From positions 1-47,771 of the IMG/VR virus record IMGVR_UViG_3300046533_000670: a stretch of DNA of 47,771 nucleotides; one strand, given 5' to 3'. The notes under the pieces were generated by a model. It saw only the letters and a list, made by a program, of their open reading frames with translations, was not told where the DNA came from and did not search any database. The DNA is from a virus. The translations under genes were made by a program, and so were the position numbers. How positions within the stretch are numbered: the stretch's first letter is position 1; every line of letters begins with the position of its first letter. Shown piece after piece: positions 1-47,771 of the stretch.

Positions 1-127
1 CTTGATCGCCGGCGCCCCCATGTGCAGGGTGTTGATGAGCTCCGACTCGGGAATGTGCAGGACGTTGATCATGTGCCAGATATGGCCCGCCTTCTCATGG
101 GCGTCCCATTTGATCAGCCCCGCGACG
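1..127. repeat. Terminal direct repeat, left copy (identical to 47645-47771)
   Basis: These 127 bases are identical to the last 127 bases of the window, and the ParB-like reading frame passes through the join without a shift. The simplest reading is a circular or circularly permuted genome whose contig ends overlap by one assembly k-mer; 127 is a common maximum k. A true terminal repeat cutting a gene is less likely. Confidence 0.9.
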
Positions 128-561
128 TGACGGGAAGCCATCAGGATGGCGCCCTGCTCGGGCGTCGTCTCCGGCGGCAGGATCCTGGCCGGGATATAAG
201 CGAAGTTGGGGTTATCGGGATGCTTGGCTTGCAGCTCCTGCATCACTGCAGTGCGGCGGTTGCCTTCGATCACCACGAATGAAGCCACGCCATTGAGGAG
301 CTCTTCCTTGACGTAGATGGCCTCCAGGACGCCCTTCTCCTCGACGTCCTTCATCAGCCAGTTGGTGTCGGGGAGCTTGAACAGAAGCTCCTTGTCGGTC
401 TTATCCGGGAAGAGCTCCTTCTGGTACTTGAGCCTGGGGTTCTCGGTGTCGAACCTCACCCTGTCGGTCGGGACCCGCGCGTGCTGAATTTTCAGCGGCG
501 GCGGCTTGTGCAGCATGATCGTCTCGAACACCTGCTGCTTGCCGTTTCCATTTGTCATCAT
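1..561 (-). CDS. ParB-like protein, N-terminal part (gene cut by the window edge)
   Basis: This is the first 187 codons of a gene that continues in the same frame at 47644 and ends at 47132, giving a protein of about 357 residues. It shows a ParB/Srx-type N-terminal nuclease-like fold, with the box-II-like motif EGNRR at residues 99-103 followed by a helical segment. The start is the first of two adjacent ATGs (561 or 558), with GGGAG 5 nt upstream. Classical ParB binds centromere sites and hydrolyses CTP, but many phage relatives are stand-alone proteins of unknown role. No ParA partner is visible. It lies downstream of the portal gene and just before a radical SAM gene. The family call is good; the function is not known. 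Confidence 0.8.
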   Translation of the reverse strand, partial: MMTNGNGKQQVFETIMLHKPPPLKIQHARVPTDRVRFDTENPRLKYQKELFPDKTDKELLFKLPDTNWLMKDVEEKGVLEAIYVKEELLNGVASFVVIEGNRRTAVMQELQAKHPDNPNFAYIPARILPPETTPEQGAILMASRHVAGLIKWDAHEKAGHIWHMINVLHIPESELINTLHMGAPAIK

Positions 562-568
562 CGTTACT

Positions 569-598
569 CCCACGCGGGCCACAGTCGGCCAGCGTGGG
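569..598 (-). promoter_or_regulatory. Stem-loop overlapping the ParB-like gene ribosome binding site
   Basis: An inverted repeat pairs 569-575 with 592-598 (7 bp), and the inner GGCC blocks at 577-580 and 587-590 also pair. On the minus strand the 3' arm ends in the GGG of the GGGAG Shine-Dalgarno sequence of the gene starting at 561. It lies between the portal stop (672) and that start. It could be a terminator without a U tract, or a structure that limits translation of the ParB-like gene. Confidence 0.5.
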
Positions 599-671
599 CA
601 ACCGATCATATCCATATGCGGTTGTCAACTACCGTCTGAGGGCGTCTCTCGCCGTGGTGGCTACGGGCGCA

Positions 672-3170
672 TCAATGCGTCGGCCCGGTCAGCCGATGCA
701 TCCCAGGGACCGGCGTCGCCGGCCCCGAGCCAGGGGTTGGGGTCGGCGGCGGGAACGAGCCTCCCGGCCGCGGGTTCTGCCCGGCGTTCTGCCCTCCGGC
801 CGGCCCTTGCATCTGCGGGCTAGGCGGGGTCGCGCCCTTCGACGGCGCCGCCATCTGCCCGACCCCTGCAGGCATGCCTGGCGCCCCTGGCTGAGGCCCT
901 TTGCCAGCCATAGTATTGAGCGCCACGATCGACGGCAGCGGAGACTTGAAGGCCTGGGTGAGGTCGAGCTTGTCGTCCAAGCGCTTCATGAGATCCCGCG
1001 CGAGAAACTCCGGGTCGACGTTCGGCAGTTGCATGATCAGCGGGTAGATCTTCTGCGCGTTGGCGATCTCGACCGCCTGGTTCGGGTTGCCCGACGAACC
1101 CGCCTCGACCTCGAGCCAGATCTCGCTGGCGATCTGCTGGCCAGTCAATGAAGGCCAGACCGCGCCGGGGCCGACGATCTGCTTGACCGTGTCCTCAGTG
1201 ACATTCGCGAACAACAACTGCCCGCCATACTTGGCGAGGTGGGTCAAGAGGTCGTCGAGGTCGTCGACGTTCGATTCGTTCGCGGTGGTGCGGCCGGCTT
1301 CGGAGATCTGGCTCTCGGTCGCCGTCGCGTCGCCCGTGCCGCCGAGATTGGCCTCCGAGAAGCCCGTGACCCGCTGCACGTCCTGAAAATAGGGAGCGAT
1401 ATCGTACAGCGCGGGATCGATTTTCGGCCCCGTGAACGGCTGCAGGAGGTCATCAATTTTCTGCCCCGGCTGAAGCCCATTCAATTCCAATATTGCGTTG
1501 TCGGGATGGCTCTCGAGCTTCTCGAGGTCCTCGGCGTCGAGGGCGCCGGCGGAAACCGCGGTCTTGGGCCTGGCGGCGCGGCGGTGCTCGCGCAGGCCCT
1601 GGCGGGCCTTGTTGTAGTCGAGGGCCATGTCCTTCATCAGGCGAACGTCGCTCGGCGGGAACACCTCGTCCTCGTGGTCGACTTCGTTGAATGTCAGCGC
1701 GAACCACGGCCAAAACCTTTCGAGTGGGGTTTCGGGCGCCGCGGGCTCGCGCAGGAACTCCACGTAGCCGTCGCACACCAGGTAAACCAGGCCATCCTTC
1801 CTGTTGTAGATCTCCCACACACAGCAGCACTGCCGATCGTCTCCGGTGCCTTTCTCCTTCTCGTTTGGCCCGAGGCTCGAGCGGGCCGACACGTCGAGGC
1901 CGCCGTCGGGGCGGCGATAGCTGATGTAGGACTTGCCGACATCGACGCCGTAGATCTCCTTCACCTCGTTGGGCGAAAGAATGTATTCCTCCGCCACCCA
2001 GTCGCAGCCCAGGAAGCCGCGAAGATGCACGCATTTGGTGTCGGGGATGATGCTGAAGCTCGAGGGGTAGTCGAACACCAGGCCCTCGCGCACGACGAAC
2101 TGCGACTGCCCCTGCAGGTCCTGCACCATAAGCTTGAGCTGCTCGGCCTCGGCGGAATTGGGGTCCGCTTCGCCGTCGGCGATGTCGGCCGCCAAGCGCT
2201 CGAGGGTGCCGAGGCGCTCGCTGATGTCGGAGAGCTTCGCGACCACGTCGGGTCTTTTCTGCATGACCCGCTCGAAGCCCAGCTTCACGTAACTCACCCC
2301 GACCGTCAGCGCGCGGCGCACCGTCATTTTCAGGAGCTGCTTGAAGGGGTGCAGTTGCTGTGAGACGTTGTAGGCGTAGAGGAGCTCCAACGTCTTGGCG
2401 ATTTTGTCGAGCATCTCGACTTGCTGCTTGACCTGAGAGGCATCCTGGATGACCGCCATGCTCCGTTGGATCACCTGCCCCATGGCGGGGTTCTGAGGTG
2501 GAGGAGGCGGCATCCCAGGCGAGGGAAGTCCACCGGGCATTCCTGCGCCTTGAGGCGGCATACCAGAGGATATTCCGGCGCTCCCTGCTGGAGGAGCCCC
2601 TGGAGGGCTTCCAGGGCCGCCTGGAGGCCCTGGAGGCGGCATTGCTCCTGGAGGCGGCGGAAGCCCTGCAGGGCCTGCCTGCGGCCCTCCCATCTGCCCC
2701 GGCATCATGCCGGACGCCATCGCCTCCTGAGCCGCCTGCTGGATCGCCTGCAGGCTCTGCTCGGTCCCGTCCCAGACGGTATTAAGGATCATCTCCCTCC
2801 TCTTCGCCACCGCCTTCGGGTTGCGGGCGTAAAGGAAGCTCACCCGCTGGGTGATCTCGCGCAGGGTGATGTTGGCGACGTATCTTTTGTCTTTCGGGTT
2901 TTTGGACCATTGCTTGCCGAGGGCGAAGTCTTGGTCCTCGCGCATCTTGTCGTAGGAGGGCTTCCAGTGCTTCCTGGCGTGCTTGACCTCCGCCGCCCAC
3001 GCGGTGACCAGGGCCTTGCGCGACTGCGACGGCTCGGGCCGGTCGCGCTCGATCATCTTGGCGTCTTTGATCCCCTCGCCGAGGATCTGCGGGCCGGAGA
3101 TGCCTGCGGGGGTTCCGAACAGGGCTTCGACCGGGTCGAGGGTCGGATCGTTGGGGCCTGCCATCACCAT
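672..3170 (-). CDS. Portal protein
   Basis: This 832-residue protein would form the dodecameric DNA gate at the head vertex. The call rests on size, position directly after the large terminase (stop and start overlap), and a body typical of large podovirus portals. Residues about 154-230 are a proline, glycine and methionine-rich stretch that interrupts the N-terminal third. The last 80 or so residues are a second Pro/Gly/Gln-rich tail. Two starts are possible, ATG 3170 or ATG 3164, the latter forming TGATG with the terminase stop. The insert is unusual for a protein that must form a tight ring; it probably lies on the outside. Confidence 0.85.
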   Translation of the reverse strand: MVMAGPNDPTLDPVEALFGTPAGISGPQILGEGIKDAKMIERDRPEPSQSRKALVTAWAAEVKHARKHWKPSYDKMREDQDFALGKQWSKNPKDKRYVANITLREITQRVSFLYARNPKAVAKRREMILNTVWDGTEQSLQAIQQAAQEAMASGMMPGQMGGPQAGPAGLPPPPGAMPPPGPPGGPGSPPGAPPAGSAGISSGMPPQGAGMPGGLPSPGMPPPPPQNPAMGQVIQRSMAVIQDASQVKQQVEMLDKIAKTLELLYAYNVSQQLHPFKQLLKMTVRRALTVGVSYVKLGFERVMQKRPDVVAKLSDISERLGTLERLAADIADGEADPNSAEAEQLKLMVQDLQGQSQFVVREGLVFDYPSSFSIIPDTKCVHLRGFLGCDWVAEEYILSPNEVKEIYGVDVGKSYISYRRPDGGLDVSARSSLGPNEKEKGTGDDRQCCCVWEIYNRKDGLVYLVCDGYVEFLREPAAPETPLERFWPWFALTFNEVDHEDEVFPPSDVRLMKDMALDYNKARQGLREHRRAARPKTAVSAGALDAEDLEKLESHPDNAILELNGLQPGQKIDDLLQPFTGPKIDPALYDIAPYFQDVQRVTGFSEANLGGTGDATATESQISEAGRTTANESNVDDLDDLLTHLAKYGGQLLFANVTEDTVKQIVGPGAVWPSLTGQQIASEIWLEVEAGSSGNPNQAVEIANAQKIYPLIMQLPNVDPEFLARDLMKRLDDKLDLTQAFKSPLPSIVALNTMAGKGPQPGAPGMPAGVGQMAAPSKGATPPSPQMQGPAGGQNAGQNPRPGGSFPPPTPTPGSGPATPVPGMHRLTGPTH

Positions 3171-4726
3171 CCACTCGCTAGACGCGCTTCACGCTCCGCA
3201 CGCTTGGTCTGAGCCTTCACCCAGCCCAACGTAAACACCCCCGGTTCGATCGCCTTCGGCTTGGGCTTGCCCTTGGCCGGGATCTGCTTCATCAGCCCGA
3301 GGCCGACCAGCGACAGCGCATCGACCAGATCGTCCTGGCCGGAATGCGGAAACTTCAAGAGCTGCTCGCGGGCGTCCGCCCACCAGCGGGTGAAGCCGGG
3401 GAACCACACCCGGCCCATGCTCATGCGGGCGTTGATGCTCTGCGCCCGCGCCAGCTTGTCGGCCACCGGGGTGATCTCGTCGATGCTGCAGTAAACCCGC
3501 TTCTCCTGCATCTGCTTGCGCAGGAAGGGGCCGATGCTCTTCGAGATGGTGCCGCGCTCGCCCCACCAAAACATCGGCTTGTATTTCGCCATCAGGTGGA
3601 TGACCGCATTGATGCTCATGTCCGCCGGCAGGCGCGACCACACGATGTCTGGCATGACCCAGATGTTGTCGTCGACGTCGACGCCGATCACCATGTGGCA
3701 GGACTTGTCGTTCTCCTGCCGGGTCGCGACCGCGAAATCGCTCGCGCCGTAGAAACGCATCGCCTCCGGCGGCGGCATGTCGCTCATCTTGTTGTAGGTG
3801 CGCAGGAAGCCTGACTTGAAGAATGATCCTTCCGCCGGCGTCGGCCTGCCCTGGTAGAGGGCGGTGAAGCCGCGCGGGTCGCTGCGACGCTGGTCGGCCA
3901 GGAACGGCTCGGCGAATCGCTCGGGCCACAGCGGCTGGTCGATCGCCCGCCCGAGCGGGTCGTCCTCCTCCGCCAGGGCGGGCAAGTTGATGATCTTCCA
4001 GGTCCTGGCCTCTTCCTCGTTATAGTGCGGGTTGGCGGGATCGATATGGCGGCCGATCAGATCGTCCTCCGACCACCGCGTGGCGATCAGCACCAGGCGC
4101 GCTTCCTGGGTCATCATCCGGGTGCGAAACACGTTCTGGTACCAGGACCATAACTTGTCGCGCACAATGAGGGAGTCAGCCTCTTGGCGGTTCTTGATCG
4201 GGTCGTCGAGGAGGTTGATGTCGCCGCCGCGGCCGGTCAACGTGCCGCCGACGCCGACGCAAAACATGTCCCCGCCGCCGGCGATGCGCAGGCGGTCGGC
4301 GGAGGCCCCGCCATAGTCGAGCTTGAGCTCGGGGAAGACATGGCCGTAGAGCGGGCTCTGTAACAGGGCCTTGACCACCCCGCCGACATCGACGGCGTAT
4401 TTGTCGTTGTAGGTCGCGAACACCACGCTCTTTTGCGGGTTGCGGCCGAGATACCACGCCGGGAACAGCATGCTGGCCAAGCGGGTCTTGCCGTGCCTGG
4501 GCGGGCAGGAAATGATCAGGCGCTTGATCCTCCCCGCCTCGACCTCCTCGAGCGCCGCGGCGATCACCCGGTGGTGCCGCGCCACCTCATAGGCCGAGCG
4601 GGTGGCGTCGGCCCTCGAGTCGGGGTCAGGCGCCATGTAGCGCGCGAACGGGATCAGTTGATCGCGCGCTTGGAGGATCGCCTTCTTGCGGGTCAGCAGT
4701 AGGCGTCGCTTGTCGTCCTCATTCAT
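3164..4726 (-). CDS. terL: Terminase large subunit
   Basis: This 520-residue DNA-packaging motor has both expected domains. The ATPase has a Walker A at residues 74-81 (CPPRHGKT region) and a Walker B-like LLDDP at 172-176. The C-terminal RNase H-like nuclease shows Asp330 in GASDF and a late acidic pair in QDDLVDAL (about 465-469). It cuts concatemeric DNA and pumps it through the portal encoded next. The gene overlaps the portal start. No small terminase lies directly upstream; a helical candidate is encoded far away at 19403-19615. The start ATG has a weak ribosome site. Confidence 0.95.
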   Translation of the reverse strand: MNEDDKRRLLLTRKKAILQARDQLIPFARYMAPDPDSRADATRSAYEVARHHRVIAAALEEVEAGRIKRLIISCPPRHGKTRLASMLFPAWYLGRNPQKSVVFATYNDKYAVDVGGVVKALLQSPLYGHVFPELKLDYGGASADRLRIAGGGDMFCVGVGGTLTGRGGDINLLDDPIKNRQEADSLIVRDKLWSWYQNVFRTRMMTQEARLVLIATRWSEDDLIGRHIDPANPHYNEEEARTWKIINLPALAEEDDPLGRAIDQPLWPERFAEPFLADQRRSDPRGFTALYQGRPTPAEGSFFKSGFLRTYNKMSDMPPPEAMRFYGASDFAVATRQENDKSCHMVIGVDVDDNIWVMPDIVWSRLPADMSINAVIHLMAKYKPMFWWGERGTISKSIGPFLRKQMQEKRVYCSIDEITPVADKLARAQSINARMSMGRVWFPGFTRWWADAREQLLKFPHSGQDDLVDALSLVGLGLMKQIPAKGKPKPKAIEPGVFTLGWVKAQTKRAEREARLASGW

Positions 4727-4753
4727 TGTTCACTGTTCGATCCCGCCCTGTTC

Positions 4754-4769
4754 CGGGACATTTGTCCCG
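4754..4769. promoter_or_regulatory. Perfect inverted repeat upstream of terL
   Basis: CGGGACA and TGTCCCG are separated by two bases and lie 27 bp upstream of the terL start, in the 57-bp gap after the Ig-like gene. A further copy of TGTCCCG follows at 4772-4778. It could be an attenuator hairpin or a protein-binding dyad. There is no U tract, so it is not a convincing terminator. Confidence 0.4.
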
Positions 4770-4783
4770 CTTGTCCCGCCATG

Positions 4784-5182
4784 TCACGGCACCAATGACC
4801 CGTTGCTCTTGGTGGTCGCGGAGCCAGCGCCGTTGGTCGCGGTGACCTCGCATTCGACGACGTAGCCCTTGTCGGCGGTGACCAGGGTGTAGGTCGCCGC
4901 CGTCGCGGAGGGAATATTCGCGTTCCCGGCCCGCCGCCACTGGTAGGCGTAGGTCGGCGAGTTCAGCCAGGTCCCGGTGTTCGAGGTCAGGACCTGGCCG
5001 ACCGTCACCGTGCCGGTCACCGCAGGCGCCACGGTGCAGACCGGCAGGCCCGCGGCATGGTTCTGCTTGACCACCTTGAGGCGAGGCTTCTGCGCCCTGA
5101 CGACGGGGGTTGGATGCCCCTGGATATAGGTCAGGTCATCCGACCCCACCGGCGCGATCGCCTGCGCTTCAACACCTGGCAT
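4784..5182 (-). CDS. Small Ig-like domain protein (virion decoration candidate)
   Basis: This 132-residue protein has an N-terminal arm of about 50 residues followed by an Ig-like beta domain. The domain has the pattern VGQVLTSNTGTW, then AYQWRRAG, then YVVECEVTATNGAG, as in bacterial and phage Ig-like repeats. Such domains often decorate capsids or tails and bind surface sugars weakly. It sits just upstream of terL in a group of small low-complexity genes. The start ATG has GGAG 7 nt upstream. The exact virion location is not known. Confidence 0.7.
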   Translation of the reverse strand: MPGVEAQAIAPVGSDDLTYIQGHPTPVVRAQKPRLKVVKQNHAAGLPVCTVAPAVTGTVTVGQVLTSNTGTWLNSPTYAYQWRRAGNANIPSATAATYTLVTADKGYVVECEVTATNGAGSATTKSNGSLVP

Positions 5183-5193
5183 TTCACTCTCCT

Positions 5194-5469
5194 TTAAGCG
5201 TAGTCGGTTCCGTCCTCGTTGAGCTCGTAGCCCTCGGGGATCTCGTCCGAACTGGAGGAGCGCCCTTTCGGACGGTACTTCGCCACCATGTCCTCGCCGT
5301 CGGGGCTACGCCCGCCGAGCGAAAACGAAGAGTTGTTGAACGTGCCGTCGTCGCTGCGGCCAAGGCCTGCGTGCGGGCCAGCTCCGGGGCCGCCGGCGTG
5401 GCCGTGCGGGTCGCAGAAGTCATCGCCCGCGGTCGATTGACCTGGGTGTTTCGGGTCGATCTTGATCAT
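5194..5469 (-). CDS. Small hydrophilic protein of unknown function
   Basis: This 91-residue protein is rich in Gly, Asp and Ser, has no membrane segment, and is probably largely disordered. It is reached by an ATGA overlap with the proline-rich gene upstream and is followed by the Ig-like gene after 11 bp, so the three are likely co-translated. No family is recognised. Confidence 0.55.
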   Translation of the reverse strand: MIKIDPKHPGQSTAGDDFCDPHGHAGGPGAGPHAGLGRSDDGTFNNSSFSLGGRSPDGEDMVAKYRPKGRSSSSDEIPEGYELNEDGTDYA

Positions 5470-6029
5470 TCCTTGTCTCCTTTAGGGTTCCTGGGCGGGG
5501 GCGAGGCTGGGTGCTGCTCGCGCTGGGGCGGGTTGGCGGCTGCGGGGGACCGTCTGGCCTCCGCTTCCCTGGCGAGGGCCAAGGCGCGGTTGTAGCGCTC
5601 CTCATCCTCCCGCTCGACCCGCGCTGCCTCTTCCTCGTTGACCGGCTGGCCAGCGACATAGTCGTTATCGCCAGGCTGGGGCAAAGGCCTGCGGTACTTC
5701 TTCGGCGGTTGCGGGGTGGTGACGAGCCCGGTCGCCTGCTCGGGGGTGAGGGCGACCGCAGCGTTCGGGTCATCCTCCCGCGAGGGGTTGTCGCGCCCCT
5801 GCGGCGCGTCGGGCATGGGCGGCGGGTCGGGGGCCGGTTGCCGCGGCGGCGACGATTGCGCTGGCGGCAACGGCGGCTGCAGCGGTTGCTGAGGCTCGCC
5901 GTGGTGGGGGGCGGGCTGCGTCGGCTGCCTCGGCGGGGCAGGGGGCGGTTGGTGCGTGGTCGTCGACTTGGGGGGAGTGTGCTGCGGCGACTTGCCGGGC
6001 GGGGGTTTCGGGGGCTGATGGTTGGCCAT
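5466..6029 (-). CDS. Proline-rich low-complexity protein
   Basis: The first 80 or so residues of this 187-residue protein are dominated by Pro, Gln, His and Ser. The last 60 contain a charged helix (EEEAARVEREDEERYNRALA) that could form a coiled coil. The start has AAGGAT 6 nt upstream, and the end overlaps the next start by ATGA. It could be a disordered virion linker or accessory protein; no function can be assigned from sequence. Confidence 0.55.
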   Translation of the reverse strand: MANHQPPKPPPGKSPQHTPPKSTTTHQPPPAPPRQPTQPAPHHGEPQQPLQPPLPPAQSSPPRQPAPDPPPMPDAPQGRDNPSREDDPNAAVALTPEQATGLVTTPQPPKKYRRPLPQPGDNDYVAGQPVNEEEAARVEREDEERYNRALALAREAEARRSPAAANPPQREQHPASPPPRNPKGDKE

Positions 6030-6044
6030 GGCGGTTATCCTTTC

Positions 6045-6782
6045 TCAGCGCGGCGGGTAGGACTTGGTGGTCCAGCTTGTCGTCCTGGGGTCCCAGACCG
6101 AGACGACGACCTGGGAGTAGATGTCCTCCGGCGGCGGCTCAGGCTGAAACTCGTCCGCAGGCACATCGGTGCCGCCTTGCGGCAATTCGGGGAGTTCATT
6201 GCCGGGGCGCTCGCCGCCCGGCACGGGCTGACCGCTCGGATATTCGCCGCTCCAGCTTCCCGGCGGTCGGTTGCCGGGGTGACCATAGCCAGGCAGGCCC
6301 TGATCGGGGTGGCCTTCCCATGAGCCTGGGGGCCGGTTGCCAGGATGTCCGCCGACCGATCCCTGGCCATAGCCGGGGTCCGTAGGGCCGCCGGGATAGA
6401 CGGGGCCGCCGCTGGGGTAATTGCCTGACCAACTCCCTGGGGGGCGGTTGCCGGGATGGCCTTGCCCCCAATCAGGGCGGCCATAGCCTGGATCGACGGG
6501 ACCGCCGCCGCCGGGCATCGGCCCGCCGCCGACCTGGGTATTCTGTTCGTAGAGCTCTCCGACGATGACGACCTTGGGCATTGGCGTTTTCTCCTCTGTT
6601 GAAGCTTCGTCCTTCACGATGGCGACGCGCAAGGCGTCATGGATTGGCAAGAATGTGTGTAGCACGTTCGGGCCGTCCTTGAGTGACGCCGCAGGCGGGT
6701 CAGGCGGGACGACATCGTAGTTCAGCAATATGTTTGCCGGCGGAGGCCAGCGCACGGCAGGATCCCAGACGAATGTCGCCAT
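6045..6782 (-). CDS. Glycine/proline-rich repeat protein, possibly with an internal start
   Basis: The 245-residue frame overlaps the upstream stop as TGATG. Residues 1-67 are ordinary. Residue 68 is an ATG at 6581 with GAGGAG 9 nt upstream, so a second product of 178 residues may be made. The centre carries three copies of HPGNRPPGSW (about residues 109-118, 146-155 and 168-177) in a Gly/Pro background. The C-terminus (IYSQVVVSVWDP) looks folded. It is likely a virion accessory or structural linker, but no family is recognised. Confidence 0.6.
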   Translation of the reverse strand: MATFVWDPAVRWPPPANILLNYDVVPPDPPAASLKDGPNVLHTFLPIHDALRVAIVKDEASTEEKTPMPKVVIVGELYEQNTQVGGGPMPGGGGPVDPGYGRPDWGQGHPGNRPPGSWSGNYPSGGPVYPGGPTDPGYGQGSVGGHPGNRPPGSWEGHPDQGLPGYGHPGNRPPGSWSGEYPSGQPVPGGERPGNELPELPQGGTDVPADEFQPEPPPEDIYSQVVVSVWDPRTTSWTTKSYPPR

Positions 6783-7639
6783 CAGGCCACTCGCACCATC
6801 AGCGCCGAGCCATTGCGGTAGACGCCCCCCACCGGCACGCCAGCGGCCGCCGCCGCCGCATCGTCCACAGCGTCGGTGGGGACTTTGATGGTTAAACGGC
6901 CCGTGGCGCGATCTAGCTTCAACGCCGCCGGCATATCCAAGCCTACGTCATTGACGGCGTGGATCTCGAAATTAGAGCCGGTATCGACGCCCGATTTCGG
7001 ATCGGCGTTGGGCATGAAAATCTTCCAGCTCGGATTGGTCTGCGTTTGGCCGATCACCGCAAAATAAGCCGTCGATTTTGCGATGTCGGGACAGCCTTTG
7101 ACTTCGACGCCTCCAGTGGCGACATTCGTGTAGGCATAAATACTCGGATAGTAGAGCCCGCCCGGGGGGACCACTTTGAAAGCGGTTCCGCTTACATTCT
7201 GGATTGTCAGCGGTCCCGTGAGCGTTCCGCCGGCCAACGGCAGGTAATCGCCGCCGGACCCACCGCCTCCTTGAAGCGCGGCCACCTGCTGCTGCAGGTC
7301 CCATATCTGCCCCTTGAGGTCCCACTCGTTGGCGCCCTCCGCCAGCAGGTGGGGGCAATAGACATAGACCTGGTCGCCCTGCGGCCACTCGAGGCCGGAG
7401 TGGTTGGTGACCGTGACGGCCTCGGCGCCCTCGGTCATGTCGAAGGCCGCGTCGACCTCGCCGGCGCCGGCCCGAAACACCTGGTTGGTCGAAGCGGCCG
7501 TGACGTCGGCGTGCTCGGTGTCGGTGTAGCGCTGATCGACGCCAGGGGTGGGAATGACGATCTGCCCGCCGTCAGGCACGGCTACTTCCAGGCGCGTGCC
7601 CCAGCCATAGGATTGAGCCGACTTGTCGCCGATCGTCAT
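6782..7639 (-). CDS. Tail or fibre-associated protein with a tail-fibre repeat motif
   Basis: This 285-residue protein has an N-terminal beta-rich part, then a short coiled coil (about 108-120, DLKGQIWDLQQQVAALQ), then a Gly linker. Next comes the motif YLPLAGGTLTGPL, a repeat found in phage tail fibres and again in the fibre at 12524-14665. The C-terminal half resembles fibre shaft sequence. It may be a trimeric fibre or decoration protein. The start has AAAGGAG 7 nt upstream. Confidence 0.65.
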   Translation of the reverse strand: MTIGDKSAQSYGWGTRLEVAVPDGGQIVIPTPGVDQRYTDTEHADVTAASTNQVFRAGAGEVDAAFDMTEGAEAVTVTNHSGLEWPQGDQVYVYCPHLLAEGANEWDLKGQIWDLQQQVAALQGGGGSGGDYLPLAGGTLTGPLTIQNVSGTAFKVVPPGGLYYPSIYAYTNVATGGVEVKGCPDIAKSTAYFAVIGQTQTNPSWKIFMPNADPKSGVDTGSNFEIHAVNDVGLDMPAALKLDRATGRLTIKVPTDAVDDAAAAAAGVPVGGVYRNGSALMVRVA

Positions 7640-7650
7640 GGAGCTCTCCT

Positions 7651-7815
7651 TTAGACGTGTCCGGTCAGGAACAGGACAACGAGAATGATCAGAATGAGGC
7701 CGACGAGGCCGATGCCGCCGCCGTAGGCGGGGCCATAGACGCCATGGGCGTAGTAGCCGCCGCCCCCGAAGATGATGACGAGGATGAGGATGAGGAGGAT
7801 CAGGCTGATGCTCAC
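7651..7815 (-). CDS. Small two-helix membrane protein
   Basis: This 54-residue protein starts with GTG overlapping the previous stop (GTGA). It has two very hydrophobic helices (about residues 3-16 and 35-51) around a Gly/Tyr-rich loop. It and the next gene upstream form a membrane-protein pair in the same transcription unit as the endolysin, so a holin or accessory lysis role is possible. The evidence is only topology and position. Confidence 0.6.
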   Translation of the reverse strand: MSISLILLILILVIIFGGGGYYAHGVYGPAYGGGIGLVGLILIILVVLFLTGHV

Positions 7816-8099
7816 GCTGTCACTCCCCGCAGGTCGGGCAGATATCGGGAACGCCACGCGGCAAGGGCAGCTCCGGCCGATCCGGTGAGCCGCGGACGAA
7901 AGGAAGGCGCTTGGCCGGTGATCAGCATCAGGGCGTAGATCAGGCACAGGATGCCGAACACGCCCCACACCGCGCGATCGACCACCGCGGGCATTTGGGG
8001 GAAGACGCTATGCAGGACGTAGAGGGCGATCCAGACCACGGCCCCAAGGATGATGACGCCGATGATGAACCAGAGGATCTCGATGGCGAGCGGGATCAT
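7812..8099 (-). CDS. Membrane protein, possible holin
   Basis: This 95-residue protein has two predicted membrane helices (about residues 5-28 and 43-62) and a basic C-terminal tail, a size and topology seen in class II holins. GAGGGT lies upstream of the ATG. It lies about 3.7 kb downstream of the endolysin, separated by the signal-peptide genes, so a second candidate next to the endolysin (12348-12527) is at least as likely. The role is unproven. Confidence 0.55.
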   Translation of the reverse strand: MIPLAIEILWFIIGVIILGAVVWIALYVLHSVFPQMPAVVDRAVWGVFGILCLIYALMLITGQAPSFRPRLTGSAGAALAAWRSRYLPDLRGVTA

Positions 8100-8109
8100 A
8101 AGCGCACCC

Positions 8110-8430
8110 TCACTGGGTTGTCGGGGCGACGTAAGCGCTGACGCCTGGCGAACTCTTCGCCATGCCCCAGACGTGCGAGGTCGTTGAGATATCGAAGCTC
8201 TCGCCGGAGATGATGGTGAAGCCCTCGGTCAACGGGATGGAGGGGCTCGTGTCGCTGATGGCGAAGACGCCGATGCCGTTGAAGGTCAGGAGCATCGGCC
8301 CAGGGCCGAGGTCGGTCCACGCCGTATTGGTCAGGGAGAACTTGGTGGTGACGACGGCGAGCGCCGGCGCGATGATCGCCAGAGCCACAAGGAAGGCCAA
8401 GGACAGGCATTGGAGGATTTTTGGCATCAT
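8110..8430 (-). CDS. Short exported protein, third and truncated member of the paralog family
   Basis: This 106-residue protein has a signal peptide (residues 1 to about 25, ending ALA). The following 80 residues match the N-terminal module of its two larger neighbours: KFSLTNTAWTDLGPGPMLL, then GVFAISD, then SHVWGMA, then AYVAP. It stops where the neighbours enter a variable central domain. It starts by ATGA overlap with the stop of the second copy. It is either a trimmed duplicate or the basic unit from which the others grew. Function is unknown; export to the periplasm is predicted. Confidence 0.75.
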   Translation of the reverse strand: MMPKILQCLSLAFLVALAIIAPALAVVTTKFSLTNTAWTDLGPGPMLLTFNGIGVFAISDTSPSIPLTEGFTIISGESFDISTTSHVWGMAKSSPGVSAYVAPTTQ

Positions 8431-10103
8431 GGCACCCCGACTGAGGTCATGTAGGTTCTGAGGCGATTGTAGAGGGCGAGGTTGCCCGCGCTGCCGAGCG
8501 ACGCGCCGATATGGGCTTCGCTTAAAATTTTCGTTGTGCATGCGGAGGGACTGCCGCCGCAGCCAACAAAGAAAACATTTTCGGGAAGACCTGACGTCCC
8601 GGCTACGGTTCCCTTGTCAATCCCGTTCCAATATCCCTCCAAACTGGCCGAGTTGTTCCGGTCCCCCACAAACAACCCGTTCGTTCCTGGTGATACACAG
8701 CATGGCGGCGTCCCCGGAACATTTATCCTTGGATAAAACGAGCCGCCGTAACTGGCATATATACCGCTGCCTCCACCACCACTCCCCATCTGCCCTACAT
8801 TATCGTCTACGGTAAGGTACGCCCAGACCCCAAGGCTAGCGTTGTTTTGGGTATACAGCAGGCTATTCGTACCGGGATTGTATCCCGATAAATTCAGTAT
8901 GTTTGCTCCCGCGACAAACCCGCTGAACCCTTGATAGGCCGCAAAGGTAAGAGAGCCGCTCACCGCCAAGGGATAGCTCGTCCCCACCAAATTCAGTAAA
9001 CTGTCCGCCTGCGTCTGCTGCGCCAGCACATACAGCGCGTCCAGCTTCGCCCACACGCCATCCGTGACGAGTCCGCATATGAGCGTGGTGAGGTCGGCGG
9101 CATGCGCCGTCTCGCCGGTCGCCCGCGCCAAGTACGCCGTCGCCTGCGAGCAGCCGGTCGCGCCGCCCGCGCCGTCCCATGGGCTGAAGCCTGCTGGCGG
9201 GGCATAGGTCTGGCTGGCGGCAGTGGGGCGGAGGGTCCAGACGCCAGCCCCTGGGCCATGCAGGCAAATTGTCGGAAAATATGCGAGCCCAGCCGCAGGC
9301 GCAGCAATCGCAATCATTGAATTAGCCCCCGTCGCCGGATTACCGCTCCCGAACCAAACATTGTTCAAAGACATCCAAAACTTTCCAGCCGTGAGATCGA
9401 CCGCTATCGCAAACACATCATTTGCGACCGGAATAGTGCCGCTTAATCCGTAATTGTTAGTAAATCCAGGACTTCCTGCAAACAGGCGCTGCTCTGCCTG
9501 TAATAACGCCGCTATTGTAAAAACCCCTGCCGAATAATTACTGGTTCCCAGATAATTGGTAGGGATAAAGCCCGCATCAGCTATCCCAAAACATCCATCG
9601 TTGTTCGTCCCGATTGATCCGTTTGGCGTTATAAATTCGATATAGTACTTTCCGGATGTATGACTGACTGACCCGCGAATGGATTGATAGACCCCGACGA
9701 CCGTGGCCGTCACCGTCAGCCCGCCATTGCTCAGCGTCATGCTGTTGGCGGCGGCGTCGCTCGCGGACCATACGCTCGTCGGCGTCGCCGTCCCGCCACC
9801 GCCAGGCACGATCGGGGCCACAAAGGCGATCCCGCTTGGGGCGTCCTTCATCATCGCCCACACGTGCGAGGCGCTGAAGACAGGCCCTGCCTCCCCTGAG
9901 ACGATGTTGAGGCCCTCGCGCGTGACCGTGGGAGCCGCATCGCCGATGGCGTAGACGCCAATGCCGTTGATCCCCAGCATCAGCGGGCCGGGGCCGAGAT
10001 CCGTCCAAGCGGTGTTGTTCAGACTGAACTTGGTGGTGACGGTCTGAGCGTGCGCCAAGCTCGGGAAGAGCAGGAAAGCGAGGAGGGCGAGCCAGCGGGT
10101 CAT
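8427..10103 (-). CDS. Exported protein with SPRY-like centre and fibre-like C-terminus, copy 2
   Basis: This 558-residue protein has a signal peptide (residues 1-19, ending AHA), the family N-terminal module (about 20-100), and a SPRY/B30.2-like region (about 145-300, with GKYYIEF and DVFAIAVDLTAGKFWMSLN). A conserved helical block follows (CSQATAYLARATGETAH to AQQTQAD), then a variable lectin-like C-terminal domain ending in a block shared with copy 1. The central and C-terminal variable parts are visibly more AT-rich than the conserved blocks, suggesting exchange of modules. Virion proteins normally lack signal peptides, so it probably acts in the host envelope or outside. It overlaps both neighbours by ATGA. 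Confidence 0.8.
   Translation of the reverse strand: MTRWLALLAFLLFPSLAHAQTVTTKFSLNNTAWTDLGPGPLMLGINGIGVYAIGDAAPTVTREGLNIVSGEAGPVFSASHVWAMMKDAPSGIAFVAPIVPGGGGTATPTSVWSASDAAANSMTLSNGGLTVTATVVGVYQSIRGSVSHTSGKYYIEFITPNGSIGTNNDGCFGIADAGFIPTNYLGTSNYSAGVFTIAALLQAEQRLFAGSPGFTNNYGLSGTIPVANDVFAIAVDLTAGKFWMSLNNVWFGSGNPATGANSMIAIAAPAAGLAYFPTICLHGPGAGVWTLRPTAASQTYAPPAGFSPWDGAGGATGCSQATAYLARATGETAHAADLTTLICGLVTDGVWAKLDALYVLAQQTQADSLLNLVGTSYPLAVSGSLTFAAYQGFSGFVAGANILNLSGYNPGTNSLLYTQNNASLGVWAYLTVDDNVGQMGSGGGGSGIYASYGGSFYPRINVPGTPPCCVSPGTNGLFVGDRNNSASLEGYWNGIDKGTVAGTSGLPENVFFVGCGGSPSACTTKILSEAHIGASLGSAGNLALYNRLRTYMTSVGVP
8476..8516. repeat. 41-bp direct repeat shared by the paralog C-termini (copy A)
   Basis: This stretch is identical to 10149-10189. 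It encodes the conserved C-terminal block AHIGASLGSAGNLALY of the two large exported proteins. Identity at DNA level in otherwise diverged genes points to recent duplication or gene conversion. Confidence 0.85.
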
Positions 10104-11767
10104 GGGACGCCTACCGCGGTCATGTAGGCGCGAAGCCTGGTGTAGAGAGCGAGGTTGCCCGCGCTGCCGAGCGACGCGCCGATATGGGCGGCGCTGAGAG
10201 TTTGTGTGGTAACTCCCCCCGACACAATGCTTCCACCAACAAAGAAATCAGCGCTTGAAAGCGCGGTAGGAGTCGATGCAAGCGGCCCCGCGCTGACCCC
10301 GTTCTGATAGGGGTACATATTAGAAGCATCACTTCTCTCTACTGCAAACAATCCCTTAGTAATTGATGTTGCGACTGTAAGGGCCGTGACGCTATCATTG
10401 ACTCTCGGATAAAAAAGCCCGCCAAATTTATTAACTATATACGACGCAGTATTGTAGGCTATTTGCGACTTACCCTCGTCAATAACGCTGTACGACCAGA
10501 CACCTAAGCTAGCATTAGTTTGAGTGTAATGCGGAGTGCCCACCGTTGGGTTAAGCCCAGTGTCCAACCCAACCCCAAACCCAGAAAAACCAACATATGG
10601 CGTAAAAGTTAGAGCGAGCGGAACGGGACGATCAGAAGCTCGGCCCGGCCCCGTCAGCGGGTAGCTTGCGCTTACAAGGTTTAGTTGCGCATCCGCCTGC
10701 GTCTGCTGCGCCAGCACGTAGAGCGCATCGAGCTTGCTCCAGACGCCATCCGCCACCAGCCCGCAGATCAATGTGGTGAGGTCAGCCGGGTGCGCCGTCT
10801 CGCCAGTGGCCCGCGCGAGGTAGGCGGTCGCTTGGCTGCACCCGGCCGCGCCCGCGCCGTCCCATGCGGTGAAGCCTGCTGGGGCGGCGTATTTCTGGCT
10901 GGCGGCGGTGGGCTGGAGGGTCCAGACGCCAGTTCCCGCGCTCTTATTCAGAGACAAAGCAATAAACAGTGAGCCAACCGTAGCGGGACTGAAAGACATA
11001 AAAGGCAGGGATCCTGTAGAGGGGTTGCTGCCACCGGCCCAAACGCCATTCACCGAAATCCACACGCCCCCAGAACCAAAATCTACCGCAAGTCCATAAA
11101 CGTCGTTGGGCGATGGTGTGAGTAAACCTGGATTATAATTAGGCGTAAATCCAGCACTAGTATATACCAGCCCAGCCGGCTGAACGCCGCCGGAATAATT
11201 GCTGGTCCCCGGATAGCTGGCGACATTAAATCCTGAAGATGCTAATCCAATAACCTGAAAATTGGCATTTACAGACGTGACGAGCAATTCAGCGTAAACT
11301 TTACCCGATGACTTACTAACAGTGTTGCGAGCCGACACAAAAGTACTATCCACGGCAGGCGCTGAGAGCGTCAGCCCGCCGTTGGTCAACGTCAGGCCGC
11401 TGGCGGCGGCGTCGGTTGCGGACCAGACCGACGAAGTCCCTCCACCGCCCCCGCCTCCGCCGGTGATTGGCGCGACATAGGCGGTGACGCCGAAATTGCC
11501 GGTTGCCGCGCCCCAGACGTGCGAGGGGGTGGGGATCTTGATCGAGCCGCCGAGAGCCTTGCCGAAGCCCTCGGCCTTGAGGGTCGGGGTCGCGTCCGAG
11601 ATGGCGAACACGCCGGTTGGGCCGTTGAACGACAGTAGCATCGGCCCCGGCCCCAGATCGGTCCAGCCTGCATTGGAAAGGGCGTATTTCGCCGTCGTCG
11701 TCGCCGCGGCCGCCGAGCTTGTCCCTGCAGCGATCAACATCAATGCTATGGCGAGCCAGCGCTTCAT
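10100..11767 (-). CDS. Exported protein with SPRY-like centre and fibre-like C-terminus, copy 1
   Basis: This 555-residue paralog of the next gene has a signal peptide (residues 1-21), the shared N-terminal module, and a Gly linker (ITGGGGGGGG). A SPRY-like domain follows (GKVYAELLVTS, DVYGLAVDFGSGGVWISVN), then the conserved helical block and a variable C-terminal domain with the shared final block. It starts by ATGA overlap with the endolysin stop, so it is made with the lysis cassette. It could alter the host surface, block superinfection or assist release; none of this is shown by the sequence. Confidence 0.8.
   Translation of the reverse strand: MKRWLAIALMLIAAGTSSAAAATTTAKYALSNAGWTDLGPGPMLLSFNGPTGVFAISDATPTLKAEGFGKALGGSIKIPTPSHVWGAATGNFGVTAYVAPITGGGGGGGGTSSVWSATDAAASGLTLTNGGLTLSAPAVDSTFVSARNTVSKSSGKVYAELLVTSVNANFQVIGLASSGFNVASYPGTSNYSGGVQPAGLVYTSAGFTPNYNPGLLTPSPNDVYGLAVDFGSGGVWISVNGVWAGGSNPSTGSLPFMSFSPATVGSLFIALSLNKSAGTGVWTLQPTAASQKYAAPAGFTAWDGAGAAGCSQATAYLARATGETAHPADLTTLICGLVADGVWSKLDALYVLAQQTQADAQLNLVSASYPLTGPGRASDRPVPLALTFTPYVGFSGFGVGLDTGLNPTVGTPHYTQTNASLGVWSYSVIDEGKSQIAYNTASYIVNKFGGLFYPRVNDSVTALTVATSITKGLFAVERSDASNMYPYQNGVSAGPLASTPTALSSADFFVGGSIVSGGVTTQTLSAAHIGASLGSAGNLALYTRLRAYMTAVGVP
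10149..10189. repeat. 41-bp direct repeat (copy B)
   Basis: This stretch is identical to 8476-8516 and lies at the same place in the paralogous gene. Confidence 0.85.
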
Positions 11768-12351
11768 ACGAGGGCTTCCTTGAAGCTGTGGTAGTAGCCT
11801 TCGATAAGGTCAGCGCGGTCGAGGCCGTTGACGCACTTGCGGGCGTTGTAGGGATCTTCGGTATCCTCGTTGAAGAAGGCCGGGAGGCCCAAGCCGGTGA
11901 ACCACCCGTCGATCAGGCCGTCGAACAGGATCAGGGCCGAGGGCTCGTCCTCGAGCATGCGGTGGGGGTACTCGACCAGCGGCGCATCGACGCCGTACTT
12001 GTCGGTAAGGACCCGTTCGCCCTTCTCGTAGTTCTCGATCCAGGTCAGCTGCACGTGGCCGCGGCCGTAGTAGCACTGGCTGTGCGGCCCTGTCGGGGCG
12101 CCGTAGGACTTGCCCTGCCCGCGGCCGTATTCCTCGATCGGGCGCATCTCGGCGGCCGTCTCATGGTAGACGGTGGCGAAGGCGTAGGCGAGCCAGCGGA
12201 TGTCCTTGTTGCGGAAGTTCTCTTCCCAGACGTCGAGCAAGTACTCCATGCCGTCGACTTGCCGTTGGCTGAGCACGCCATTGAACACCGACATTCGAAT
12301 GCTGTCGAAGAAGGCCTTGCGGTCGATCTCAGCAGCGGCTTGATCGATCAT
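11764..12351 (-). CDS. Endolysin, GH19 chitinase-like muramidase
   Basis: This 195-residue enzyme would cleave peptidoglycan glycan strands at lysis. It has the GH19/lysozyme-like pattern: YHETAAEMRPIEEYG at about 62-75, with Glu64 and Glu73 as candidate catalytic acids, then YYGRGHVQLTW at 94-104. The length suits a single-domain endolysin. No signal peptide is seen, so a holin is needed. The start overlaps the small membrane gene upstream (ATGA) and the stop overlaps the exported paralog (ATGA). Confidence 0.88.
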   Translation of the reverse strand: MIDQAAAEIDRKAFFDSIRMSVFNGVLSQRQVDGMEYLLDVWEENFRNKDIRWLAYAFATVYHETAAEMRPIEEYGRGQGKSYGAPTGPHSQCYYGRGHVQLTWIENYEKGERVLTDKYGVDAPLVEYPHRMLEDEPSALILFDGLIDGWFTGLGLPAFFNEDTEDPYNARKCVNGLDRADLIEGYYHSFKEALV

Positions 12352-12527
12352 GGCGACCCCCTGCCGCAGTCCGAGATCAACATCTTGGTCAGCGTCTGCC
12401 GCTCATCCCGCTGCACGTTGGCGACGTACAGGAGCGCGAAAATCATTCCCGCATTCAACACCACCACCACCAACAAAAGCGGCGATGTCTTCAGCGCGCC
12501 GATCGTCTCGAGGCCGAGCTGGGTCAC
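12348..12527 (-). CDS. Single-pass membrane protein next to the endolysin (holin or lysis accessory)
   Basis: This 59-residue protein starts with GTG that overlaps the fibre gene stop (GTGA), with a strong AGGAGG 5 nt upstream. It has a short amphipathic N-terminus (TQLGLETIGALKTS), one membrane helix (about 16-36) and a charged tail. Its stop overlaps the endolysin start by ATGA. Position and topology fit a small holin or spanin-like component. It is the best lysis partner in the window. Confidence 0.75.
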   Translation of the reverse strand: MTQLGLETIGALKTSPLLLVVVVLNAGMIFALLYVANVQRDERQTLTKMLISDCGRGSP

Positions 12528-14665
12528 GCCGGCCTCCTTTCGAGCGCGGCGACTTTCGCGCTCAATTCCTTGATCGCCTCGACCAGCACCGCGATGATGT
12601 CGGTGTAGGAGATCCCGAGCAGCGGAGCTTCCGAGGCGATCTCCTTGCCCTCGGAATCGCGCGGGCGATTCGTCTCGTGGACGACCTCGGGCAGGACCGC
12701 CTGCACGTCCTGGGCGATCAGGCCGATCTCGCGCCGCGATCGATGCTCGCGGTTGAACGACACGCCGTCGAGTTGCTTGACGATCGATAGCGCGTCTTCG
12801 AGCGGCGCGATGTCGCGCTTCATGCGCCGGTCGGAGCCGTTGACGATCGAGATCGGAAAGCTCACCTGGCCGGTCTTGCGCGAGATCGACATCGGGGCGC
12901 CGAGGAAGGCCCCGCCGTCGGTGAAGCCTGCGATGTAGAAGTTCGAGCCGTTGTTGCCTGTCGACTCAGGCGTGCCGTCGTTCATGACGACCTGCCAGCG
13001 GTTCAGGCCGTTGTTGGAGGCGGTGATGCTGTCGCCGGTGGTCGCCTTCGAGTTCAGCACCAGGTTGGCGTTGCCGACGAGCGGCGGATAGAGCGAATTG
13101 GAGCGCGGGGTCGCGCCGACGCCGTTGATCGAAACCCGCCCGTTGGCGCGATTGATGTTGAGGGTCGAGAGGGCGGTTGAGCCGTTGTCGTGAATGGCGG
13201 TGATGTCGAAATTCGAGCCTGCATTGCCGCCGCCTTCGAGCGTGTTGTCGGAAAGCGCCACGTTCCAGCGGTTCTGGCCGCCCGAGGACGCCACCATGCC
13301 GCAAAAATGGCCAGGACCCAGCCGGTTCAGGACCATGGTGGCCGAGCCGACATCGGGCGGGTAGGTGACGATCGAGTGGACGGGGGCGCCGACGGCGTTC
13401 AGGGTCATCCGCCCGCTCATGCGGTTGATGTCGAGCTCGGCCAGCGGCGTATGGCCGTCGTCGGCGATTCCGGTAATTGAGAAGTTCGAGCCTGCGTTGG
13501 TGCCCGGAGACTCGGGCGTCGCGTCGCTGAGGTTGAGCCCCCAACGGTTCGCCCCGCCGGAAGAGGCGACGATGCCGCAGTTGTGGCCCGAGCCCTGGCG
13601 GTTGAGGACGATGGTGGCTGAGCCGATGTCGGGCGGGTAATTGTCGACGGTATGGGGAGCGGCGCCGACGCCATTGAAGGTCAGTCTCCCGCTGGCGCGG
13701 TTGGTGTTCCACGAACTCAGTTGATTGCCATTGTCGTCATAGGCGATGACGCCGAAGTTGCAGCCGGCGTTGGTTCCGGGATTTTCGGCGAGCGTCGTGC
13801 CCAGCACCAGATCCCATCGTTTCACTCCGCCGGTGAAGCTTGAGATGATCCGACTGGCATAGCCGCTCGGGGCGTCGAAGCCCATCGCGGCGTTTTCCAT
13901 GACGATGCCGCCGGTCATGGTCCCGCCGGCCAGGGGCAGGTAAGTCCCGCCGACGATCGGCGGGCCGCCGGTAGCCACCATTGCGTCCACATAAGCCTTG
14001 CTGGCGGCGTCGAGGTCCGAGACGGGGTCCCCGGCGAGGGTCAGGATGCCGGTCATGGCGCCGCCGGAGAGCGCGAGGTAGCCTCCGATGGTTGAGCCGG
14101 TGGGAGCTTGAATGACGCCTGAGAACGCGCCTCCGGTGATCGGCATGTAGCCGACGATGGTCGAGCCGCCGGTGGTGACGATCGGCCCGGTGAACGTTCC
14201 CCCGGTGACGGGCATGTAACCGGCGACCGCCGAGCCTGGCGGAAGGGTGACAGGCCCCGTGAAGGTCCCGCCCGTGAGGGGCATGTAGCCAGCGATCACC
14301 GATCCCGCCGGGGCCTGGATCGGGCCGGTGAACACCCCGCCCGCGATCGGCATGTAGACGCCCGCGACGTCGCTCGAGGTGAACACCTGCGACCACTGGC
14401 TGGCGAGGAACGGCCCCGGCGCGACCGCCTGGATGCAGCGGTAGAGAAAGCCGCCGTTCCAGACATATTGCCCAATTGTATAATGAGCCACGGCCGAGAA
14501 CACCCGCGCCACCAGGAGGTCGATCGGAGTCTTGAAGGGATCGACGGCGCCGAATTGGAAGTCGGGCAGGTTGACGTACATCGTGCCCGGCAGCCTCGAC
14601 CCGACCGAAGGCCGTAAACCCGCGGTGGCGAGTTGCAGCGACTGGATGCGGGTTTGAATGCTCAA
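12524..14665 (-). CDS. Tail fibre with C-terminal S74 intramolecular chaperone
   Basis: This 713-residue protein has a TTG start with GGGAG 9 nt upstream. Residues about 105-215 contain repeated GYMPLTGGTFTGP motifs that form a trimeric shaft. The middle consists of three or four repeated units around NRxSGRxTxNGVGA. The last 103 residues are a peptidase S74 domain starting at SDRRMKRDI (about Ser611). That domain assists trimer folding and then cuts itself off at the Ser/Lys dyad. A coiled coil ends the protein. It is likely a receptor-binding fibre or spike. Confidence 0.9.
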   Translation of the reverse strand: MSIQTRIQSLQLATAGLRPSVGSRLPGTMYVNLPDFQFGAVDPFKTPIDLLVARVFSAVAHYTIGQYVWNGGFLYRCIQAVAPGPFLASQWSQVFTSSDVAGVYMPIAGGVFTGPIQAPAGSVIAGYMPLTGGTFTGPVTLPPGSAVAGYMPVTGGTFTGPIVTTGGSTIVGYMPITGGAFSGVIQAPTGSTIGGYLALSGGAMTGILTLAGDPVSDLDAASKAYVDAMVATGGPPIVGGTYLPLAGGTMTGGIVMENAAMGFDAPSGYASRIISSFTGGVKRWDLVLGTTLAENPGTNAGCNFGVIAYDDNGNQLSSWNTNRASGRLTFNGVGAAPHTVDNYPPDIGSATIVLNRQGSGHNCGIVASSGGANRWGLNLSDATPESPGTNAGSNFSITGIADDGHTPLAELDINRMSGRMTLNAVGAPVHSIVTYPPDVGSATMVLNRLGPGHFCGMVASSGGQNRWNVALSDNTLEGGGNAGSNFDITAIHDNGSTALSTLNINRANGRVSINGVGATPRSNSLYPPLVGNANLVLNSKATTGDSITASNNGLNRWQVVMNDGTPESTGNNGSNFYIAGFTDGGAFLGAPMSISRKTGQVSFPISIVNGSDRRMKRDIAPLEDALSIVKQLDGVSFNREHRSRREIGLIAQDVQAVLPEVVHETNRPRDSEGKEIASEAPLLGISYTDIIAVLVEAIKELSAKVAALERRPA

Positions 14666-14669
14666 GCCG

Positions 14670-15665
14670 TTACACTCCCATCATGATGGCGGCTGTGCTT
14701 TTGGCGCCCGCCGGCGTGTAAACGACGACGATCACGCCGGAAGCGCCGTTGCCGCCTGCGCCATAGCGCGTATTTCCGTTCGCCGAATATCCACCGCCGC
14801 CACCCGCGCCGCCGTATAATCCGCCGACAGCGCCATTAGCCGCATTCGAAGACGAGCCCGCGCCAGAACATCCGCCGCCGCCCCCTCCTCCTCCGCCCGC
14901 GCCAACAGTCCCGAGTTCGATTCCCGCTCCGCCTGCGCCGCCAATTCCCCCTGGCGTATTGGTGGCGTTTCCGCCGCCTCCTCCGCCGCCGCCAGATCCA
15001 TGCGAACCTGCGCCGCCGCCGCCGCTAGGAGCCGTTCCGCCAACGCCGCCAGGTGTCGTATCGAAGGCCGCGCCACCCACAAATCCGACAGTCGTGTTGT
15101 TGGTTTGCGAAGTTCCTATTGCCCCGCCGCCGCCAGCGCCGCCGCCTGCACCGCCTTGCGAAGTCCCGACAGATCCCGGTCCGCCGCCAACTGCGCCGCC
15201 GCCATTGGGTCCGCCCGCCCCGCCGCCGCCGCTGCCTCCGTCCGCGCTGGTCGTGCCTGCTTGCGCCGCGCCCGCGCCGCCATTGAAAGCGCCCGTTATC
15301 GGAGTGCATGCGCTTGCTTGCCCGCCGGAAACGCCGCCTGGAGAGCCGCCACCGCCGCCTTTGGCGATGACCTGGCCTGAATTGAAATCAGTGTCGCCGC
15401 CCGCCGTTCCTGGAACTTGGCTAGACGTGGCGACGCCGCCAACGCCTGCAACGCCAATGACGACAGGGATCGAAGACCCCGGCGCCAGAATGATATTGGA
15501 GATCGTCGCATAAGCCCCGCCGCCGCCAGCGCCTCCCCCGCGCGTTCCACTAGAGGTTCCCGACATTCCGCCACCGCCCGCACCGATCGCATGCACCCGA
15601 TTGACCGGCCCGAAGTCGTTCGGAACCGTCCAAGAGCCGCTGACGGTAATGACGACGGTGGTCAT
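14670..15665 (-). CDS. Glycine-rich adhesin-like tail protein
   Basis: The product is 331 residues from ATG 15665, which overlaps the upstream fibre stop. A beta-rich N-terminus (TVVITVSGSWTVP) leads into about 250 residues dominated by Gly runs split by short Ser/Thr/Ala stretches. This pattern is like the polyglycine-II sandwich of phage tail-tip adhesins such as S16 gp38 (known from that family). The C-terminus (GASGVIVVVYTP) is a beta strand typical of such tips. It probably binds the host receptor with the two adjacent fibres. Confidence 0.7.
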   Translation of the reverse strand: MTTVVITVSGSWTVPNDFGPVNRVHAIGAGGGGMSGTSSGTRGGGAGGGGAYATISNIILAPGSSIPVVIGVAGVGGVATSSQVPGTAGGDTDFNSGQVIAKGGGGGSPGGVSGGQASACTPITGAFNGGAGAAQAGTTSADGGSGGGGAGGPNGGGAVGGGPGSVGTSQGGAGGGAGGGGAIGTSQTNNTTVGFVGGAAFDTTPGGVGGTAPSGGGGAGSHGSGGGGGGGGNATNTPGGIGGAGGAGIELGTVGAGGGGGGGGGCSGAGSSSNAANGAVGGLYGGAGGGGGYSANGNTRYGAGGNGASGVIVVVYTPAGAKSTAAIMMGV

Positions 15666-17995
15666 CGATAATCTTGCCCGACCACCGAGCCGTAGATCGT
15701 GCTCCCGGCATTGTCGGACATCAAAAGCACGATATCGATCTTGCCCGAAGCCGACAGGGTCGGCGCGGTCCCCGAGGGCCACTTGGTCCCGCTCGGCCAG
15801 GCGATGGCATTGCCTCCGGTATTGGTGATCAGCAACCTAACCTTGCCGGTCACCCCCGACGATGGCCATCCGCTGATCGACAAGGTCGTGATCGCGACCC
15901 CGAGCGTCAGCGCGACATTCTCGCCGAGACTTCTATTAATTGCCGTGGTCGCGGCTGCGGTCACCGCCTGAACCTTCAGATCCGCAGGCCCCTGGACGGT
16001 CAGTCCTCCACTCAGGACCCCGCCCGCGGCGCTCAACACCCCGCTGATCGAGCACGAACCGTCGGCGGCCAATTTGACCGTCCCGCCAGAGGCCGAATGC
16101 AGGAGATGGACCGAATTGTCGGCCCCGTCCCAGTAATAGGACCCCAAGGTCGAACCGCCGGTATTCAAATTGAACGCCGGCGCCGCCAACGCCCCCGTCG
16201 CGGTCCCGCCTGCAACCGGAATGTACCCAGCCAAGGCCGTCGACCAGTCGGTCAGGTCGTTGTGGGTCAGATGCGACCAGCCAAGGCTCTTCCTGGCGTA
16301 GCTCGTCCCGTCGTTGGGGGCGTCCGCGATGCCTCCACCCCCGCCTCCGAGGCCCGAGATCGCCGTGGCCACGAACGCCGTGGTCGCAATACTGGTGTCG
16401 TTGTCCCCAGGAGACGGCGTCGGGGCCTTGGGATCCCCGGTGAAGACCGGATTCGCCAACGGCGCGTAGGGCGCGATCGTCGCCGCCCAATCGGTGAGAT
16501 CATTGTGGGTGACGTGCTGCCACGACCCGCTCTTTCTCCCGTAAAGCGTGCCGTCGACCGTCGCATCGGTCAGCCCGCCGGGCGCCACCGCCCAATTCAG
16601 GCTGTGCCTGGCGTAGTACTGCCCATCGTTGGGGGCCTCGCCGATCCCCCCTCCGCCGCTCCCCGCCAGCACCGGAGGCCCGTACCACACCATATATATA
16701 AGAGAGGACGCCGCAGGGGCCTCCGCGAAGGTGATGCTGCTCCCCGACGCCGTGTAAGCCCCGCCAGGTTGCTGCGGGACGCCATCGACCGAAACAAACA
16801 GTTCCTCGCTCTTCGCCGCGCTGACCAGCGCCCCCGTCGCCGCAATGGTCAGCCCCGAGAACACCGTGGTCGTCCCGTCCGGGACAATCGCGTTGATGAG
16901 AAGAGTGTTCGCGCTGCCCGACGGCGTCAGCGCCAGGGCGGGGACCAGGACATCCACCGTCACGATCGCCCCTGCAGGAGCAGGGGTGATCAGCGTCACC
17001 GTCGACGTCCCATAATTGACCGTATAGTCGTAGGTCGGCTCGAGCCGCCCAGCGCCGTCGATGTAAACCTCGACCCCCTCCGGAACCGTCGCCGAAAACG
17101 CGAAGGTGTTTCCGTGCCGATCGACAGTCCCCAACGGGAACGCCGTCTGCCCCCCGGTCGCCGCATAATATAAAGAGGCCGTCACCCCCTTCTGCGGCGC
17201 GCTCGCATTGACCCAGGTCGAGCCGTTCCACACCATCATCGTCCCGGTGGTGGTGTTAAAGAACATCCCTCCAACCGGGATCGGCTGCCCGGTCGGGGTG
17301 TTCGGCGTCGTCGGCGGCATCCCGGGCCACGCGCCCATGTACCACCACGCCAGCATCCCGAACGCGCTCGCCGCCCGGTTCGCCCACCATCGCGAGCTCC
17401 AATGGTCCCCGCTGATCGCGTTGATCGCCAATATGTTCGGCGGGATGGTGCTGTTCCCATCCATGAACTCGGCCCAATCAATGCTCACCTGAGCATAGTC
17501 GGCCGAGGTCGCCGTCGCGCCGGGAACGTCAACCGCATAAGGCCCGCCCGCCCCATACCCCAGGAGCGCGCTCGTCGCCTCCAACGGAACCGCAGAGGCT
17601 GCCGCCTCCGTAGGGACCGGCGGCTCAACCGCCTGCGCGGCAGCCACGGCCCTCGCCTGCGCGTCCTCCGCAGCCTCTCGCGCCCGCGCCGCCTCAACCC
17701 GAACCCGAGCCAGCTCGGTCCTAGCCTCCGCCAGGACCGCATCCGCATTCGCCGCCTTCAGACGAAAGTCCTCGACCTCCTCCGGCGATGGCCGCAACAC
17801 CGCAGGCGCGGCCACCTCGTCACGCCGCCGCAAAACCTCGTCCACCCGACCCAACGCCGCCTGCAGTTCCGCAATCGCATCCGCATGCGCGCTAAACTGC
17901 GCGTCCAACCGATCGCCTGGAACTGGCGATGCAGGCGTCCGACGCGAAAAGGCCGTGAAGTCGTAAACCCGCGTAGGCCGGAGAAACGTACCCAT
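15662..17995 (-). CDS. Tail fibre, virion-anchoring type
   Basis: This 777-residue protein has an N-terminal region (VYDFTAFSRRTPASPVPGDRLD, about residues 10-31) and a coiled coil (about 28-120). Both resemble the anchor found in other podovirus fibres. Repeated shaft units follow, including HNDLTDW twice and APNDG.YARKSLGW-like repeats, then a beta-rich C-terminus. It probably joins the tail and carries the adhesins encoded downstream. The assignment as a fibre is firm; its receptor is not known. Confidence 0.85.
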   Translation of the reverse strand: MGTFLRPTRVYDFTAFSRRTPASPVPGDRLDAQFSAHADAIAELQAALGRVDEVLRRRDEVAAPAVLRPSPEEVEDFRLKAANADAVLAEARTELARVRVEAARAREAAEDAQARAVAAAQAVEPPVPTEAAASAVPLEATSALLGYGAGGPYAVDVPGATATSADYAQVSIDWAEFMDGNSTIPPNILAINAISGDHWSSRWWANRAASAFGMLAWWYMGAWPGMPPTTPNTPTGQPIPVGGMFFNTTTGTMMVWNGSTWVNASAPQKGVTASLYYAATGGQTAFPLGTVDRHGNTFAFSATVPEGVEVYIDGAGRLEPTYDYTVNYGTSTVTLITPAPAGAIVTVDVLVPALALTPSGSANTLLINAIVPDGTTTVFSGLTIAATGALVSAAKSEELFVSVDGVPQQPGGAYTASGSSITFAEAPAASSLIYMVWYGPPVLAGSGGGGIGEAPNDGQYYARHSLNWAVAPGGLTDATVDGTLYGRKSGSWQHVTHNDLTDWAATIAPYAPLANPVFTGDPKAPTPSPGDNDTSIATTAFVATAISGLGGGGGGIADAPNDGTSYARKSLGWSHLTHNDLTDWSTALAGYIPVAGGTATGALAAPAFNLNTGGSTLGSYYWDGADNSVHLLHSASGGTVKLAADGSCSISGVLSAAGGVLSGGLTVQGPADLKVQAVTAAATTAINRSLGENVALTLGVAITTLSISGWPSSGVTGKVRLLITNTGGNAIAWPSGTKWPSGTAPTLSASGKIDIVLLMSDNAGSTIYGSVVGQDYR

Positions 17996-18056
17996 GGGGA
18001 GCCAAGCTCAACCCGCTGCCGAAGCGGCCTACGGCGCTCGAACCCAGTCTATCCCA

Positions 18057-18842
18057 TCAAGGGCATTCGAGAAAGGCCCTCACGAACTCCGCCGCGACCT
18101 GGGGGACGATCGAATTACCCGCTCCCCGCAAGAGGCCCACGCGGTTGGGTATCCCTGAAGCCAAAGGGAAAATCGAGGGTTCAACTGGCCGCCACTTGCC
18201 GTCCCGGCAGTAGAGCCAGTCAGCAGCTGACCAGAAGCTGTCAGCCGGGCCGGGCCGCACAAGGCCGCCGCTTCCGGCAGGGGACGTCCGGTTGGATGAC
18301 CCCGCGCGTCCGTCGAGCCGCGAATACCGTCCGCCATCGCCGGCGTCGGCCACCCAGAACAGGCGGTAGCGGATGTGCGGCGCGCCGACGCTTGCCGCTG
18401 GCAAAGAGGCGGCCCCGACGGCATATCCAAGGCCCTCCAGGTCAGCGCGAACAGCGGATAGCCACTCCCGCCCATCCGAACCCGCAACCTGCTCTCCAAA
18501 GCAAACTGAAGGCCGGCGCTCGGCGACGAGACGGTGAAAAGCTGGCCAGAGGTGTCGTTCGTCGACATGGCCAAGCCCGAGTCCCGCGACCGAAAGCGGC
18601 TGACACGGACAGCTCCCTGTCCAGACTTCGCGATCGGCAGGGAAACCGGCGAGCCTGAGCGCGTAAGCCCACCCCCCGATCCCGGCAAAGAAATGACACT
18701 GCCCGTACCCCCGGAGATCCCCTCCCCGAACATCGACAATTGATCGCTCATCCACATCCCCTTCCGGGATCTCCCCCGCCACAATCAGGTTCCGCAGCCA
18801 TCCAGCCGCAAAAGGATCGACCTCATTGTAATACGCCCTCAC
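18057..18842 (-). CDS. C5 cytosine DNA methyltransferase
   Basis: This 261-residue Dcm-type enzyme has motif I FFAGIGGWAYALRLAG (about 50-65), the catalytic PCQP loop in motif IV, GEQV in motif VI, HIRYRLFWVA in motif VIII and GNSIVPQVAAEF in motif X near the end. It methylates cytosine in a short target, most likely to protect phage DNA from restriction. No partner nuclease is adjacent. The start is GTG overlapping the stop of the small basic gene upstream (GTGA). The target-recognition part is short, as in other phage enzymes. Confidence 0.92.
   Translation of the reverse strand: MRAYYNEVDPFAAGWLRNLIVAGEIPEGDVDERSIVDVRGGDLRGYGQCHFFAGIGGWAYALRLAGFPADREVWTGSCPCQPLSVAGLGLGHVDERHLWPAFHRLVAERRPSVCFGEQVAGSDGREWLSAVRADLEGLGYAVGAASLPAASVGAPHIRYRLFWVADAGDGGRYSRLDGRAGSSNRTSPAGSGGLVRPGPADSFWSAADWLYCRDGKWRPVEPSIFPLASGIPNRVGLLRGAGNSIVPQVAAEFVRAFLECP
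18080..18751 (-). CDS. Possible overlapping gene in the +1 frame of the methyltransferase
   Basis: A second open frame runs almost the whole length of the methyltransferase. From ATG 18751, with AAGGGG just upstream, it would encode about 223 residues with features such as SRLRVRMGGSG, LTWRALDMPSG, ASARRTS, WPTP and QLNPRFSLWLQGYP. I recall similar out-of-frame products being annotated as hypothetical proteins beside phage Dcm genes. Its end (SSPRSRRSS) is simply the shifted reading of motif X, so it may be only a by-product of constrained codons. Expression is unproven. Confidence 0.25.
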   Translation of the reverse strand: MSDQLSMFGEGISGGTGSVISLPGSGGGLTRSGSPVSLPIAKSGQGAVRVSRFRSRDSGLAMSTNDTSGQLFTVSSPSAGLQFALESRLRVRMGGSGYPLFALTWRALDMPSGPPLCQRQASARRTSATACSGWPTPAMADGIRGSTDARGHPTGRPLPEAAALCGPARLTASGQLLTGSTAGTASGGQLNPRFSLWLQGYPTAWASCGERVIRSSPRSRRSS

Positions 18843-19120
18843 TTCCCACCCTTGCGCCGCTCCCGGTAAGCCTTCATCCGCTCCGCCGCACTCCTCGCCC
18901 CAACAGCACGCTTCGGCCGACCACCCTTGCGAGCCTTCACCAAAGCCGCACGCTCCTCCGCCGTCTCAGGAATAGGCAACTCCACAGTCGGAACTCGCTT
19001 CTCATCCTCCGCCACCGAAACCTCCACATACCGCCGAGCCAACCCCAACGGACCTAACTGTACCTGACGACCATACCGCCCGCCATGCCGCGGATCATGC
19101 GCCTTGAAACCGTCACCCAT
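18839..19120 (-). CDS. Small basic protein of unknown function
   Basis: This 93-residue, Arg/Lys-rich protein has a C-terminal helix (SAAERMKAYRERRKGGK) often seen in small phage proteins that may bind DNA or RNA. GGAGGG lies 4 nt upstream of the ATG. It is the first gene after the CGTTACG repeat cluster and overlaps the methyltransferase start (GTGA), so the two are co-translated. Confidence 0.7.
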   Translation of the reverse strand: MGDGFKAHDPRHGGRYGRQVQLGPLGLARRYVEVSVAEDEKRVPTVELPIPETAEERAALVKARKGGRPKRAVGARSAAERMKAYRERRKGGK

Positions 19121-19129
19121 CCAACCCTC

Positions 19130-19200
19130 CGTTACGCGCGTTACGCGTTACAATAACCGTTCCCGTAACGGAACGTTACGAAAAATGTCCACGCGTTACG
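19130..19200. promoter_or_regulatory. Cluster of CGTTACG repeats upstream of the methyltransferase operon
   Basis: CGTTACG occurs at 19130-19136, 19139-19145, 19174-19180 and 19194-19200, a variant CGTTACA at 19146-19152, and an inverted copy CGTAACG at 19164-19170. The inverted copy and its neighbour make a 7-bp dyad with a GAA spacer. The cluster ends only about 10 bp before the next start codon. It could be an operator, an iteron-like replication element or a site for the ParB-like protein. Which is not shown. Confidence 0.7.
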
Positions 19201-19273
19201 AAATTTTTGGGCGAGGGCATGGCACTGGCGGGTGCGCCCTCTTCCGTGGGTGGGGAGGGGTGATTAGGCCTTC

Positions 19274-19291
19274 CCGGCCACGTGCGGCCGG
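19274..19291. terminator. GC-rich hairpin between the leftward early block and the methyltransferase operon
   Basis: CCGGCC (19274-19279) pairs with GGCCGG (19286-19291) across a 6-base loop. No T tract follows on either strand. It could end leftward transcription weakly. The rest of 19201-19402 shows no gene. Confidence 0.3.
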
Positions 19292-19402
19292 CGCCTGAGT
19301 TGGGATAAATGTTGGGGCAGCACCGCTTGGCGATGATGTATATCGTGCTATATCAATGGGTTACGAGCACAGTATGGCGGACGGCTTATCCGCCAACGGT
19401 GG

Positions 19403-19615
19403 TCAGCTGAGCCGCCTCAGCTCCCTGTCGATGTCCGCCAGGCTCAGGCTCTCGGGCTCGAGGCCGTCGTCAAGCCCTTGATCCGCCTCATGTTTCGGAG
19501 CCTTCGCGCCAATCGCGCCAACCAGCTCGAGAAGGGTGCGGGCAGCCGCGGCGCGCACGTTCGGAGGGCAGGAATCGTCGGCCACTAGGACCTCGAGCGC
19601 AGTCTCAGCTTTCAA
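19403..19615 (-). CDS. Small helical protein, terminase small subunit-like
   Basis: The product is 70 residues if it starts at TTG 19615, which overlaps the upstream stop as TTGA. The helical stretch LKAETALEVLVADDSCPP, then RAAAARTLLELVGAIG, then LADIDRELRRL resembles the C-terminal part of small terminase-like phage proteins. The frame stays open upstream to 19891, across the HGG-type gene, so a frameshift fusion of the two is also possible. TTGA coupling is seen elsewhere here (40779-40782). No ribosome site is visible. The TerS idea is inference only. Confidence 0.5.
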   Translation of the reverse strand: MKAETALEVLVADDSCPPNVRAAAARTLLELVGAIGAKAPKHEADQGLDDGLEPESLSLADIDRELRRLS

Positions 19616-20091
19616 ACGCAAGCCGCGATATCGCGCTGTTTCAGGGTTTTGATGAGGTGTGGCCAGGCTGGAGTTTGCCAAGCTTTGGCGAGTCGGATTC
19701 GATCCCAAGGGGAAGCTTGTTGGTATTGAGGGATCAGTATGAGTTGAGGGTTTGTAGGCGAGGTTTTTGGGTTTTGGGCTTTGATAGCCTTTGCTCGTCC
19801 CGTTTGGATGAGCTTTCCTTGGCGAGCCCATTGACCGTAGCCTCCATGATATCCGCAGGCTTTCATGTCCTTGAGGGCGATGTTGCCGCAAGGATGGCCC
19901 GCCCTGGTGGTTGCGGAGCAGATCCTATGGATGCCTGATCCGAACCTGGTGGCCTTGCCTGCCTCCAGAAGCTCAGGCGGCGCCGTCTTGCATCCGCCGT
20001 AAGGCTTGGTGCGCTTGCACCATGGATGCTTCTTGCCTCGCCTCCAGTCCGCGCGGGTGAAGTATTCGGCCATGCCATTGATAATGGTCAC
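19612..20091 (-). CDS. HGG-type small protein with Cys/His motif
   Basis: This 159-residue protein contains C-x6-G-x-PC, then C, then YHGG at about residues 58-84. This is the zinc-finger-like pattern found in many small phage proteins that sometimes precede terminase small subunit helices. The GTG start overlaps the stop of the previous gene (GTGA); an in-frame ATG follows at 20073. The second half is basic and Gln/Pro-rich. See the next entry downstream for the overlapping frame. Confidence 0.7.
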   Translation of the reverse strand: MTIINGMAEYFTRADWRRGKKHPWCKRTKPYGGCKTAPPELLEAGKATRFGSGIHRICSATTRAGHPCGNIALKDMKACGYHGGYGQWARQGKLIQTGRAKAIKAQNPKTSPTNPQLILIPQYQQASPWDRIRLAKAWQTPAWPHLIKTLKQRDIAACV

Positions 20092-20285
20092 GTTTCGAGG
20101 GTGTCGTCAATGGTTTTGAAGGCCGCGATGGCGTCCATCAACTCCTTGCGGATCTGCTTCATGCGCATCTCGAGCTCGGCCCTGTCGTGCCGGCGCGCGG
20201 CCTCCTTGGCCGAGATCGCGAAGCTCTCGATCATGTCCATGTGCGAGGCCACAAGGCTCAACGCGGCTGTGGGCGAGCGATCCAT
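20088..20285 (-). CDS. Small coiled-coil protein of unknown function
   Basis: This 65-residue protein is almost all helical (MIESFAISAKEAARRHDRAE and a second charged helix). It lies 3 bp after the upstream stop, and its own stop overlaps the next start (GTGA). No family is recognised. Confidence 0.65.
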   Translation of the reverse strand: MDRSPTAALSLVASHMDMIESFAISAKEAARRHDRAELEMRMKQIRKELMDAIAAFKTIDDTLET

Positions 20286-20288
20286 GGG

Positions 20289-20540
20289 TCACTGCCGAGC
20301 CTCCCTGCGGGTCACCGCCTTGAAAATGCAGTGGGTGAGGAAGTCGATGAGCTGCCGCTGCAGTTCGAGCTCCTCAGCCGCCTTGGCGGGCTTCAGCGTG
20401 CCCTTGTCGACCCATTTGGGGTAGCACCGCTGCCGGAAGGCCAGTTCGCGCTTGGCCGAGCCCAGCAGGTCGTTGAGGTCGATGTCATGCCACGCCATGG
20501 CTGGGTCGGAGATGCGGATGATCGGACTGCGGTCAACCAA
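20289..20540 (-). CDS. Small phage protein of unknown function
   Basis: The product is 83 residues from TTG 20540, chosen because GAGG lies 6 nt upstream; an ATG at 20498 would give 69. The motif ELAFRQRCYPKWVDKGTL followed by a helix resembles a common small phage protein family encoded near recombination or replication genes. It is the first gene after the long non-coding gap 20541-20915. Confidence 0.7.
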   Translation of the reverse strand: MVDRSPIIRISDPAMAWHDIDLNDLLGSAKRELAFRQRCYPKWVDKGTLKPAKAAEELELQRQLIDFLTHCIFKAVTRREARQ

Positions 20541-20915
20541 TTTTTGCCTCGCGCGCGGCTACAGAGCACTACAACCTCACAACTAGAACCACTTAACCTT
20601 GCTACCTAACCTAACTGGATAGAGAGCAACTCACTAAGCCAGAAAGAGGGCATTCGAGAAGAGTATGCCACTACCTTCAATACCTTATCAGGATAAGACA
20701 CAGTACTGGATAAAGGGTGAAGGATAGAGGATACGCCCGCGCGCGAGGGACGGTCACGGCACAAGCTTACCCATGCCCGGGCATTGGCTTATGCAGGGAT
20801 CATCATCTGGCGCTGTCACACTCGCCGGGCTGCAGCCGGGAGAGCGTGAGATCGGGCTTCGGCTACAAGGCGGCCGGACGCCATCGTTCAGCGCCCAGGC
20901 GTGTCCGCGCGAGGA
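20541..20915. other. Non-coding region with GGATA repeats and palindromes
   Basis: I see no convincing gene in these 375 bases. The part at 20541-20735 is AT-rich compared with its surroundings. It holds five GGATA copies (20617, 20691, 20708, 20722 and 20729), the inverted repeat CTTATC-AG-GATAAG at 20684-20697, and AACCT repeats. Further on are the perfect palindromes ATGCCCGGGCAT (20773-20784) and GGCTGCAGCC (20828-20837). It could be a replication origin or a promoter region for the genes to its left; neither is demonstrated. Confidence 0.5.
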
Positions 20916-21134
20916 TCACTTCCATTTGGTCGTGCCCCGTCGCTTCTTTTCGCGCAAAACGGCCATGGCGGCCGATTCGCACTCGTCTTCGTGCGCCGCG
21001 TTCATCCTGTCTCGGATGCCCACTGCGATATCGCCGAGCTTGATCCACGGCGAAAATGTACGGTTACGGACTAAGTTTCCGCTGCCGCCCTGGTTGCTGG
21101 AGGGCCTCGCCTTTGCTATGTGGGGGCTTGTCAC
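20916..21134 (-). CDS. Small basic protein of unknown function
   Basis: This 72-residue protein has a GTG start with GAGGG upstream. The C-terminal half is a charged helix (AVGIRDRMNAAHEDECESAA then EKKRR). Third-position GC supports coding. The function is not recognised. Confidence 0.5.
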   Translation of the reverse strand: MTSPHIAKARPSSNQGGSGNLVRNRTFSPWIKLGDIAVGIRDRMNAAHEDECESAAMAVLREKKRRGTTKWK

Positions 21135-21200
21135 GTTTGATCCCTCACGAGGTGATGTGACAGCCGGTGGCCACCGTCAGGGCGCGATCGGCGACTATCG

Positions 21201-21227
21201 GGGGCCGTGGCCGACTGCCGCGGCCCC
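21201..21227. terminator. Strong GC hairpin between leftward early genes
   Basis: An 11-bp stem (21201-21211 with 21217-21227, one G-T pair) and a 5-base loop lie between genes ending at 21286 and starting at 21134. There is no clear U tract, so it may attenuate rather than end transcription. A 34-codon frame (21131-21235) crosses it and may just be chance. Confidence 0.45.
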
Positions 21228-21285
21228 TTCGTCATTTGTGCCGTGATTCGCGGAATCTGGCAAGCGGCATTTTGCCTGTCCACAG

Positions 21286-21648
21286 CTATCCACAAGCCGC
21301 TTTCTTGACGCGCTCGATGGCGAGGGCGTTTCGTCGCTCGATATGGATGGCTTCGACCATCGTGCGGTAACGGCCGCACTGCCGCTCGAGCCTTTGATAG
21401 GCTTCAACAAGCGCCCGCCTGACTGACGGGTCCGCTGGCGGCGATTGCCTGAGCCTTCTCAGGCGAGTGTTGTGATCTTCGAGTTGTCGCCGCAGCGTCT
21501 CGTACTCCTCCAGCACTGAATTGTAATAGTCCAGCGGCTCTTTCGCCGTTGGCGGGATCATGCGGATGAGGCCGGTTGGGCTCTCCTTGGTTGAGTGCGA
21601 GCCCGTGCGGGCGAGATAATGCGCATTGTCGCCGGCCTTCTTGAACAT
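21286..21648 (-). CDS. Coiled-coil protein of unknown function
   Basis: This 120-residue protein contains long charged helices (about 40-70 and 80-115, with YYNSVLEEYETLRRQLEDHN and RLERQCGRYRTMVEAI) typical of a coiled coil. It starts 3 bp after the upstream gene. A scaffolding or DNA-binding accessory role is possible, but no family is recognised. Confidence 0.7.
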   Translation of the reverse strand: MFKKAGDNAHYLARTGSHSTKESPTGLIRMIPPTAKEPLDYYNSVLEEYETLRRQLEDHNTRLRRLRQSPPADPSVRRALVEAYQRLERQCGRYRTMVEAIHIERRNALAIERVKKAACG

Positions 21649-21651
21649 CGG

Positions 21652-21825
21652 CTACACCAGCGCCGTCAGCGTCTCGAGCGCGGCCTCGAGGCAGCGTGAA
21701 AATTCCTTGCAGCCCGCCTCGGAGAAGCCCCATCTTTTGGTGATCAGGAAGGCATAATCACGAGCAAATTCGACTGCCTTGATCTGCTTGACGATCGACG
21801 GCGGTTTGCGGGCTTTGCGGCTCAT
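21652..21825 (-). CDS. Small helical protein of unknown function
   Basis: The product is 57 residues from ATG 21825, which overlaps the VRR-NUC stop (ATGA). The N-terminus is basic (SRKARKPPSIVKQIKAVEF) and the rest is helical. Translation is probably coupled to the nuclease gene. Confidence 0.65.
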   Translation of the reverse strand: MSRKARKPPSIVKQIKAVEFARDYAFLITKRWGFSEAGCKEFSRCLEAALETLTALV

Positions 21826-22232
21826 ACCAGCGCCTTTCGCACCACGCCCCAGGCCTCGAGCACCGCGATCGGCTGGTCCCGGCCGACGGTGATCGCGAAC
21901 GGAATGTCGAGCTTGAAGCACAGTTCGCCGAATGCCCGTTGGGCGTCGCTGACCTTCGACCAAGGGTCGCGCTTGAGCTCGATGAACCCCGCCCGCGCGC
22001 CATGGGGCAGGTCAGGGCCGATCACCAGGAGGTCGGCGACGCCCGCCGTGAGCCCAGGTTGGCCCAGGGCGCCCTGGTTGGGAATCGCCGCCACCAGGGT
22101 ATCCGGGAGGCCGAGGGCCTTCCAGTGGTCCACCACGGCCCTTTGAATGGCCTTCTCGAGCGGGCTCAGCGCCGGCGTGCGGCGAAGGAATCCTCCCCGC
22201 GGCCCGCGCTGGACCTGTAAGGGAGCGGCCAT
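21822..22232 (-). CDS. VRR-NUC domain nuclease
   Basis: The product is 136 residues from ATG 22232, which overlaps the upstream stop (TAATG). The restriction-like nuclease core is visible: IPNQG, then GLTAGVADLLVIGP with the metal-binding Asp, then GFIELK (E-x-K), then a helix ending near SDAQRAF. Stand-alone VRR-NUC proteins are common in phages and cut branched or structured DNA. With ERF, exonuclease and NinB on the other arm it completes a recombination toolkit. Confidence 0.85.
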   Translation of the reverse strand: MAAPLQVQRGPRGGFLRRTPALSPLEKAIQRAVVDHWKALGLPDTLVAAIPNQGALGQPGLTAGVADLLVIGPDLPHGARAGFIELKRDPWSKVSDAQRAFGELCFKLDIPFAITVGRDQPIAVLEAWGVVRKALV

Positions 22233-22498
22233 TACGCTCTCGCGCGCTTGCGATTCGCACGACCCCAAGCTGATCCTGTCTCGCTTTTTATGCATCCGCA
22301 CGAACGGCTATGTCCGGTGATCAAGTTCCTGGTCGAGACAACCGTCGTCTTGCCGCAGGCGCAGTGACAGAACCAGCGTGTCGCTCCACGCGCGCCTGGC
22401 TCATCGAGTTCCGCCGCGATTAATCGGCCGAACTGAACGCCGCCCAAATGATGGAACGGCCTGCCATTGCGCGCGATGGTGACCGGCCACGCAATCAC
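22232..22498 (-). CDS. Zinc-ribbon protein of the phage HNH/AP2-associated type
   Basis: This 88-residue protein has FGRLIAAELD, then WFCHCACGKTTVV, then LITGHSRSCGC. This resembles a small zinc-binding domain often found alone or fused to HNH or AP2 domains in phages. The cysteines (C-x-C-x-C and C-x-C) are intact. It probably binds DNA. It overlaps the repressor stop by 4 bp and the VRR-NUC start by 1. Confidence 0.65.
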   Translation of the reverse strand: MIAWPVTIARNGRPFHHLGGVQFGRLIAAELDEPGARGATRWFCHCACGKTTVVSTRNLITGHSRSCGCIKSETGSAWGRANRKRARA

Positions 22499-22776
22499 GC
22501 CGCGGTCCTGAACATGTCGAAGGTCGCGTCAGGCCCGAGCAGGTCGATGATCCTCAGCGCCAGCGCCAGCGGCGGGGACGCCTCGCCCAGCTCGTAGCGG
22601 AACACTTGCGAGCGGTTGACGCCGAGGCGGCGCGCGAGCTCGGGGCGGCTGATGCCGCGCGATTCGCGCAGGCGGATCAGTCCGAGTCGGGCGTTAGGGT
22701 GATCGCGGAGGATCTCGCGGTCGGACTTCGGGAGGGGAGTTGGCCAGGACATGAGGGAAAGATGCCCCTGATGCAT
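22495..22776 (-). CDS. XRE-family helix-turn-helix repressor
   Basis: This 93-residue protein has an HTH at about 37-65 (RESRGISRPELARRLGVNRS then QVFRYELGE), typical of Cro/CI-like regulators. It is transcribed away from the ERF operon with a 17-bp dyad between them (22813-22829), the usual arrangement for an autoregulated phage switch. The ATG at 22776 lacks a good ribosome site; an in-frame ATG at 22752 would give 85 residues. It probably binds the dyad, and perhaps its copies elsewhere. Confidence 0.85.
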   Translation of the reverse strand: MHQGHLSLMSWPTPLPKSDREILRDHPNARLGLIRLRESRGISRPELARRLGVNRSQVFRYELGEASPPLALALRIIDLLGPDATFDMFRTAA

Positions 22777-22802
22777 CGTTTTGGCAAGAAGTCACTTCCC
22801 GC

Positions 22803-22829
22803 TTGACAATATGTTGCGACGCGCGCAAC
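22803..22829 (+). promoter_or_regulatory. Early promoter region with operator dyad (site 1 of 4)
   Basis: TTGACA at 22803-22808 fits a -35 box for the plus-strand operon. GTTGCG-N5-CGCAAC at 22813-22829 is a perfect 17-bp dyad placed where a bound repressor would block it. A clear -10 box is not seen at 17 bp spacing. The divergent repressor gene starts 37 bp away. Three related dyads lie upstream of other units. Confidence 0.7.
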
Positions 22830-22853
22830 CTGTGCATTCACAAGGGGGATGCG

Positions 22854-23474
22854 ATGAACGATATCGAAGAGACGCTGCTCAGCGACCGCGCAGGCGCCGC
22901 CGGCAAACTGGCCGAGGCCCTCGCCAAAGCCCAAGGCGAGATCCGCAACCCGGCCCGCGGCTCCGAGAACCCGCACTTCAAGTCGAAATACACCAATCTC
23001 GCCGACGGCATCGCGGCCATTCGCGGGCCATTGTCGAAGCACGGGGTCGCGTGGGTGCAGATCACCCATATCGACGGCGACATCCTGATGCTGACCACCA
23101 GCCTCATCCACGCCGTCTCAGGCCAGACGCTGGACGCGACCTGGCCGGTCGGGGCCTACGCCAAGCTCACCCCGCAGCAGATGGGTTCGGCCCTCACCTA
23201 CGCCAAGCGCTACACCCTGTTCTCGCTGGTCGGCATCGCAGGCGCCGACGAGGACGACGACGGCAACGCAGCGTCCACCGCAAGCCCGCTCATCGACGTC
23301 GACCAGATCGCCTTCGTCGAGCAGCTCGTGCGCGATACCGACTCGAACCTCACCGCCTTCCTGGCGGTTGTCGGGGCGCCCTCGGTCGCCGAGATGACGG
23401 TCGAGCAATTTAAACGCGCGATCAGCATGCTGCAGCAAAAGAAGAACCGCATGTCGGGAGGCGATCGTGGCTGA
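22854..23474 (+). CDS. erf: ERF-family single-strand annealing protein
   Basis: This 206-residue protein shows the ERF signature: GEIRNPARGSENPHFKSKY (about 30-48), LADGIAAIRGPLSKHG, and MGSALTYAKRYTLFSLVGIAG (about 110-130). It anneals complementary single strands during recombination and works with the exonuclease encoded next. The start ATG has AAGGGGG 6 nt upstream. It is the first gene of the rightward operon and so is probably made early under repressor control. Confidence 0.93.
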   Translation: MNDIEETLLSDRAGAAGKLAEALAKAQGEIRNPARGSENPHFKSKYTNLADGIAAIRGPLSKHGVAWVQITHIDGDILMLTTSLIHAVSGQTLDATWPVGAYAKLTPQQMGSALTYAKRYTLFSLVGIAGADEDDDGNAASTASPLIDVDQIAFVEQLVRDTDSNLTAFLAVVGAPSVAEMTVEQFKRAISMLQQKKNRMSGGDRG

Positions 23475-24096
23475 CGAGAGCATCCTCGTCCAGCGCTCGC
23501 CCGAGTGGCTGCTGGCCGTCTGCGGCTCGCTCGGAGCTTCGCGGGTCGGCTCGGCCATCGCCAAGCTCAAGACCGGCGCCCGCGCCAAGTCCAGCGAAGA
23601 CATGATGTACGAGATCGCCGCCGAGCGCCTGACCCGCCGGGCCAGGGGATGGGAGAACGCCGCCAAGTGGGGCGCTGAGCACGAACCCGAGGCCCGCGCG
23701 GCCTATAGCTTCCTGACCAACGAATCCGTGCGCGAGATCGGCCTCATCCCGCACCCGACCATCGCTAACGCGCACGCCAGCCCCGATGGCCTCGTCGGCG
23801 ACGACGGCGGGGTCGAACTTAAGTGCCCGACCAGCGCCACCCACCTGCGCACCCTGGTGGCCGGCGCCGTTCCCGAGGATCACCTGCCGCAACTGCACTG
23901 GAGCATGGCCTGCTCCGGCCGGCGGTGGTGGGACTTCGTCAGTTTCGATCCGCGCTTTCCCGGCGACCTGCAGATGTTCGTCAGACGGGTGCAACGCGAT
24001 GACGCGATCATCGCCCGCATGGAGGCCGACGTTCGCTCCTTTCTCGCCGATGTCGAGGCTGTCTTGACCGCAGTCGACGACCGGGGGGCGCCATGA
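23467..24096 (+). CDS. YqaJ-like viral recombinase, 5'-3' exonuclease
   Basis: This 209-residue protein starts with GTG inside the ERF gene end (8-bp overlap). It contains RSPEWL near the start, WGAEHEPEARAAY, and the nuclease motif ASPDGLVGDDGGVELKCP, in which Asp and E-x-K form the metal site, then the helix PEDHLPQLHWSM. It makes 3' overhangs for the ERF partner, as lambda exonuclease does for Bet. Confidence 0.92.
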   Translation: MADESILVQRSPEWLLAVCGSLGASRVGSAIAKLKTGARAKSSEDMMYEIAAERLTRRARGWENAAKWGAEHEPEARAAYSFLTNESVREIGLIPHPTIANAHASPDGLVGDDGGVELKCPTSATHLRTLVAGAVPEDHLPQLHWSMACSGRRWWDFVSFDPRFPGDLQMFVRRVQRDDAIIARMEADVRSFLADVEAVLTAVDDRGAP

Positions 24097-24278
24097 GCGA
24101 GGCCGAACCGACCTTCCGCTGCCATGAATGCGGCTTCGTCACCGACGACAGCTCCAAGGTCTGGTACGCGGAGATGGATGAAAATGGCACATTGAACGAT
24201 GACGTCTTCTGTCCTGAGTGCGGCGCCGTCATGGAAGTGAAGCCTGAGCCGGAAGAGGGGCAAGATGAGACTCAATAG
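24093..24278 (+). CDS. Small zinc-ribbon protein
   Basis: This 61-residue protein has two C-x2-C knuckles (FRCHECG and VFCPECG) about 30 residues apart, a compact zinc ribbon. It starts by ATGA overlap with the exonuclease and overlaps ninB. It may bind DNA or a partner in the recombination module. Confidence 0.75.
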   Translation: MSEAEPTFRCHECGFVTDDSSKVWYAEMDENGTLNDDVFCPECGAVMEVKPEPEEGQDETQ

Positions 24279-24657
24279 GACGATCACCGCCAAGAACCGC
24301 GACGACCTCATGGAGGCCCTGCGCCAGGCCGCGCTGGGCTCGACCGTCGAGATCGTCGACGACCCCCGCACCAGCCAGCAGAACCGCCTGATGTGGGCGC
24401 TCCTCAACAAGGTCGCCGAGCAGGTCCTGCACTGCGGCGAGCGATGGGAGCCGGAGGACTACAAAGCCGCGTTCTTGAAAGCCATGGGCAAGCGGTTGCG
24501 CTTCATGCCGGCCCTCGACGGGCAGGGCGTGGTGGCGATCGGCTACCGCTCGAGCCGCCTCTCGAAGGATGAGATGTCCGAAATGATCGAGCGCATCTAC
24601 GAGTACGGCCAGCGGCACGGCGTCATGTTCCACCTCAACCACGATGACGCGGCATGA
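24265..24657 (+). CDS. ninB: NinB recombination protein
   Basis: This 130-residue protein carries the NinB pattern RTSQQNRLMWALLNKVAEQV followed by GERWEPEDYKAAFL and the helix MSEMIERIYEYG. Lambda NinB (Orf) helps load or replace host RecFOR functions in recombination. AGAGGGG precedes the ATG. Its neighbours are ERF, exonuclease and an HNH enzyme. Confidence 0.92.
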   Translation: MRLNRTITAKNRDDLMEALRQAALGSTVEIVDDPRTSQQNRLMWALLNKVAEQVLHCGERWEPEDYKAAFLKAMGKRLRFMPALDGQGVVAIGYRSSRLSKDEMSEMIERIYEYGQRHGVMFHLNHDDAA

Positions 24658-24827
24658 CCGAGTTCATCAATCGCCTGCGGTCGCTCTACGCCATCGATCG
24701 CCACTTGCTGCCGGAGCTTTCAGAAGCGGAGTGGATCGCGTTCCGCACCAATCCGCCGCGCTATCTGATCTACGCCTCCGACGAACAAGCCGCGGCGATC
24801 TTTCGCGAGATCGAGAAACGCCAATGA
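24654..24827 (+). CDS. Small protein of unknown function between ninB and HNH
   Basis: This 57-residue protein overlaps its neighbours by ATGA on both sides. It is acidic and helical (MTEFINRLRSLYAIDRHLL, then EIEKRQ). The tight coupling supports it as a real gene. Confidence 0.75.
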   Translation: MTEFINRLRSLYAIDRHLLPELSEAEWIAFRTNPPRYLIYASDEQAAAIFREIEKRQ

Positions 24828-25225
24828 CAGCCGTTCGCCGCGAGTTCTCCGTTGCTTGCCAGTTGGCGATCGTCGAACGCGCCCGCGACGAGGGCGGCCG
24901 CATCCTGTGCGAGCGCTGCGGGATCTGGACGAAGTCCCGCAAGGACTGGGAGATCGACCACACAATTCCGGAGGGCATGCGGCCCTTCAACGATAAGGCT
25001 CGGGCGCTGACCCCGGCCGAGGGCCAACTGCTGTGCGCGGCCGTCTGTCATAAGGAAAAGACAGCGGAGGACAAGGCCAACATCTCCCAGGCCAAGCGCC
25101 GCAATTCCTTCGGCCTCGGCCTGCGCAAGCCGGGCAAGATCAAGATCGCGCGCCTTGAGAAAGAGATGCGCAAGCCGCTCAAGGTGGCTGCTGGAGAGCC
25201 GGGACTGGCGAGGAGGTACAAGTGA
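24824..25225 (+). CDS. HNH endonuclease
   Basis: The product is 133 residues from ATG 24824. The HNH fold is visible: C-x2-C (ILCERCG), DWEIDHTIPEG with the catalytic His, a second Cys pair region (LLCAAVCHKEK), and the helix AEDKANISQAKRRN. It cuts DNA with a single metal. It may be part of the recombination set or a free-standing nuclease. Confidence 0.9.
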   Translation: MTAVRREFSVACQLAIVERARDEGGRILCERCGIWTKSRKDWEIDHTIPEGMRPFNDKARALTPAEGQLLCAAVCHKEKTAEDKANISQAKRRNSFGLGLRKPGKIKIARLEKEMRKPLKVAAGEPGLARRYK

Positions 25226-25497
25226 GCCGCTTTGCCGCCCTGGCCGTCCTGGGCCTTCTGTGGCCATCCTCGCAGGCCTCCGCGGCCTGCCATCGATTTG
25301 CAGTCTGGCATTACCCCTACCCGCAGTCCTGTCATGCTTCACGCGGCAGTGGGCTGCGGGAGGCGTCGGCGCGGAGGCTCCCGGCTTCCGCGCCGGCTGC
25401 GCCCGATCGATCGTACTACGTCGAGATCACCAAGCTACCGGACGATCCTGAGCGCGATCGCGCGCTCGATGAACTCAAGCGGCTGATGCTGCATTAG
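25222..25497 (+). CDS. Small exported protein with CHRF motif
   Basis: This 91-residue protein has a GTG start (GTGA overlap). A signal peptide (1 to about 22, ending ASA) precedes ACHRFAVWHYPYPQSC, two cysteines around an aromatic stretch that I recall from similar small phage proteins of unknown function. The C-terminus is an acidic helix. It is probably periplasmic. Confidence 0.7.
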   Translation: MSRFAALAVLGLLWPSSQASAACHRFAVWHYPYPQSCHASRGSGLREASARRLPASAPAAPDRSYYVEITKLPDDPERDRALDELKRLMLH

Positions 25498-25552
25498 CCG
25501 CGCGGGAGGGGCGGCGCCGACCATCTCGGGCAACACGCAAAGGGTGACAAAA

Positions 25553-26263
25553 ATGAGAAAGTTATTGTTAACGACAGCATTGCTGGGGGCCATTGCGACG
25601 GCGCCCGCCTATGCCGCCAACACTGCGTTGACGCTATGGAATAGTACAAATCCGGGCGGCTCGGAAACCGCAACCGGCGTCGATAGCGCGATCATCTCCG
25701 GCTCGTCGCTCGGCGGGATCACCATCACCACCAGCGGCGCGACGCGGCTGACCTCGCCCAATAACAGCCTGACCGAGAGCAACCTGTTTATTTCCAACAC
25801 CACCGGGACCGTCCAGACATTGGATATCATCGCGGGGGCCAATGGTTATGGCGGCCCCAGTAATCTGTTCAACGCCAGCGCGACTGTGCTGATCGCCACG
25901 GGGCAGGCGGAGTTGACCGGCTCTTTTTTCGCGGATGCAGGCAACTCGTTGAACGGGACCAACACCGGCCCGGTTGTTGGAACCCAGATTGGCGGCGTGT
26001 TCGACAGCGGCCTGCTTACAGGTCCGTTCTCGTTTTCGTCCAATAGCCCAGGCGTGCCGTTCTCAGTGCTCGGCCCTTATGGCATGGCCGAGTCGTTGCA
26101 GCTCACCCTGCAGCCGGGCGCGTTTGTCGGCGTGCAGTCGATCTCGATGGACGCCACCAATGCCGTTCCCGAGCCGTCCACCTGGGTGATGATGGGAGGA
26201 GGCTTCGCCCTGTTGGCCGCGCTCGGGTTGCGTAAGCGTCGCCTACCGAGATTCGCTGTCTGA
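25553..26263 (+). CDS. PEP-CTERM domain exported protein 1
   Basis: The product is 236 residues from ATG 25553; a GTG 9 bp upstream is also possible. It has an N-terminal signal peptide (MRKLLLTTALLGAIA to AYA), a beta-rich Ser/Thr/Asn/Gly body with no cysteine, and a C-terminal sorting tail. The tail is VPEPSTW, then a hydrophobic helix, then RKRR (about 205-228). In known systems a host exosortase cuts at this tail and releases or anchors the protein outside. PEP-CTERM proteins are unusual in phages. The gene sits between the small CHRF gene and a second PEP-CTERM gene. Confidence 0.9.
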   Translation: MRKLLLTTALLGAIATAPAYAANTALTLWNSTNPGGSETATGVDSAIISGSSLGGITITTSGATRLTSPNNSLTESNLFISNTTGTVQTLDIIAGANGYGGPSNLFNASATVLIATGQAELTGSFFADAGNSLNGTNTGPVVGTQIGGVFDSGLLTGPFSFSSNSPGVPFSVLGPYGMAESLQLTLQPGAFVGVQSISMDATNAVPEPSTWVMMGGGFALLAALGLRKRRLPRFAV

Positions 26264-26293
26264 TAGGCCCCCTCTATAGACAGCGGATGGAAG

Positions 26294-26337
26294 GGGGAGG
26301 GGCAAGACTACCGCGAGTTGTCTCCCGTCCCCTCCCC
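26294..26337. terminator. Hairpin between the two PEP-CTERM genes
   Basis: GGGGAGGGG (26294-26302) pairs with CCCCTCCCC (26329-26337), with an inner AGAC/GTCT pairing. No U tract follows. It may attenuate transcription, or insulate the second gene, which starts 31 bp later. Confidence 0.5.
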
Positions 26338-26367
26338 TGACCGCTTGAACCAAAAGGATTAAACCAA

Positions 26368-27165
26368 ATGAAAAAGCTTCTTCTTGCCGCCGCGCTCTGT
26401 GCGCTTGCGGCTCCGGCTTATGCGCAGACCGCCTGCACCACTGACGCCAGCGGCAACACCATCTGCGATCCGACCAGCTTCCACGTCACCAGCGGAACCG
26501 CGACCGGCAGCGATCCGGTGCTGCTCAATGACGCCAACACCTTCACAATCACCGAGGTCGGCAATCACTCGATCAACGATCCGATCCGGGTGTTTTTCAT
26601 CGATCCGCTCGGCACGGCTTTGCCGACCATCACCGGAGCGACCGGGGTTGGCCCGCTGGGCTCGTTCACCCTTGGCCCGACATCGGTGTTCACCGCGCAG
26701 GCGTTCGACTCGACCAATGGCCTGTTCGATGGCCCAGTGGTGACCCTCGCCGCTGGCCAGAAGTTCGGTGACCAGATCGGGCTCGGCGACAACAGCGTAA
26801 GTTTCGCCAACATCAAGACCGAGTATGATCTGCTTGGGCTGACCGTGCCGACCACATTCCAAATCGAAGAGGCCACGTTCAACGTGCCCGGTGGCGGGTT
26901 CAACAGCGATCTCGACAGCCTGACCGTCAACGGCGCGTTCAGTATTGGCACGATCATCGCGCCGCTCGCCGTCGATATCACGCTCAAGAACAACGGCAAG
27001 CTCGACATCACCGCGTTCGACACGTCGTGGACTAACGCCGGGTTCGTCAACACCACGTCGATCCCCGGAACGCCGGAGCCTTCGACGTGGGCAATGCTCA
27101 TTGCAGGCTTCGGCTTGCTCGGCCTCGTCGGCTGGAAGAAGCGCGGCGCGCGTCTCGCAATCTGA
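26368..27165 (+). CDS. PEP-CTERM domain exported protein 2
   Basis: This 265-residue protein has a signal peptide (residues 1-19, MKKLLLAAALCALAAPAYA), a beta-rich body with one possible disulfide (ACTTDASGNTIC), and the tail TPEPSTWAMLIAGFGLL then WKKR. The sorting motif PEPSTW, membrane helix and basic end are all intact. The body is not closely similar to protein 1, so the two may have been acquired separately. Surface location through the host exosortase is predicted. Confidence 0.9.
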   Translation: MKKLLLAAALCALAAPAYAQTACTTDASGNTICDPTSFHVTSGTATGSDPVLLNDANTFTITEVGNHSINDPIRVFFIDPLGTALPTITGATGVGPLGSFTLGPTSVFTAQAFDSTNGLFDGPVVTLAAGQKFGDQIGLGDNSVSFANIKTEYDLLGLTVPTTFQIEEATFNVPGGGFNSDLDSLTVNGAFSIGTIIAPLAVDITLKNNGKLDITAFDTSWTNAGFVNTTSIPGTPEPSTWAMLIAGFGLLGLVGWKKRGARLAI

Positions 27166-27184
27166 GCGGTGGTCCCCCGCCGCT
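27165..27184 (+). terminator. Possible terminator after the PEP-CTERM genes
   Basis: AGCGGTGG (27165-27172) pairs with CCGCCGCT (27177-27184) with one G-T pair and a 4-base loop, followed by TTTGATC. It starts at the last base of the stop codon. The T tract is short, so termination may be partial. Confidence 0.4.
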
Positions 27185-27248
27185 TTGATCGTCCGTGAGT
27201 TTTCGGCTCCGTTAAGCAGGTGGACGTTAACAGGGTGCTAAACGGGCA

Positions 27249-27344
27249 ATGTCATACGAAGGATCTTGGGCTCTTCTCTATTTCATCGTGGCGTGGGTGT
27301 TCTCCGCCATGGCCGTCACGGGTTTGATTTATCTTTGGAGGTGA
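27249..27344 (+). CDS. 31-residue membrane microprotein
   Basis: This ORF has one hydrophobic helix (about 8-29) and a polar start. It is followed after 4 bp by another small membrane gene. No strong ribosome site is seen, so expression is uncertain. It is the first of four consecutive tiny membrane or coupled ORFs in this operon. Confidence 0.45.
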   Translation: MSYEGSWALLYFIVAWVFSAMAVTGLIYLWR

Positions 27345-27348
27345 GGGG

Positions 27349-27498
27349 ATGGTTGACGGAAAAACGCAGGCGTTCGCGGACTTGATGATCTACAATTTCG
27401 AGGTGGTCGGAGGCGTTGCCCTCCTCGTGTTCGTGATCTTGGTGGGCGTTCTGGCGCTGTCCATTAAGATGGATCTCGAAGACGAGCCAAGCGACTGA
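27349..27498 (+). CDS. 49-residue single-pass membrane protein
   Basis: A strong GGAGGTGAGG region precedes the ATG. The protein has a polar N-terminus (about 15 residues), one helix (about 19-41) and an acidic tail (MDLEDEPSD). Function is unknown; such proteins sometimes modulate host membrane functions or superinfection. Confidence 0.6.
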   Translation: MVDGKTQAFADLMIYNFEVVGGVALLVFVILVGVLALSIKMDLEDEPSD

Positions 27499-27499
27499 G

Positions 27500-27562
27500 A
27501 TGGCTATCTACGCCGTCATCGGCATGGCCCTGATGGTCGTCTGGATCGCGTGGTGGGCATGA
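27500..27562 (+). CDS. 20-residue membrane micropeptide
   Basis: MAIYAVIGMALMVVWIAWWA is entirely hydrophobic. The ATG begins 2 bp after the previous stop, and its stop overlaps the next start (ATGA). It could be a leader for coupling or a genuine membrane peptide. Confidence 0.4.
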   Translation: MAIYAVIGMALMVVWIAWWA

Positions 27563-27975
27563 CTGACGAGCACTCGGTTCGCGAGCTTCTGCTGTTAGCT
27601 CAGAACCATATTCCGCTGTCGCAGATCACGCTGCGCGGCGACATCGAGGGCTGGCTGGCTTCCCACCCTGCGTCCAGCGACCTCCGCGCCCAGAACGCCG
27701 ACGCCTACGGTTACGCGAAGCGGTTCTTGGAAGCCTTTGTCGCGGAGCATTTTCCACCAAACCCAGATTGGAAACCGTTACCTGACCTAATGGGCGTCCT
27801 GACACAGATCGACAATGCTTCGACCATTGCGAGCGACCTCTGCGCCCAGAACGCCGAGCTTGTGGCGGCGCTGAAAGAGGCGCGTCAGCGATTAGCGAAG
27901 GGGCGAGCGCTGTGGAATGGGCCTTGTCACGAATGCGACGCAGTGCTCGCCGCCGCCCTCAAGGACAAGCCGTGA
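27559..27975 (+). CDS. Phage protein of unknown function with an internal repeat
   Basis: The product is 138 residues from ATG 27559 (ATGA overlap). The repeated phrases DLRAQNADAY and DLCAQNAELVAALKEA, and the ending HECDAVLAAALKD, suggest helical bundles. The end overlaps the next start (GTGA). No family is named with confidence. Confidence 0.7.
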   Translation: MTDEHSVRELLLLAQNHIPLSQITLRGDIEGWLASHPASSDLRAQNADAYGYAKRFLEAFVAEHFPPNPDWKPLPDLMGVLTQIDNASTIASDLCAQNAELVAALKEARQRLAKGRALWNGPCHECDAVLAAALKDKP

Positions 27976-28118
27976 CCATCGTGATCGGCATGATGCTCCT
28001 CGCCGTCAGCTTGGCGATGGGCCACGCCGATTACCTCTTACTTAACTGGGTCATGTTCCTACTCGGCTCCATCCTGGTGGTGGTCGGAACGGGCAAGCTG
28101 TTTTTTCTGGATCGCTGA
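27972..28118 (+). CDS. 48-residue two-helix membrane protein
   Basis: The GTG start overlaps the previous stop. It has two hydrophobic helices (about 3-17 and 22-42) with a short charged loop between. It is part of the same coupled run of small genes. Function is unknown. Confidence 0.6.
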   Translation: MTIVIGMMLLAVSLAMGHADYLLLNWVMFLLGSILVVVGTGKLFFLDR

Positions 28119-28169
28119 GATGTCAAGAACAGAAAATAGGGTATTTTTTGCCACAGCAGGGAGGCCGGC

Positions 28170-28367
28170 ATGACGCCGCTCGAGATCGCCATGGGGAAGC
28201 GCGACGCGGCGCTGCTGAAGGGCGACAAGGCCGCGCTGGAGGTCATCGAGGCTGAGCTCATCATCGCCGACCTGGCCACGGAACTCCGCCATGAACTGGT
28301 GCAGGCGTTGATCCGCGACCTCGAGCGGCGAGCGGCCATCCTCAACCAGGCGCTGCACCGCGAATGA
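28170..28367 (+). CDS. Small helical protein of unknown function
   Basis: This 65-residue protein has GGGAGG upstream. It is an acidic coiled-coil-like protein (AALEVIEAELIIADLATELR). Its stop overlaps the next start by ATGA. The 51 bp before it contain an AT-only inverted repeat and no other clear gene. Confidence 0.65.
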   Translation: MTPLEIAMGKRDAALLKGDKAALEVIEAELIIADLATELRHELVQALIRDLERRAAILNQALHRE

Positions 28368-28561
28368 GACGCCGCCAGGCCCCGCCCAAGCCCATGCGAC
28401 TGACCTTGGTCCTGATCCAGCACACGGCGGCCGACGGTTGCCTGTGGCCGCTCGCCGAGGACAGGGACGGCCTGCATCTGTTCTGCAACGACAGGCGACT
28501 GCCGCCGTTCGCCTACTGCCAGAGGCACTACCGCCAGAGTTGCGGCAGCAAGCGGGCTTGA
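28364..28561 (+). CDS. Small protein with a GcrA-like Cys/His motif
   Basis: This 65-residue protein has a C-terminal half with GCLWPL, LFC and AYCQRHYRQSC. This resembles the end of GcrA, an alphaproteobacterial cell-cycle regulator, where C-x-WP, FC and YC-x2-H recur. It may bind DNA or RNA polymerase partners. The resemblance is by eye only. It supports an alphaproteobacterial host. Confidence 0.6.
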   Translation: MRRRQAPPKPMRLTLVLIQHTAADGCLWPLAEDRDGLHLFCNDRRLPPFAYCQRHYRQSCGSKRA

Positions 28562-28585
28562 ACCGCAGGGCATGGCGGTCTATAT

Positions 28586-28602
28586 GTTGCTATGAACGCA
28601 AC
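28586..28602 (+). promoter_or_regulatory. Operator dyad (site 2 of 4)
   Basis: GTTGC-N7-GCAAC preceded by TATAT. It matches the 17-bp dyad of 22813-22829 except for one arm base (T for G at position 6). It lies 15 bp before the start at 28618, overlapping the likely promoter or leader of that gene. Confidence 0.6.
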
Positions 28603-28617
28603 GTATAGGAGTACGTC

Positions 28618-28848
28618 ATGTCAGCTAACGTCTACGTTAAGCCGCTCGCAGGCTCCAATAAGGTCGCTTACTTCGTCGGGCATGCGCCCAGCGATCCTGA
28701 TCGCTCGCCAAGCTATCAGCTCGGCGCCTATTTCATCCGCACCGACAGTCTTCACACCGCCCTCTGCATCGCCCGCTCCGAGGCCGATCGTCTGGGTGGC
28801 GAGGTCATCGTTTGTCAGAAGCTCTGTCAGGACGGGTGGGTGTTATGA
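28618..28848 (+). CDS. Small phage protein of unknown function
   Basis: This 76-residue protein has TAGGAG 8 nt upstream of the ATG. A compact alpha/beta pattern (VYVKPLAGSNKVAYFVG, ALCIARSEADRLGGEVIVC) suggests a folded domain. It follows an operator dyad, so it may start a separate accessory unit. Its stop overlaps the next start (ATGA). Confidence 0.75.
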   Translation: MSANVYVKPLAGSNKVAYFVGHAPSDPDRSPSYQLGAYFIRTDSLHTALCIARSEADRLGGEVIVCQKLCQDGWVL

Positions 28849-29060
28849 TCGTCTGGCAACTCACCGGCAGTGAGATAGGCCCCAATGACTGCGGGGCCTA
28901 TTACTTCGCCACCAAGCGGGAGGCGGAAGCCCGTCATCGCGAGTGGATGGAGGCGCATGAGGGCATCTACGACCCGCCGACACTGGAGCGTCTCGTCATC
29001 AAAGATCGCGAGGCTTTAGCCGCGGCCCTTAACGACGCCATGGGATATGGGGGAAGTTGA
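28845..29060 (+). CDS. Small protein of unknown function
   Basis: The product is 71 residues from ATG 28845 (ATGA overlap). The start MIVWQLTG and the helix TKREAEARHREWMEAH look folded. No family is recognised. Confidence 0.65.
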   Translation: MIVWQLTGSEIGPNDCGAYYFATKREAEARHREWMEAHEGIYDPPTLERLVIKDREALAAALNDAMGYGGS

Positions 29061-29064
29061 CGCC

Positions 29065-29301
29065 ATGACTGACAAGCCAACCCTGAAACGCTGCCGCCCT
29101 TTGGCGCGCAAGTTCATTGCCGACTACATCAAGCCCGAACGCCAATGGAGCGAGGCCACCTTGGACACATACATGCCCAGCGGCTACCGGCTCGACTATG
29201 GGGTGACCTTTCATGATCCGGTGACGGTCGAAACCGTCTCGCGCTTCCTGTGGAGCAATGCGGTCGTTGACGACTGCGCCCCGCATTGGAGGGGACCATG
29301 A
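29065..29301 (+). CDS. Small protein of unknown function
   Basis: The product is 78 residues, with GGGGGAAG 9 nt before ATG 29065. It is basic at the start and contains RQWSEATLDTYMPSGYRLDY. Its stop overlaps the next start (ATGA). Confidence 0.6.
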   Translation: MTDKPTLKRCRPLARKFIADYIKPERQWSEATLDTYMPSGYRLDYGVTFHDPVTVETVSRFLWSNAVVDDCAPHWRGP

Positions 29302-29555
29302 TCAACCCCCTCACTGCGCTTGAGTTCGCTGATCTCCTCGACCTCAGCGCGCTTGAGCCGGGGCAGGACCTCGAGTGGAACGACGTGCGGGAGATCATCA
29401 TGAGCCTCGCCGAGGGCCTGGGGCCGCCGCTGAGCGGCCCCGACGAGCTCGACCAGCTCACCGACGAGGCGTACGCGATCGCCGCCGCGCGGCTAAGTTG
29501 GCGTCGCGGAAGGCCCGCCGGCCATCTGGTCCTGCAGTCGCTGCCACCAAGCTAG
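29298..29555 (+). CDS. Small acidic protein ending inside the opposite-strand gene
   Basis: This 85-residue protein is helical and acidic over residues 1-65. Its last 20 residues are read from DNA that also encodes the C-terminus of the minus-strand gene ending at 29493 (63-bp tail-to-tail overlap). The start has GGAGGGG upstream and overlaps the previous stop (ATGA). It is the last gene of the rightward operon; no terminator hairpin is obvious. Confidence 0.6.
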   Translation: MINPLTALEFADLLDLSALEPGQDLEWNDVREIIMSLAEGLGPPLSGPDELDQLTDEAYAIAAARLSWRRGRPAGHLVLQSLPPS

Positions 29556-31127
29556 ATATTCGGGCGACGTGCCGACCGGCGGCGCCCCGAGCGAGGCTTG
29601 CGGCCCCGGCGGCGGCGCTCCCTGCTGGTCGCTTGGTTGACCGCCCTGCAGCATCGGCACGGCCGCGGCCCCAGCCGCCGCAGCCGGAGCCCCGACGCTC
29701 AGGAGCGGGTGCTGCCCTTGCCAGAACCCCCGCACCACGTCCTCGGGGCTCTTGCCCATCCGGTAGGCGGTGTTCTTGATCCTGTCCTGGTACATGTCCA
29801 GGAAGGTCTTCGTCGGGTCGGTGTCGACCCCGGTCAACTTCGCATTGCCGACCCACCCCGAGGCCTGCGCCTGTCCCGGCGCCATTCCGGCATCCTTGGC
29901 CAAGCTCTGGTAGTAGTCCTCGAGCGGCGCGTATTCGGCTGTCTTTGGCATGTCCTCCCAGTAGACGGGCCGCTTGAGGGCGTCCTCCATCGTCAGGTTG
30001 CCGGCGGCGTACTCGTCCTGGGGGCGAAACTTGCTCTTGTCGGGCATGTCGATCTGCGTCTGCAGCCACCGCGGATCCTCGGACATCATCGCGGGTGCGC
30101 GCACGGCGTGCCGGTCCATCGCGATCGGCGTCAGGTTGCCTTCGAGGTTCGCGCCATAGGACGGCGTCTTGGAGACGTCGCCCTGCCCCCACGTCCCGCC
30201 CAGGACCGCGTTGGTCGCCAGCGTGTGACCCTTGTTGGCCATGCCGCCATGGTAGGGATCTGGAGGGGTCGCGTTGACTGCGACCGGACCCATGGCGTTC
30301 TTGTCGCGGTAGTAATAGTAGCTCGCCTCGCGCAGGTTGGTCGGGACCTTGTTGAGCGCGCTGGTGGCGGCGTTGTAGTCGATGAAGCGCTTAAAGGCGT
30401 CGCGGCCCGCCTGCTCCGACCCCAGCGCGTCGATCGCGTCCTGGATCGCCGGTTGGGTGTTGTGCCAGGACATGCCGACGTCCTTGCCCTGCTGGATCGA
30501 GTCGAGCATCCGTTGCCGCACGGCCGCATTGGCGACCAGGTCCGCAACCCGCGGCGTCAGGCCTTTCGGAGGTTCGTACCTCGGCAGCTCGACCTGCGGC
30601 ACATTCGGGACGGCGGCCAGTGAGGGGTCCTTGGAATTGTAAATGTCCGGGATCGTGACGTGCGGCGGCGGCGAGAGCGGGACGCCCTTGACTGGCCCTC
30701 CCTCCCAGGCCTGCGCCGTCGGGTTCCAGGTGACGTTCGGCAGATCCTTCGGCGCCTTGATGCGCTTGGCGATCGGCGCGGCGGCCGCGATGCTTAATGG
30801 CGCGGCGGCCTCCGCTATTGCGCCGGGATGGAACCCGCCGCCGGTTTCGGACTGCAGCGCGGCGGTGACGTCGCGCCCGAGCCCCTCGGGGTTCGGGACG
30901 CCCAGCTTGCCCGCCCCGTAGGCGACGCCTTGCCCGACGCCCTCGGTCCCGAGGTTCACCGCGTTGCCGATGGTATCGAGCGGATGAAGCATGCCCTGGG
31001 CGATGTTGGCGTTGAACCGCTGCAGGTAGGGCGCGGCCGCGCCGACGATCGTCCGCGGATCGACCGGGAATAGGTCGTTCATGAAGCCCCGGCTGGGGGG
31101 CGGCGTCGGGCGATACGGAGCGGCCAT
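29493..31127 (-). CDS. Putative virion-internal or structural protein
   Basis: The product is 544 residues from ATG 31127, forming TGATG with the upstream stop. The N-terminus is Pro-rich and the centre is helical (GLTPRVADLVANAAVRQRM, DAFKRFIDYNAATSALN). A Pro/Ala/Gln-rich C-terminal tail ends the protein. It lies last in the internal-virion block, after two peptidoglycan hydrolases, so ejection with the DNA is likely. No family name can be given. Confidence 0.6.
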   Translation of the reverse strand: MAAPYRPTPPPSRGFMNDLFPVDPRTIVGAAAPYLQRFNANIAQGMLHPLDTIGNAVNLGTEGVGQGVAYGAGKLGVPNPEGLGRDVTAALQSETGGGFHPGAIAEAAAPLSIAAAAPIAKRIKAPKDLPNVTWNPTAQAWEGGPVKGVPLSPPPHVTIPDIYNSKDPSLAAVPNVPQVELPRYEPPKGLTPRVADLVANAAVRQRMLDSIQQGKDVGMSWHNTQPAIQDAIDALGSEQAGRDAFKRFIDYNAATSALNKVPTNLREASYYYYRDKNAMGPVAVNATPPDPYHGGMANKGHTLATNAVLGGTWGQGDVSKTPSYGANLEGNLTPIAMDRHAVRAPAMMSEDPRWLQTQIDMPDKSKFRPQDEYAAGNLTMEDALKRPVYWEDMPKTAEYAPLEDYYQSLAKDAGMAPGQAQASGWVGNAKLTGVDTDPTKTFLDMYQDRIKNTAYRMGKSPEDVVRGFWQGQHPLLSVGAPAAAAGAAAVPMLQGGQPSDQQGAPPPGPQASLGAPPVGTSPEYLAWWQRLQDQMAGGPSATPT

Positions 31128-31672
31128 CAGTACCCCTGCGCTGTCTGCTGGGTTTGGCCAGGGCCGGAATAGCCGCCGACGAAGGTCTGGCCGCCGATCT
31201 TGGTGGTGTTCAACGCCGCCAGCGGGGCCGCCCACCTCGGCGGTTGGGGCATGTAGCCGTAATAGTGCGTCGCGCCCCCGGTCGGGTCGGGGATCGCGCC
31301 GCTATAGACCTGGTCGACGATCGCGCCGATCTTGGCGTAATTCGGATCCGTAGGCGGCAGATGCTGCGCGACGGGATTGCCCTCGGACGCGCCGCCGGTG
31401 TTCCACGGCGAGAACTCATGATAGCCGCGGGCGGGATTCACGCCAGCCGCTGGGGCGTGCACGACGTCGGTGATCCCGCCGCCGTAGCCGCCAGCATTGA
31501 CGCGGTTGAGGATGGCGTGCGCGACCGCCGCTTGCCCGAGCGGGGGCTGGTTGGCCGCTTCGCCATAGATCGTCCTGATCAGGTTCTCGCGATCGACCGG
31601 GTCCAGCGGGGGAGGGTTCCAGCCCAGCGGCGGCGATACCGGAAAGCGCCTGTCTGAGCCTATCCCGGCCAT
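31127..31672 (-). CDS. SleB-type cell wall hydrolase (virion-associated)
   Basis: This 181-residue protein carries the Hydrolase_2 pattern ENLIRTIYGEAANQPPLGQAA (Glu in YGEA is the likely catalytic acid), then AILNRV, then GGATHYYGY. SleB-like enzymes cleave glycan strands. With no signal peptide and a position among ejection proteins, it probably opens peptidoglycan during DNA entry. A second copy of this domain is at 32955-34541. Confidence 0.85.
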   Translation of the reverse strand: MAGIGSDRRFPVSPPLGWNPPPLDPVDRENLIRTIYGEAANQPPLGQAAVAHAILNRVNAGGYGGGITDVVHAPAAGVNPARGYHEFSPWNTGGASEGNPVAQHLPPTDPNYAKIGAIVDQVYSGAIPDPTGGATHYYGYMPQPPRWAAPLAALNTTKIGGQTFVGGYSGPGQTQQTAQGY

Positions 31673-31676
31673 CTCG

Positions 31677-32303
31677 CTATCCGCCAGTGTTCCAGTTTCG
31701 GAACGGATTGCCGACGAACATGCCGCCGGTCGCCGGATTGAAATACTGGTTCACGCCTCCCGATGTTGTGCCTCTCGGGACGAGCGAGTTCGGATCGCCT
31801 TGGAAACCTTGCGGCAGCCTCTGCGACCACCTATACGCCTGTATCGCCTGCTGGCGAGCCTGCCGCGCCGCCTCCACCGCCGCCGGGTCTGTTATCCCCA
31901 CTCCCGGCGTGCTCGCCGCCGCCATCGCTTGTCGAAAAGCCTGATCAATAGGGGCTTTCCACGCAGTATTGGGGTTATCATAAGGTTTCGCGCCTTGCAC
32001 CGCGCCAACCTGCAGCGGCGAATAGCTTGGCGCGGCTTGGGGTCCCGCAGGCAGCACGGCCGTGCTCGCCAACTGACTGGCGAGCGGGCTTTGCGCCGCG
32101 TTTGCGGTGCTGGGAACGGACGGCGTCGCCCCTCCGTTTGTCCCCGAACTCTGCAGCAATTCACTTCTGGCCCCTCCGCCGGCGGAGCTCAAGGAGCCGC
32201 TGCTGGCGGCGGGGCCTGCGACGGTCCCGGCCGAGGCCCCGCCCAAAGGACTTTTTGTGGCGCCCTTCACGGCCCCGCCGCCGCGCGCTGAACCAATAGC
32301 CAT
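31677..32303 (-). CDS. Low-complexity virion protein candidate
   Basis: This 208-residue protein is Gly/Ser/Ala-rich for 100 residues, then has a helical C-terminus (AFRQAMAAAS, AAVEAARQARQQAIQAYRW). GAGGAG lies upstream. It sits between the two cell-wall hydrolases and is probably an internal virion protein. No family is recognised. Confidence 0.55.
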   Translation of the reverse strand: MAIGSARGGGAVKGATKSPLGGASAGTVAGPAASSGSLSSAGGGARSELLQSSGTNGGATPSVPSTANAAQSPLASQLASTAVLPAGPQAAPSYSPLQVGAVQGAKPYDNPNTAWKAPIDQAFRQAMAAASTPGVGITDPAAVEAARQARQQAIQAYRWSQRLPQGFQGDPNSLVPRGTTSGGVNQYFNPATGGMFVGNPFRNWNTGG

Positions 32304-32318
32304 GGCGTTATCTCCTCG

Positions 32319-32948
32319 TTATCCGGTCTTCGCGGTGGTGGGGATGGGGGTGGAGGTTGGTTGCTGCTGATTGTATAGGCCCTGGAGCAGCGCGGCGTTG
32401 CTGACCAATTGATCCCGCTGCGCCCCGCTCAACGGGCCACTATTGCCGGATCCGAAACCGCCTGAGTTCCCTTGCGGGTACGCCTGGATGTTCTGATCCT
32501 GCCCCTGAATGTAATATATCAGGGGAGTGTTGGGGTTGTTGGCCAGGGCCTGGCCAGTTGGCGTAGCCTGGTAGTTGCCGACGAGCTCGCTGAGCGCCGG
32601 TCCCCATTGCCCAAGGGCGCTTTGCTGCGCCTGCGGCAACCCGCTGGCGGGCGCGCTCGCGGTGGTGGGCGCGGGAGCCGGGGCATCGGGCGCAGGCGCG
32701 GGCGCGGGCGCAGGAGCCGGGGCATCGGGCGCAGGCGCGGCCGCCGCAGGCGTGGTCGTCGTGTCCGAGGTCTTGGGCGCCAAGGCCTGCGCGGCCGCTC
32801 CGGTCGGAGGCCCAATGGGCGTAGGCGTGAAGAGCGGCGCGACCGCACTCGCCGCAGTCGTCTTTTTCTTGACCGGGGGCACGGCCGTGGCCGCCAACTG
32901 ATCGGCGACCGACTTGCTCGTATCTTGGGTTAACTTGCCGCTTGCCAT
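32319..32948 (-). CDS. Ala/Pro-rich virion protein candidate
   Basis: This 209-residue protein contains a repetitive APAPDAPAPAP stretch (about 68-95), a likely extended linker. It is followed by a helical part (SALGQWGPALSELVGNYQA) and a Gly/Asn/Gln-rich end. It lies in the internal-virion block; its function is unknown. Confidence 0.55.
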   Translation of the reverse strand: MASGKLTQDTSKSVADQLAATAVPPVKKKTTAASAVAPLFTPTPIGPPTGAAAQALAPKTSDTTTTPAAAAPAPDAPAPAPAPAPAPDAPAPAPTTASAPASGLPQAQQSALGQWGPALSELVGNYQATPTGQALANNPNTPLIYYIQGQDQNIQAYPQGNSGGFGSGNSGPLSGAQRDQLVSNAALLQGLYNQQQPTSTPIPTTAKTG

Positions 32949-32954
32949 GTCACG

Positions 32955-34541
32955 TCACCGGGTTGGAAACAGGCCCTGCAGCAACCGCTGCATGCTGTCG
33001 GCGAAGGGGTTGGTCACTGCCGGATAGCCCATCGATGGGCCGCCAGGCGTCATCGCTAACTCATTGTTGACGTCGCGGCCCGGCAACGTGTTCGGATCAT
33101 TAGGAATTGTCGCGCCCCAGTGGGGAACGAGCGAGGACATCGGCGAGCCTGGACGTTCGGGCGGCGTGACCACCGTGGTTGTGGGTTGAGAACCGAGGTT
33201 CGCGGGACGCGCCGGAGGCTGAGGGGCCTGGTCGAGCGGAGCGCGCTGCGCCAAGTCAGGCCGCGCGGTCTGGACGGCAGGCGCGGGCGCTGCGGGCGTC
33301 CCTGCGCCGGGAGCGAGGTTCATGGCGGTGTACAGGAACGGGTTGCGGCCGCCCTGCCCTCCTCCGCCCGTCGTCATGCCCTGCAGGACCTGATAGCGCG
33401 CATTGGCGTCAGAAGCCCCAGGGAGGGCCGCTGGCTGGCCTGCAGGCGCCTTGGCCGACACTGGCTGCGCCTGAGCCGCAGGCACGTCAGCGGGCGCCGC
33501 TGGGGCTGGGGCTGGGGCTGGGGCTGCCCCCGCAGAGGCCACCGGGGGGTAGCTCTGCCGGGTCGCGACCTGACTCTCGGGAGACGCGCCGGAATAGGCG
33601 CTCCAGACGGCGTTCACGTCCCCGCTCGCCTTGGCGGCCTTGAGCGAGGCCAGGAGTTGGGGGGTCCGCTCGAGCGGGGCCGCAGGCAACTGCCAATGGT
33701 TGAACTCCTTGGCGTTGCCGACGCCGTAAGGATTCGAGAGCCCGTTGGCCTGGGCGATCTGCGCCCACCGCTGGGTCTTGGGGCCGTTGGGGCCGTCAAG
33801 GCCGCGGATGTCGACCGCCAGGCCATAGGAGTGCGAGCTATTGCCGCCAGCGTCATAGGCCGAGGCTGCGCTCGTATCTCCCTTTTCCTTCAATTGCCCC
33901 GGCTCGCGAAACGCCGACTCGAGGCCGACATTGAGGCCTGCGCCCTGCGCCTGCTTGATGGCCGCCGCCAGCCGGGTCGCGAATTGCGGGTTGAGGTTCG
34001 CGGTGTCGCCAGGCCGGTCGGTATGGGCGCTGAGGCTCGAAAGAAAGGCCTTCGAGCCATCGTCCCTTGGGGCAGCCCCTGCCGGCGCGGCCCCTGGCGG
34101 GGGCGCGTGCAGATCGACCGCGCCCGCGGTGTTCGAGGCGTTCAGGGGCAGGGTGTAGAAGATCTGGTTACCGATCTTTCGTCCCTGCTGGCCAACGGCC
34201 CAGTCGGGGACGCGCCCGACAGGCTGCATGCCCTGCGGGGCGTAGAAGTGCGTCGCCCCGCCGGTGTTGTCGGGCGCCCCGGTTGTCGCCATGCGGTCGA
34301 CGATCGCCGCGACCTGCCGATACATCGGATCGTCTTGGCTGACGTTCTTGGGCGCCGCGAACTGTTTGTTCGCCGTCAGAAGTCTCGCTATGCGGCCCGT
34401 CCCCTCGCCGCCCCAGGCGCCGCTGAGGGCGCGGTTGTTGATGACGTTGGCGACTGCGAGCTGGCCCTCCGGCCCCTCGCCCCCGGCCTCGGCCAGGATC
34501 ACCCGGATCATCAAGTCGCGCGACTGCGGCGAGAGGGGCAT
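32955..34541 (-). CDS. Bifunctional peptidoglycan hydrolase: SleB-like plus M15 peptidase
   Basis: This 528-residue protein has an N-terminal SleB-like domain (residues 1-130, VILAEAGGEGPEGQLAVANV with Glu18, and GGATHFY). A Pro/Ala linker leads to an M15-type D,D-peptidase at about 165-290, with SSHSYGLAVDI giving His237 and Asp244, and EFNHWQL giving Glu279 and His282. A long Pro/Ala/Gly tail follows. One half cuts glycan and the other cuts peptide bonds. It is likely ejected to drill the wall. GGGAGG lies 10 nt before the start. Confidence 0.88.
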   Translation of the reverse strand: MPLSPQSRDLMIRVILAEAGGEGPEGQLAVANVINNRALSGAWGGEGTGRIARLLTANKQFAAPKNVSQDDPMYRQVAAIVDRMATTGAPDNTGGATHFYAPQGMQPVGRVPDWAVGQQGRKIGNQIFYTLPLNASNTAGAVDLHAPPPGAAPAGAAPRDDGSKAFLSSLSAHTDRPGDTANLNPQFATRLAAAIKQAQGAGLNVGLESAFREPGQLKEKGDTSAASAYDAGGNSSHSYGLAVDIRGLDGPNGPKTQRWAQIAQANGLSNPYGVGNAKEFNHWQLPAAPLERTPQLLASLKAAKASGDVNAVWSAYSGASPESQVATRQSYPPVASAGAAPAPAPAPAAPADVPAAQAQPVSAKAPAGQPAALPGASDANARYQVLQGMTTGGGGQGGRNPFLYTAMNLAPGAGTPAAPAPAVQTARPDLAQRAPLDQAPQPPARPANLGSQPTTTVVTPPERPGSPMSSLVPHWGATIPNDPNTLPGRDVNNELAMTPGGPSMGYPAVTNPFADSMQRLLQGLFPTR

Positions 34542-34568
34542 TGCCGTCAGGCCTCCCCAGCGCTATAT

Positions 34569-34585
34569 GTTGCGAACGGCGCAAC
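34569..34585 (+). promoter_or_regulatory. Operator dyad (site 3 of 4)
   Basis: A perfect GTTGCG-N5-CGCAAC preceded by TATAT. It lies between the divergent starts at 34541 (minus, hydrolase) and 34626 (plus, membrane microprotein) and could control either or both. Confidence 0.65.
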
Positions 34586-34625
34586 GCACTTAAGCCATGC
34601 CGCAATTTTTTCTGGAGCCTTAGCG

Positions 34626-34757
34626 ATGCGTTTCATAATCGGTCTGTTCTTCGTCCTACTGATCGTTGGAGGAGCCGCATTCAGCTGGCTTGTGGAGGAG
34701 ACTCAACGCCAAAACGCTCAGATCCACGAATGGAATGTCGCCCATCATCAAGGTTGA
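34626..34757 (+). CDS. Membrane microprotein on the opposite strand (moron candidate)
   Basis: This 43-residue protein has one helix (about 3-21, FIIGLFFVLLIVGGAAFSW) and a polar tail (EETQRQNAQIHEW). It is the only plus-strand gene within 18 kb of late minus-strand genes. It has its own operator-like dyad 40 bp upstream and GGAG 10 nt before the ATG. Its end overlaps the next minus gene by 10 bp tail to tail. This is the pattern of a separately regulated accessory gene; a role in superinfection or envelope change is only a guess. Confidence 0.7.
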   Translation: MRFIIGLFFVLLIVGGAAFSWLVEETQRQNAQIHEWNVAHHQG

Positions 34758-36988
34758 GTCCGCCCCGGTAAATATTTCATCAGGCCTGATATCACGCTCG
34801 GCGTGTTCGCCGCCGCCCGAGTGGCGTAGCTGGCGGCGGTCCCCAAGCCAGACTTCACTGTCTCGACTGGGTCCAGCGGGTCCGGGCGCATGCCTAAGCC
34901 TGCATGGCTTGCATACTGCGTCAGTAGTCCAGCGATATTGTCCGGAGTGAATTGCCGGCCGGAAACGGCGCGAATGAACGAGGGGTCGTGCAGGGCGCTG
35001 GTCAGGAGCGGTGCGAACGGCGCCAGACCTGCCGTCCCCAGCGTTCCTAAAAGACTGTGCGTGCCAAGGGCCAGCGCGCCGCCCGCGCCAACCGATCCCA
35101 GCATCCGCTTGAAGCCGCCCCGCTCCATCGGTTCGCCCGTGGTCTTGGCGGCGTCGATCGCCGCCTGCAACTTCTGGCCCGCGCCCGGCGCTTGTTGCTC
35201 GATATGCTCCATGACGTTCTCGTTGACGCCTGAGCTCGCCCCTTGCGCGAACACGTCAGGCCGGAAGCGCTCCATGCTTTTCGGGTGCGCCGGCTGGCCC
35301 TTGGCGGCGATTGTCTCCGCTATCGCTCGGTTGGGCTCAGTAGGGTCGAGGCTGCCAAGCTTGGTTAAGGTCGGCATGTCGCCGCCCTTAACCGCGCTAT
35401 TCAAGTTCGAGGTGATGTCGTCGGAAGTGGCGTATTTATCCCATGGCTGATCAGCATTGACGTCATCAAGCACACCCGCAGTGTCCGCCAAGTTGCGTTT
35501 GACCCGGCTATGCGCCTTCCAGTCCTGGTCGAGTTGCGCCCAGGACTGTCCGACCGCCGGACTCTTGTCGTTAGCCGCTTGCTGCATCTGGGCGCTCATC
35601 GCGTCCTCGATCGGCGAGATGTTCCTGGCGACCGTGTCCTTGGCGCCTCGGGCGCCGCTGGACGGCTGGAACATATTATCGACAATCGCCCCAAACGTGC
35701 TGCGCTCCGTCTTCAGCGCGTTGAAGGCGATCGAACCCGTCACTGGATCGACATTGCTCACGATCCGATGATAGGCGGCCTCCGCAGCTCGCCTGACCTG
35801 GTCGCCCGCATTCGGATCGGTCGCGACGCTCAAGGCGGCGTCAAGCACCGGCTGCGCGCTTACCCTTCGGTTTGGATCAATAGCCGCCTCGATATTGTCT
35901 GAACGGTTCTTCAGTTCGACCTCGGTATTGAAGATCTTCGACCGGCTTTGGTTGGCAAGATCAGTCGCGTAGTCGTTGAGGCTCTCCGGGCTGGCCTTCT
36001 CCACCGGCGTCGAGCCCGGCGCGAACTGCTGCAAGGCCTCGTTCGCCGTTCCTACGATCGCTCGTCCTTGCGCATCGACTGCGCCCTTCTCGCCAGTGCT
36101 GCTGAACGGAAACGCGGAGAAGCCAGAACTCAGCTTGCCGAAACTGCTGTTCGGATCAGCGACCGACTTAAGCGGCGGAGTGACGCCGATATTGCGATTG
36201 ATGTCGTAGTTCTGCCCGCTCTCATCGCCGGGACGGCCAGCAATGATCGGCATTGTCTTACCGCCGACCGCGGAAACCCCATGCCGCAGGCTGCCGCCAA
36301 GCATGCCGGCGACTGTCTCAGCGACCGGACCCCACCCGTGTTCGCGCGCGTATTTCTGCATGTCGTCGGAAATGAACCAATCAGCGGCGTTGCCAAGCTC
36401 CGAACGCGCGCCGGTCATCAACTTGTTGAAAGGCCCAGCGGCCTCCTTGACGCGAGTGAGTTGGTTGCCGGTCGGAAAGAACCACGGCAGGACCTGATCC
36501 ACCGTTTGCGCCGTCGGACTGGCGTTGGGGCCTAATGCAAGCGGCGTCCCGATAACCTTGCCGACGCCTTGGATGGCGGCTTCACTGGGGGTCCACACTC
36601 CGTGAGGCTGGGTCGCTGGCGCTTCCTTCACCAGCGATGGATCGCTCTGCGAGGCCTCGAGCATGCCAATATTGGGAGCGCTCGACGAGCCGAACCCCTG
36701 CGCAGCGGCTGACAAAAGGTCGAATGGCGCAGCCAAGGCTCGGATGCCGGCGCGTGCGCCATAGCCAGCGCCCTCTCGAATGTCCTGCGCCCACGGTTGG
36801 TCCCGCCAGTCTGGAGGCGGCGGCGGAAAGCCTCCGCTTGCGCCGCGGGCCGCGATCGATGGTTCGCTTGAGGACGGCTGACTTGTCGCAGCCATATGCC
36901 GGCTGATCGCAGCGTTTAGGGCTTCCGGCGGCATGTCGTCAGGAAAGTCGATCGTGTCGCCGTTGGGCAGGGTGACCGTTTGGGTCAT
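34748..36988 (-). CDS. Internal virion or DNA-ejection protein
   Basis: This 746-residue protein starts with LPNGDTIDFPDDMPPEALNAAI, a short motif common at the start of podovirus ejection proteins. It has a long helical middle (about 330-620), and near the end a hydrophobic, Gly-rich stretch (SVGAGGALALGTHSLLGTLG) that could insert into membrane. It follows two other internal proteins and overlaps the previous stop (ATGA). A T7 gp15/gp16-like role is inferred from place and size. Confidence 0.7.
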   Translation of the reverse strand: MTQTVTLPNGDTIDFPDDMPPEALNAAISRHMAATSQPSSSEPSIAARGASGGFPPPPPDWRDQPWAQDIREGAGYGARAGIRALAAPFDLLSAAAQGFGSSSAPNIGMLEASQSDPSLVKEAPATQPHGVWTPSEAAIQGVGKVIGTPLALGPNASPTAQTVDQVLPWFFPTGNQLTRVKEAAGPFNKLMTGARSELGNAADWFISDDMQKYAREHGWGPVAETVAGMLGGSLRHGVSAVGGKTMPIIAGRPGDESGQNYDINRNIGVTPPLKSVADPNSSFGKLSSGFSAFPFSSTGEKGAVDAQGRAIVGTANEALQQFAPGSTPVEKASPESLNDYATDLANQSRSKIFNTEVELKNRSDNIEAAIDPNRRVSAQPVLDAALSVATDPNAGDQVRRAAEAAYHRIVSNVDPVTGSIAFNALKTERSTFGAIVDNMFQPSSGARGAKDTVARNISPIEDAMSAQMQQAANDKSPAVGQSWAQLDQDWKAHSRVKRNLADTAGVLDDVNADQPWDKYATSDDITSNLNSAVKGGDMPTLTKLGSLDPTEPNRAIAETIAAKGQPAHPKSMERFRPDVFAQGASSGVNENVMEHIEQQAPGAGQKLQAAIDAAKTTGEPMERGGFKRMLGSVGAGGALALGTHSLLGTLGTAGLAPFAPLLTSALHDPSFIRAVSGRQFTPDNIAGLLTQYASHAGLGMRPDPLDPVETVKSGLGTAASYATRAAANTPSVISGLMKYLPGRTQP

Positions 36989-38232
36989 TGGAGCTCAACT
37001 TGCCCCGTCTTTGGGTTCCATATCCAGCGCTTGCCCGGCGGCGCTGCAGGAGGCGCAGGCGGTTGCGACCCACCGCCTCCCCCTCCACCCGCGCTAGTAT
37101 CAGCGCTGAACCCGCTCTTGCGCAGTTCATCGGCGCGACGCTGGCGGTTGGTAATCCAGGTATTGCGCAGTGCTGATGCGGCGTCTGCAGTCGGCTTGTC
37201 GAGGAAGGGCTGAGCGGCGGTTCCCTCATCCTGCAGGTTCTGCAACTGCCGATCAAAGACGTCGGCCATGCGATGAAACGATGGGGCGCTGTTCTTGGCG
37301 ACGTCGAGCGACTTCGACATGACGTCGCCGTAACCGCGCAACGTCGGATCGCCGCCCAAGGCTCGACCGCTTCCCCACATTGCCTGCATGCGCTTGGTCA
37401 GATCGTCGATCGCCTCCTGCTTGGAACTGAATATGCGGGCGAAGTCGATGGCGCCGCCAGTGGCGGCGGTCGCGGCTTTCAGGCCTTCGAGCACGGCTGG
37501 GTTCGAGATATCGCCATCAGGGATATTGATCAGCGCGTCGTAACCTTTGATGATATCGGCGAGTTCAGCGCGGTCGCTGATAGCCTGCCTGCCACGCGTG
37601 TCTGCTTGGTGGGCTTCGGCCGTTGTATCTTCAAGGTTCTTTGTCTGCGCCGCGATGGCTGAAGGATCTGGTCCCTGGACGACGTTGCCTGGCGCGTCGC
37701 CAAGCTTCGGGTTGATCACCAGCTTATCGCCGGCCCCCACATGCTGCGGCGTACTCTGCGCCTGCTCGATGGCGCTCCCCGTATCGAAGCCGTGTCCCGG
37801 CCCCAGCGTTGCATTCCGTCCAAGGTTGATGCCGGTCGTCAGGTTCCCCATCGAGGGATCGGCGGCGTAGCTGCCCGCCAGCACCGCATTGAAGGGACTA
37901 AAGCCAGCCGTTTGATCGCGCGTGCCCAGCGCCGTCGAAGGCGCTGCTACGGGAGGGACCGCAGCGCCAGCAAGCGTGTCCGCAACGCTTGGAACTGCGC
38001 TAGCGGTTGGGTCAGCATTGACCCCAGGAGCGCCGGTGACCCCAGGAATGGAGAGGACGCCGCGTTGCCGCGTGCTTAAGAGCCAGTTATTCCGATCGGC
38101 CGCCTCGGTCTGCTGGCGGAGGAGCTCGGCCTCGGCTCGCGTCTTCGGGCTGAAGTTGTTGGCAATGCCCGCCAGCGCAGAGCTGAGTGCGCTGCCTGTC
38201 TCGCCGCCGTCCTGAAGGTAAATTCCGGGCAT
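36985..38232 (-). CDS. Internal virion protein candidate
   Basis: This 415-residue protein has a helical N-terminus, a disordered Ala/Pro region, a long charged helical centre (about 190-350), and a poly-Gly linker before a short C-terminal motif (GKRWIWNPKTGQVELQ). It is adjacent to the gene upstream and overlaps the next by ATGA. No enzymatic motif is visible. Confidence 0.65.
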   Translation of the reverse strand: MPGIYLQDGGETGSALSSALAGIANNFSPKTRAEAELLRQQTEAADRNNWLLSTRQRGVLSIPGVTGAPGVNADPTASAVPSVADTLAGAAVPPVAAPSTALGTRDQTAGFSPFNAVLAGSYAADPSMGNLTTGINLGRNATLGPGHGFDTGSAIEQAQSTPQHVGAGDKLVINPKLGDAPGNVVQGPDPSAIAAQTKNLEDTTAEAHQADTRGRQAISDRAELADIIKGYDALINIPDGDISNPAVLEGLKAATAATGGAIDFARIFSSKQEAIDDLTKRMQAMWGSGRALGGDPTLRGYGDVMSKSLDVAKNSAPSFHRMADVFDRQLQNLQDEGTAAQPFLDKPTADAASALRNTWITNRQRRADELRKSGFSADTSAGGGGGGGSQPPAPPAAPPGKRWIWNPKTGQVELQ

Positions 38233-38907
38233 TTACGTCACCTTCGGTTTTATTGAGGAGCCGAAAGCGCTGCCCGCGATATTGGCCAACGAACCGGCGA
38301 GGCTGCCCGCCAAGTTAGAGCCCTGCACGAACTGCTCCGGCTGGATCGCCTGGTAGACCCCGAGGGTCGCCGTGTCGCCCTTGCGCATATCGCTCGCGAG
38401 CTGAATGGCCTGGTTGCCTGACGTGATGGCCTGGTTGGCCTGCTGGCCCATGTCGTTGTAGCCGCCGCCGTAGGACGATATCCCCGCCAGGGCCGCAATG
38501 CGTCCCTGCGCCGCCCTAGCCGCCGCCGTCACCCGCTGCGCCATGTCCTGCTGCACTGACGTGTCGGCGCCTGCTTGTCCGCCGAGCAACGCAATGTTGG
38601 AGTCTGGGGCGGCAGGCGAGCCCTGCAGCATCTGCGTGTTGAGGTTGGCCTGCGCCGTCTGTTGGTTGGCCTGCTGCGCCTGCGGCGAAACCTTGGCGAG
38701 CGTATCCTGCTCGGCCTGGCTCGCCTTCTGCCGGTTGGCCTCGTCCTTGGCGGCCGCAGTCGCCGCGGCCTGCTGCTGCGTCGCCAGCCACTGGTCGTTG
38801 GCGTTCTGCTGCGCCGCCAGGGTGTCCTGCTGGCCCATGTAATTGACGCCCGCCGAGAGTACGCTGCCGGCGCCGGCAAGAGCCATGGCTGAGATTGGAT
38901 CACACAT
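38233..38907 (-). CDS. Internal virion protein, T7 gp14-like by position
   Basis: This 224-residue protein starts with MCDPISAMALAGAGSVLSAG, an N-terminus I recall from small internal virion proteins of short-tailed phages. Ala/Gln-rich helices (about 25-150) and a hydrophobic C-terminal stretch (NLAGSLAGSLANIAGSAFG) follow, suggesting membrane insertion. It probably forms part of the ejection channel. Confidence 0.7.
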   Translation of the reverse strand: MCDPISAMALAGAGSVLSAGVNYMGQQDTLAAQQNANDQWLATQQQAAATAAAKDEANRQKASQAEQDTLAKVSPQAQQANQQTAQANLNTQMLQGSPAAPDSNIALLGGQAGADTSVQQDMAQRVTAAARAAQGRIAALAGISSYGGGYNDMGQQANQAITSGNQAIQLASDMRKGDTATLGVYQAIQPEQFVQGSNLAGSLAGSLANIAGSAFGSSIKPKVT

Positions 38908-38921
38908 CGTTCATTGTCCGC

Positions 38922-39836
38922 TCAGTCCTTCAGTACGCCGCTCGACGAGTTCGCCGCTGGCGGGGTAGGTCCCTGCTGGCCATAGCCGGTGGTTCCGGGG
39001 TATGGCTGGTACGGGCTGGTCAGGCTGTTAGCGATGGATCCGACTGCAGTGGCCGCGGGTGTAATGAACGCCGCCAATGGGGTCAGCGTCGGGTCCTTCA
39101 GTTGCGAGGCGTTGGCGCTCGACTGCGCCAGGTCCGCGGTCAAGGTCGGGTCCTCGGTCGCATAGAGCTGGTCGATCAGGGACTGCTTGTTGCCCTGGAT
39201 CTGGGTCTGCAGATCCCCGGTCTGCGAGTTGGCGTTGTTGACGATATCGGCCTTCGCCAAGGCGTCCTGATAGGCGAGCTCGCCCTGCTTGTCGGCGGCG
39301 ACAGAGGACGTGAGCGAACCCGCCCGCGCCAGGTTGTAGGTCAGGTCCCGCCCGCCCTCGGCATACTGCTTGGCTTCCTGCGGGTTGTAGTAGTCGAGGA
39401 TCTTCTGGTTGTAGGCGTCGAAGAAGCTCGGCCCGAAACCGCCCTCGGCCGTCGCCGGGGTGTTGATGGTAAGAGGATCGCCCTGCTTGGTGACCTTGCC
39501 GCTCGAGTCCTGTAACCCCCATCCGCCGCCCGTCTGCACCGCAGTGTAGCCCGTCGGCACGGTGCCCGTCGTATTGAAGGTCGGCGCCGTCGCTGAAGGG
39601 TTAGCAGCCAGCCATTGCGACATCTCGGCGGGCATCTGCTCGGGGGCCTTGAAGGTCGACCAGTCGAACTGGCTCGTGCTCGCGGGCGCCGCCGCGGAAA
39701 AATCGAAGATCTTGTTGATCGCGTCCGTGCCTTGCTGCAGACGCGCTTGCCGATCGGCCTCCTTCTGCGCCGCCTGCGCCGCTTGCTGCTGCTCGAAGTC
39801 GACGGCCTGGCTGTTGGTGGGCGTGCTCCCGGACAT
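38922..39836 (-). CDS. Internal virion or structural protein
   Basis: This 304-residue protein has an Ala/Gln helical N-terminus (about 10-45), a small beta-rich part (about 85-125), and a helical segment (about 140-240). The tail is Pro/Ser-rich. GAGGAAG lies just before the start, which follows the previous stop directly. It is in the ejection-protein block; no family name is supported. Confidence 0.6.
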   Translation of the reverse strand: MSGSTPTNSQAVDFEQQQAAQAAQKEADRQARLQQGTDAINKIFDFSAAAPASTSQFDWSTFKAPEQMPAEMSQWLAANPSATAPTFNTTGTVPTGYTAVQTGGGWGLQDSSGKVTKQGDPLTINTPATAEGGFGPSFFDAYNQKILDYYNPQEAKQYAEGGRDLTYNLARAGSLTSSVAADKQGELAYQDALAKADIVNNANSQTGDLQTQIQGNKQSLIDQLYATEDPTLTADLAQSSANASQLKDPTLTPLAAFITPAATAVGSIANSLTSPYQPYPGTTGYGQQGPTPPAANSSSGVLKD

Positions 39837-40325
39837 CTAGAGCTTCCTCGAGAAGGCGCCGCCCATATCCGCGAATCCGAACCCGCGAAAGAGATGGCAG
39901 AGAGCCATCGCGCCCGGCGAGGTCGGCGCCACGGTGGCGAAGAAGGCGCACGCGCCTTCGTGCTTGGCGATGTCGACGGCGGACCACACCAGCATCCGCC
40001 CAACGGCGCTATTGCGATGCTCGGGGGCGACATAGATCGTCCATAGGACGGCGATCGGCTGCACGCTAAAAACATGCATCATCGTCCAGGAAATCCAGCC
40101 GACAGGCTCCCCCGCGACCTCAGCAATGATCAGCGGCGTATCGTCCTGCCCAACCAGTCGGGTCATTTCGCGGACAGCGCGCTCGAGGTCGACGGTCGCG
40201 AAAGCGTCAAAGCCGCCCTCGTGGAAATGGTCCTCGCCGTACTTGGAGATCAACCCCGCCACGTCCTCGGGCTTGCCGGTGCGAAGCGTCAGTCTGCCTT
40301 GGTCAGTGTAGCTGGGCCTTGTCAT
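39837..40325 (-). CDS. GNAT-family acetyltransferase
   Basis: The product is 162 residues from ATG 40325, chosen because the GNAT fold starts at RLTLRTGKPEDVAGL. The acetyl-CoA loop is the segment IYVAPEHRNSAVGRML (about 104-119; R-x2-G/A is partly changed to R-N-S-A-V-G). The end has CHLFRGFGF. Other podoviruses carry GNAT-like proteins next to the gp13 homolog, perhaps in virion assembly. A target is not known. Confidence 0.8.
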   Translation of the reverse strand: MTRPSYTDQGRLTLRTGKPEDVAGLISKYGEDHFHEGGFDAFATVDLERAVREMTRLVGQDDTPLIIAEVAGEPVGWISWTMMHVFSVQPIAVLWTIYVAPEHRNSAVGRMLVWSAVDIAKHEGACAFFATVAPTSPGAMALCHLFRGFGFADMGGAFSRKL

Positions 40326-40782
40326 CCGTAATCCGCGCACACAGGGCGAAGTCCTCGCCCCCGCGGCCGAATCGGGGAGTGACGGCCTCAAAACTGAACC
40401 CGACCAGCCCGAGCCAGCGGATGGTCGCGATATTAGCCGCCATGGGACGGGCCTCCAATCGGTGCAGCCCGCGACGGTCAAGCGAGGGCAGTATAGACCG
40501 CCGCATGGCCTTCGTCACTTCCATCACGACCTCGTCCCACTTATCGGTGCCCCATATCCACCCCGAGCCCAGGCCGGGCCAGACCGGCGTGAAGCCGCCG
40601 ATCGCTGCAGGCTCGCCGCCAACCGTGCGGGCTTCCCATTTCGGGCCGGGGACCGTTAGGATGAGATGCCCCGTCGCTTGCGCCGAGCCCTGCCAGATGG
40701 TGGCCTCGATCTCGGCCGCGTCCGAGGGGCGTAGGTTGCCCAGCACATACTCGAGTCCGACTGGCGTAAGGCCTTGGATCAA
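40303..40782 (-). CDS. T7 gp13-like internal or assembly protein
   Basis: This 159-residue protein has a TTG start overlapping the nozzle stop (TTGA), with GGAGAG upstream. The fold looks GNAT-like (PAAIGGFTPVWPGLGSGWI, LEARPMAANIATIRWLGLVG), as in the gp13 family of podoviruses. That protein is needed for virion assembly in T7. It overlaps the acetyltransferase by 23 bp, and the two may be ancient duplicates. Confidence 0.75.
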   Translation of the reverse strand: MIQGLTPVGLEYVLGNLRPSDAAEIEATIWQGSAQATGHLILTVPGPKWEARTVGGEPAAIGGFTPVWPGLGSGWIWGTDKWDEVVMEVTKAMRRSILPSLDRRGLHRLEARPMAANIATIRWLGLVGFSFEAVTPRFGRGGEDFALCARITDDKAQLH

Positions 40783-42200
40783 CTCTGCTCTCCGTCATCG
40801 AACTGGATCACGACATGCCCGAGCCTGGCTCGCGTCGCGTCGGTGGAGCGGAAGCGCAACGAGATATGCGTGCTCTGCTCCGGCATGGTCATGGTGGTCA
40901 TGGCGTAGGTCGGGCCGGTGAACGTCGCGACCGTCTCTTCCGTGTCCGCGTTGGCCGGGTCGCAACCGACTGACATCGTCCACGTCCCCTCGCAGCCCAC
41001 GTCGAAACTATGGAACAACTTGGTCTTGCTCGGGCTCTCGCAACTCAGCGCGGGCGTGATCACCTCGACCTCGGTGTTGTCGTAGGTCGACGCAACCTCG
41101 CTGCCATAGATGTAGACGTGGTTGTCATCGCCGCGGAGGATCACATAGGGATCGGCCACGCACGACTCGACGAACTTGAACGGCGCATCGAAGGTGGACC
41201 AAGCAGTGATGGCCGGCTCCTGAAACGTGCTGAGCACATAGATGCGATCCGGCAGGACGACGAACAGGCGGCCGCTGCGCGGCTGGATCAGGCAGCGGGC
41301 CTGGGAGAACCAGGCGGTTCCGTGCTGGATGATCAGAGCCCGAAATTCCTCGTCGATCGGGGTGCCAAGGTCGGTGGTTCCGGCAGTCAGCGAGATATTC
41401 TGCACCCGCAATGACCGGATACCGTGCGACGACAGGTACATCACGTCGCCGTTGCCGTACTGAGTGGTCGAATTGGCGGCAATCAGCCCGGTTGAGCGCA
41501 AGAGTTGCTGGAACTGGTTTTGCGCCGGGTCAGGATCGAGCTTCCAGAATTGCGTGCTCAGGCTCGAGAAAATGGCCATTTGCGAATAATAAACCTCGAG
41601 CCCAACCAGTTGGGTCGAGTCGGAGTCCTGCGCCGAGAGGTCGATATAGCCCGAGCCGTCGTTGGTTGCGGGCGCGACCGGGGGCGTCCAGATGGTCGGG
41701 TCGCCGATCTTGGAGAACCTCAGCAGCCGGCCGTCGACGCCGTACATCTTCGAGCCATAAGTGCGGATCGCCGAGCTCGTCGCCATCGCGTCAGTGACGC
41801 GAATCTGGTTGTAATAGTGGTAGTAAAGGCCGTTCGCGCCAGCCAGCACGACGTAGAAAAGACCGTTGAACAGGTCCCAGTCCGCAACCCTGGTGATGGT
41901 AATGCCGGCTGGAAACGGCAGCGAGATGATGCCGGGGACGGCGCTCGGCGCTGTCCCGGTCGCCTCGGTGATCCCCGACGCGCCGTTGACCACGGTGTAG
42001 ATCAGCCCATTGCGCGACAGGACCCCGAGACTGCCGCCGGGGAAGGTCCCCCAAGAATAGAAGTTCGTGCGCTTTTCGATCTCCGCGCCCGCCGAGATCA
42101 CGCAATTGCGCATCACCCGGAGCGATCCCGCGGGAGCGGTCACGTATGACTTTCTTAGGTCGAGCCCCGATTTAAAGTCCTGGATGTTGTAGGCGGGCAT
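40779..42200 (-). CDS. Tail nozzle protein (T7 gp12 / P22 gp10-like)
   Basis: This 473-residue protein has a beta-rich N-terminus (YNIQDFKSGLDLRKSY, LRVMRNCVI) and propeller-like repeats (SKMYGVDGRLLRFSKIGDP, GDDNHVYIYGSEVAS), typical of the short-tail nozzle that closes the tail. It follows the adaptor gene by 3 bp. Assignment comes from sequence pattern, size and order. Confidence 0.85.
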   Translation of the reverse strand: MPAYNIQDFKSGLDLRKSYVTAPAGSLRVMRNCVISAGAEIEKRTNFYSWGTFPGGSLGVLSRNGLIYTVVNGASGITEATGTAPSAVPGIISLPFPAGITITRVADWDLFNGLFYVVLAGANGLYYHYYNQIRVTDAMATSSAIRTYGSKMYGVDGRLLRFSKIGDPTIWTPPVAPATNDGSGYIDLSAQDSDSTQLVGLEVYYSQMAIFSSLSTQFWKLDPDPAQNQFQQLLRSTGLIAANSTTQYGNGDVMYLSSHGIRSLRVQNISLTAGTTDLGTPIDEEFRALIIQHGTAWFSQARCLIQPRSGRLFVVLPDRIYVLSTFQEPAITAWSTFDAPFKFVESCVADPYVILRGDDNHVYIYGSEVASTYDNTEVEVITPALSCESPSKTKLFHSFDVGCEGTWTMSVGCDPANADTEETVATFTGPTYAMTTMTMPEQSTHISLRFRSTDATRARLGHVVIQFDDGEQS

Positions 42201-42203
42201 CGA

Positions 42204-42935
42204 TCAGGGGCCGGGGATATAATCGATCCAGGGCGTGGCCGTCTCATTGTATGTCGGCTGCATGCGCCTGCCCTGCCCCATTGCGGCTATATCGCGCTTG
42301 TTGGCCCCTTGGCGGCTGAGCAGACTGCGAATATAGGCCTGGGCCTTCTGGCCCTTAAGCGTCGCCGTCTCGCTCTTCTGCGCCCCCAGGAGCTCGGCTG
42401 CGGCGGTGAGTATGATCGCCTCCGAGTCGATGGTGCAGAGGTCCGAGTCCACCTTCAGCGGCGCCGCCGGCGCCTGCCCATGCCAGCGCATGTGGACGGA
42501 GGCGTTGGGGATCGGCCACAACTGCGCCCGGCCATATGGGTCGGTTATCCCGGTCCCCGGACTGACGATCGCGACGTGGCGCCAGCGCTTCGGCGGAAAG
42601 CTGTGCAGCGTCTCGTTGATCCAGTCCTCGAAGCCGTACTTCAGCGGCAACCACGGCTGCATCGAGTTGGGGTTATCGTTGTACCAGAGCCCGAGCACGT
42701 TTTTAAACGGCATGGTGACGTCGTACTGGATATATTCGCCGTTGGCCGGGGCAGTGAAATCGATCCGGTAGTCCAGGTGCGGCCATCGGTACAGGTTCCA
42801 GAGCTCGTGCTGGGTCCGGTCGAGAATGATGTTTTGCATGTCGACGGAGCTCAGCCCGTGCGCCGGCAGGAGCGAGGAGTAGATCTCCGCCCTCAGTTGA
42901 TAGCGCAGATCGGCGAGCGAAACCCCGACCGGCAT
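42204..42935 (-). CDS. Head-tail adaptor (T7 gp11-like)
   Basis: This 243-residue protein has an N-terminal helical part (LADLRYQLRAEIYSSLL, MQNIILDRTQHELWNLYRWP) and a beta-rich centre, matching the adaptor that joins portal and nozzle in podoviruses. It lies 1 bp after the upstream gene. Its place between capsid and nozzle genes supports the role. Confidence 0.82.
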   Translation of the reverse strand: MPVGVSLADLRYQLRAEIYSSLLPAHGLSSVDMQNIILDRTQHELWNLYRWPHLDYRIDFTAPANGEYIQYDVTMPFKNVLGLWYNDNPNSMQPWLPLKYGFEDWINETLHSFPPKRWRHVAIVSPGTGITDPYGRAQLWPIPNASVHMRWHGQAPAAPLKVDSDLCTIDSEAIILTAAAELLGAQKSETATLKGQKAQAYIRSLLSRQGANKRDIAAMGQGRRMQPTYNETATPWIDYIPGP

Positions 42936-42936
42936 A

Positions 42937-43314
42937 TTATGCGCTCCCCTGCGCTCGCGTCATGTCGAGCACCGGCTCGTCGTCGTCGGCGCTCGGCAGC
43001 GGCCGCCGCGGAGCGCGCTTCTGGACGGCGGCGCTCTCGTCGCGTTCGCCTGGCCACTGCAGCTCCATCGCCGGCCTCGAGCCGGGATAGCACTGGTCGA
43101 CGATCTCCTTGCCGTACAGGCCGAGGAGCCGGTTTTTCTCTTCTTGGATGTTCGACGGCTGCGACATGAGAAAGTCCGCGTCGAACACGTTGGCCTCGCC
43201 GTGCAGGGCCTGCAGGACCAGCACCTCGGGCCAGGACACGGGCCGGTCAGGGCCGCGATAGAGCACTTGGGTGGCCTCGCCGCCGAGAGCGATCTTTGCC
43301 GTGACCCAATCCAT
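42937..43314 (-). CDS. Small structural protein after the capsid terminator
   Basis: The product is 125 residues from ATG 43314, chosen because AAGGAGG lies 5 nt upstream. Helical and charged, it ends in a basic/acidic tail (RPLPSADDDEPVLDM). It comes directly after the terminator hairpin, so it is expressed less than the capsid or by read-through. It could be a head completion protein; no family is recognised. Confidence 0.65.
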   Translation of the reverse strand: MDWVTAKIALGGEATQVLYRGPDRPVSWPEVLVLQALHGEANVFDADFLMSQPSNIQEEKNRLLGLYGKEIVDQCYPGSRPAMELQWPGERDESAAVQKRAPRRPLPSADDDEPVLDMTRAQGSA

Positions 43315-43327
43315 TAGATCCTCCTTC

Positions 43328-43372
43328 AAAAAAGTGTAGGGCCGCCGAGGGGATGGTCGACAACCCTACACT
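43328..43372 (-). terminator. Rho-independent terminator after the capsid gene
   Basis: AGTGTAGGG (43333-43341) pairs with CCCTACACT (43364-43372). On the minus strand the stem is followed directly by six T (A run at 43328-43333). It sits 5 bp after the capsid stop and before the next gene, so it should keep capsid mRNA high and limit downstream genes. Confidence 0.85.
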
Positions 43373-43376
43373 CAGG

Positions 43377-44486
43377 TCACTTTATCTCAAGCACAAGGGA
43401 GGAATTGCGCTGAGTCGCGACCATCTGGCCCGTTGACGTGATGCTCTTGTAAAGCACGAACTGGTTCGCTGGCCTGGCCGGCGTATGGTCCTTCCGCCAT
43501 TCGTCGGTCATCTGAACCAGGAAGATCTTCTTCGGATCGAACCAGTAACAGCGCTTCGAGAAGCCGAGGTCATCCAACGTCGGGTCATAGGTGAAGTTGG
43601 TTCCCATGTACGACAGCGCCCCGACCGCGACGTCGCGTGACGACGAGAAGCCGGTCATCGAGTAGTTGCCGTTGGCCCTCACCTCCGTCTCCATCGCGCC
43701 GATGAAGTCCGAGCCGCACAGGGCGATCGTCGGCTTGCCGCCGTAGCGGATGAGCTGGCGGTACTCGGTCTGCAGCACGGTGATCAGCGCGCCGCCGTTG
43801 GCCGGGTTGGTGGTGATCGAGTCTCCACCCCAGGCCGCCAGCGCCGGGGTGCCGCCGACCTTGATGCCGAAGGCGGTGGTGCGCGCCCTGTTCCTCCACC
43901 AGGAGTTGGCCGCCAGCGACTGATCGAGGCCAGCGACCGTGCCGACCGAGGGATCGGCTGAGATCAGGAACTGCATGCCGGCGAGCCCCTTCGGGTCGGC
44001 GGTGCCGTCGCCCCAGAGGAGGCCGTTCATGCCGCGGCTATACTGCTCGCCGAGCTCGAAAAGTTTATCCTGAAACAAATTCACGAGCACCGTCTCGTCG
44101 CGATCGGTGTGCTCGACCGTCTCCTCTCCATTGGTGTCGACCACGGAGATGCCGTCCATTTTCAGTTCGGTATGGGTTAGCGTCAGGCCGAGGTGATGCT
44201 CGCGCCATGGGTAGTTGCCGCGAACGATATTGGCGGGGGTGAAGAACGCGACGGTGTCGTTGTGGGTGTACCCCTTCAGGACATCGTTGCCGCTGCCATC
44301 GCCGAACTTCCCGTGCAGGGCGACTGAGATATTGCCTTTGCCCCCAGGGAATTTCTTCGGGCTCGTTTCGCAGAGCTTGAGGAGAGGTTTGTCTTGCAGG
44401 GTCTGGAAGAACTCTTCCGGCCTTGCCCAGTAGTAGTCCAACGCCGCATTGGCGATATTGGTGATTTCACCAGCCGTGAAGGCCAT
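43377..44486 (-). CDS. Major capsid protein
   Basis: This 369-residue protein is followed by a clear terminator and preceded by the scaffold, the usual order for the main shell protein. Features are an N-terminal arm (AGEITNIANAALDYYWAR), a beta-rich core, and a C-terminus with KIFLVQMTDEWRKDHTP. The HK97-like fold is assumed from the family. GGAG lies 11 nt upstream. Confidence 0.85.
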   Translation of the reverse strand: MAFTAGEITNIANAALDYYWARPEEFFQTLQDKPLLKLCETSPKKFPGGKGNISVALHGKFGDGSGNDVLKGYTHNDTVAFFTPANIVRGNYPWREHHLGLTLTHTELKMDGISVVDTNGEETVEHTDRDETVLVNLFQDKLFELGEQYSRGMNGLLWGDGTADPKGLAGMQFLISADPSVGTVAGLDQSLAANSWWRNRARTTAFGIKVGGTPALAAWGGDSITTNPANGGALITVLQTEYRQLIRYGGKPTIALCGSDFIGAMETEVRANGNYSMTGFSSSRDVAVGALSYMGTNFTYDPTLDDLGFSKRCYWFDPKKIFLVQMTDEWRKDHTPARPANQFVLYKSITSTGQMVATQRNSSLVLEIK

Positions 44487-44515
44487 GGCTTAAAAGCGCT
44501 CCGAGCGCAGGTTCG

Positions 44516-45568
44516 TCAACGCGCTCCACGCTCGATCGCCAGATGGACAGCCTCCTTGAGGCTCCTTGGCTCCGCCCGCGCGCCGTTGACCCGATTGATG
44601 CTGCTCGGGACCTGGTGCGTTGACCGCGGGGCCGGGACGAAGCGGCTAACGACGGCATTCGCTCGCTCATAGGCTTGCCGAGCGATCTCGACAGCCTCTG
44701 CGGGCGAACGCGGCGGACCACGTTCCTGGACGACGGCGTGCAAGAGGTCCCGCACAACGGGCTCTTTGCGCGCATAATCAGGATCGGCTCTTTTGACCTG
44801 CTGTTCCCATTGCGAAACCGCGCCGGCCACCGAGGCTTGGAAGTGTTGCACCTGAGTGGCGTAGTCGCGTTGCGACGACTCCTGTTGGACCCGTTGGAGT
44901 TGGCTCGCAGCCAAAACTTGCGAACCTCTCACCTGGGCCGTGTACCGCGCCGCATCCTGGGTCATATGCCCCATCTGGACCGCCTGGGCCAGATCAGGTG
45001 GCAATTGGATCCCGAGGCTCTCCTGCGCCAGTTTGACGTAGGGGCCGACCCCTTCAAGAAACGTCTTGAAGTCGCCGCGGCGCATGGCCGCGGCCAGGTC
45101 GAGAACGAGCCCAAAATCTTCTTTTGCAATGTCAGATTGCCGCAAGAAATTTTGTAGCTCGGTCGTAGTCTTCGCCGCGTTCTCGAGCGGACCGATGTGG
45201 TCGTTAAGGCGCCGGATCTGCTCTTGGTATTGGCGAATGCGCTTTTGCGTACGGGGTACGTAGGCGTCGTATTCCTGCTGGGTCAGCGGGCCTAGGTCTT
45301 CTCCTGGTTGTGCCGCGCCTGGAGCTGGCGGAGCTCCCCGCAGGTCGCCGGGCGCCGTCTGGCCAGGCTCACCCCGTCGGGGGGCGGCCTCACGGACGAC
45401 GTCCAAGAGCGACTTGCGGCTTTCAGCCGTAGACGGTTCGTGGCCGGAAGTATCGGGCGACGACCCCGGAGATACGTCAGTAGTGGCAGGGGCCTCGGAA
45501 CCGGCCGGCGCCGGGGTCGAGGAGCTGGGGGTTGACTCACCAACACCGGACGACGTGTTGTCTTCCAA
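44516..45568 (-). CDS. Capsid scaffold protein
   Basis: This 350-residue protein has a TTG start with GAGG 7 nt upstream. The first 100 residues are disordered (Ser/Pro/Ala/Gly). The rest is helical and charged (about 105-340, with RTQKRIRQYQEQIRRLNDH), as in internal scaffolds. It sits 29 bp before the capsid gene. It would guide shell assembly and then leave or be cut. Confidence 0.85.
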   Translation of the reverse strand: MEDNTSSGVGESTPSSSTPAPAGSEAPATTDVSPGSSPDTSGHEPSTAESRKSLLDVVREAAPRRGEPGQTAPGDLRGAPPAPGAAQPGEDLGPLTQQEYDAYVPRTQKRIRQYQEQIRRLNDHIGPLENAAKTTTELQNFLRQSDIAKEDFGLVLDLAAAMRRGDFKTFLEGVGPYVKLAQESLGIQLPPDLAQAVQMGHMTQDAARYTAQVRGSQVLAASQLQRVQQESSQRDYATQVQHFQASVAGAVSQWEQQVKRADPDYARKEPVVRDLLHAVVQERGPPRSPAEAVEIARQAYERANAVVSRFVPAPRSTHQVPSSINRVNGARAEPRSLKEAVHLAIERGAR

Positions 45569-45634
45569 GGGGCGTCCTCAAGGGTAGACGCAATCCTTAT
45601 GCTTTCGGGGGGCTTGGGGCAATACCTTCTAGAT

Positions 45635-45651
45635 GTTGCGCGTCTCGCAAC
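45635..45651 (-). promoter_or_regulatory. Operator dyad (site 4 of 4), upstream of the scaffold-capsid operon
   Basis: A perfect GTTGCG-N5-CGCAAC lies in the 89-bp gap between the gene ending at 45658 and the scaffold start at 45568. It matches the dyad beside the repressor gene, which implies that the same protein regulates structural genes here. Confidence 0.65.
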
Positions 45652-45657
45652 GCATTG

Positions 45658-46119
45658 TTAGAACTCTGAATTTTTCCTCCGGAGCTCGTCCAGAGTCATC
45701 TGGCAATCGACCTCGAGGATAGGGACCGGGTCGGTGTCTTCGAGGTCGACCAGCACCACCTCGCGCTCGAGGTCGTCAGTCGAGCCGTAGCCGCTGGCCA
45801 GAAGCTGCTCACGCGCCAGCATCGCGCGATAGTACTCCTGCGCCGAGATCCGCTCATCCCGAAGCTCGGTGGCCACCAGCTGCTTCCAAGCCTCGGCGTC
45901 TTCCTGCCTCTCCTTCTCGAGGCGTTTGCCTTCCTTGGCGAGCCATCGCGCCGCCTCGTCGCAATACGGCCCCCATGCCATTTCCGACAGCGGCGGGGAG
46001 TAGACCTGCTGGCCGGCCTCATTGACGAGGATCATCTGATCGTCGCGGATCGCCTGGATGCGGCACGGCCGCCAGGCGACATTCATGATGCAGTGGCGAT
46101 CGTGCTGCTCGCGTCTCAC
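45658..46119 (-). CDS. Protein of unknown function downstream of the radical SAM gene
   Basis: The product is 153 residues from GTG 46119, overlapping the radical SAM stop (GTGA); an ATG at 46086 would give 142. The first part is small and beta-rich (NVAWRPCRIQAIRDD, ILVNEAGQQVYSPP). A charged helix (WLAKEGKRLEKERQEDAEAW) and an acidic C-terminus follow. It is coupled to the radical SAM gene and may be its partner. Confidence 0.7.
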   Translation of the reverse strand: MRREQHDRHCIMNVAWRPCRIQAIRDDQMILVNEAGQQVYSPPLSEMAWGPYCDEAARWLAKEGKRLEKERQEDAEAWKQLVATELRDERISAQEYYRAMLAREQLLASGYGSTDDLEREVVLVDLEDTDPVPILEVDCQMTLDELRRKNSEF

Positions 46120-47129
46120 GACGCAAACAGATCGGGGCGACCGCGCGTGTCGCGATTGCCGCGGTCGTAATCCTCGAACCGGCAGATGGAGTAGAGCCGG
46201 CGGATGGCGTAGCGCTGGAACTCGCCGAGCGTCCGATGGGCGACGCGCTGGTTGCACCCGCCGAGCGGCAGAAGGCTATTGCGATCGCCGTAGACCATCG
46301 GGTAGGGGCGGATGCGACGCGCCAGCATCTTATCGAACCGATAGAGCACGCGCTCCCATGTCTCGCGCTTGTCGTAGCCGATCAGCATGTAGACGGTGAG
46401 GTGCGACGGTGGGATCCCGTGAGCCTCGAGGGTATCGACGCCTTTGAAGAACCGCCCCTCGTCGCCGATGTTGTCCCAGGCGGTGTAGAGGCGCTTGACC
46501 TTGAAAGAATCGTCCCAGTAGCCCATGCGCTTCAGCGCCGCCGCCGAGACGTCGTCGATCATCCGGGTATTGATGCCCTGGTTGAGGCAGATCTGGAAAC
46601 CGCCGTCGATGATCTCCTGAACCCTGGCTTCCCATTGCTCGCGCGGTTGGCCAAAGAAGTCATTGTCGAGCAGGTGAATGTGCTTCGGGTAGGGGGCGCC
46701 GCGCCAGATGTCGGCGATCGTCGCGACGGTGCGGTTCTTGCCCTCCTTGCGCGGGACGACGCAGAAGCCGCACTTCAGCCGGCACCCGCGTTGCGTGAAG
46801 CCGATCGAGCCATCGAACTTATAGCCGTCGTAGCTGACGCCGTCGTGCTCGCCGATGACGTCCTCGACCGTGAGGTGGGGCGAGCCGATCCCGGTGCCGC
46901 TGATGATGGCGCCGGGGAATTGCGCCTTGAGCTCTTCGATTCGGGCTATTGACTTCGGTTGCTGAAAGATCGCCGAGCCATAGACGCGGTCATAGGCCGG
47001 CTCGAAAGCATCGCGAGCGGTGGACTTGATGAAATGCACCGTGTCCCCCCGCTCGCGATGGTAGTGAGCGAGCCGCATCAGCGCCAGGTTCGGCAGTTTC
47101 CCGTCGAGCTGGGTGATGCGGACATGCAT
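46116..47129 (-). CDS. Radical SAM enzyme
   Basis: This 337-residue protein has C-x3-C-x2-C at 116-123 (RGCRLKCGFCVV) for a 4Fe-4S cluster, in the usual place at the start of the barrel. HIHLLDNDFFGQ and a C-terminal helical part follow. It uses SAM to make radicals and modify an unknown substrate. The N-terminus (RITQLDGKLPNLALM) matches a type I recall from phages and plasmids. It lies 2 bp from the ParB-like gene; a joint role in DNA or nucleotide modification is possible but unproven. Confidence 0.88.
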   Translation of the reverse strand: MHVRITQLDGKLPNLALMRLAHYHRERGDTVHFIKSTARDAFEPAYDRVYGSAIFQQPKSIARIEELKAQFPGAIISGTGIGSPHLTVEDVIGEHDGVSYDGYKFDGSIGFTQRGCRLKCGFCVVPRKEGKNRTVATIADIWRGAPYPKHIHLLDNDFFGQPREQWEARVQEIIDGGFQICLNQGINTRMIDDVSAAALKRMGYWDDSFKVKRLYTAWDNIGDEGRFFKGVDTLEAHGIPPSHLTVYMLIGYDKRETWERVLYRFDKMLARRIRPYPMVYGDRNSLLPLGGCNQRVAHRTLGEFQRYAIRRLYSICRFEDYDRGNRDTRGRPDLFAS

Positions 47130-47131
47130 GG

Positions 47132-47771
47132 TTAGGCCACGCGGCGAGCGGTGGCGGGGATGCGGACGCCGGCCTTCTCCATGAAGGACAACAGGACCGA
47201 ATGCGCCTCGAGGAGATTGTCGCGGGCGACTTCGTTGTCGCCCGCCTCCGTCAGGTCGCTGAGCGAGGCGCCGCGGCCCGAGGCAATCAGGTTTTCCACG
47301 TCCTTGTAGAACTTGGAGCGGCGGCTCGGGTCGGACTTGTCGACCACCGCATTGGCCTTCTCGAAGGCGTGCTCGGCCGGCTCGTTGAAGAAGAGATTGC
47401 GAGCCTTCCCGGACTTGAGGATCGCCGGCAGGTCGCGCACGTCCTCGGCCTTCGGGATGCGTCCGTCGCCGACCCAGCGGCAGAAGTCATCGTCGAAGTC
47501 CTGGCCCTTCTTATGGCGCTCGTAGAACTCCTTGACCTTGATGAACTCGGCGAAGAACGACCACTTGCCTTCGGCCTGCGCGGCGTATTTGCCGCCGTCG
47601 CAATGCTTGTAGTGGTCGAGCAGGCCGTAGGCCTCGGACGCCTTCTTGATCGCCGGCGCCCCCATGTGCAGGGTGTTGATGAGCTCCGACTCGGGAATGT
47701 GCAGGACGTTGATCATGTGCCAGATATGGCCCGCCTTCTCATGGGCGTCCCATTTGATCAGCCCCGCGACG
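47132..47771 (-). CDS. ParB-like protein, C-terminal part (continues from the left edge)
   Basis: Because 47645-47771 repeats 1-127, the frame entering here is the same gene that starts at 561. The unique part gives the last 170 residues: helical, charged segments (SFFAEFIKVKEFYERHKKGQ, AEHAFEKANAVVDKSD) and an end at RIPATARRVA. The gene stops 2 bp before the radical SAM start. An ATG inside the repeat (47716) is not the true start. Confidence 0.8.
   Translation of the reverse strand, partial: VAGLIKWDAHEKAGHIWHMINVLHIPESELINTLHMGAPAIKKASEAYGLLDHYKHCDGGKYAAQAEGKWSFFAEFIKVKEFYERHKKGQDFDDDFCRWVGDGRIPKAEDVRDLPAILKSGKARNLFFNEPAEHAFEKANAVVDKSDPSRRSKFYKDVENLIASGRGASLSDLTEAGDNEVARDNLLEAHSVLLSFMEKAGVRIPATARRVA
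47645..47771. repeat. Terminal direct repeat, right copy (identical to 1-127)
   Basis: Exact copy of the first 127 bases of the window. See the left copy for interpretation. Confidence 0.9.

Follow-up and report, generated by a model that had tools for sequence, protein, structure and literature searches.

The recurrence of one short inverted repeat in separated gaps of an uncultured phage genome raises the question as to whether these repeats are the operators of a single phage-encoded regulator and, if so, which genes it would control. The window (the whole stretch of DNA analysed, 47,771 nucleotides) repeats its start in the 127 bp at its end, and the genome unit is therefore 47,644 bp. 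An earlier note had described four 17-bp dyads, all of which are present where it placed them: GTTGCG-N5-CGCAAC is exact at three, and the one at 28586 has T for G at the innermost arm base. The excess of the dyad, its ranking by a scoring matrix, and its placement both at the repressor junctions of relatives and at other promoters lead us to regard it as most likely a phage operator, with the 93-aa HTH protein encoded at 22495-22776 as the predicted binder.

An intergenic dyad in excess of chance

With 5-bp arms, the dyad GTTGC-N7-GCAAC is exact four times in the 47,644-bp unit (starts 22813, 28586, 34569, and 45635, here sites 1 to 4), compared with a mean of 0.063 and a maximum of 2 in 300 dinucleotide-preserving shuffles. 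When up to one mismatch is allowed, as the earlier note had proposed, there are eight matches compared with a shuffled mean of 1.96, and none of 100 shuffles gets to eight, which confirms the excess. The exact dyads are all wholly intergenic and ahead of start codons, again as described, and because only about 8% of 17-mers are wholly non-coding by our gene list, this placement has a chance probability of about 4e-5. Other 5-bp dyads also total four copies in the window, but among those with spacers of 0 to 12 GTTGC-N7 is unique in having four copies entirely between genes; the second-ranked distinct dyad has two.

A matrix built from eleven sites of other phages and none of the window places the four dyads at ranks 1 to 4 (19.2-21.3 bits), separated by 5.4 bits from the next-best match (13.8 bits), which is inside an ORF. 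The four additional one-mismatch matches (5837, 5855, 32624, and 40950) are likewise all inside ORFs and score at least 5 bits lower with this matrix. A looser 6+6 pattern with 3 mismatches is not in excess in the window (38 compared with 40.8 expected), and the signal is thus that of four strong sites.

Site 1 and a candidate regulator

Site 1 is positioned in the divergent region between a regulator gene and the early genes:

22495..22776, minus strand: 93-aa HTH_3/XRE protein, candidate regulator (Pfam HTH_3, 4e-10, 40 bits; PHROG transcription regulators)
22803..22812, plus strand: TTGACAATAT, directly left of site 1
22813..22829, no strand assigned: predicted operator site 1, GTTGCGACGCGCGCAAC, in the divergent HTH/ERF gap
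22854..23474, plus strand: ERF single-strand annealing protein, first early gene after site 1 (Pfam ERF, 8.9e-20; PHROG 155)

The 40-bit HTH_3 match of the 93-aa protein compares with a curated cut-off of 23 bits, and the HTH domain alone is matched in Pfam and PHROG, with no S24 autoprotease or C-terminal peptidase domain. The protein has one close homologue in the collections searched, so that co-variation of protein and site is thinly sampled, and its matches among phages and plasmids are only weak. The close homologue (87% identical) led to the nearest relative of the window, G001 (IMGVR_UViG_3300046529_000758), whose identity to the window is about 88-97% across most of the genome that the two share. 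Site 1 is 36 bp from the XRE start codon, a pairing that is kept in G001.

A conserved TTGACAAT adjoins site 1 at the early (ERF) promoter. The combination ACAATNN-dyad is seen again at L067 7169, at each of the two immunity-region sites of G001, and, read on the minus strand, at site 4. This left flank may act as a -10 element (GACAAT), with TTGGCA at 22781-22786 as its partner and a spacer of 18, or may act as a -35 element (TTGACA), which would place the dyad inside the promoter spacer, as at the OR operator of phage BPs.

Relatives carry the dyad at regulator junctions

We found the dyad in several related phages, both at junctions of regulator and early genes and elsewhere, as predicted for a repeated protein-binding site at several promoters; the suggestion that the HTH gene beside site 1 is the natural candidate regulator is likewise supported. 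The proposed search for the dyad at equal places was borne out in G001, where it is present at the site 3 and site 4 positions and twice in the immunity region. There, a segment of about 1 kb separates the HTH gene from ERF, with one dyad on either side: an exact one on the HTH side (2199) and one with an arm mismatch on the ERF side (1188). Ten of ten arm bases are kept on the HTH side and nine of ten on the ERF side, and the inner 7 bp have diverged from the window. We note that this G001 insert (L060 1214-2230) has an operator at each end and that the window has one operator and no insert; the segment looks gained or lost between two dyads.

Equivalents of site 1 are present in L067 and L121. 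Four exact dyads are present in L067, a fragment of a RecT/YqaJ phage: one pair separates a CI-like 200-aa HTH gene from a small gene in divergent orientation, and the other pair is upstream of an internal ATG (about 6026) in an early leftward ORF. The early modules of L079, L121, and L124/G024 are 67-74% identical to that of the window where alignable, and in each of them a small membrane-protein gene has a promoter in which the dyad follows TATAT. Of the two divergent HTH genes in L121, one encodes a homologue of the 93-aa protein and the other has a further dyad across its start codon; such homologues are at the regulator junction of both L121 and G024.

In the sister phage G024 an exact GTTGA-N7-TCAAC, absent from the window, is present at the immunity region/HTH junction, ahead of a gene for a small hydrophobic protein, and at a third location:

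L142 2314-2330; L146 = G024:C1:38002-38018, 42121-42137: GTTGA-N7-TCAAC dyads of sister phage G024

This set fits a shifted operator, but a simple model of that kind does not explain why G024 keeps one GTTGC dyad at another small-membrane-protein promoter.

In more distant ERF relatives the dyad is not in excess, with the exception of G002, an ERF phage with an integrase, in which two identical tandem dyads (GTTGCGAGTTGTGCAAC) are 34 bp apart near three small HTH genes (L062 15680-15730). Among known-phage records there is no close genome, only short ERF/YqaJ and cell-wall-hydrolase matches.

Promoter geometry at sites 2 and 3

Sites 2 and 3 are each preceded by promoter-like hexamers on the plus strand:

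28558..28586, plus strand: promoter-like TTGAAC-N17-TATATG, its last base being the first base of site 2
28586..28602, no strand assigned: predicted operator site 2, GTTGCTATGAACGCAAC (pattern scan)
28618..28848, plus strand: 76-aa ORF of unknown function after site 2, with AGGAG 6 nt before its ATG
34541..34569, plus strand: promoter-like TTGCCG-N17-TATATG, the final G being also the first base of site 3
34569..34585, no strand assigned: predicted operator site 3, GTTGCGAACGGCGCAAC (pattern scan; equal dyad at G001 37656)

The 76-aa ORF has no Pfam or PHROG match. At both sites a TTG hexamer is followed after 17 bp by TATATG, whose final G is the first base of the dyad. The hexamers do not reach the threshold of a strict sigma-70 scan, and the promoter calls thus rest on the recurrence of this geometry: TTG-N20-TATAT leads into the dyad in L079 and at site 3 of G001 as well as at window sites 2 and 3. 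In G001 the arrangement is TTGCGG-N17-TATATG, even though its sequence ahead of the -10 is not related to the window sequence; in L079 TTGAAG is at equal spacing in a match found with a pattern free of any -35 requirement. L121 and L124 came from a search whose pattern included the -35, and are left out as independent cases of the spacing.

With this spacing, transcription at sites 2 and 3 would be expected to start within the dyad itself, an arrangement compatible with repression by steric blocking. We consider it probable, from the arrangement of sites and genes, that a phage-encoded HTH repressor uses GTTGC-N7-GCAAC as its 17-bp operator and controls early and accessory promoters through it. 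Most likely the 93-aa protein would bind the dyad as a dimer, with site 1 covering the divergent repressor/ERF control region, and sites 2 and 3 lying at separate accessory-gene promoters where bound repressor would cover the expected start and block RNA polymerase. One protein could in this way keep early recombination and scattered accessory genes off together, either in lysogens or after early infection. The number and placement of the sites, the promoter-like geometry at sites 2 and 3, and the conservation in relatives are observed; which protein binds, that it represses, and any action of site 4 are predictions. In the window neither an integrase nor a resolvase or ParB was found (PF00589 and PF00239 are absent), and a lysogenic state is thus hypothetical; PF00589 is present in the relatives G002 and G021.

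A possible exchangeable cassette at site 3

Site 3 is within a short block shared with G001:

34564..34620, plus strand: 57-bp cassette of -10, operator, leader, and CTGGAG, 56/57 identical (98%) in G001 by alignment
34626..34757, plus strand: 43-aa microprotein with one hydrophobic segment (sequence, translation)

The DNA on both sides of this block differs between the window and G001, where an unrelated 82-aa hydrophobic protein takes the place of the microprotein. The earlier note had assigned site 3 to the gap between a hydrolase gene and the microprotein gene, which is correct as to position, but the two genes are on opposite strands (microprotein plus, hydrolase minus), and because the conserved block enters the leader of the microprotein and not the hydrolase side, site 3 most likely serves the plus-strand microprotein promoter.

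A second pair, L079 and L124/G024, similarly has near-identical promoter-operator DNA with differing small membrane proteins. Backed by these two pairs, we tentatively suggest that promoter, operator, and leader form an exchangeable cassette: recombination at the short block could swap small accessory genes, mostly for membrane proteins, each capture coming at once under repressor control, and the arms may drift from GTTGC to GTTGA between sister phages along with the regulator. This reading is less likely than not to hold; if it does, it suggests how accessory genes may be captured already under repressor control. The GTTGC/GTTGA pair offers a putative natural specificity shift for testing. 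Separately, three or four small membrane-protein genes are in a row at L079 6723-7380, with an operator-bearing promoter ahead and an integrase adjoining; this row is possibly a lysis or exclusion cassette.

Site 4 upstream of the capsid genes

Site 4 is in a different setting, among leftward genes for the head:

43377..44486, minus strand: major head protein (PHROG 9953, 2.6e-36)
44516..45568, minus strand: 350-aa ORF in scaffold position, starting with TTG here and with ATG in G001, no family match (Pfam, PHROG)
45630..45659, no strand assigned: site 4 flanks, TAGATG left (plus strand) and AACAATGC right (minus strand)
45635..45651, no strand assigned: operator-like site 4, GTTGCGCGTCTCGCAAC, in the intergenic stretch preceding the scaffold-position and capsid genes; also at G001 25627, L072, and L076

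The site is directly after another ORF and 66 bp upstream of the TTG of the 350-aa ORF, which precedes the major head gene. It is flanked by TAGAT on one side and ACAATGC on the other; neither strand offers a matching -35, and nothing resembling a promoter or a terminator was matched here. The control of the capsid operon suggested earlier is thus conjectural. Site 4 could mark a weak promoter, hexamers being unclear at BPs P27 as well; it could also act as a roadblock in the late transcript, or be a remnant. A common relic of the site 3 and site 4 leaders, suggested by a by-eye likeness (dyad, 17-18 nt, AATTTTTYC, GGAG), is not proposed, since a leader pattern search gave site 3 alone within 3 mismatches. 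We also note a radical-SAM-type protein at 46116-47129 (PHROG 9298, 4e-39), among the late leftward genes and upstream of those for the head.

Alternative explanations for the dyad

Several observations count against the repressor reading, among them the thin sampling of protein-site co-variation and the negative result for integrase, resolvase, and ParB given above. In L067 the regulator is another type of HTH protein, its recognition helix differing from that of the 93-aa protein, and yet the arms are equal to those of the window; in G024 a GTTGC dyad persists although the immunity operator reads GTTGA; and site 4 is without a recognisable promoter. The L067 and G024 cases are also what would be expected if the dyad were the binding site of a host transcription factor used by the phage. 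We nonetheless consider this quite unlikely, as the sites adjoin phage regulator genes, and TATATGTTGC-N7-GCAAC (the TATAT-dyad) has 2 matches in 385 alphaproteobacterial genomes, about the chance number, the host class here being presumed from protein relatives. TTGACAA-N3-dyad has 31 matches in genome contigs from many phyla, also about the number expected by chance; these have one dyad per locus, with the exception of a Zoogloea locus with two, and are uninformative for the window phage.

It is unlikely, too, that a different phage protein binds the dyad and that the XRE protein acts elsewhere. Some relatives have two divergent HTH genes and many window ORFs have no family match, but no second HTH protein was recognised among the window proteins scanned, and the 36-bp pairing of site 1 with the XRE start codon, with its conservation in G001, speaks for this gene. 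An RNA role, as hairpins in 5' leaders or as transcription pauses, is very improbable: the dyad folds into a 5-6 bp stem in each plus-strand leader, but shuffled sequences fold as well as the leaders do (z -0.6 to 0.7), for which reason the hairpin reading was rejected. Moreover, the start site at sites 2 and 3 would be inside the dyad, the arms keep one sequence instead of co-varying, and one pair is broken in the dyad at G001 1188. Terminators were likewise rejected, there being no terminator tail 3' of any dyad. An operator bound by the 93-aa protein thus remains the preferred reading.

Comparison with known dispersed operators

One operator sequence is present at four separated intergenic places of the window, and the earlier note had called a single regulator of this reach unusual; dispersed-operator repressors have been published for BPs and P1 (PMC4557955, PMC8546580). 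In mycobacteriophage BPs, the 103-aa repressor gp33-103 has binding regions at five genomic locations, one of them the gap between genes 5 and 6, and it down-regulates PR, P6, P27, and P55; the operator OR is placed between the -35 and -10 of PR, and P27 is without clear hexamers (PMC4557955). As with the candidate repressor and predicted operators of the window, the repressor is small and the operators are in small intergenic gaps, with early and further promoters off in BPs lysogens (PMC4557955). BPs differs in having paired 12-bp half sites, probably tetramer-bound, where the window has a single 17-bp dyad (PMC4557955), and in its integration-dependent immunity; the likeness is one of arrangement, and protein homology is not claimed.

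In P1, one repressor (C1) has 22 dispersed operators of 17 bp (PMC8546580), as predicted here for dispersed 17-bp sites, but the P1 operators are asymmetric (ATTGCTCTAATAAATTT) and the window sites have dyad symmetry (PMC8546580). Mycobacteriophage L5, with its operator and stoperators, also has dispersed repressor sites, some away from promoters (compare site 4), although these are asymmetric and number 18-30 as opposed to four strong sites (PMC4557955). The SAS/ESAS elements of Cluster K mycobacteriophages are repeated inverted-repeat elements near start codons (PMC12699233); compared by description, ESAS are paired imperfect 17-nt repeats near a 13-nt SAS motif, GGGATAGGAGCCC (PMC12699233), whereas the window dyad is tied to -35/-10-like hexamers and regulator genes. 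By analogy, the predicted arrangement resembles that of BPs; dispersed repressor operators are already known, and no new principle is involved. What is gained is a predicted immunity operator for an uncultured phage group with early genes like those of alphaproteobacterial phages, from which immunity groups, repressor-controlled genes, and promoters would be readable from sequence.

Additional observations

Unrelated loci from Ralstonia, Streptomyces, and a gammaproteobacterium (L097 3337-3373, L100 5512, and L117 6668) have in common a nested palindrome, approximately TTGACAAC-N2-GTTGC-N7-GCAAC-N2-GTTGTCAA, which looks like the operator of another regulator family. The adjacent window ORFs 8427-10103 (558 aa) and 10100-11767 (555 aa) match equal stretches of relatives, and are probably tandem paralogues.
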